33,654 bases of DNA, from the NCBI GenBank assembly GCA_902775555.1, contig CACYMQ010000023.1, positions 1 to 33,654 on the forward strand. The letters are read 5' to 3'. A program made the position numbers and the translations under genes. Of this stretch, positions 1 to 33,654 are shown in pieces. The first letter of the stretch is position 1, and the number at the start of each line of letters is the position of its first letter. The stretch is from an uncultured Lachnospiraceae bacterium. GTDB lineage: Bacteria > Bacillota > Clostridia > Lachnospirales > Lachnospiraceae. Below the pieces are notes generated by a model, which was not told the DNA's origin, did no database searches, and saw only the letters and a program-made list of their open reading frames with translations.

Positions 1-58
1 ATACCATAAAAAAGCCGGAAATGCCAGTATTTATAAGGGTTTTCGGGTATTTTCCATA

Positions 59-83
59 GAAAAATCAGGGGCTATGCCCCTGA
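59..83 (-). terminator. Intrinsic terminator of the giant adhesin gene
   Basis: On the minus strand a perfect 8-bp stem (65-72 pairing with 76-83, 3-nt loop) is followed by five U and then C-U (64 down to 58). It sits about 80 nt beyond the adhesin stop codon and ends that transcript. Confidence 0.85.
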
Positions 84-99
84 CTTTGTCTACAGTCTG

Positions 100-124
100 C
101 GCTGCCACACCTAGTGTGGCAGCG
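100..124. other. Perfect inverted repeat in the adhesin 3' untranslated region
   Basis: Positions 100-110 pair perfectly with 114-124 (11 bp, loop of 3). There is no U-run directly after it on the minus strand, so it is probably an mRNA 3'-end stabilising hairpin or an auxiliary element upstream of the true terminator at 59-83. Confidence 0.6.
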
Positions 125-165
125 CCTGTTATCAGGATCTGTCAAATATCAACAGTCCGTATCAT

Positions 166-3100
166 TTAGTTCTCTCTCCGCTTGCGGATCACTACATATG
201 CAGCGCCTGCTGCGGACATGAGCATGAGCATGATGAGAAGTGTGATCGGTGTATCATCACCGGTCTGTACGGTCTTCTCGGTTGCGGTTGCGATCTCAGC
301 TACATGATGCTTCAGTGTATCAACTTCGATGGTCTCGGTCGTCTCAACACCGGTCTGTACGCTGTAGCCTTCCGGTACCTTCGTAACCTTGATCTTGTAA
401 GTACCAACCTTAGCTGTGTACTTGCCATTCTTCTTCTCCGCAAGGTCTCTGATCATACCGTCCTTGTCGGTCTTGAACTCATGAACCGTGCCATCCGGAT
501 AAGTAACCTCAACGGTTGCATTCGGTACAGGCTGCTTGGTCTTCTGATCGATGACCTTGATATCCAGACCACCGGTCTTCGGTGCGATCTTCGCCTCAAG
601 CTCGGTCAGCTTGGAGGTCTCAACCTTACCTGTCTGCTCTTTGCCTGTTGTTACGCGATATCCTTCCGGAACCTCGGTTACGGTATACTTGTACTCACCA
701 ACCTCAGATGTGTAGTTTCCGAACTGATCCTTCTTAGCGTACTCGGTTATCTGGCCATTCTCATCTGTGACGAATTCCTTCTCCTCGCCGCTCGGTGTCT
801 TAATTACGACCTTAGCGCCCGAAACTACTTCATTGGTCTCCTCATCATAAACCGTGATGATGATACCACCGAGGTCGGTAGCGATCACTGCTTCGTGATG
901 ACCTTCGCCATCCTTCGGAACTACAACCTTGCCAACCTCACCGGTCTTAACGTCATAGCCTGTAGGTACGTCGCTTACTGTAATGGTGTACTCGCCTGAC
1001 GGTACAGTCGGGATCTTGCCGTCCTTATCAACGACTTCACCCTTCTCATTGGTCTTGTAGGTCGTCTTCTTGCCATTCTGGTCTGTAACTACAACGGTTG
1101 CATCCGGTACATCAAGTCCGGACTTCTCCTCTGTTACATGAACGGAGATCTTACCTGTGTCTTTCTTCTTGTAGTTGTTAACCAGTTCAGCCTCTGTCGT
1201 TGTACCCTTAACCACCGTTGCCTCTGTAGTTGTTACACCACCTGTACGATCATAGCCATCTACATTGATATCAGCCGTATCTTCCGTAATGGTGTACTTT
1301 CCTGCCAGCAGGTTATTGATGGTCAGACCACCGTCAACCTTTACATCCAGCAGAACAGCGGTATCACTCAGAGTTCCGTCAGCCTTCACATACTTGCCGG
1401 CTGCATTCTGTACAGTTACCTTGAAGGAAGTCTTGGATGTCTTATCGCCACCCACGGTCTTCTTGATCTTCAAAGCTCCTTTTACCTCAGTGTAAATGTT
1501 CTCCAGATCAGCCTTACCGTTTACAACAGTATTTGCCGCATCAACCTTAACCTCTGTACGGGTTGCAAATGTACTACTTTCCTTATCGAAGGAGAATCCT
1601 GTTACATTTGCCGCATCGTTCGTATCCTCTTCAACAACATATTCGCCAAGAGGAATATTATTGATCGTCAGCCCTGCAAGCGGAACATCGATCGTGGTCT
1701 TGGTTGCAGAGGTTGTACCCTGTGCATCCGTTACATAAAGCTGCTTGGTCTCATTGTATACAGTTACCTTGAAGCTGTCCTTTGCCGGAACATTTCCTGT
1801 ATCGGAGGAAACCTTCTTTGTGATGGCAAGGGATCCCTTCTTCGGAGCATCCAGAAGAACGATGGTTCCGTCTGCCTTCTGCTCTACATCTCCGGATACG
1901 GTGATCAGTGTTACCTTGTAACCTGCAGCAACCGTTTCATCCTTCTCTACCTTAAACTCTACTGCTGTCGTAACCTTCTCATAACCATTCGGCTCAACTG
2001 TCTCTACGAAGGAGTAGGTACCCTCTTCAAGATCCAGTGCCTTTGCTGTAGTTGTGGAGGTCCATGTTACCTTTGTCTGATCCGGCTTGGTCAGCTCGAT
2101 GGTCGCACCTGCGATCTCGTCGCCGCTCAGTGCATCTGCCTTGCTGATGTATACCTTGTAGGTATCCGGCTTCGGCTGCTGATAGGTATAAACATTTACC
2201 AGCTGCTTTGTTGCATCCTTTGCAGCAGAGGTAAGCTCAACTGCAGTTGCTCCTGTGTAGCCGGTGGTGCTGCTTGCGGTGTCCAGGGTAAGGGTTGCAT
2301 CCACATTGTTTACATCTGCAGATACCTCGCTGATGCTGTACTTGCCCAGCGGAAGATCATTGATGGTGATGGATGCGGTCCGGCTTACGGTAAGTCCCGG
2401 ATCATTCTCTACAGCTTCACCTGCTGCATTGATAAATTTACCTGCTTCGTTCTTGATCTGTACCTGGTATGCCTTATCCTCTGCCTTGGCAGCGATAACG
2501 GCCGGTGCACCGCCATTTACGGTAACCGACTTGGTTACGGTCAGCGAGCCCTTCTCTACCTTCGTGTACTTGTTCGTGATGGTAACCTGTGCGGTTCCAC
2601 CCTTTGTAACGTTCTTCGGGCCTACAGTAGTTGAAGAACCTGCAACATCATAGATATATGTCGTCGTTCCATCCACTACATTTCCCGTACCGCTCTCAAC
2701 TACCGAGTATTCTCCGGTAGGAAGATCTGTAAGGGTTGCCTTGCCGTTTGTAAATGCTGTCGGGTATGCCAGTTCTCTCTCAAAGCTGTCCGGTCCCGTT
2801 ACCTTAAAGGTAAGTCCGGTGAGCAGATTGTCTGCCGGCTTATCGCCAAGGAAGGACTTTGTGATCTCCAGGCTTCCCAGATCTCTTGTGTACTCATTTG
2901 TCAGTGCTGCAGTTCTTGTCTGACCCTTTGTTACGGTGGCCGTAACGGATCCGTTTGCCGTCAGGGTATAGCCCTTAACCTGTGCATCAGTAACATTCTC
3001 GGTTACCGTGTATGAGCCTGTCGGAACATTGCTGATCTGAAGCGGAACATTTGCCGTAATGGTAAGTCCCGGATCCTGATCTACAAGAGTACCTGATGCA

Positions 3101-6100
3101 TTCAGATACTTGGTTCCGTTCATGATGGTGATCTTGAACACTGTCTTCGGAATATCCGAACCGATCAGTGTCTTTGTAACCGTCAGCTGACCCTTATCTC
3201 TTTCGTAACTGTTGATCAGTTCTACTTCTGTTAGTTTGCCCTTCTCAACGATCTTGGTCTCCGTTGTCTTGCTTCCGTCTGCTCCCGTTGTAACAAGCGT
3301 GTAATTTGCAACGATCGTGCTGTCTGCTACTTCGGTAACGGTATACTCACCTACCGGAACATTCTCAATGGTAAGACCATCCTTCGTCGAAACTGTAATA
3401 TGGGTCTCAGCATCAACCAGTGTTCCACTCAATGTCAGGTACTTCTGACTTGCACCTTGACCTGTTGTGATCATCACCTTAACGGAATCCAGCGTAGTTC
3501 CCTTTACTGTCTTCTTGATCTTCAGTTTTCCTACATCCGGTGCCTTCATATTTGTGAAGACAACCTTGTCTGCATCTACATCCGAAGTTCCGTTATTGTA
3601 GATAACTTCCTTCTCCAGGCCCTTAGCACCTGCCGTGATCTTTACGGTTACCGTGTACTTGGTTTTGGTGTCATAAGTAATATCTGCAATATTTCCCGGC
3701 ACCTCTTCGATCACATACTCATCTTCTGTCGGTGCGTTGTAACTGATACTTGTAAATGTCACAGTACCGTCTGCAGCATTGGACGAGGTTTGAATCACGC
3801 CTGAATCAGCCTTCTTCGAAAGCTTAAACTGGAAGTCACCCGCTGTCTGTGCGATCTCGGTATTGCCCTCCATCAGCTTCTTCGTCGCTGCAAGATCAAC
3901 AGAAATCGGCTGATACTCATCTACCATTACGATAGTGCTGTTATCGATCTTACTTCCCTTGGTACCCTGTGCATCCGAAGCATATACTTCCCCATTCTCC
4001 AGGATGAAGTACATATCATTTGCTATCTTGAAGCCATTTGCATTAGGTGCTGTTACTTCATGAAGGGTATAGGTTCCGTCAGGAAGATTCTTGATCTCGG
4101 TGGATGTTGTACCGGAAATCCAGCTAAGTGTATCCCCATCAACAGTCGATACAAAGCTTGCGCCATTACCTAACTGAACATCCGTAAGCTTGAAGGTAAC
4201 CTTATCGGTAGAGCCTGCCTTAACGCCTGTCAGTGTCAGGGTTGCGCCTGCAAGCTCAGCTCCTGCTGTGGTTCCTGCCTTCTTGCTGATCTTAACGTCC
4301 GTCTTCGGCTCATCTCTCTTAACGTTGGTGAACTCAGGCTTCGTTGTATTCACGCCTGTTCCGTTCTTATCCGCGTAGGAAACTGCAGCCTGAAGTCCTG
4401 TTGCTGTAGCTGTTACCGTTACAGTTGCCGTGTACTCTTCCTCAGAATAAGTGATCAGCGGGTCTGCTGTCTGCGGCTTAACCTCTGTCAGCTTGTAGGT
4501 ATATGTACCTTCCTTGCTGAAGGACAGCGTATCAAAGGTTACATCGCCATTTGCAACATTCGTCTTTGTGTCATCTACAGTGTTTTCAACCGGAGCTGTT
4601 CCCTTCAGGTTGAAGGAGAACTGACCTGCTGTAAGTGTACCATTTGTAAATACCTTCTTTGCTACGATATTTACATCGATCGGCTGATACTCATCTACCA
4701 TTACGATAGTGCTGTTACCGATCTTACTTCCCTTAGTACCCTGTGCATCCGAAGCATATACTTCCCCATTCTCCAGGATGAAGTACATATCATTTGCTAC
4801 CTTGAAGCCATTTGCATCAGGTGCTGTTACCTCATGAAGGGTATAGGTTCCGTCAGGAAGATTCTTGATCTCGGTTTCTGTTGTACCGGAGATCCACTTA
4901 AGCTCATCACCATCGGTCTTTGTTTCAATCTTTGCACCGGTACCTTCTACAACATCACTCACCTTGAAGGTAACCTTATCGGTAGAGCCCTTCTTAACGC
5001 CTGTCAGCTTCAGTGTAGCGCCTGCAAGTTCAGGTCCTGCTGCGGTTCCGGCCTTCTTGCTGATCCTGACATCCGTCTTACTCTCAGTCTTCTTTACATT
5101 GACGAACTCAGGCTTAATGGCATCTACCACGCCATCCTGATCGGCATAGGCGATCGTGGTCTTAAGACCCGTATCTGTTGCCGAAACAGTTACCGTTATG
5201 GTGTAAACCCTATCAGAATAAGTGATATTGGGATCCTTTGTTGCAGGTTCAACCTCAGTCAGCTCATATGTGTATGTACCGACTGCGCTGTAAGCAATCT
5301 CTGTGAATGTTACATCGCCATTTGCTGCATTTCCTACAGTTTCGTCTACAGTATTTGTATCCGGAGTCTTTCCCTTCAGGTGGAAGGAGAACTGATTGGC
5401 TGTAAGTGTATCATTCTGCAGAGTCTTCTTTGCTGTAAGCTGAACCTTGACCGGTGTATAGGCATCCTCCATGGTGATCTTCTTGTCTGTGATCTCGGTG
5501 CCCTTTGTACCGTTCTTGTTCTCGTATACCTTGCCGTCCTCAATGATGAAGGAGATCGCTTCGCTCTTATCGAAGCCCTGCGGTGCAGTTGTCTCGGTCA
5601 GTGTATATGTTCCGTTCGGAAGGTTCTTGACCTTGGTCGCACCTGTTCCGGAAATCCACTCTATGGAGGTTCCGTCAGCAGTCGTCTTCAGGCTTGCACC
5701 TGTACCTGTTTCTACATCCGCAATCTTGAAGGTGATCGCATCTGTGCTTCCGGGCTTTGTTCCTGTCAGCGTCAGTGTTGCACCTGCAAGCTCTGTTGTA
5801 GTTCCGGCAATCACCTTGCTGAAGATTACATCAGTTAAGACCTCGGTCTTCTTGGTATTGACGAACTCAACCTTATCTGCTTCTACTTCGGCTTTTGCCT
5901 TATTTGTATAAGTTACCTTTGCAGCCAGCCCTGTAGCTGTTGCAGTTACATCTACCGTTACCGTATATTCCTCAGCGGAATATGTGATATCGGGATCAGG
6001 CGTCGCCGGCTTTACCTCAGTAAGCTTGTACTCATACTTGCCCACTGAGTTGTAAGAAATCTCCGTGAATGTCACCGATCCGTCAGCAGCGTTACCTACA

Positions 6101-9100
6101 GTCTCATCAATGTTATTGGTTGCAGATGATGTTCCCTTCAGATTGAAGGAGAACTGATCCTTTACCAGGGTATCATTCTCAAGTGTCTTCTTTGCTGCGA
6201 TCTGAACCTCGATTGGAAGGAACGCATCCTCCATGGTGATCTTCTTGTCTGTGATCTCGGCGCCCTTAACACCCGCATTATTCTCGTAAACCTTACCGTT
6301 TTCAAGAATGAAGGAGATCTTCTCACTCTTGCTGAAGCCCTGCGGTGCAGTCATCTCGGTCAGAGTATAGATACCGTTCGGAAGCTTCTCTACTGTCGTA
6401 GCTCCGGTTCCGGATACCCAGGATACCTTTGTATCACTTTCGCTCAGTGCCTCATCCTTGGCACCTGTTCCAAACTTTACATTATCAAGGTCAAATGTAA
6501 TGGCACCTGATCCATCCGCTTTTCTTCCGGTCAGTTCCAGGGTAGCGCCTGCAAGTTCGGTCGTGGTACCGGCCATCACCTTGCTGATCACAACATCGGT
6601 GGAACCGTTATCGATCAGGATCACTTTATTCTCGTTTATCTCTGTCGTTCCGTCTTCTTTGTATACCTTGTTGTCTTTTACAACGAACTTAAAGTCGTTT
6701 GCGACTGCATATCCCGTAGGTGCAGACACCTCATGCAGTGTGTACTTTCCATTCGGAAGATTATTAACTGTGGTAAGTGTTGTTCCGGAGATCCAGGACA
6801 GCGTCTTTCCGTCTGCGCTTACTGCCAGATCCTTTACACCCGCACCCTGCGCTACCTGATCGGTTGTAAACTTAACCGGAGTAGTTCCTGTTCCAACCGT
6901 TCCGGTCAGCGTCAGGCTTGCACCCTCAATCTCCTCGCCACCGAGGTTCTGCTTGCTGAGCTTAACATTTGTGGAAGGATACTGGTTCTTGAAGTTCAGA
7001 ACTACATCGTCATCCTTTGCAAATGTCTGAGCAACCGTATAATTGCCCTGGCTTGCCGTACCATCTGTCTTATAATCTGTGCTTCCTGCGCCAACCGAGT
7101 AGCTTACGCTAACCTTCGCGCCGGACGCGTCATAATTTGTTTCTACAATATTGTAATCGCCAACTTCCAGCTCATAAGCTTCTTTCATCTTATAGCTGCC
7201 GTCATTCTGCTTCTCGAATACATCTGTATCCTTCAGTGCAAATGTTGCAACAACTGTTCCGTCCTTCTTCTGAACCTCAAAGCTGAGGGTTTCCAGATCA
7301 GATGCAACAACCGCACCGCCAAAGGACTTGGTGAGGGTTAGCTTTGCGGTATCTGTAAGCGTGGTATTCTTAAATGTACAACCATCAGCGTCAAGCTCAT
7401 CAGAGAATTGACCTGTCGCCGGATCAAAGCTTCCATAATACTTTACCACACCAGGAACTTTAACCTGCGTCCCATCAAGATCCTTAACGATCACATTAAA
7501 GGTTGCATATATTTCCTTTGTACTATCGAGCTTATATGCACCATCTGTATCCTCTGCCTTCTTCGTCTCTTTGATCAGGAAGACATTATCACCCTTCTGC
7601 ATATTCGAAGCGGCAAAATTAATACGGTTTTTATTATTTACAACCTTGTATGGTGTAGTAGTCCCTGTCGGTTGCCCATCAATATCAACAACCTGGATTT
7701 CAACGGGGACAAAATCAGTGCCGTCAAATCTGTAGAGGCTGAATTCAAACTTCTGATCCTCTGTGGCATCAACTCCATCTACAGTCTTAAATGCCTGCAA
7801 AAGCACCGAAGACACACCTTCCGGTTTGAGTCCACGATATACAAAGTGGAACTCACCATTTAAGATTTCAAAAGGCGCCGCGCTGATAACCCATCCACAG
7901 GATGCATTACCAATATCAGCTGTTACCTTGGGATTAGGAAGCAGGAACATTCCGCCCGCTTTATCCTGCTTAAATGTCGCATTCGGATCCATATTGGTCA
8001 CATTCCAGACAAGCCCCTGAGCAACCTGATCCGCATTTATATTCTTCGGGTTCTTATATTCCTGGTTTACAGTTTCCGTAGACTTCATTCCATCGCCGTT
8101 GTCTACGTGAGCTTTACCAATCACAACATCTTTTGTGGACTTAAAGTTAAATACAATTATCTGCTTCGGGTTCTTCTTGATCTTAAGAACCTCTCCCTTA
8201 GCAATATAACTTGCGTACTTATCTCCATCAATATAGATGGTTGCGCCATCCGGCAAGCTGGTTGTATCAATACGCAGCTCTTCCCCGACTATATTAATAT
8301 TGACATCCGTGGGTGCCTGAGCTGCAAGATCCGCTGAAACTGTCAGCATATGATTGATCATTGAATCAACTTTTGCATTGATAGACGCTTTGTCAGCCCC
8401 CACAGCAACTGCCACATTGGGTTGCGAGCTGGTCACCTGCGATTCACAGCCATTACCAACTATTACCACAGGAGTCTTCGGTGTTTCATTACCAAACTGA
8501 AGGCTTTCTCCGCTTTTAATTTCTCCAATTAAAAATGTGCCCGGAACCTGCTTGTCGCCAATACCGGAAAGATCCGGCTCCATATAGTTTGCATTGTTCG
8601 GATTACTGTAAACTTTAGTAGCCAGGTTCGTCTCACTATGATGACGCTGAGTGATTTCCGGCGCGGTCAGACCATAGTAAAGCGAATCGCCAAGGATATC
8701 AAACAACGTATAATCCTTGGATGTCTTAACCTTTGACAGGTTAATAACCTGCTTTACATATTCAGTTTCAGTATTGAGATCCCTCTGTTTCTGCAGAGTA
8801 GGATCGACCGTAACTGTATATCCATTCAGCACCTTAACATCTTTGTTAACAATCAGATTACCATTTATAATCTGTGACTGAGTTGGTGCTTCGCCCTCTT
8901 CTGCCTGGCGGATCTGTACATCAACAGTCCAAGACGTTGAGTATTTTTCGTCCTGCGATACTCCATTAATATTTGTCCAATCCGGATTCTCTACCTTATA
9001 GACGAGTTTTTCGGATGTACCATCGGAAGTAATCTTAGTTACGTAGTAAGAAGTCTCTGTACTCTGATGTGTACCCGTAGCCAGTAGGTAAAAATTGTCC

Positions 9101-9816
9101 TGATCTGTTATTGTTCCTGCTTCAGGATCAAAAACAAACTCCACTTCATATGCATTATGACCCTTGAACAGAGTAATTTCACCATTATAACCTGTAACTG
9201 AAGAACCAGAGAACAGATAGCCATCAATTGTAGATGTCTGGCCCATAAGGTTGTTGTAAGATGCACCATAAGCAACAACTTCAGTACCATACGGCCAATA
9301 CGTCTGCTGCTTGGTCACATACGCAGGTGAATCTCCATACAGTAAACGAAGAGACACATCATACTTTGCAGGGTCATACCCTCCATCCAGATCCGTCCAC
9401 GAAGTCTTTTTCTTAACGGGACTCCAGGGATTCTCTTGATAGTCTTCCTCATCCGTAGTATAGAAATTCTTAATTTCAACTGTCTGTGTTGCCTGATTCA
9501 GATTATTGACTATGACAAAACCATAACCCGCAACGTCCTTCGTCCCCTTTTTGTAAAGCGTTGCAACTACATGGTAGTTTTGCGCAGTCTGATCATTTCC
9601 TTCGTAGGAAATGTTAGGCGTATGCGGATTCTCTAGATCAAACTGTTTAAAGTTGATCGTTACTGAAATCGTATCGCCATCCACCTGTGCAGCGTAAACG
9701 TCCTTCGCGCCCGGAATGATCGGAAGCATGGTTACTGCCATAACAACAGCCATGCAGATCGCGGCGAAGCGTTTCCACACTCTCGTGTTTCTTAACCCTC
9801 TCTTCTTTTCAGCCAT
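166..9816 (-). CDS. Giant LPXTG-type surface adhesin with SpaA/Cna-B and FctA-like repeats
   Basis: This 3216-residue secreted protein is predicted to be covalently anchored to peptidoglycan by a sortase. The start at 9816 is preferred over an upstream ATG at 9846 because GGAGG lies 4 nt before it. Residues 1-45 are a basic/hydrophobic signal peptide. Residues about 430-650 resemble a choice-of-anchor-A/adhesin head. Residues about 1000-2090 alternate SpaA/Cna-B domains (TLTE, TLHE motifs) with FctA-like pilin isopeptide domains, the latter starting near 1199, 1452, 1711 and 1969. Residues about 2090-2880 hold further short Cna-B/DUF5979-like modules (starts near 2090, 2209, 2312, 2419, 2657, 2777, plus a SpaA unit near 2550). 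Three more Ig-like repeats begin near 2886, 2980 and 3082. The C-terminus has VQTGDD, a hydrophobic helix and RKRREN. Intramolecular isopeptide bonds are expected from the families. No sortase or second pilin gene is adjacent, so it is probably a stand-alone stalk adhesin. The ligand is unknown. Confidence 0.93.
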   Translation of the reverse strand: MAEKKRGLRNTRVWKRFAAICMAVVMAVTMLPIIPGAKDVYAAQVDGDTISVTINFKQFDLENPHTPNISYEGNDQTAQNYHVVATLYKKGTKDVAGYGFVIVNNLNQATQTVEIKNFYTTDEEDYQENPWSPVKKKTSWTDLDGGYDPAKYDVSLRLLYGDSPAYVTKQQTYWPYGTEVVAYGASYNNLMGQTSTIDGYLFSGSSVTGYNGEITLFKGHNAYEVEFVFDPEAGTITDQDNFYLLATGTHQSTETSYYVTKITSDGTSEKLVYKVENPDWTNINGVSQDEKYSTSWTVDVQIRQAEEGEAPTQSQIINGNLIVNKDVKVLNGYTVTVDPTLQKQRDLNTETEYVKQVINLSKVKTSKDYTLFDILGDSLYYGLTAPEITQRHHSETNLATKVYSNPNNANYMEPDLSGIGDKQVPGTFLIGEIKSGESLQFGNETPKTPVVIVGNGCESQVTSSQPNVAVAVGADKASINAKVDSMINHMLTVSADLAAQAPTDVNINIVGEELRIDTTSLPDGATIYIDGDKYASYIAKGEVLKIKKNPKQIIVFNFKSTKDVVIGKAHVDNGDGMKSTETVNQEYKNPKNINADQVAQGLVWNVTNMDPNATFKQDKAGGMFLLPNPKVTADIGNASCGWVISAAPFEILNGEFHFVYRGLKPEGVSSVLLQAFKTVDGVDATEDQKFEFSLYRFDGTDFVPVEIQVVDIDGQPTGTTTPYKVVNNKNRINFAASNMQKGDNVFLIKETKKAEDTDGAYKLDSTKEIYATFNVIVKDLDGTQVKVPGVVKYYGSFDPATGQFSDELDADGCTFKNTTLTDTAKLTLTKSFGGAVVASDLETLSFEVQKKDGTVVATFALKDTDVFEKQNDGSYKMKEAYELEVGDYNIVETNYDASGAKVSVSYSVGAGSTDYKTDGTASQGNYTVAQTFAKDDDVVLNFKNQYPSTNVKLSKQNLGGEEIEGASLTLTGTVGTGTTPVKFTTDQVAQGAGVKDLAVSADGKTLSWISGTTLTTVNNLPNGKYTLHEVSAPTGYAVANDFKFVVKDNKVYKEDGTTEINENKVILIDNGSTDVVISKVMAGTTTELAGATLELTGRKADGSGAITFDLDNVKFGTGAKDEALSESDTKVSWVSGTGATTVEKLPNGIYTLTEMTAPQGFSKSEKISFILENGKVYENNAGVKGAEITDKKITMEDAFLPIEVQIAAKKTLENDTLVKDQFSFNLKGTSSATNNIDETVGNAADGSVTFTEISYNSVGKYEYKLTEVKPATPDPDITYSAEEYTVTVDVTATATGLAAKVTYTNKAKAEVEADKVEFVNTKKTEVLTDVIFSKVIAGTTTELAGATLTLTGTKPGSTDAITFKIADVETGTGASLKTTADGTSIEWISGTGATKVKNLPNGTYTLTETTAPQGFDKSEAISFIIEDGKVYENKNGTKGTEITDKKITMEDAYTPVKVQLTAKKTLQNDTLTANQFSFHLKGKTPDTNTVDETVGNAANGDVTFTEIAYSAVGTYTYELTEVEPATKDPNITYSDRVYTITVTVSATDTGLKTTIAYADQDGVVDAIKPEFVNVKKTESKTDVRISKKAGTAAGPELAGATLKLTGVKKGSTDKVTFKVSDVVEGTGAKIETKTDGDELKWISGTTETEIKNLPDGTYTLHEVTAPDANGFKVANDMYFILENGEVYASDAQGTKGSKIGNSTIVMVDEYQPIDVNIVAKKVFTNGTLTAGQFSFNLKGTAPVENTVDDTKTNVANGDVTFDTLSFSKEGTYTYKLTEVKPQTADPLITYSEEEYTATVTVTATATGLQAAVSYADKNGTGVNTTKPEFTNVKRDEPKTDVKISKKAGTTAGAELAGATLTLTGVKAGSTDKVTFKLTDVQLGNGASFVSTVDGDTLSWISGTTSTEIKNLPDGTYTLHEVTAPNANGFKIANDMYFILENGEVYASDAQGTKGSKIDNSTIVMVDEYQPISVDLAATKKLMEGNTEIAQTAGDFQFKLSKKADSGVIQTSSNAADGTVTFTSISYNAPTEDEYVIEEVPGNIADITYDTKTKYTVTVKITAGAKGLEKEVIYNNGTSDVDADKVVFTNMKAPDVGKLKIKKTVKGTTLDSVKVMITTGQGASQKYLTLSGTLVDAETHITVSTKDGLTIENVPVGEYTVTEVADSTIVANYTLVTTGADGSKTTETKIVEKGKLTEVELINSYERDKGQLTVTKTLIGSDIPKTVFKITIMNGTKYLNASGTLVDQDPGLTITANVPLQISNVPTGSYTVTENVTDAQVKGYTLTANGSVTATVTKGQTRTAALTNEYTRDLGSLEITKSFLGDKPADNLLTGLTFKVTGPDSFERELAYPTAFTNGKATLTDLPTGEYSVVESGTGNVVDGTTTYIYDVAGSSTTVGPKNVTKGGTAQVTITNKYTKVEKGSLTVTKSVTVNGGAPAVIAAKAEDKAYQVQIKNEAGKFINAAGEAVENDPGLTVSRTASITINDLPLGKYSISEVSADVNNVDATLTLDTASSTTGYTGATAVELTSAAKDATKQLVNVYTYQQPKPDTYKVYISKADALSGDEIAGATIELTKPDQTKVTWTSTTTAKALDLEEGTYSFVETVEPNGYEKVTTAVEFKVEKDETVAAGYKVTLITVSGDVEQKADGTIVLLDAPKKGSLAITKKVSSDTGNVPAKDSFKVTVYNETKQLYVTDAQGTTSATKTTIDVPLAGLTINNIPLGEYVVEEDTNDAANVTGFSFDKESSTFATRTEVKVDAANTVVNGKADLENIYTEVKGALKIKKTVGGDKTSKTSFKVTVQNAAGKYVKADGTLSDTAVLLDVKVDGGLTINNLLAGKYTITEDTADINVDGYDRTGGVTTTEATVVKGTTTEAELVNNYKKKDTGKISVHVTEEKSGLDVPDATVVVTDQNGKKTTYKTNEKGEVVDKDGKIPTVPSGEYTITVSDVPTGYDVKTGEVGKVVVPKDGEGHHEAVIATDLGGIIITVYDEETNEVVSGAKVVIKTPSGEEKEFVTDENGQITEYAKKDQFGNYTSEVGEYKYTVTEVPEGYRVTTGKEQTGKVETSKLTELEAKIAPKTGGLDIKVIDQKTKQPVPNATVEVTYPDGTVHEFKTDKDGMIRDLAEKKNGKYTAKVGTYKIKVTKVPEGYSVQTGVETTETIEVDTLKHHVAEIATATEKTVQTGDDTPITLLIMLMLMSAAGAAYVVIRKRREN
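3908..4101. repeat. Near-identical internal repeat, copy A, in the adhesin gene
   Basis: This 194-nt block is repeated at 4682-4875 with 5 single-base differences by direct comparison, all transitions. The spacing of 774 nt equals 258 codons, one SpaA plus FctA bimodule. It encodes the end of a SpaA domain and the linker into an FctA-like domain. Confidence 0.9.
4682..4875. repeat. Near-identical internal repeat, copy B, in the adhesin gene
   Basis: Partner of the block at 3908-4101. At least one difference changes the protein (KIDNST versus KIGNST). The flanking parts of the two modules are clearly more diverged, which suggests recent duplication or local gene conversion rather than one old duplication. 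Confidence 0.9.
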
Positions 9817-10240
9817 AGTTCCTCCCTTTTTTTCTTTCTGGTGCACGCGAAACTAGCTAAACTTCTGTGCTGATAGGTCTACTGGTTACATTTATGAAAA
9901 TCAGTCCGTTCTTGTTCAGATAACGAGCTGTGTTACAGTATAGACTGACACGAACAGAGCGAACATTACGAAAACAGACAGTGCGCCCTACCGCCGGAAC
10001 AGCGTAAAAATGAACGCACTAAGCCCCATAGCCCATGGCAATGGTTAGTTTAAATATAGCAAAACTAAACAAGTCTGGCAACGAATTTTGGGCAGTTCAC
10101 ATAATTTTCAACGTTTTACATAAAAATGCCGAAAACACGATTTTTCTATTTACAGTTTCCTCGGCTCAGATTTCCACCATATCATTGGATTCCTATTTCT
10201 TCTTGCACAAAATATAGCAGAAATTTCCTATTCTATTCAT
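9817..10240. other. Long AT-rich upstream region and leader of the adhesin
   Basis: This is the larger part of a 545-base gap between the adhesin start and the uvrB stop. On the minus strand it contains the promoter at 10053-10081 and a predicted untranslated leader of about 230 nt. The part from about 10035 to 10240 is much richer in A and T than the rest of the window. The leader can form a long-range stem from an AGTGCG/CGCACT pair. I recognise no known riboswitch. A 60-codon plus-strand ORF at 10035-10217 lacks supporting signals and I do not accept it. Confidence 0.6.
10053..10081 (-). promoter_or_regulatory. Sigma-A-type promoter of the adhesin gene
   Basis: Reading the minus strand, TTGCCA (10081-10076) is followed by a 17-nt spacer and TATATT (10058-10053), with TGC directly before the -10 box (extended -10). 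It is the best promoter match in the gap. A second weaker TATACT lies closer to the gene in the leader. Confidence 0.7.
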
Positions 10241-10274
10241 CAAAAAACAGCAGGAAGCTTCCTTCCTGCTGTTT
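10241..10274 (-). terminator. Intrinsic terminator of uvrB
   Basis: A perfect 13-bp stem (10245-10257 with 10262-10274, loop of 4) is followed on the minus strand by a run of U from the A-tract at 10242-10247. It lies about 90 nt past the uvrB stop and separates uvrB from the adhesin promoter. Confidence 0.88.
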
Positions 10275-10361
10275 GTGCATTTTTCCAATCAACTGTGGCT
10301 TCTGAAGGATTCGTCATATTCGGATCCTTATCATAACTTTTCATAGCTTATCTTGACCCGT

Positions 10362-12374
10362 CTACGACTCTTCCATATCACGAAGGGTCTCCTTCAGCTC
10401 CTTGATCTCATCCCGAAGCTCGGCTGCCAGTTCGAAGTTCAGCTCCGCTGCCTCCTTATTCATGCGGCGGGTCAGGCGGTCGATCTCTTTCTTCAGTTCC
10501 TTCTTCGTCATCAGGTCCGAATCATCCTTTGCAAAGCGCTTCCTGCGTCCTGCGGCAGCTTCCTCTTCCGCCACGGAGGTTGTGATCAGTTCCCGTACCG
10601 CCTTTTGGATGGTCTGCGGCGTGATGCCGTGCTCGTCATTGTAGGCCTGCTGCAGTTCCCGTCTCCGGTTGGTCTCGTCGATGGCATATTTCATGGAATC
10701 CGTAATGGTATCCGCATACATGATGACATGACCATCCACATTTCTGGCAGCACGCCCGATGGTCTGCACCAGGGAAGTGCCGGATCGAAGGAAGCCTTCC
10801 TTGTCCGCATCCAGGATCGCCACCAGGGTGATCTCGGGGATATCCAAGCCTTCCCGAAGAAGATTGATCCCCACAAGTACATCAAAAATGCCCATACGAA
10901 GATCCCGGACGATCTCGGTCCGTTCCAGGGTATCGATATCGGAATGCAGATACTTGACCTTGATATCCATCCCCCGAAGATAATCCGTCAGTTCCTCGGC
11001 CATCCTCTTGGTAAGTGTCGTCACAAGGACCTTATGTCCCTTCTCCGTCTCAATTCTTATCTCATTATAAAGGTCATCGATCTGTCCCTCCACCGGACGG
11101 ACATCGATGGGCGGATCCAGAAGTCCTGTGGGGCGGATGATCTGCTCGGTCCTGTACTCCTCATGCTCCGCTTCGTAGGGTCCCGGAGTCGCGGATACAT
11201 ACATGACCCGATCCACTCTCTCTTCAAATTCTTCAAAATTCAAGGGACGGTTGTCCATGGCAGATGGAAGCCGGAAGCCGTAATCGATCAGCGTCTGCTT
11301 CCGTGCCTTATTTCCTCCGAACATTCCCCGCACCTGAGGCAGTGTCATGTGGGACTCGTCCACGATCAGGAGGTAATCGTCTCCAAAGAAATCCATCAGG
11401 GTATCCGGCGGATCTCCCGGCTTTCCTCCCGCAAGGATCCGGGTATAGTTCTCGATCCCCGAACAGATGCCCGTCTCCCGCAGCATTTCGATATCGAACT
11501 CGGTCCTTTCCCGGATCCGCTGGGCCTCCAGCAGCTTGTCATGGGCTTTGAAATATGCCACCCGCTCCTCCAGCTCCTCCTCGATCTCCTGCAGGGCACG
11601 CTGCATCTTCTCCGGTGCGATCACATAGTAAGACGCAGGGAAAATGGCGGAGAAATTCACTTTTCGTTTCACTTCTCCGGTAAGCGGGTCGAATTCGGAG
11701 ATCCTGTCGATCTCATCTCCGAAGAATTCGATCCGGATCGCATTTTCGTTCGTATTCGCGGGGATGATATCCAGCACATCCCCCTTGACCCGGAAGGTAC
11801 TTCGTTTGAAGTCCATCTCATTCCGGGTATACTGCATGTCGATCAGACGGCCGATCAGTTCGTCCCGGTCCATCTGCATGCCGGGGCGAAGGGAGATCAT
11901 CATTCCCTTATAATCCTCGGGATTTCCGATGCCGTAGATGCAGGATACGGACGCAACCACGATGACATCCTTCCTCTCGATCAGCGCAGCCGTAGCACTG
12001 TGACGGAGCTTATCGATCTCGTCATTCTGGGAGGAATCCTTGGCGATATAGGTATCGCTGGAGGGCACATAGGCCTCCGGCTGATAGTAATCGTAGTAGG
12101 ATACAAAATACTCCACGGCATTTTCGGGGAAGAAGGCCTTCATCTCGCCGTACAGCTGGGCTGCCAGGGTCTTATTGTGGCTGATGATCAGTGTGGGCTT
12201 GCCCAGGGCACGGATCACATTTGCCATGGTGAAGGTCTTTCCGGACCCGGTGACTCCGAGGAGTGTCTGTGCTTTCCGGCCGGCTTGAAAGCCCCGGACC
12301 AGTTCTTCGATGGCCCGGGGCTGATCGCCTGTCGGTTCATATGGAGATTCGAGTTTGAAGATGGAATCTGACAT
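10362..12374 (-). CDS. uvrB: UvrABC excision repair system, subunit B
   Basis: UvrB is the DNA-damage-verifying helicase-like subunit of nucleotide excision repair. It receives lesions from UvrA and recruits UvrC. The 670-residue length is normal. Residues 40-47 are the Walker A motif GVTGSGKT. The tyrosine-rich beta-hairpin ([17 protein letters not shown]) follows near residue 93. The DEAD-box-like motif is VDESH. The C-terminus carries the UVR domain that contacts UvrC ([17 protein letters not shown]). The ATG has an AAAGGA ribosome binding site. The gene is last in a run starting with the zinc-ribbon gene, 60 nt downstream of the GH13 gene, and is closed by the terminator at 10241-10274. 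uvrA, often adjacent, is not in this window. No promoter is evident in the 60-nt gap, so readthrough from upstream is likely. Confidence 0.98.
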
Positions 12375-12394
12375 AATGATCCTTTCTGAGTTTT

Positions 12395-12427
12395 AAGATC
12401 CTTCGTCGCTTCGCTCCTCAGGATGAC
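12395..12427. repeat. GTCATCCTGAG-type interspersed repeat, single copy
   Basis: The gap between the GH13 gene and uvrB holds one copy of the repeat found in arrays at 18491-18695 and 26983-27138. On the minus strand it reads GTCATCCTGAGGAGCG then AAGCGACGAAGGATCTT. It nearly fills the spacer and would be transcribed within the operon. Confidence 0.8.
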
Positions 12428-12434
12428 TAAAAGT

Positions 12435-14528
12435 TTAGTCCATGTTGCATACGTAAACCACAGCGGACATCTTCGGTACGACTACCGACATCTGGTTATT
12501 CTGCGTGATGACCGTCTGGGAATCAATGGAGTAGCCCTCTTCTGTGGTCAGCATGATCCGGCGCATGGTGCGGTTATTCGGAACGCCCATATGACGGATA
12601 TGGAGATGCAGCTTCTTATCGTTATAATCGCTGTTGATCACCACGGCGACCGCCTGCTTTCTGGTGAAACGTCCGTAGGCGATGCATTTGAACTCGCTGT
12701 GGATCTGTACGAGGGAGCCCTTCATCAAAGCGTCATACTGCTTATGGATACGGATCATCTCCCGATGGAAGTTGATCAGATCGTGGTCCTCGTGTCCCCA
12801 GGGGTAGGTCCGTCTGGAATCCGGATCGGTCCAGCCTGCCACGCCTGCCTCATCTCCGTAATAGATGGTCGGCGCACCCGGCCAGGTCATCTGGAATACC
12901 ACCGCCTGCCGGAAGATGCCCTTATTCACATCTTCATTTGCGGCCTCCGGTCCGAGGGTATGGATCCGGCCGACCCGTCGGTTGGTACGCGTCAGGAATC
13001 TGGAATGATCGTGGTTTGACAGTTCATTCATGGCCACCTGCAGAGAGCCTGCCATAAAGGTGGACATGTAATGCCGCATGGATCCGATGAACATGTCCGG
13101 ATTGCCCAGGAAGTCCCCGCGGAACTCATCGCTGTGCTTCTCCACGCCGGTCAGGAACCAGGTAATGGGCTCCATGAAGGCGCTGTAGTTCATCACCGTA
13201 TCCCACTGGTCGCCCAGCAGCCATGCCTTGGGATCCCCATAATGCTCGGCAAGGATGATCGCCTCCGGATTTGCCTGCTTCACGGCCTTCCGGAAATCCC
13301 GCCAGAATCTGTGGTTGAATTCCTCCGAGTATCCCAGATCTGCCGCCACGTCGAGACGCCATCCGTCCGCATTGAAGGGGGGCGATACCCATTTCCGGCC
13401 GATCTCCAGGATATAATCGTAGAGTTCCTTTGACTCCTCATAGTTCAGCTTCGGCAGGGTATCATGTCCCCACCAGCCGTTATAACTTCCGTTGTCCGGC
13501 CATGCGTTCTCGTCCTGAAAGCGGAAATATTTCCGGTAGGGACTGTCGCCGGTCAGATATGCACCCTTCGGATAGTCCGGATTCTTATCATAGATCTTCT
13601 CCTTGTCCATCCATTTATTGAAGGAGCCGCAGTGATTGAAGACCCCATCCAGGATGACCTTCATCCCGCGCTTATGGGCTTCCTCCACAAGGGTGATGAA
13701 TACCTGATTGGAGGCCTCCAGATTCTCCTTATCCGTTACACGCGTGATATATCTGGTCGCCTTGGTATTGTCCAGGGAATCCGCCGGAAGGAGATCTCCG
13801 GTATCCTTCACGATCTTTCCGAAATGCGGATCCACATAATCATAGTCCTGTATATCATATTTATGATTGGAGGGGGATACGAAGATGGGGTTCAGATAAA
13901 TGGCATCCACGCCCAGATTCTTCAGGTAATCCAGCTTGTTGATAACGCCCTGCAGATCTCCTCCGTAGAAGTTCCCCACATCCATGTTCTCGGGGTACCG
14001 GTTCCAGTCCCGGACATGCTTGACCGGCTGTCCGATATAACTGTACTCATTTGTAAGCACATCATTTGACGGATCTCCGTTACAGAAACGATCCACATAG
14101 ATCTGATAGAAGATGGCTCCCTTCGCCCAGTCCGGTGTATGGAAGCCGGGACAGATCTCGAAATCGTAGGTCCGGTTCAGGTCCTTATGCTTGGATACGC
14201 GGTTATAGTACACCACCACGCGGCCCGCATGGATCTCGTAGTAATACCGGATCCGTTCCGTCACATGCGGGAGCACCACCTGATAGTAATCAAAGAGCGC
14301 TGTGGTTTCCACTACATGCATCTCATAACGTGTGTCATTTACCACCACGTATACGCCGTCCACATTGTCGGAAGCCGTCCGGAACTTCAGGACGATGTCG
14401 TCCCCCACCGCAGGCTCCGAGGGTGAACAGAAATTCTCCGTTCCGTCACTGTACAGCGCGCCGAAATTCAGGATCGATGTTGAGTTGTAAATGTATTCCA
14501 ATAAACGTAAGGAATGGTCGTCACGCAT
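12435..14528 (-). CDS. GH13 alpha-glucan hydrolase (neopullulanase/cyclomaltodextrinase-like)
   Basis: A 697-residue glycoside hydrolase family 13 enzyme, expected to cleave alpha-1,4 (and possibly alpha-1,6) bonds in maltodextrins. No signal peptide is visible, so it is probably cytoplasmic. Residues 1-130 form a beta-sandwich CBM34-like N-terminal domain, typical of the neopullulanase/cyclomaltodextrinase branch. The (beta/alpha)8 barrel follows, with region I DGVFNH (294-299), region II GWRLDVAAD with nucleophile Asp393, region III LAEHYG with acid/base Glu428, and region IV ELSNHD with Asp507. A short C-terminal beta domain completes it. The start has an upstream AGGGGGA. It lies 44 nt downstream of the P-type ATPase gene and is likely co-transcribed with it. 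Exact substrate specificity cannot be read from sequence alone. Confidence 0.93.
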   Translation of the reverse strand: MRDDHSLRLLEYIYNSTSILNFGALYSDGTENFCSPSEPAVGDDIVLKFRTASDNVDGVYVVVNDTRYEMHVVETTALFDYYQVVLPHVTERIRYYYEIHAGRVVVYYNRVSKHKDLNRTYDFEICPGFHTPDWAKGAIFYQIYVDRFCNGDPSNDVLTNEYSYIGQPVKHVRDWNRYPENMDVGNFYGGDLQGVINKLDYLKNLGVDAIYLNPIFVSPSNHKYDIQDYDYVDPHFGKIVKDTGDLLPADSLDNTKATRYITRVTDKENLEASNQVFITLVEEAHKRGMKVILDGVFNHCGSFNKWMDKEKIYDKNPDYPKGAYLTGDSPYRKYFRFQDENAWPDNGSYNGWWGHDTLPKLNYEESKELYDYILEIGRKWVSPPFNADGWRLDVAADLGYSEEFNHRFWRDFRKAVKQANPEAIILAEHYGDPKAWLLGDQWDTVMNYSAFMEPITWFLTGVEKHSDEFRGDFLGNPDMFIGSMRHYMSTFMAGSLQVAMNELSNHDHSRFLTRTNRRVGRIHTLGPEAANEDVNKGIFRQAVVFQMTWPGAPTIYYGDEAGVAGWTDPDSRRTYPWGHEDHDLINFHREMIRIHKQYDALMKGSLVQIHSEFKCIAYGRFTRKQAVAVVINSDYNDKKLHLHIRHMGVPNNRTMRRIMLTTEEGYSIDSQTVITQNNQMSVVVPKMSAVVYVCNMD

Positions 14529-14572
14529 TACCGTGTCCCCCTGTCGTTCTTTCCGGGTGATTGACTCCGGTT

Positions 14573-16924
14573 CTATCCTGCTTCTGCTGCCTCTTCAAGA
14601 TTTGCTCCCCATCGGTCAAAGATCATCATCAGTACGCTGGCTGCAAGAGCCCCGCCAAGGGCGATCACGATGCCCCAGATCGCGCTTCGGTTGGATACGC
14701 TCACCACCATGAAGGCATTCCACAGATACGACAGGCAGAAGATCATTCCTACCACACATATGGCAAAAACGAAGATCCTGTACTTGTTGAGCGGACGGAT
14801 CTGTCTCCATAGAAGTGCAAATCCGATCGCCGACAGGATATAGGTCGAGGTAACACTGATCTCGTCCTCCGTGAATCCGGCCTTGGGGCCGAAGGCGATG
14901 AGGACCGCAGTCGCTGCCGACGCAAGGATCGCCGCGGGTGCGGCACCGATCAGCGTCTTTATCAGCAGACGTCCCCTCTGTCTCTTGGTATTATTCTCCA
15001 TCGCCAGGAAGAAACCGGGCACACCGATATTCAGTCCCGAAACCAAAGCGATCTGTGTGGGCTTCAGCGGGTAATGGAGTGTCGTCGCAAGGGAAAATAC
15101 CGCCAGCAGCAACGAGAAAATGTTCTTATAAAGGAAGAGGATACTGGATCTCGTGATATTGTTGATGATCCTTCGTCCCTCTGTTACGATCTGCTCCATA
15201 TGGGAGAAGTCGGAATCCAGCAGTACCACCTGCGCCGCCTGACGGGCCGCATCACTTCCGCCGCCCATGGCGATGGAGCAGTCTGCCTCCTTCATGGCCA
15301 GGATGTCATTGACACCGTCCCCGGTCATGGCGACCTTCTCACCATTTGACTTGATGGCTTCCACCAGACGCTTCTTCTGTTCCGGCTTCACGCGGCCGAA
15401 AACTGTATATTTCTTAACAGCCTCCCGGTAATCTCTCTCGGTCTTCAATGTAGCGGCATCCACATAATTCTCCGCGCCGTCGATCTTGGCCTCCAGCGCA
15501 ACCCGGGATACCGTAAGGGGATTGTCTCCCGAAATGACCTTCACCTTCACGCCTTGCTCCTTGAAATAGGAGAAGGTTGCGGGTGCGGTCTCACGGATCT
15601 CATTTGCAAGACTGATGAAAAGGATCGGAGCGGTCTTCTCCTCCCCTTCTTTTCCCTGAACCAGAGCAAGGACTCGCTGTCCCCGTCCGGTGTACTCCTC
15701 GATCCTGCTCCGGTTCGCCTCCATCTGTTCTTCGGAAAGAAGGAACTCCGGTGCGCCGAAACGGTAGAGGATCTGATCCGTATGAACCTCCGAATACTTC
15801 GTTTTGGAGCTGAATGGCATGACTGCCGTAGCTGTCAGACGATCATCTCCTTTATAATGCTCCCGAAGAGCTACCATGGTGATATTTGCATCGGGTACCG
15901 TATGTACATACCCGGACAGTACCGACTCCGCTTCCTTCAGCTGTTCTTCCGATCTTCCCTCCGGCGCGATGACCGCGGTTACGGACATCACGTCATTTGT
16001 GATGGTTCCGGTCTTGTCCACGCAGAGGACATCCACCCGGGCCAGGGTCTCTATACTCTTCATATCGTGAAGCAGAACCTTCTTTTTGGCAAGCCTGGCC
16101 GCACTGAGAGTCAGTGCAATGGTAAGCAGGAGGTACAGTCCCTCCGGGATCATACCGATCACCGCTCCTACCATACCAACCACAGCTTCCTGTACCGTAT
16201 GGTGGCTGATGGCGATCGACTCGTAGACCAGTCCTCCGCCTATGGGGATGATCACGATACCTGCCACCAGGATAATGATCTCAATATCACGGATCAGCTC
16301 CGATTTCTTATACTTTACTTCCTTTGCTTTTGCTGTCAGCTTCGCTGCGTAGGAATCGACTCCTACCTTCGTCAGCTCCGCCGCACAGTTTCCGGAAACC
16401 ACAAAGCTCCCGGACATCAGTTCACTTCCGGGTTCCTTCTCGATCTCGTCCGACTCTCCGGTCAGAAGCGCCTCATTTGCCGAGATCTTTCCGTCCACGA
16501 CGGTGGCATCTGCCGGGATCTGCTGTCCTGCGGAAAGAAGGATCAGATCTCCAAGCACCAGCTTGTCGCTGTCCACCGTTTCCGCATGTCCGTTCCGCAC
16601 CACAGTATACTTTGTCGTATCCAGAAGGGACAGACTGTCCAGGACCTTCTTCGCCTTCAGCTGCTGTACGATACCGATGATCATATTTGCGATCACCACC
16701 GGCATAAACAGGAGACTCCTGTAAGATCCGACTAGGATCACCAGCACAGCCAGACCGAAAAAGATCATATTAAAGTAGGTTACGACGTTGGAAAAGATGA
16801 TAGATGCCACAGTCTGTTTGTTCTGACTCGGAATGGCATTTGTCTTCCCTTCCTTTATCATCCTTTCAACTTCGGCAGATGTAAGTCCGGTTCTGTTCAG
16901 TTGTGTGATCTGCTTCTCGTCCAT
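14573..16924 (-). CDS. P-type (E1-E2) cation-transporting ATPase, Exp7-like
   Basis: A 783-residue membrane pump that uses ATP through a phospho-aspartate intermediate to move a cation. Visible motifs are TGES (155-158) in the actuator domain, PEGL (260-263) in transmembrane helix 4, the phosphorylation motif DKTGT (303-307), and the hinge TGDGVND followed by MGGGSDAARQAA. Hydrophobic segments lie at about 48-90, 212-275 and in the C-terminal third. The PEGL helix-4 signature and lack of N-terminal CxxC metal-binding domains argue against heavy-metal (P1B) pumps. They fit the Exp7-like group of Firmicutes, where calcium or magnesium homeostasis has been proposed. The ATG has TTTAGGAG upstream. 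Its own promoter candidate lies at 16996-17025, in the gap below the zinc-ribbon gene. Confidence 0.92.
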   Translation of the reverse strand: MDEKQITQLNRTGLTSAEVERMIKEGKTNAIPSQNKQTVASIIFSNVVTYFNMIFFGLAVLVILVGSYRSLLFMPVVIANMIIGIVQQLKAKKVLDSLSLLDTTKYTVVRNGHAETVDSDKLVLGDLILLSAGQQIPADATVVDGKISANEALLTGESDEIEKEPGSELMSGSFVVSGNCAAELTKVGVDSYAAKLTAKAKEVKYKKSELIRDIEIIILVAGIVIIPIGGGLVYESIAISHHTVQEAVVGMVGAVIGMIPEGLYLLLTIALTLSAARLAKKKVLLHDMKSIETLARVDVLCVDKTGTITNDVMSVTAVIAPEGRSEEQLKEAESVLSGYVHTVPDANITMVALREHYKGDDRLTATAVMPFSSKTKYSEVHTDQILYRFGAPEFLLSEEQMEANRSRIEEYTGRGQRVLALVQGKEGEEKTAPILFISLANEIRETAPATFSYFKEQGVKVKVISGDNPLTVSRVALEAKIDGAENYVDAATLKTERDYREAVKKYTVFGRVKPEQKKRLVEAIKSNGEKVAMTGDGVNDILAMKEADCSIAMGGGSDAARQAAQVVLLDSDFSHMEQIVTEGRRIINNITRSSILFLYKNIFSLLLAVFSLATTLHYPLKPTQIALVSGLNIGVPGFFLAMENNTKRQRGRLLIKTLIGAAPAAILASAATAVLIAFGPKAGFTEDEISVTSTYILSAIGFALLWRQIRPLNKYRIFVFAICVVGMIFCLSYLWNAFMVVSVSNRSAIWGIVIALGGALAASVLMMIFDRWGANLEEAAEAG

Positions 16925-16995
16925 AAAAGGCTCCTAAACCCTTCAGTCCTTTATTGTTTGATCCCTGTTGCGCGAAAAGCGCATGGTCATGAACT

Positions 16996-17025
16996 ATTGT
17001 ACTACATTTTTCTTATAAGTTACAA
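16996..17025 (-). promoter_or_regulatory. Candidate promoter of the P-type ATPase gene
   Basis: Minus strand TTGTAA (17025-17020), 18-nt spacer, TACAAT (17001-16996). It is followed by a leader of about 65 nt containing a small GCGC/GCGC hairpin. It would allow the ATPase, GH13 and uvrB genes to be transcribed separately from the zinc-ribbon gene. Confidence 0.55.
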
Positions 17026-17048
17026 GGAAATTGTCATCCCCGGGCTTC

Positions 17049-18359
17049 TCATCCGTCGTAATCTCCCCGGATCTCCGTCATGGATTCGTCGTTGCAGAAA
17101 ACCTCCAGATCCCAAAGTCCTATGATAACCTCCACCTGAAGGGTGGGGTCGGAGGTCTTTATCTCCCCTCCCAGACGATCCGATACGACCGGATTTCCGG
17201 TATATACATCCTTCTCCGTATCCCATTTCAGGGGCGTTTCCACATGCTCCTTAACAGTCGGAGTACCGTCTTTGTACCGGATTTCCGCATCACAGGAGAT
17301 CTCTTCTCCCTTAAGCACGATGTTCCTGATATAGAGCGTCCCGTTCGGAAGATCGCTTTTGAAATACGGAACGGACAGATCCGATGTTCCGCTGTAGCTA
17401 AGGGGAAGACTCTTTGCCTCATCCTTGTGAAATGTCAGTTCGTACTCATGCAGATCTCCACCGAAGCCGGGAGTGGGGGACAGCACTCCGGTAAAGGAGT
17501 ATGCTCCCATGATCGTATAATTGGAATCCGGCTCATTTCCGATCACGCAGTTGCCGTGAAATGCCGCCTCATTTTGATCATCAACCCATATGGAAAAGTT
17601 CTCCGTGCGATGGGTCGGGATCGCGTTCTCCACCAGTTGTTGAACGATCGGACGGACGCCGTCGATCTTCAGCTGCAACGCTCCGTGATCCTCTCCAAAC
17701 CAGTTGACCTCCGTCACTTCCCACCCGAAGGGAAATGTATTCCGTCCCTTGATGTCCAGCTTCAGGCTGTGCTTCAACCGGTCGTCCTCCACGATCACAT
17801 CGTAGGTCGCTTCAAAGTGAAAGAGCCCTTCTCTCTTCAGGCAGTTCATTTCCACGATGGGCGTATCCCCGAAATAATCCCCGTTCAGGGTATAATCGTA
17901 GGCGGGGATCGCTCCCCGAAGCTTCTCGTCCCCCTTCAGGAATGCATTTCTCGTCAGGATAAGGATCAGAAAATAGATGCTTGTCAGGAGCGCAAGACCT
18001 GCGCATGCCACAAGTATCTTCAGGACTCTCTGCCTTTTTTTCTCCGGGTTCTTCCGCTTCTTCCCCTTCTTCTCCTGCTGCTCGTCTTCCTTCCGGAGAT
18101 ACCACTCTTTCGGTTCGGAATACCCGCGGGTCTTCCCGGCCTCCGGATCCAGCGTAGGATCGGTATATACCTTCGGTGCCATGGAATCCAGATCAGAACG
18201 AAGTACCCCTCCGCGATGATCTCTGACCTGCCCCTGTTCGTCCTTCTTCACGCCGCCGTATACCGGCATATCCATTGACTGCCGGACACCGCAGATCGGA
18301 CAGAGGATACAGTCTTCGTCGATCATATTATCACAGTAGATACATAGTTTCTTTCTCAT
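17049..18359 (-). CDS. Membrane-anchored protein with N-terminal zinc ribbon
   Basis: A 436-residue protein of unknown function. The N-terminus has a zinc-ribbon pattern, CIYC (Cys6, Cys9) and CPIC (Cys20, Cys23). About 90 polar residues follow with a strongly basic stretch (KKGKKRKNPEKKRQR, about 96-111), then one transmembrane helix at 113-136. The remaining 300 residues are beta-rich and lie outside the membrane if the zinc ribbon is cytoplasmic. There is no signal peptide. The start follows GGGAG. It begins a run leading to the P-type ATPase (124-nt gap), GH13 and uvrB. A role in envelope or stress sensing is possible from the architecture, but nothing in the sequence proves it. Confidence 0.8.
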   Translation of the reverse strand: MRKKLCIYCDNMIDEDCILCPICGVRQSMDMPVYGGVKKDEQGQVRDHRGGVLRSDLDSMAPKVYTDPTLDPEAGKTRGYSEPKEWYLRKEDEQQEKKGKKRKNPEKKRQRVLKILVACAGLALLTSIYFLILILTRNAFLKGDEKLRGAIPAYDYTLNGDYFGDTPIVEMNCLKREGLFHFEATYDVIVEDDRLKHSLKLDIKGRNTFPFGWEVTEVNWFGEDHGALQLKIDGVRPIVQQLVENAIPTHRTENFSIWVDDQNEAAFHGNCVIGNEPDSNYTIMGAYSFTGVLSPTPGFGGDLHEYELTFHKDEAKSLPLSYSGTSDLSVPYFKSDLPNGTLYIRNIVLKGEEISCDAEIRYKDGTPTVKEHVETPLKWDTEKDVYTGNPVVSDRLGGEIKTSDPTLQVEVIIGLWDLEVFCNDESMTEIRGDYDG

Positions 18360-18418
18360 GCCCAGCTTCTCCCGCAGATTTTTGATCCCCTTATGGTACG
18401 GAGTTCTTCACTTTCCAT

Positions 18419-18447
18419 ATTTTATACTCCCCCACTCTCCCGGTCAA
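18419..18447 (-). promoter_or_regulatory. Promoter of the zinc-ribbon gene
   Basis: Minus strand TTGACC (18447-18442), 17-nt spacer, TAAAAT (18424-18419), each matching the sigma-A consensus at 5 of 6 positions. It lies just downstream of the terminator at 18453-18488, as expected for a new transcription unit. Confidence 0.7.
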
Positions 18448-18452
18448 GAACA

Positions 18453-18488
18453 CAAAAAAACCGCCATGGCCGATACCATGACGGTTTC
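18453..18488 (-). terminator. Intrinsic terminator of the UBA-like gene
   Basis: A 12-pair stem (18458-18469 with 18476-18487, loop of 6) has one C/A position that becomes a G-U wobble in minus-strand RNA. It is followed by seven U. The GTCATCCTGAG repeat array lies between this terminator and the gene stop, so the array would be part of the mRNA. Confidence 0.85.
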
Positions 18489-18490
18489 AG

Positions 18491-18695
18491 ATGTCATCCT
18501 GAGCATGTCATCCTGAGCATGTCACCCTGAGCATGTCATCCTGAGCGTAGCGGGCGCACGCGTGCCGGTGGCACGCAGCTCGTGCGCCGAGTATCGACCA
18601 AGCGGCAGCGCGACGGATCTTTCAATCATAAGATTCTTCGTCGCTGCGCTCCTCAGAATGACACGACTCTGTCATCCTGAACAAAGTATGTCATT
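18491..18695. repeat. Complex GTCATCCTGAG repeat array with nested hairpin
   Basis: This fills most of a 341-base gap (18360-18700). Four tandem 14-bp units ATGTCATCCTGAGC run from 18491 to 18546, one with a single change. A nested hairpin follows at 18553-18588 (outer stem 18553-18560 with 18581-18588, inner stem 18561-18566 with 18570-18575). An inverted copy of the repeat ends near 18664, and another direct fragment starts near 18671. The element is non-coding and REP/BIME-like in organisation. Confidence 0.85.
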
Positions 18696-18700
18696 TCCTA

Positions 18701-19375
18701 TCATTTCCTGTCGTTCCTCTCCTGCTCATCGTACTTCCTGCAAAGTGCGTCGATCTCGGGGTTGTAACGATAGTGGCTCCACCACTCGGTTGCGCGGTTA
18801 CCGGCATTTCCGATCACCTCATTAACTCTTGAAAGGTCATCCTTTCCGACGAAGCTGTAGGTCACACCGAAGCAGAGGGAGACTCCCATGGCGATGAGAA
18901 GTCCTGCACTGAATATCATAAGAAGGATCGCAAATGCGAAGATGGAGATCCGGAACTTTACGACTCCCTCATGGGATACGACCAGATAGTTCTCCATGCT
19001 CTTCCGGATCGCGGTTCCGAGAAGATTCCCCAGAGACTGCAGGAAGGTAGGTCCTTCATACCCGGTTTCTCTGCGGTATTCTCCGGCTCCCCGGTAGGAA
19101 TCGGTACCTCTGCGGTATTCGCCGGCTCCCCGGTAGGGATCGGTACCTCTGCGGTATTCGCCGGCTCCTCTGTAGGAATCGGCACCTCTATGATCCGCTC
19201 TGCCTTCCGGACGCGGGCCGGATGCATTTCCGAAATTCCTTCTGTGTCCCAGCCGCTCCAGGTACACCATGGCATCCAGAATATCTCCGCCACAGGCTTT
19301 CAGGGCGTCTCTTGCCTCTTCATAACTTACGTCCGCGCACTGTCTTAATCTTTCGGCTTTCTCGAATTCATCCAT
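18701..19375 (-). CDS. UBA-like/DUF4342-like membrane protein with 13-residue repeats
   Basis: A 224-residue protein. Residues 1-43 resemble the UBA/TS-N three-helix fold also found at the start of EF-Ts (VSYEEARDALKACGGDILDAMVYLE). Residues about 64-104 are a low-complexity Arg/Gly/Tyr region made of a 13-residue repeat (YRRGTDSYRGAGE). Residues about 110-175 resemble DUF4342, with an amphipathic part and a hydrophobic segment at 142-172. The C-terminal tail is charged. The start is set by AGGAGG, which lies in the loop of a small hairpin (19378-19392). The function is unknown. The UBA-like and DUF4342 pairing is recurrent in Clostridia as far as I recall, and ubiquitin itself is not implied. 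It is probably a monocistronic unit closed by the terminator at 18453-18488. Confidence 0.8.
   Translation of the reverse strand: MDEFEKAERLRQCADVSYEEARDALKACGGDILDAMVYLERLGHRRNFGNASGPRPEGRADHRGADSYRGAGEYRRGTDPYRGAGEYRRGTDSYRGAGEYRRETGYEGPTFLQSLGNLLGTAIRKSMENYLVVSHEGVVKFRISIFAFAILLMIFSAGLLIAMGVSLCFGVTYSFVGKDDLSRVNEVIGNAGNRATEWWSHYRYNPEIDALCRKYDEQERNDRK
19069..19197. repeat. 39-bp in-frame minisatellite
   Basis: Three full 39-bp units begin at 19069, 19108 and 19147, and a partial fourth begins at 19186. The unit is a multiple of three and encodes 13 residues inside the UBA-like protein. Units differ at only a few bases, so copy-number variation by slippage is plausible. Confidence 0.9.
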
Positions 19376-19377
19376 AG

Positions 19378-19392
19378 TGAACCTCCTGTTCA
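19378..19392 (-). promoter_or_regulatory. Ribosome binding site held in a hairpin loop
   Basis: On the minus strand TGAAC-AGGAG-GTTCA places the Shine-Dalgarno sequence in a 5-nt loop closed by a perfect 5-bp stem, directly before the UBA-like gene start. It may modulate translation, though the stem is short. Confidence 0.45.
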
Positions 19393-19554
19393 GGGTTTGA
19401 TCCCGCGCAGCGCCTTCAACGCACCGTATACGGATCTCCTCCTGTCTGCATACTGTCTTTCGGACCTTACGTCCTCATGTCTTCCTTACAATGCATATCC
19501 TAACAGAGGAAAATGAATGAATCTTTGAATGAACATTAATATTAGATTAAATGA

Positions 19555-22500
19555 TCACGGGTTTGTGCAGTAACCCTTCGCATCGAAATGATACTTCTTT
19601 CCGTTGATCTTCTGTGTCTGATCCTTTGCGTACCAGCCGGAGGTATCTCCATACCACCAGCCCTTGGAATTCTTCCTCCAGCTTCCCCTCGACTGATAGG
19701 TCCAGGCTCCGCTCTTTGAGAGCCAGTAGCCCTTCACCCATTCGGAAGAAGCCATATATCCCCTGGCATCAAAGTAGTACCACTTTCCGTTGATCATGGC
19801 CCAGCGCTTCTTCAGATAGGAACCGCCTGCCAGCGAATACCACCAGCCCTTGGAATCCTTCTTCCAGCTTCCCACCTTCCGGTCGGAGCAGGCACCGTCA
19901 GCGGAAAGATAATATCCATCCCGATACGCCTTTGCTTCCATGTATCCCTTTTCATTGAAGTAGTACCATTTCCCGTCGATCTTCTGCCACTGCTTCTTCG
20001 GATACCATCCGCCGGCATCCTCATACCACCAGCCCTTGGAATTCTTCTTCCATCCTGCCCGGCGCGGGTGGTCTGAACCGCGGAACCCGGCCTTTCCGTA
20101 CCAGATTCCCTTCACCCACTCGTTGGAGTAAGCTTTCTCACCGATGGGAGCATAGGTCTCAGCCGGGATCCCCACGAAGACCAGCTTCTGTGCCTCGGAA
20201 TTGGATGCTCCCAGGAAATATGCATTTCCCTGATATCCTGTTGATGTCAGAAGATACATGGGCCGGAAGCTCATGATCTTATCCTGCTTCGTCGCCTTCG
20301 TTCCGTCCTTGCTGATCAGATAGGTGTCCTCTGTGACCATTTCATTACTGTCTGTCTTCGGGAAACCGGTCACCAGGAATCCCTTCTTTGTATAAACGCC
20401 GGTTCCTGTAAGCTCGGCTCTCAGTACCATATCCGGGAAATATGTATCTCCGTCTCCCATTGGCTTCATTCGGCTGGTCTCCCCGGAAATGCTGATCGTC
20501 GAATAAATGACATTTGCAGGGATCGTTGCCTTATAACAGCTCAGAGCCCGGATCTGCCCCTCATCATCACATCCGAGTGAATTGTTCAGGCCCACCGGTC
20601 CCGGACCATCCAGGGTACTTATCTCCATATTCACCGGGTCGAGCTGACGGACATAGGAATACCCGTCATTATCCTCCGTCCGGAGTCCCCGCTCGCCACC
20701 CATAAGGTAGATCCCGTATCCGTTATTGATGATGCTGACTGCGTTCTGATAACCTTCCATCTCGATCGAAGACCATTTAATGGTCCTGCTTCCGGGATCC
20801 AGGACGCCGATGGCATTCTCCTCCTCTTCCTTGACCGCAGCCGTAAAGAGGATCTTCCCGTTCCATGCACAGGCTCCGCCGGTTATCGCATAATCCGCAG
20901 ACGTACATACCTTCTCCCAGGTCTTATTACTGATCTTATATCTGTAAACGATGGTTCCCTTCTCCGTGCTTCCCAGCAGACAGTAGACATATCCGTTGAG
21001 ACCGACCAGCGCCTTCGGATCCCCGCCATAGAAATCCGCGTACTGCTTTAATGCGGATTCCGGTATCTCATACTGTCCGTCCACCGCAACGGTACTTCCC
21101 GGCAGAGGCAGTCTGGGATAAAGATCCGCCTGGGATCCCATCCGGAGAAATCTGTGTCCGGTACCTGCGTCGGATGTGACTGCCACATCCTTTTCTCCCG
21201 CTGCAAAGCCCTTCGGAAGTTCGGCCGTGATCTTCGTATCCGTCCATTCCTTTACCGTGCAGGCCGTGCCGTTCACCGTGACCGTACCTTTGGCTGTACC
21301 GAAGAAGTAGCCATCCAGTGTAAATGTGCCGCTTCCCGCCTTTGCTGATGTAAGCACCGGTACCGTCTCTCCGGCAAGAGCCTTATCCATACGGAAGATG
21401 CCGCCGGATACACATTTGTCCTTCAGCGAATCCACGGGAAGGACGCTGCCCGTAACTCTGGCAGCCAGCTTCTCCGGTGTATCCTGTGGATGCTCTGCCG
21501 CAAGAGCAGCCACCGCTCCGGCCACCAGCGGAGCAGACATGGACGTTCCGCTTTTTACATCGTAATTGCCCGCTTCGCTGTTCAGGCGCAGCCTGGCGAT
21601 ATCCAGATATGGAACGGGCTTTCCCGTTGTCGGATCGGTCACCTCCACCTCGAGCTGGAATCTGACATCCTGTTTATCCTCATCCAGCTGGGATTCCGGA
21701 TAGGAAAAGCCGAACTCATAATACCCTTTATCTGCGGTCCCCTCGACCGCGGTCAGTTTCTTCGTCTCTTCCAGACGGGTTATCTCATTGACCACTATGT
21801 GAAGCTTCTGCTTCCCGGGGACATACAGGCGGATGACGCCGCCCATACATTTACGGGCATCCTTAAATAACTTGCTTTCAACGGTAAATCTGCCGTCAGA
21901 TCCGTCCGTATCCTTCAGCTGCAGGACCTTTTTCCCGCCTTCCGCTTCCACCAGGGATTTGGTGACACCGGTATGATTCAGACCCAGAAGATCCGAAGAG
22001 ACATCGGTTTTGTCACTGAAATCCATATCATAGGTAACTCCGTCCATCGTCAGTACCGGACTGTTCATCGTAGCCGGTCCGGTCCCCGTAGGAACCGTGG
22101 AAATGATATCCTCTCCGGGCGCAAATACATCGACCTCACGGGTCCCGTAGTTACTGAAATCGGAGGCCTTGCCCTTTACATTGGAGCAGCCCACCACGAT
22201 GCTTCCGGGAACTCTTCCCCGGAGACTGTTGGAGGAATCGGCAACATTCATATCCAGACCGTTATTTGCCGCCGCAAATACATTTACGATGCCGGCATCG
22301 GCCGCTTCCTTTAACACAAGCAGTTCAGAGAACGACTTCGCATTTCCTCCGTAGGAATTGTTGGTCGCAACCACATTTACGCCGGCCTTCTTCGCCGCGA
22401 TCACATAACGGAAGCCGCGGATCATGGCATCCAGATGAAAATGTCCCTTCTCGTCACAGATCTTTACAGCCATGAGCTTTGCGCCGGGTGCGATCCCGCT

Positions 22501-23361
22501 GGTCCCGATCTTGTTCCATTCCGCCGCTATGATCCCGGCACAATGGGTTCCATGCCCGTAGTCATCCATGGGGTCCCGGGAATCATACTTATTCCCATTC
22601 TCACGGTAAAGGATCGCGTTCAGACCGTATTTCCCGCCGCCCATGGTCTTAAGTGCGGGATACTTCTCCCCGTCTGTCCACATGTTGTTCTTCAGGTCCT
22701 CATGGTTATAATCAATGCCCGTATCGATCACGGCAACCACCTGCTTCGAAGTATCAACCTTCGGTGAAGGGGTCCCTCCGTCAAAGGTATTCCAGCCCTC
22801 ATCATGGATCCCGTAGGTTGTCGTGTGTTCCCACTGTTCACTGGTATGGAGATCCGCTTCCGCTGCCTCATAGATATAATTCGGCTCCGCGTAAAGCACA
22901 TCGTCCCGCTTTGAAAGCTCTTCCACCAGTTCATCCGTGGTGAGACGGTCGGAACGGACCAGTGTGATGAGTCCGGAAGAGATCCCCTCTTCCGTATCGT
23001 CTACATACATCAGTCCCTCCGCATCATCCACGGAGCTGTCCTTCTCCAGCTCACGTTCTGCGGTGGCGGCTGCCGCATCCTCCGAAGTCACACCGGTTTC
23101 TGCCTTATAGCAGACCAGAGCCTCACCCATGACACAAGGCTGTTCTGCCGCATCCTCCGTACCGGTTTCTCCATCCGCGACTGATACGGCTGTCTCCGTC
23201 ATCCTCTGAGGGGAAGCCACGGCCACGATCCCGCCGGCTTCTGCCGCCTCTGCCGGGATCGGCGCAGCACTTCCCGCAGCACCAAGCATCAGTGCCGCAG
23301 CAAGAAGAAAAGCAAAACTGTTTCTACCTGGTATTCGTCGATTCCGTCTTTGTTTGCGCAT
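19555..23361 (-). CDS. Secreted subtilisin-like serine protease with wall-binding repeats
   Basis: A 1268-residue S8-family protease. It starts with a signal peptide (1-40), then an inhibitor I9-like propeptide ending near VLYAEPNY (155-162). Catalytic residues are Asp213 (VIDTGID), His270 (YGHGTHCAG) and Ser607 (SGTSMSAP), with the oxyanion Asn335. About 170 residues are inserted between the APG motif (414-416) and the catalytic serine, probably a beta-sandwich domain. An IPT/TIG-like domain (about 668-740), a kelch-like propeller region and three choline-binding-type wall repeats (GWWY...KWYYF, about 1100-1268) follow. It is expected to be exported and attached non-covalently to the cell surface. 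The start has AAGGAG upstream and overlaps the BASS transporter gene by 38 bp in another frame, suggesting translational coupling. The substrate is unknown. Confidence 0.93.
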   Translation of the reverse strand: MRKQRRNRRIPGRNSFAFLLAAALMLGAAGSAAPIPAEAAEAGGIVAVASPQRMTETAVSVADGETGTEDAAEQPCVMGEALVCYKAETGVTSEDAAAATAERELEKDSSVDDAEGLMYVDDTEEGISSGLITLVRSDRLTTDELVEELSKRDDVLYAEPNYIYEAAEADLHTSEQWEHTTTYGIHDEGWNTFDGGTPSPKVDTSKQVVAVIDTGIDYNHEDLKNNMWTDGEKYPALKTMGGGKYGLNAILYRENGNKYDSRDPMDDYGHGTHCAGIIAAEWNKIGTSGIAPGAKLMAVKICDEKGHFHLDAMIRGFRYVIAAKKAGVNVVATNNSYGGNAKSFSELLVLKEAADAGIVNVFAAANNGLDMNVADSSNSLRGRVPGSIVVGCSNVKGKASDFSNYGTREVDVFAPGEDIISTVPTGTGPATMNSPVLTMDGVTYDMDFSDKTDVSSDLLGLNHTGVTKSLVEAEGGKKVLQLKDTDGSDGRFTVESKLFKDARKCMGGVIRLYVPGKQKLHIVVNEITRLEETKKLTAVEGTADKGYYEFGFSYPESQLDEDKQDVRFQLEVEVTDPTTGKPVPYLDIARLRLNSEAGNYDVKSGTSMSAPLVAGAVAALAAEHPQDTPEKLAARVTGSVLPVDSLKDKCVSGGIFRMDKALAGETVPVLTSAKAGSGTFTLDGYFFGTAKGTVTVNGTACTVKEWTDTKITAELPKGFAAGEKDVAVTSDAGTGHRFLRMGSQADLYPRLPLPGSTVAVDGQYEIPESALKQYADFYGGDPKALVGLNGYVYCLLGSTEKGTIVYRYKISNKTWEKVCTSADYAITGGACAWNGKILFTAAVKEEEENAIGVLDPGSRTIKWSSIEMEGYQNAVSIINNGYGIYLMGGERGLRTEDNDGYSYVRQLDPVNMEISTLDGPGPVGLNNSLGCDDEGQIRALSCYKATIPANVIYSTISISGETSRMKPMGDGDTYFPDMVLRAELTGTGVYTKKGFLVTGFPKTDSNEMVTEDTYLISKDGTKATKQDKIMSFRPMYLLTSTGYQGNAYFLGASNSEAQKLVFVGIPAETYAPIGEKAYSNEWVKGIWYGKAGFRGSDHPRRAGWKKNSKGWWYEDAGGWYPKKQWQKIDGKWYYFNEKGYMEAKAYRDGYYLSADGACSDRKVGSWKKDSKGWWYSLAGGSYLKKRWAMINGKWYYFDARGYMASSEWVKGYWLSKSGAWTYQSRGSWRKNSKGWWYGDTSGWYAKDQTQKINGKKYHFDAKGYCTNP

Positions 23362-24292
23362 ACTTTTTCTCCTTCAGATTTCTAAAGATATTTGCCAGGA
23401 TCGCTCCGGAAATGTTATGCCATACACTGAAGATCGCTCCGGGAACCGTTGCCATGGACAGATCCGGAAATGCCGTGCCGGCAAGGGATGTCGCCAGTCC
23501 GGAGTTCTGCATCCCCACCTCAATGGAGAGCGCCTTCTTTCTGGACAACGGCAGCTTCAGCACCACCCCAAGAAGGTAGCCTGCCGCATAGCCCAGCAGG
23601 TTATGAAGGATCACAACCACAAATACGATCAGTCCCGTCTCCAGGATCCTCTCCGAATTATGAGATACCACCGCCGCCACGATCAGCGTGATGGCGGTCA
23701 CTGATACAAGCGGCAGAGCATGCTCCGCCTTCGATACATATTTTCCGAAAAGCCTGTTGATCAGAAATCCCAGTGCGATCGGTACGATCACGACCTTGAC
23801 GATGGACAGGAACATGTCCGGAACATCCACCTGAACGGTGGTACGGAGAAGGAGCCATGTGATCGCCGGCGTAAAAAGCGGTGCCAGCAAAGTATTGACC
23901 CCGGTCATTCCCACAGAAAGCGCCACATCCCCGCCGCTCAGGTAGGTAATAACGTTGCTGGAGGTTCCTCCCGGGCATGTCCCCACCAGGATCACTCCTG
24001 CCAGAAGTCCCTCTTCCAGTCCGAAGCTCTTCCCCAACCCGAATGCCAGAAGCGGCATGATGATGAACTGCGCTGCACATCCCAGCAGGATGTCCTTCGG
24101 TCTTCGAAAGACCAGCGCAAAATCCGCGGGTTTTATGGTGAGTCCCATTCCGAACATGACCACCATAAGCAGGTAATTGACCCATGAGGTCTGTATCCAG
24201 AGACAGGATTCCGGCAGAAACAGCGCCAGTGCCGCTACTGCCAGAACGATGACCGCCATATATTTTCCTACAAACTGACTTATCTTCTTCAT
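23324..24292 (-). CDS. BASS-family sodium-coupled organic anion symporter
   Basis: A 322-residue polytopic membrane protein of the bile acid:sodium symporter (SBF) family. It has about nine or ten hydrophobic helices and the family motif GTCPGGTSSNV (residues 104-114), which forms part of the sodium/substrate crossing site. Length is typical. Family members carry bile acids, pantoate or other organic anions, and the substrate here cannot be assigned. The ATG lacks a clear Shine-Dalgarno. Instead a 5-bp hairpin (24304-24308 with 24315-24319) lies about 12 nt before it. It follows the diguanylate cyclase gene by 36 nt and overlaps the protease start, so the three may be co-transcribed. Confidence 0.9.
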   Translation of the reverse strand: MKKISQFVGKYMAVIVLAVAALALFLPESCLWIQTSWVNYLLMVVMFGMGLTIKPADFALVFRRPKDILLGCAAQFIIMPLLAFGLGKSFGLEEGLLAGVILVGTCPGGTSSNVITYLSGGDVALSVGMTGVNTLLAPLFTPAITWLLLRTTVQVDVPDMFLSIVKVVIVPIALGFLINRLFGKYVSKAEHALPLVSVTAITLIVAAVVSHNSERILETGLIVFVVVILHNLLGYAAGYLLGVVLKLPLSRKKALSIEVGMQNSGLATSLAGTAFPDLSMATVPGAIFSVWHNISGAILANIFRNLKEKKYAQTKTESTNTR

Positions 24293-24328
24293 GATATCTG
24301 CTGCCGGGTTCTCTCCCGGTCTTTCAAT

Positions 24329-25489
24329 TTATTTGTCCGGCTGCGGCTCTGCGAAGATCCGGCAGCCTCTCCTGGTTGTGGATTTTATTTCATACATCGC
24401 CTTATCGGCATTTGTATAAAGCTCCTTCGTCACGCCCTCCCTGGAGAAGGCAACTCCCGCACTGACACTGGTTTTCGGAAGATCATCGATCAGGTTATCC
24501 AGCAGGATGTTCACACTGTCGATCTTCTTCCGGATGGCTTCCCCGTTTTCCTCGGTGACCCCCGGCAGAAGAACCACGAATTCATCGCCGCCGAAACGGA
24601 TCACATGATCCGAACTTCGGAATGTACTTGTCAAGATCTCCGCAACTCTCTTCAGGATCCGGTCTCCCGCATCATGCCCGTAGTTATCGTTGACATCCTT
24701 GAAATGATCGATGTCCATGATAAGAAATCCCACATTCGTCCACTTCGTCCGGTTCGACTCCACAAGAGCCTCATAACCCGCCCGGTTATACACGTCTGTC
24801 AGTCCGTCCATATATGCTGCAGCGGCAAGCGTGGTATTCTCCCGCAGCAGTTCATTTGTCTGGAAATACATGAAGAAAAATACGATGCCAAGGATCATCG
24901 CCGCTTCACACATGAAGGCAGGGTATCCGAAGAATTCAAATCCCATGGCAGTTACCACAAGGAACAGGCATTCATAGCCCAGCACGATGATCTTCGTATG
25001 AAGGCGCCTGGTATCCCGTATGATCAGAAAGACCGTAAACACAAAGTACAGGATCAATGGTACATAACGGAGAAAACCGAGAGGCCCGGTGTGAAAATGG
25101 TTATCTTTACTAAAGGAATATACAGTATCCGTAAAGAATACGGAAAATGCGATGAAGACCATCAGGATCAGCGGGATCGCAACTACCGCAAATACCGTCC
25201 GGCTCTTCTTCTGGTTCAGATTCATCTCCGTACCGATGATAACGTAGAGTACGGCGGTTCTGGATATATAAAGGAGTGCACTCCAGACAGCGCGCCAGGT
25301 GGTGTAGGTATCCCCGTCTGCTGCATAATACTCCGCGTTTCGTATAACCAGTTCAAGCGCAAAAAGAAATGCCGTCACAAGGAAGGACCGTTTCTTTTCC
25401 TTTGCCAGCTGCTCATCTTCAAAAAGAATGGTGATCAGAAGTACCACTCCCACGAAGGGCGCAAAATTATTTGTAACGAATTCCATCAT
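24329..25489 (-). CDS. Membrane diguanylate cyclase (GGDEF domain)
   Basis: A 386-residue protein predicted to make cyclic di-GMP from two GTP. The first 215 residues contain about six or seven hydrophobic helices, probably a membrane sensor domain with no recognised name. The GGDEF domain (about 225-380) has an intact GGDEF signature at 300-304 and an intact inhibitory-site RxxD (RSSD, 291-294) exactly five residues before it. It is therefore probably active and subject to product inhibition. There is no EAL domain. The start is ambiguous between two adjacent ATGs and the ribosome binding site (GAAGG) is distant. It lies 103 nt downstream of the response regulator gene and 36 nt upstream of the BASS transporter. 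Confidence 0.93.
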   Translation of the reverse strand: MMEFVTNNFAPFVGVVLLITILFEDEQLAKEKKRSFLVTAFLFALELVIRNAEYYAADGDTYTTWRAVWSALLYISRTAVLYVIIGTEMNLNQKKSRTVFAVVAIPLILMVFIAFSVFFTDTVYSFSKDNHFHTGPLGFLRYVPLILYFVFTVFLIIRDTRRLHTKIIVLGYECLFLVVTAMGFEFFGYPAFMCEAAMILGIVFFFMYFQTNELLRENTTLAAAAYMDGLTDVYNRAGYEALVESNRTKWTNVGFLIMDIDHFKDVNDNYGHDAGDRILKRVAEILTSTFRSSDHVIRFGGDEFVVLLPGVTEENGEAIRKKIDSVNILLDNLIDDLPKTSVSAGVAFSREGVTKELYTNADKAMYEIKSTTRRGCRIFAEPQPDK

Positions 25490-25592
25490 ACGTTATTTTA
25501 ACCTTCTTTCACGGATCATATCCCCCAATGATCCTGCTTTTCCTACCGGTCAGCTGTATAAGTCCTGTCCGGTTCCGGCTGTATCCGTTTTG

Positions 25593-26396
25593 TCATTCCT
25601 CCTCCGCATAACTGATCTCATCCAACTCGGCATGAACAAATTCCGCCCAGCTGAACTGATTCATATAGTCCCCGAGATACTGGTATCTAGATCTTTTCTT
25701 CTTTTCAAGCCATTCGTAAAGGTCACACTCCACCTTGTCCTTTGCGATGGACATGCTGCCTCTCTGTTTGATGATGATATCCGTAAGTCCCAGATCCGAA
25801 AGCGTATTCTGCAGATCCTGGCGAAGATTGCTGAGATAAGAGGTTTTCACCTTCGGGTCCCCGTCATCCTCCCAAAGGCAGGCAATGATCTCCCCATTTG
25901 TCGTCTGTACCCCCTTGTTATTGATCAGAACCGCCACGATCTCCTTCGTTTTTGAATACTTGAAGAGGATCGGGACTCCGTCCGCAAAGAGTTCAAAATT
26001 CCCGAAGGTCTGCACGAAGACCCGTTTTGACTCCTTCTCCGGAGGATACCGAAGCTCCCGAAGCTCACCCGCTACATCTTCCTCCCCCGGGGGAAGCAGG
26101 ATACACCCGCTTGCCCGAAGCTCCATGGCTTCGAAGGCCACGTCCTTCTCCTTCGTCATCATGATCAGATTCACCATGGGGTACAGTTCTTTCAGATACC
26201 TTCCCAGAAGCAGACCGTCGATATTCGGAAGCTTCGCATCCAGATAGGCCACATCGATCCTTTCCTTTCTGGCTGCGGCAAGTGCTTTGGGGCTGTCGGT
26301 GAAGCTGAGGATCTTCGCATCCGGGAGATCCGCACGGATCATCTCCTCCACTGCCTTCAGGGTGGCCTCGTTCTTTTCTACTACCAGAATTGTCAT
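25593..26396 (-). CDS. Atypical response regulator with SARP/OmpR-like winged helix
   Basis: A 267-residue protein from the ATG at 26396. A GTG at 26405 would add three residues, but the ATG begins like a normal receiver domain (MTILVV) and has GGGGGTGGGTG upstream. The receiver domain (1-115) keeps the phosphoacceptor Asp53 (YLDAKLPNIDG). The usual acidic pair is changed (Glu7-Lys8), and the conserved Lys before Pro is Leu101 (ILLPPG). The C-terminal half (about 127-235) resembles the winged-helix DNA-binding domain of SARP-like regulators (FGNFELFADGVPI, then an LSNLRQDL recognition-helix region). No histidine kinase is adjacent. It follows the 182-residue unknown gene by about 12 nt. It may act without classical phosphorylation; this is inference from residues. 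Confidence 0.85.
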   Translation of the reverse strand: MTILVVEKNEATLKAVEEMIRADLPDAKILSFTDSPKALAAARKERIDVAYLDAKLPNIDGLLLGRYLKELYPMVNLIMMTKEKDVAFEAMELRASGCILLPPGEEDVAGELRELRYPPEKESKRVFVQTFGNFELFADGVPILFKYSKTKEIVAVLINNKGVQTTNGEIIACLWEDDGDPKVKTSYLSNLRQDLQNTLSDLGLTDIIIKQRGSMSIAKDKVECDLYEWLEKKKRSRYQYLGDYMNQFSWAEFVHAELDEISYAEEE

Positions 26397-26408
26397 GTCA
26401 CCCACCCC

Positions 26409-26957
26409 CTATTCCAGACCGATCGGACGAAGCTCCTGCGCTTCCCATTCCTCTTCCGAAAGGAGAAGGGGATTCCTTTCTCCCACCAGAAGCATTTCCC
26501 CGCCGTCCCTGACAGCCTCATGCAGCGGGCCGGACCTGAGATCCGAGATCACCAGCGCCGCAAAGCGGTCATAATTGTCATCATCGATCACCGGAAAATG
26601 ATACTTCATCCGGTACCAGTGATCCGGATCAAAGCACGCCGTACCGATATAGAGCCGGTCAGCCGTCTCCTCGACCTCATCCGGTCCCGCCACCATCCCC
26701 GGTTCCAGATCCAGATCATCACAGAACAGCATGGCATATACCCGAAGGATCTGTTCCCGGACTGTCTGCCGTCTCCCCCGGATCTCGATCTCCGTATTCA
26801 TGATGCGATAGTACTCTTCCCGGGCCTCTTTCCTGTTATCAAAATCGCATATGGCATCATACAGATGCTTTCCCACCAGGATCTGATTCTCTTTCTTCGT
26901 CACATCCACATTTTTTGCAAGCTCTGTATAGTTCTCGCTTATGATCTCATCTTTCAT
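26409..26957 (-). CDS. Uncharacterised 182-residue acidic cytoplasmic protein
   Basis: I do not recognise a family. There is no signal peptide or transmembrane helix. The sequence is acidic, with a helical N-terminal half (YRIMNTEIEIRGRRQTVREQ) and a segment resembling a small alpha/beta domain (LYIGTACFDPDHWYRMKYHF). The C-terminus is rich in Glu and Leu. A GGATGGAG lies about 10 nt before the ATG. The stop is 12 nt from the start of the response regulator, so the two are almost certainly co-transcribed and possibly functionally linked. The gene begins immediately after the repeat array at 26983-27138, so its promoter must lie in or beyond that array. Confidence 0.75.
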   Translation of the reverse strand: MKDEIISENYTELAKNVDVTKKENQILVGKHLYDAICDFDNRKEAREEYYRIMNTEIEIRGRRQTVREQILRVYAMLFCDDLDLEPGMVAGPDEVEETADRLYIGTACFDPDHWYRMKYHFPVIDDDNYDRFAALVISDLRSGPLHEAVRDGGEMLLVGERNPLLLSEEEWEAQELRPIGLE

Positions 26958-26982
26958 AACCTGATATCTCCATCCTATTTCT

Positions 26983-27138
26983 CATGTCATCCTGAGGGCG
27001 CAGCCACTCCATGTCATCCTGAGCAACGCGAAGGATCTTTACCGACAAGATTCTTCGTCGCTTTGCTCCTCAGAATGACATGCGGAACGCTTCGCTCCTC
27101 AGAATGACATGCGGAACGCTTCGCTCCTCAGAATGACA
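26983..27138. repeat. GTCATCCTGAG repeat array, inverted and tandem copies
   Basis: Two direct copies start at 26983 and 27010. The second faces an inverted copy (27047-27080) across a short loop, giving a long imperfect hairpin. Two exact 29-bp tandem units follow at 27081-27109 and 27110-27138. The last unit overlaps the 3' end of the ferredoxin gene. Confidence 0.88.
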
Positions 27139-27901
27139 TGCCCTCGTCATCCTGCTCCGACTGCCGGAACGCCGCGGGGTTATTATACCGCGCCCTGTCC
27201 GCTGTCCCTTTTCCGTACTCGATGGCTCCCACCGGGCAGCGATTGATACACGCCGTGCACTTCGCGCATTTTTTCTTCTCCCATACCGGTCTTCCATCCA
27301 CCATCTGAATGGCATGGTCCGGGCAGTTCTTCGCACACAGCCCGCAGCCGGTGCATTTATCCGTAACATGGTATTTCTTCGTACCCATGAGCATATGATA
27401 GGCGGGCCGGCAGATCCTTGCCGGGAATGCAAGCAGCGGTTTCCGGATCCTGTGCAGCCGGATCTCCGTGCAGATCTCCGACATCTTCTCCTGACAGTTC
27501 AGGAAAACCTCCTTTTGATGTTCCTCCGTGCCGTTATTATAAAACAGAAGGCAATTGTCCGGCATGACCAGGGGATAGACACAGAAAAGGGTGATCCCCC
27601 TTTTTTTCAGTTCCTTCCGAAGAAGTCCGCCTGCGCATCCGATGCTGCCTCCGCAGGTGATAACGGAATAGACGTACCGGGCTCCCTCGAGCCTGAGATT
27701 CCGTATGAGATCAAGTACCACATCACTTACGGTCCAGCAGTAGACCGGGAATACGAATCCCACACTCTCTCCCTTTCCTACCGTATACTGATACTCCTTC
27801 TCATCCCGGGCCTTCGCCATATTTACCAGCCGTTCACCCTTCTTCCGCAGCTGATTCGCCACATAGTATGAATTTCCGGTTCCCGTGAAATAAAAGATCA
27901 T
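27128..27901 (-). CDS. EFR1-type flavodoxin/ferredoxin fusion protein
   Basis: A 257-residue iron-sulfur flavoprotein, probably an electron-transfer protein. The N-terminus MIFYFTGTGNSYYVA is the flavodoxin-like FMN-binding loop. The C-terminal part has two [4Fe-4S] motifs, CTGCGLCAKNCP (Cys183, 186, 189, 193) and CAKCTACINRCP (Cys212, 215, 218, 222). Length is close to other EFR1 proteins. The partner enzyme is unknown. The start has AAGGAG upstream and its promoter is at 27934-27962. The final residues (about EQDDEGMSF) and the stop codon lie in or next to the GTCATCCTGAG repeat array, so the natural C-terminus may have been replaced by repeat sequence. Confidence 0.92.
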   Translation of the reverse strand: MIFYFTGTGNSYYVANQLRKKGERLVNMAKARDEKEYQYTVGKGESVGFVFPVYCWTVSDVVLDLIRNLRLEGARYVYSVITCGGSIGCAGGLLRKELKKRGITLFCVYPLVMPDNCLLFYNNGTEEHQKEVFLNCQEKMSEICTEIRLHRIRKPLLAFPARICRPAYHMLMGTKKYHVTDKCTGCGLCAKNCPDHAIQMVDGRPVWEKKKCAKCTACINRCPVGAIEYGKGTADRARYNNPAAFRQSEQDDEGMSF

Positions 27902-27933
27902 ATTACTCCTTCTTTCCCTGTCTCATAGTAAAT

Positions 27934-27962
27934 ATGATACCATCATACGTCCCGTATCACAA
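27934..27962 (-). promoter_or_regulatory. Promoter of the EFR1 gene with overlapping dyad
   Basis: Minus strand TTGTGA (27962-27957), 17-nt spacer, TATCAT (27939-27934), with TG one base before the -10. The -10 region is part of a small dyad (ATGAT-GGT-ATCAT), a possible regulator site. Confidence 0.6.
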
Positions 27963-27983
27963 TAAAATACTTTCATCGTATGT

Positions 27984-28022
27984 GCAAAAAAAGGCCGGCG
28001 GCGGATAGATCCCACTGCCGGT
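27984..28022 (-). terminator. Intrinsic terminator of the zinc-binding lipoprotein gene
   Basis: A stem of about ten pairs (27995-28004 with 28012-28021, one or two non-canonical pairs) is followed on the minus strand by seven U. It lies about 90 nt past the stop and just before the EFR1 promoter. Confidence 0.75.
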
Positions 28023-28111
28023 CTTCTCCCAGACCACTGCTGTATTTCCTGCTGAAAAACACGATATATACCGCGGTTCTGAGTGTATTTCCCGCTCTTC
28101 TTTTTTCGATC

Positions 28112-29263
28112 TTACTGTAAGGCTTCCTTCAGTACATCCAGATTCCCCTGCATGATGGACAGATATGTCGCGCCGTTTGCGATATCCGCAGACGTGGTTG
28201 ACTGCATGGAATTCACGGAAAGCAGTTTCTGATCCCGGGATGCGGTATTGTCCCTCACGGTTTCGGCAAGCTTATGATTTGTACCTTCGAGGGTCATGAT
28301 GGCATGCAGCCCCAGTTCATCCACCTTCCCTGCCAGGAAGATGATGGTTTCGAAGCTTGCCTCGGATTCTGCAGAGCATCCCGTGAAGGCTGCGTAATAG
28401 CCAAGTCCGTAATCATCTACCAGATAACGGAACGGGAAGCGGTCACCGAACAGCAGTGTCTTCGTCTTTCCGGCATCCACCGCCGCCTTATACTCTCCGT
28501 CCAGTTTCTCCAGTCCGGCTTTATAGTTCTGATAATTCTTCATATAAAGATCTTTATGTTCGGCATCGATCTCTCCCAGCTTTTCAGCGATCTTCCCGCA
28601 GAGGACCGTAGCATTTCTAAGGGAGAGCCATACATGTTCATCTTTCTCTTCTTCATGCTCATGGTCATGATCATCCCCGTCATGGCTGTCTTTGTCATGA
28701 TCATCCCCGTCATGGCCGTCTTTGTCCTCCTCATGATCATGATCGCCCTCTTCATGTTCATGCTCCATGCCTTCCACGATCTCTTCATTCTTAACCTGAT
28801 CCCCGAGAACCTCCAGCAGATTGAGGGAAGCCGGAGCCTCACCGGATCCGAGAACATCCTTAACCCATGCATCCGAAGTACCGCCTACATAGATAAAAAG
28901 ATCACACTCCTTTATCTTTGCCATATCCTCAACTGTAGGCTGATAGCTGTGCAGATCCGCACCATCATCCAGGAGCAGGGTCAGTTCCGCATGGTCCGCA
29001 TTCTCCCCGAGAATATTCTTTACCCAGTCATATTCCGGAAAGATCGTTGTAACTATCTTTAATGTTTTACCGGTAGTGTCTTCTCCTGCTTTATCCGTGG
29101 CAGTGTCCGCCGGGGCACCCTTCTCCCCACCCTTTGTCTGACCTTCCGTCGCATTTGCGGCAGCAAACTCGCTTCTGCCGTCCGAGAGATTTCCGCAGCC
29201 CGTAAGGCACCCAAATGCCAAAACCGCAGTAAGTATGCCGGCCAGAAGTTTTCTTCTTTTCAT
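28112..29263 (-). CDS. Zinc-binding lipoprotein, ABC transporter substrate-binding (ZnuA/AdcA family)
   Basis: A 383-residue surface lipoprotein that should capture zinc (or manganese) for an ABC importer. The start at 29263 is set by GGAGG. An in-frame extension to 29431 runs back through the promoter and is rejected. The lipobox is LTGC with Cys23. The mature domain begins near residue 67 (LKIVTTIFPEYDW), with likely ligands His105 (DLHSYQPT) and His210 (DEHVWLS). Between them, residues 168-210 form a His/Asp/Glu-rich loop typical of zinc-specific family members. The third classical His appears replaced (FGDRFPFRYL). No permease or ATPase gene lies next to it, so the importer must be encoded elsewhere. 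Its promoter is flanked by two palindromes that look like Zur operators. Confidence 0.92.
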   Translation of the reverse strand: MKRRKLLAGILTAVLAFGCLTGCGNLSDGRSEFAAANATEGQTKGGEKGAPADTATDKAGEDTTGKTLKIVTTIFPEYDWVKNILGENADHAELTLLLDDGADLHSYQPTVEDMAKIKECDLFIYVGGTSDAWVKDVLGSGEAPASLNLLEVLGDQVKNEEIVEGMEHEHEEGDHDHEEDKDGHDGDDHDKDSHDGDDHDHEHEEEKDEHVWLSLRNATVLCGKIAEKLGEIDAEHKDLYMKNYQNYKAGLEKLDGEYKAAVDAGKTKTLLFGDRFPFRYLVDDYGLGYYAAFTGCSAESEASFETIIFLAGKVDELGLHAIMTLEGTNHKLAETVRDNTASRDQKLLSVNSMQSTTSADIANGATYLSIMQGNLDVLKEALQ

Positions 29264-29323
29264 TGTACGATCCTCCAAATCCATGTGGTGGTGCTTATCT
29301 TCTCTGACACCACCGGCTATATT

Positions 29324-29338
29324 TGCAACGCTGTCGCA
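29324..29338 (-). promoter_or_regulatory. Putative Zur/Fur-family operator 2 (downstream of -10)
   Basis: On the minus strand TGCGACAGCGTTGCA, a dyad of the same form as the upstream box with two mismatches in one arm. It directly follows the -10 hexamer and covers the expected transcription start, so binding would block initiation. Confidence 0.7.
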
Positions 29339-29339
29339 T

Positions 29340-29368
29340 ATTATAGAACGGCAACTGCCGGTTGTCAA
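29340..29368 (-). promoter_or_regulatory. Perfect-consensus promoter of the zinc lipoprotein gene
   Basis: Minus strand TTGACA (29368-29363), exactly 17 nt, TATAAT (29345-29340): 12 of 12 consensus positions. Such a strong promoter implies tight repression when the metal is sufficient. Confidence 0.92.
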
Positions 29369-29376
29369 TACATTTT

Positions 29377-29391
29377 TGCAACATTGTTGCA
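29377..29391 (-). promoter_or_regulatory. Putative Zur/Fur-family operator 1 (upstream of -35)
   Basis: A perfect dyad TGCAACA-T-TGTTGCA, 8 nt upstream of the -35 hexamer. It shares the form TGCRACA-N-NGTTGCA with operator 2. The 7-1-7 layout is that of Fur-family boxes, and a Fur-family gene lies immediately upstream. Confidence 0.75.
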
Positions 29392-29431
29392 TTTTTCTTC
29401 GGACAGGGAATTTCTTTACCCCGGCCTGCAT

Positions 29432-29464
29432 AAAAAAGGCCCTGCCCTGCGGGCAAAGCCTTTC
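29432..29464 (-). terminator. Intrinsic terminator of the Fur-family gene
   Basis: An outer stem (29435-29440 with 29458-29463) and inner GCCC/GGGC stem (29444-29447 with 29451-29454) are separated by an internal loop. A U-run from the A-tract at 29432-29437 follows on the minus strand. It begins within a few bases of the stop codon, so the regulator and the lipoprotein form separate transcripts. Confidence 0.82.
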
Positions 29465-29469
29465 CTGTC

Positions 29470-29883
29470 CTATTTCTTCTGACAGTCTTCACATTTTCCT
29501 ATAATGATGGATTTGGATGCGTTGATATCCAGTCCGTAGATGGAATGCAGCTTATCCTCAAATTCATCCATAAACGGATTCTCGAGATGAAATACCTTTC
29601 CGCACTCACTGCACTGGGCATGCATATGCGCGTCACAGTGTTCATGCTCCTCCGAGTACTGATAGAACCATGCATCCTGATTCGGTTCCTTAAAGCGGAG
29701 CAGGCTGCCCTGCTCACACAGCCGGTCCAGATTCCTGTAGACCGTAGCCCGGTTGACATTCTCCTGCTCACAGACGGATGCATAGATCTCCCGTGCGGTA
29801 AATCTCTTATCCTTATGCTCCTTCAGGTAGCCAATGATCAGTTCTCTTGCCTTTGTTTTATAGGTCTGCTTTCCCTTGTCCAT
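29470..29883 (-). CDS. Fur-family metalloregulator (probable Zur)
   Basis: A 137-residue repressor. The start at 29883 is chosen because AGGTG lies 8 nt upstream. A further ATG at 29913 has no ribosome binding site. Residues 1-75 form the winged-helix DNA-binding domain (ENVNRATVYRNLDRLCEQGSLL). Residues 78-90 are His-rich (HEHCDAHMHAQ). CSEC (91-94) and CEDC (131-134) form the structural zinc site seen in the family. Metal specificity cannot be settled from motifs. The neighbouring zinc lipoprotein, whose promoter carries two matching palindromes, points to a zinc-responsive Zur. It has its own promoter (29925-29954) and terminator. Confidence 0.92.
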   Translation of the reverse strand: MDKGKQTYKTKARELIIGYLKEHKDKRFTAREIYASVCEQENVNRATVYRNLDRLCEQGSLLRFKEPNQDAWFYQYSEEHEHCDAHMHAQCSECGKVFHLENPFMDEFEDKLHSIYGLDINASKSIIIGKCEDCQKK

Positions 29884-29924
29884 CAGATCACCTGCCTCAA
29901 ATCCACGATACATGAAACATAGTC

Positions 29925-29954
29925 ATTCTATCATTCCGGATCCGGAAATGTCAA
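29925..29954 (-). promoter_or_regulatory. Promoter of the Fur-family gene with palindromic spacer
   Basis: Minus strand TTGACA (29954-29949), 18-nt spacer, TAGAAT (29930-29925). The spacer contains a perfect 14-bp palindrome TTCCGGATCCGGAA (29934-29947), unlike the zinc-lipoprotein boxes, so it may bind a different regulator. Confidence 0.7.
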
Positions 29955-29988
29955 AAGATTTAGAGTATCGATGTATACGCCAAACCTC

Positions 29989-32727
29989 TTACTTCCGGGG
30001 AGACTTGGCCGGTTTCTTCTGGTTTGTCTTCCCCGAAGACTTAGCAGGCATTTTACCTCCCTCAAGATTGACAAAACCATTATTCTGCTTTTCGATCGCC
30101 GCGTAATGCAGGGGACTTTTGTCGAAGGGATCGATCTCCTTCATACTGCGCATACTGTTATACTTATCCCTGGCCTGACACATCTGGAAGGATTCTCTCT
30201 GCATATCCACATATCGCTCCAGCTGCCCGGACAGGGAATCCCTGGTCTTTAATGCAGCCATATATTTCTTAAATTCCCTTGAGGTCTTAAAGGTCTCCAT
30301 CTCCTTTAACAGATTTTCCTTTTCCTTCCCCTCGGCCTCGGCGATATCCATCTGAAGGGTCTGATATTTATCGGCCGTATCTGCCTGATCTACCAGATAT
30401 TCATTTGCTTTCTCCAGCGCTGCGTTCAGTTTCTTATAGGTTTCGGTCTCCACCACATCCCTCTGGTCAAAGGGAACCACCTCACCCCTATCCATGGCAT
30501 CGGCCAGATCCTTCCTGTACTCCTTATCCTTTATCTTTCCCTTCGGATCCTTCAGGTAATCCTTCTCACGTTTGAGCATACTCTTCTTTATGGTCCGAAC
30601 CCGGTCCTCGCTCATTTCATTCACTACATACAGCGGTAATCCGGCGGGACGCCGGGGATCTGTATGGATCCTGACCGGTGAAAGGGAGATCCTGGGATCG
30701 ATCAGTGTGGGATCCTTCAGGAGTTTATCCGTCTCATTCATCAAAGCACGGAAATCCTTATCACTGTTTGCTGCGGCCTTCGCCATATCCGTCTTTCTCG
30801 ACTCCGGTATCGTGTCTCCTTCCGGGATGGACACCTGCTCATCCGGGGCCTCCTCCAGAAGCGCTTCCATCTTCTGTACGGAATCATAAAGGCTTCCCTT
30901 TCCGTGATCCAGGAAGGCTTCGCGGAAAGCGTAGTCATTGGCCTGAATCTTGTTGCATGCATCACCAACGGCAGTCTGAAGCTTTTTCTTCAGATTATTT
31001 GATTTGGTGAGCTTGCCGAAAAGATTTGCGCCCATGTCGCCCTGGCCGGGCTGTGGATTCTTATAACTAAGCTGCCCGTACGCAGAATAAAGGTCAAGTT
31101 CCTCATCCGGCACGACCTTCGGTACCTCCGTATCCAGTTTTCCGGGAGGCATGGTCGCATATACCTTCTCACTTTTCTTTATTCCGGTCTTCACCACATT
31201 CAGACGTTTTACTGCTGCCTGGATCTCCCGGCCACTCAGACCATAACCCTGCATGATCATGGCGAAAGCATCCGGAGACAGGGCCGTGATCGCATCAGCC
31301 ATGGACTTCGGGATCACCCTGAGGTTCTCATACTGGGTAAATCCTGCGGTTCTTTCCGGATAAGCGAGGAATGCCAGATCATTATCGATTCCCTGCACGC
31401 CGGAAAGATTTCCTTTTTTATCATATTGGTAGAAGGCATTCGCCACATGTCGGTCGATATTTCCGCAAATATAATCCAGAACCTGCAAAGAGGCAATCTT
31501 CTTATTTGCTCCTGCAGACTGCTCGATCCTGGTGTTATCCATCTTTACGAAATTCCCGAAGAAGGAAATATTCGAGATGTCCTCACCGACGGCCGGCATC
31601 ATGGCAACCCCTTTTTTCCTGACCAGCTTTCCGTCTTCAACGCCCCAGACATTCATCTTCCTGGAGAATGCAATGATATCGCCGCAACCCAGAAGTTCTG
31701 CCACATCGCTCATCAGCGCATTCCGCGCGCCGATATCCGAAGTGTGATCCATATAGAGCGAGCGGTGCGTCTGTTCAACAAAGCGTGCTTTCAGGATCTT
31801 ACCGGTATAGTCCATAAGACCGAAGATTGCCTGCATCTTATTCCGTTTACGCTCCTCCGGTGTCTTACTTTCATCCTTATCCAATGTCCCGATATCCTTC
31901 AGTAACCTGTCAAAGGAGGTTATTCCCCTGTCATGTAATGATTTTTTCAGATTCTTGAGCAGCTTGTCCGGATTGTTATCACAATTACTGAGCATTAGAT
32001 TCGACGAGCCCTCGAGCATATCGAAAAGATCGGTCCGTTCCAGCCCCTCTGCCAGACGGTACAGCCTGCTTACGCCGTTTTTTCCGGGAATGAGCCATGG
32101 TTCCAGGACCGGGTACTTCTCCCGAATCTCTCCGGCGATCCGCTCTTCATCCTGAAGGGAGGGATCCTTATCCGAATCCTTATCATAGGTGGAACTCTCC
32201 GTAAAATACATCTCCACCCGGTCTTTCTTTCTGATACCTTCCGCCGGCTCATCCTCAATGGTCACCGGGATCAGGTACCTGGTATTCATTCCGGCTCCGG
32301 TTTTCTTCATCTCGGAAAGACCTTTCCCATCCAGGACCACGGTACGGGTCTTGGATTTGTCATAGAATTCCTCGATGGTGAGAAGCTGCGGATCCTCTTC
32401 CTTTGCTATGCGGTTTTTATACCGGGTCAGAGCCATCACGTCCTTGGAGAACTTTTTGATGAGACGGAAATACAGTTCTGCCTCTTTCCCTGCATCTTCG
32501 CCGCTCTTTGCCTCATCGTATTTCTTCTTCAGTGCGATCCCGCATTTTTCATAGGATTCCAGCAGGCTGCCTGCAGCTTCCGCAGTCAGAAGTGTCTTTT
32601 CTTCTTTCAGCCGGCTGACCTGATCGTACAGTTCCTTCAGCTGCTCGGCTTCATTTCCTGCACCCAGTTTTTCTTCTGCTTCCTTCATCAGATCGCGACG
32701 CTTATCAACTCTGTTTTCACCAGGCAT
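29989..32727 (-). CDS. Large protein with HipA/PI3K/Fam20-like kinase signature, function unknown
   Basis: A 912-residue protein without signal peptide or transmembrane helices. The start at 32727 follows GGAGG by 8 nt; an upstream ATG at 32766 has no such site. Residues 1-110 are helical and coiled-coil-like. Residues about 325-455 carry the recognisable part: SDIGARNALMSDVAELLG (330-347), then GVAMMPAVGED (373-383), a catalytic-loop-like IDRHVAN (424-430: Asp425, His427, Asn430) and a metal-binding-like GIDNDLAF (446-453: Asp448). The D-R-H-x-x-N then D-N-D order is that of HipA, PI3/4-kinase and Fam20-type kinases. The C-terminal 400 residues are charged and helical, ending in a Lys/Pro/Ser-rich tail. 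Target and activity are unknown. It sits alone between the membrane ORFs and the Fur-family gene, with no antitoxin-like partner such as hipB. Confidence 0.8.
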   Translation of the reverse strand: MPGENRVDKRRDLMKEAEEKLGAGNEAEQLKELYDQVSRLKEEKTLLTAEAAGSLLESYEKCGIALKKKYDEAKSGEDAGKEAELYFRLIKKFSKDVMALTRYKNRIAKEEDPQLLTIEEFYDKSKTRTVVLDGKGLSEMKKTGAGMNTRYLIPVTIEDEPAEGIRKKDRVEMYFTESSTYDKDSDKDPSLQDEERIAGEIREKYPVLEPWLIPGKNGVSRLYRLAEGLERTDLFDMLEGSSNLMLSNCDNNPDKLLKNLKKSLHDRGITSFDRLLKDIGTLDKDESKTPEERKRNKMQAIFGLMDYTGKILKARFVEQTHRSLYMDHTSDIGARNALMSDVAELLGCGDIIAFSRKMNVWGVEDGKLVRKKGVAMMPAVGEDISNISFFGNFVKMDNTRIEQSAGANKKIASLQVLDYICGNIDRHVANAFYQYDKKGNLSGVQGIDNDLAFLAYPERTAGFTQYENLRVIPKSMADAITALSPDAFAMIMQGYGLSGREIQAAVKRLNVVKTGIKKSEKVYATMPPGKLDTEVPKVVPDEELDLYSAYGQLSYKNPQPGQGDMGANLFGKLTKSNNLKKKLQTAVGDACNKIQANDYAFREAFLDHGKGSLYDSVQKMEALLEEAPDEQVSIPEGDTIPESRKTDMAKAAANSDKDFRALMNETDKLLKDPTLIDPRISLSPVRIHTDPRRPAGLPLYVVNEMSEDRVRTIKKSMLKREKDYLKDPKGKIKDKEYRKDLADAMDRGEVVPFDQRDVVETETYKKLNAALEKANEYLVDQADTADKYQTLQMDIAEAEGKEKENLLKEMETFKTSREFKKYMAALKTRDSLSGQLERYVDMQRESFQMCQARDKYNSMRSMKEIDPFDKSPLHYAAIEKQNNGFVNLEGGKMPAKSSGKTNQKKPAKSPRK

Positions 32728-32816
32728 AACTTTGTCCTCCGTTATCGATATTTCTGATCCACACAAGATTCAAACCGATTCTACATCATGCAGAGCAACA
32801 AAAGCGCAACAACTCC

Positions 32817-32840
32817 GCACGAGTGCGAGCACGAGTGCGA
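32817..32840. repeat. Tandem 12-bp repeat with short dyads
   Basis: Two exact copies of GCACGAGTGCGA, followed by a degenerate CACGCACGAGA. Each unit contains the dyad GCAC-GA-GTGC. It lies in the 139-nt gap between the split membrane gene and the kinase-like gene. No U-run follows, so it is not a clear terminator. Confidence 0.7.
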
Positions 32841-32866
32841 GAACACGCACGAGAACATGGGGAGCA

Positions 32867-33262
32867 TCACCCAAATGTGATCACCGCAAGGATCCACACA
32901 TAACACAGGGTTTTCGGTATCATCAGCATACCAAGCTTCGGACGCAACTTCCCATAAACCGCGACGGGAAGATAGGTAAGAAAACTAAGGATCACCGCAA
33001 GAATGATCTGTATATAGATTCCGGTCCCATAATTCATTGCATGGCTGATCACCCGGAGATAACCGATGATCGTAAGGATCCCAATGAGTACAAAAGGCAG
33101 ATTCCGGATCCACGCCCACTTTACGCTGCCCTCCGAAGAAAACCACCGGTTCTGCGGGAAGAGAAGCAGGATGATCCGGATCACAGTGAGCCAGAGGATC
33201 GCCTGCTCTACCCAGAGATTATATGCCGCCGTCTGACTCTCTGTCCCGGCATGGTATTCCAT
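32867..33262 (-). CDS. Membrane protein, probable C-terminal part of a split gene
   Basis: 131 residues from the ATG at 33262, which has GAGGTG upstream; a start at 33298 lacks one. About four hydrophobic helices are visible (around LWVEQAILWLTVIRIILLLF, PFVLIGILTIIGYL, YIQIILAVILSFLTYL and a final one). The upstream ORF stops 4 nt before this start in another frame. As I recall the family, a related membrane protein joins a MGDSFHLIPRI-type half to an LWVEQ...IRIIL half in one chain, which suggests this is the second half. Function unknown. Confidence 0.65.
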   Translation of the reverse strand: MEYHAGTESQTAAYNLWVEQAILWLTVIRIILLLFPQNRWFSSEGSVKWAWIRNLPFVLIGILTIIGYLRVISHAMNYGTGIYIQIILAVILSFLTYLPVAVYGKLRPKLGMLMIPKTLCYVWILAVITFG

Positions 33263-33266
33263 GGAA

Positions 33267-33569
33267 TCACCTCGTAATGGAAGAAATGAGATTCCCAAGC
33301 CCCAGGAAGAACCCCTGCTGTGATATACTTCCGCGCAGATTCACCATGATACGCGGAATCAGATGAAAGGAATCCCCCATCAGAAGAAGGAGTGTCAGCA
33401 GAAATCCGAAGAAATAACGCGAACGTTCCGTGTTGATGAGGGAATCCGCATCGGCGACACTCCATTTCCCTTTCAGTATGAAGATAAAGATGATAAGTAC
33501 AAGCAGATAGAGGATGCAAAAACCTGCTTCCCCGAGCCTTGCACCTAATGGTTTCTCATTCTCTTTCAT
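33267..33569 (-). CDS. Membrane protein, probable N-terminal part of a split gene
   Basis: 100 residues with two strong hydrophobic helices (FCILYLLVLIIFIFIL and FFGFLLTLLLLM), then GDSFHLIPRI and LGLGNLISSIT before a TGA. The start has AGAGGGAAA upstream and a promoter at 33624-33632. The stop and the next ATG are 4 nt apart in different frames. It may be a frameshifted gene, or two coupled subunits. Function unknown. Confidence 0.65.
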   Translation of the reverse strand: MKENEKPLGARLGEAGFCILYLLVLIIFIFILKGKWSVADADSLINTERSRYFFGFLLTLLLLMGDSFHLIPRIMVNLRGSISQQGFFLGLGNLISSITR

Positions 33570-33623
33570 TGCAGTTTCCCTCTTTCAGGATCCGGTATGG
33601 ATACCGACCATCATCTCATAACC

Positions 33624-33632
33624 ATTGTAACA
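33624..33632 (-). promoter_or_regulatory. Extended -10 promoter before the membrane ORFs
   Basis: Minus strand TGTTACAAT, an extended -10 element (TGn plus TACAAT), about 55 nt before the start codon at 33569. No good -35 is visible, which extended -10 promoters can tolerate. Confidence 0.5.
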
Positions 33633-33654
33633 CACTCCGCCACCGGCGACCATT

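What the first reader, a model, noticed from the sequence alone, without database searches (positions are those of the whole stretch)
29989..32727. Unnamed 912-residue protein with a kinase-type active-site signature
The ordered motifs SDIGARN, IDRHVAN and GIDNDLAF match the catalytic Asp/Asn and metal-binding Asp of HipA, PI3/4-kinase and Fam20-like kinases. They are embedded in a long helical protein that is far larger than HipA and has no hipB partner. It may represent a separate kinase or nucleotidyl-transfer family.
Basis: partly seen in the sequence, partly recalled or inferred. Interest (0 to 1): 0.7.

Follow-up and report, generated by a model that had tools for sequence, protein, structure and literature searches.

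The report
Lysine-less giant bacterial kinase family
This gene encodes a large unnamed enzyme with a kinase core, one of a multi-copy bacterial family with many members from ruminant stomachs, whose ATP-binding site lacks the usual lysine and whose closest known relatives are lipid and secreted-protein kinases of animals.

Summary
The gene (29989-32727, minus strand, 912 codons, GGAGGA at 32740-32735) is real. In fetched relatives from a 61-genome genus survey, its Asp425, Asn430 and Asp448 are kept in 83 of 84, 83 of 84 and 84 of 85 domains that reach them. AlphaFold2 gives a confident two-lobed kinase domain (pLDDT 91.8). Foldseek puts phosphatidylinositol 4-kinase type II first (E 2e-6); profiles also match FAM20C (3e-8). 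HipA is distant.

New points. (1) The beta-3 lysine is absent (Thr/Ala/Ser in 81 of 81), while Arg150 beside the glycine-rich loop is invariant (79 of 79). A sister group and a Comamonas relative have a lysine there or next to it, so this looks like a WNK- or POMK-like rearranged site. (2) About 135 helical residues sit between beta-3 and helix C. (3) The family is multi-copy and patchy, often from ruminant genomes (24 of 80 listed titles name rumen, omasum or abomasum), and co-occurs with giant helical proteins. (4) The Comamonas relative lies near a secretion-chaperone gene.

Best reading: an active atypical kinase with unknown protein or phosphoinositide substrate. Action inside rumen eukaryotes is possible but unproven; no export route was found.

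The parts
29989..32727 (-). 912-codon gene of the lysine-less kinase (with stop codon)
32735..32740 (-). Shine-Dalgarno GGAGGA before the ATG at 32727
   Evidence: sequence
32398..32727 (-). residues 1-110, N-terminal helical region (four helices)
   Evidence: model; partly conserved Leu33, Leu55, Asp96
32197..32349 (-). residues 127-177, beta-1 to beta-3 of the kinase N-lobe with a glycine-rich loop around Gly144; Thr176 stands where the beta-3 lysine is expected
32278..32280 (-). codon of Arg150, invariant residue at the start of beta-2
   Evidence: 51 of 51; 79 of 79
31759..32163 (-). residues 189-323, helical insert between beta-3 and helix C
31693..31734 (-). residues 332-345, helix C with conserved Arg335-Asn336
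31600..31665 (-). residues 355-376, beta-4 and beta-5 leading to the hinge
31438..31455 (-). residues 425-430, catalytic loop DRHVAN
31378..31386 (-). residues 448-450, DND metal-binding motif
30058..31020 (-). residues 570-890, C-terminal helical region

Best explanation
It is a catalytically competent atypical kinase of the phosphatidylinositol 4-kinase type II / FAM20 side of the protein-kinase-like superfamily. Shown by computation: a two-lobed kinase fold, intact catalytic Asp425, Asn430 and metal-binding Asp448, no lysine at the beta-3 position, and an invariant Arg150 by the glycine-rich loop. Inferred: Mg-ATP binds in the cleft, Arg150 (perhaps paired with Asp450 of the DND motif) replaces the missing lysine in holding the phosphates, Asp425 acts as the base, and the helical insert and the N- and C-terminal helical regions choose the substrate, either a protein or a phosphoinositide. 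The gene probably stands alone and belongs to a patchy, multi-copy family.
For: Kinase-domain model pLDDT 91.8, pTM 0.89. Foldseek ranks 1-10 are all PI4K type II, E 2.2e-6 to 1.7e-4, probability 1.00. Profile A1 against PDB sequences: FAM20C 3e-8, PI4K2A 8e-5. Pfam PI3_PI4_kinase matches 37 of 38 and Fam20C 32 of 38 domains at E up to 1. Catalytic residues kept in 83 of 84, 83 of 84 and 84 of 85. Beta-3 lysine position Thr 75, Ala 4, Ser 2 of 81; Arg150 79 of 79. Core dN/dS is 0.03 to 0.20 in seven pairs of relatives (the window gene itself was not in a pair).
Against: No activity has been measured. TM-scores to PI4K type II are low (0.31 to 0.41), perhaps because of the insert; with the whole protein no PDB match passes E 0.001. 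For the window protein PI3_PI4_kinase stays below Pfam's cut-off (17.7 against 27.1 bits). Loss of the beta-3 lysine is a usual mark of a pseudokinase. No conserved helix-C glutamate. The alignment across Arg150 is unstable: in three alignments the sister group shows Asp, Val, Val and Comamonas Glu, Val, Arg, so Arg150 as a new substitute is not proven. No coordinates could be inspected.
Confidence: 0.72

Rival explanations
1. An effector kinase: the protein leaves the bacterium by an unknown non-Sec route and modifies proteins or lipids of rumen ciliates, fungi or the animal host, much as LepB or MavQ of Legionella act on host phosphoinositides. This adds a place of action to the best explanation.
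For: Of the 80 titles listed, 24 name rumen, omasum or abomasum and 19 more carry a RUG label (RUG as a rumen label is recalled). Patchy and multi-copy in the genus. Association with a 240-residue module carried mostly by giant helical proteins: strong matches (E below 1e-20) give 23 genomes with both, 6 and 5 with one, 27 with neither, Fisher p 6e-7; one protein carries both. The only match in 72,556 plasmid records lies two genes upstream of a CesT-type chaperone.
Against: The window protein has no signal peptide by eye (no predictor run). WXG100 gives no match in the own genome. Over 61 genomes WXG100 (matches at E up to 0.001) and phage-tail sheath do not track the kinase (p 0.12 and 1.0); in the 31 better genomes p is 0.066 and 0.25, so a weak WXG100 link is not excluded. 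The own genome has one sheath gene. Its four long copies lie among ordinary-looking genes (by eye). Fisher counts ignore kinship of genomes. No background rate of ruminant genomes was measured and the source of the window itself is not known. Comamonas is a distant Gram-negative.
Confidence: 0.28
2. A pseudokinase, or a kinase-fold enzyme of other chemistry (AMPylation as in SelO, glutamylation as in SidJ), with the helical parts as scaffold.
For: No lysine at the beta-3 position in 81 of 81 domains; no conserved helix-C glutamate, Asn336 in 86 of 87. Kinase-fold enzymes of other chemistry exist (SidJ: abstract in a listing; SelO recalled).
Against: Asn430, Asp448 and the catalytic Asp425 are almost invariant, which would be unusual for a dead kinase. 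WNK is active without a beta-3 lysine and POMK lacks it too and phosphorylates mannose (passages).
Confidence: 0.2
3. An intracellular stress or anti-phage kinase of HipA-like role.
For: Foldseek lists HipT (probability up to 0.97). PADLOC candidate PDC-M03A (model PDLC04340) matches 17 of 51 members weakly, best E 3e-5. Patchy content fits conflict systems.
Against: HipA_C matches 1 of 38 domains. No HipB partner seen. The window's own domain has no PADLOC match up to E 1. No relative found in phage records at E up to 0.01 or in viral contigs. No recurrent partner gene in the flanks of 80 loci.
Confidence: 0.1

Closest known systems
Phosphatidylinositol 4-kinase type II (PI4K2A, PI4K2B)
   Same: Best fold match; catalytic loop and IDN motif align
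   Different: Thr176 at the beta-3 lysine position, long helical insert before helix C, DND instead of DNG, large helical flanks
FAM20C / FAM20A / FAM20B
   Same: Best sequence-profile match, over the C-lobe with GNMDRH and LDNG
   Different: FAM20 proteins are secreted through the Sec route in animals (recalled); no signal peptide by eye here; the match covers the C-lobe only
Legionella LepB, AnkK, MavQ and Lmor_1975 (PMC9758233, passages seen)
   Same: Bacterial kinase-fold proteins that the paper places near the FAM20/CotH or PI-kinase groups; Lmor_1975 has a helical insert of about 150 residues
   Different: Lmor_1975 keeps the Lys-Glu pair and has its insert between the lobes; here the insert lies between beta-3 and helix C. 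No sequences of these were compared here
WNK1 and POMK
   Same: Kinases whose beta-3 lysine is missing and replaced from beta-2 or the glycine loop (passages of PMC4718504 and PMC12599244)
   Different: Arg, not Lys, is the candidate substitute; another branch of the superfamily
CtkA and HipA/HipT
   Same: Kinase-fold bacterial proteins found by Foldseek
   Different: Smaller, weak sequence kinship, HipB partner not seen here

Membership tests
Protein-kinase-like superfamily | two-lobed kinase fold | tested here: met
Protein-kinase-like superfamily | catalytic Asp, Asn and metal-binding Asp | tested here: met
Protein-kinase-like superfamily | lysine on beta-3 (usual, absent in WNK and POMK) | tested here: not met
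   Thr/Ala/Ser in 81 of 81
PI3/PI4 kinase (Pfam PF00454) | score above the family's curated cut-off | tested here: not met
   17.7 against 27.1 bits for the window protein
PI3/PI4 kinase (Pfam PF00454) | phosphorylates phosphoinositides | not testable with these tools
   needs an assay
FAM20 (Pfam PF06702) | profile similarity | tested here: inconclusive
   32 of 38 domains match at E up to 1, the window's own does not
FAM20 (Pfam PF06702) | secretory signal peptide | tested here: inconclusive
   N-terminus MPGENRVDKRRDLMKEA is charged; judged by eye only, no predictor run
HipA toxin-antitoxin | HipA_C domain | tested here: not met
   not found in the window protein up to E 1; 1 of 38 relatives, E 0.0066
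HipA toxin-antitoxin | adjacent hipB gene | tested here: not met
   neighbours, judged by eye
Secreted effector kinase | delivery into another cell | not testable with these tools
   indirect hints only

The most novel reading that the evidence does not exclude
Gram-positive rumen bacteria own a large, modular arsenal of giant helical proteins, including a family of kinases with a rearranged, lysine-less active site, that act inside rumen ciliates, fungi or host cells: a Legionella-like effector repertoire in commensal Lachnospiraceae with an unknown delivery route.
Probability: 0.22. Interest if true: 0.85.

Novelty: new variant of a known kind. Interest (0 to 1): 0.6.

Why it matters
The bacterial phosphoinositide kinases named in the one survey that I saw (LepB, AnkK, MavQ; PMC9758233, passages) are effectors that act inside eukaryotic cells. 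A multi-copy family of related kinases in gut bacteria that are not known as intracellular, beside giant modular helical proteins, would raise the testable question whether these bacteria manipulate rumen eukaryotes. The loss of the beta-3 lysine with an invariant arginine nearby offers a further natural test of how kinases can rebuild their ATP site.

Tried and rejected
Pure HipA reading: rejected on profile and context. Phage origin: no relative among 50,697 phage records at E up to 0.01 or in viral contigs (the pattern matched 32 stretches, none confirmed). Against that, a fold search of viral models gave one match below 0.001, a phage protein annotated as PI3K/PI4K-like (E 2.9e-4), and PHROG 3162 of unknown function matches at E 0.0078; these show remote kinship of the fold, not a source. 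Type VII secretion and contractile injection as the export route: neither WXG100 nor sheath genes track the kinase clearly. Recent transfer: mean G+C of gene and flank are 0.412 and 0.412 in 67 loci. Conserved partner gene: the only large cluster in the flanks of 80 loci is the kinase itself (76 loci); the next reach 10 and 9 loci and were not identified. RNA elements in the window: none at the gathering score. Giant neighbours: no Pfam match over cut-off in the 8 scanned. The 240-residue module: best Pfam match bMERB (Rab binding) at E 0.0038, below its cut-off and in 1 of 6 members; best PDB match CECR2 at E 0.0035; I take neither as credible.

Biases to know: the 51-row alignment was chosen by a motif search, and the scan of genome contigs needed an IDND-like pattern, so invariance counts are partly built in; the genus survey is the fairer one, although its profile comes from those rows. 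Its 94 pieces include the six sister-group proteins, exclude the window's own copy and eight rows with weak matches that were not fetched, and include 9 or 10 pieces that do not reach the catalytic residues. In one search kinase and module were counted at E below 1e-20 but WXG100 and sheath at E up to 0.001; one kinase-positive genome (G016) holds only a fragment with a stop.

Full report
Observation. The ORF at 29989-32727 (minus strand) is open for 912 codons from an ATG that has GGAGGA with a seven-base spacer. 47 of 51 aligned rows share Met at that position. The gene ends 75 bases before a downstream ORF that looks like a Fur-type regulator (by eye), which has its own promoter-like site in the gap. 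The gene therefore probably stands alone.

Fold. AlphaFold2 with 51 rows gave pLDDT 85.1 and pTM 0.86 for the whole protein and 91.8 and 0.89 for residues 112-562. The core has three strands (within residues 127-177), about 135 mostly helical residues (189-323), helix C (332-345), two strands to the hinge (355-376) and a C-lobe with the catalytic loop (425-430) and the DND motif (448-450). Foldseek with the domain finds PI4-kinase type II at ranks 1-10 (E 2.2e-6 to 1.7e-4), then PI4K III beta, CtkA, PI3-kinases and CotH. With the whole protein nothing in the PDB passes E 0.001, and PI4K II beta leads at 2.2e-3, probability 1.00. TM-scores are low (0.31 to 0.41 in the top ten), so the claim rests on fold, profile and motif together. 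Among viral models one phage PI3K/PI4K-like protein matches at 2.9e-4.

Profiles. The window protein alone reaches PI3_PI4_kinase at E 0.0035, below the curated score, and no NCBIfam family up to E 1. Of 38 relatives (its own domain included), 37 match PI3_PI4_kinase, 32 Fam20C and 1 HipA_C at E up to 1. The 38-row profile finds FAM20C (3e-8), FAM20A, PI4K2A (8e-5) and glycosaminoglycan xylosylkinase (0.0043; FAM20B by recall) among PDB sequences.

Conservation. In a profile survey of 61 genomes of the genus, 35 match at E up to 0.001, 29 of them at E below 1e-20 (my count). In the fetched set (94 domain pieces, six sister-group proteins included, the window's own copy and eight weak rows not) Asp425 is kept in 83 of 84, Arg426 83 of 84, His427 74 of 84 (9 Asn), Asn430 83 of 84, Asp448 84 of 85, Asn449 85 of 85, Asp450 83 of 85 (2 Glu). 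One copy is degenerate (L202). In seven pairs of relatives the core has dN/dS 0.03 to 0.20, lower than the N-terminal part in six of seven and lower than the C-terminal part in six of seven.

The missing lysine. At the beta-3 position where a kinase carries its ATP lysine, 75 of 81 domains have Thr, 4 Ala and 2 Ser. Arg150, at the start of beta-2 after a glycine-rich stretch, is Arg in 79 of 79. A sister group of about 1,275 residues in 6 of 61 genomes, related over helix C and the C-lobe (hhalign probability 96.8, E 2.4e-10), has an invariant YYxKENLPF strand (6 of 6). The Comamonas relative has GVFKPL. In three MAFFT alignments the Comamonas lysine falls on Thr176 in all three; the sister lysine does so in one and is off by one in two (one of the six sister proteins was not in these alignments). 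The Arg150 column is not stable in them. The reading that the site was rebuilt as in WNK (lysine on beta-2) or POMK (lysine in the glycine loop, paired with an acidic residue of a DLD motif) is thus likely by analogy, not shown; the WNK and POMK facts come from passages of PMC4718504 and PMC12599244.

Distribution. The own genome has four long copies (C23, C4, C10, C31) and one broken one (C3). With the single sequence 29 of 61 genus genomes match, and 14 of 299 in a family sample that includes two of the genus. In a phylum sample 6 of 398 match, only two of them (the own genome and one of the family) over more than 200 profile positions. In the genome collection 272 stretches matched the pattern, 211 encode a relative and the best 80 are listed. 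Most of these titles say Lachnospiraceae, Eubacterium or unnamed Clostridia, with a few Oscillospiraceae, an Erysipelotrichaceae and an Acholeplasmatales record. Of the 80 titles 24 name rumen, omasum or abomasum and 19 more carry RUG; the rest do not name an organ. No background rate was measured, and the source of the window itself is not known.

Context. The flanks of 80 loci show no common partner. In some genomes the kinases lie among giant helical proteins without Pfam match over cut-off. Some of these share non-kinase stretches with kinase proteins. One 240-residue module is found in 31 of 61 genus genomes, up to 15 matches per genome, and goes with the kinase (strong matches: 23 both, 6 kinase only, 5 module only, 27 neither, p 6e-7; in the 31 better genomes 16, 2, 1, 12, p 8e-6). 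Kinship of genomes is not corrected for. As a comparison WXG100 gives p 0.12 (0.066 in the better genomes) and sheath 1.0 (0.25), counted at a laxer threshold. In the loci at hand only 1 of 143 ORF pieces with a kinase match carries the module, so the link is genomic rather than a fixed fusion.

The Comamonas relative. One of 72,556 plasmid records matches: an 809-residue protein annotated as phosphatidylinositol 4-kinase on a Comamonas endophytica plasmid. It matches the family profile over helix C and the C-lobe (5.6e-22), has a lysine at the beta-3 position and no long insert (by eye), and lies two genes upstream of a CesT-family chaperone (3.4e-20). This suggests, without proving it, that a relative is a type III effector. 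It says nothing on how a Gram-positive would export its copies.

Literature. The listings of searches (up to 20 titles each) showed no paper on this family; one search failed. The nearest is the Legionella pan-kinome (PMC9758233; passages): four new families cluster with FAM20/CotH together with LepB and AnkK, and Lmor_1975 has a helical insert of about 150 residues between the lobes but keeps its Lys-Glu pair. These were not compared by sequence here.

Verdict. A real, active-looking, unnamed atypical kinase family; new variant of a known kind. What it phosphorylates and where is open.

Noticed in passing
window 166-9846 (-): 3,226-residue surface protein with 12 SpaA-type and 4 FctA-type stretches and a borderline LPXTG anchor
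   Followed up: no
window 32867-33298 and 33267-33569 (-): Two overlapping frames that look like one membrane protein split over two frames, near the contig end; may be a frameshift or an assembly error
   Followed up: no
L206 (own genome, contig C3, about 108818-109677): A fifth kinase copy broken into short frames, beside genes that look like an Hsp70 and a J-domain protein
   Followed up: partly
L209-L214: Sister group of about 1,275-residue proteins with a beta-3 lysine, one long copy in each of 6 of 61 genus genomes
   Followed up: partly
L134 (5929-9477, 12526-15831 and others), L064, L078: Islands of giant helical proteins without Pfam match over cut-off; a 240-residue module with up to 15 matches in one genome
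   Followed up: partly
L222 (3102-5531, 6191-6685): Comamonas plasmid kinase relative two genes upstream of a CesT-type secretion chaperone
   Followed up: partly
L105, L109, L120 and genus proteins of about 1,320-1,415 residues: Proteins with two kinase domains in tandem
   Followed up: no
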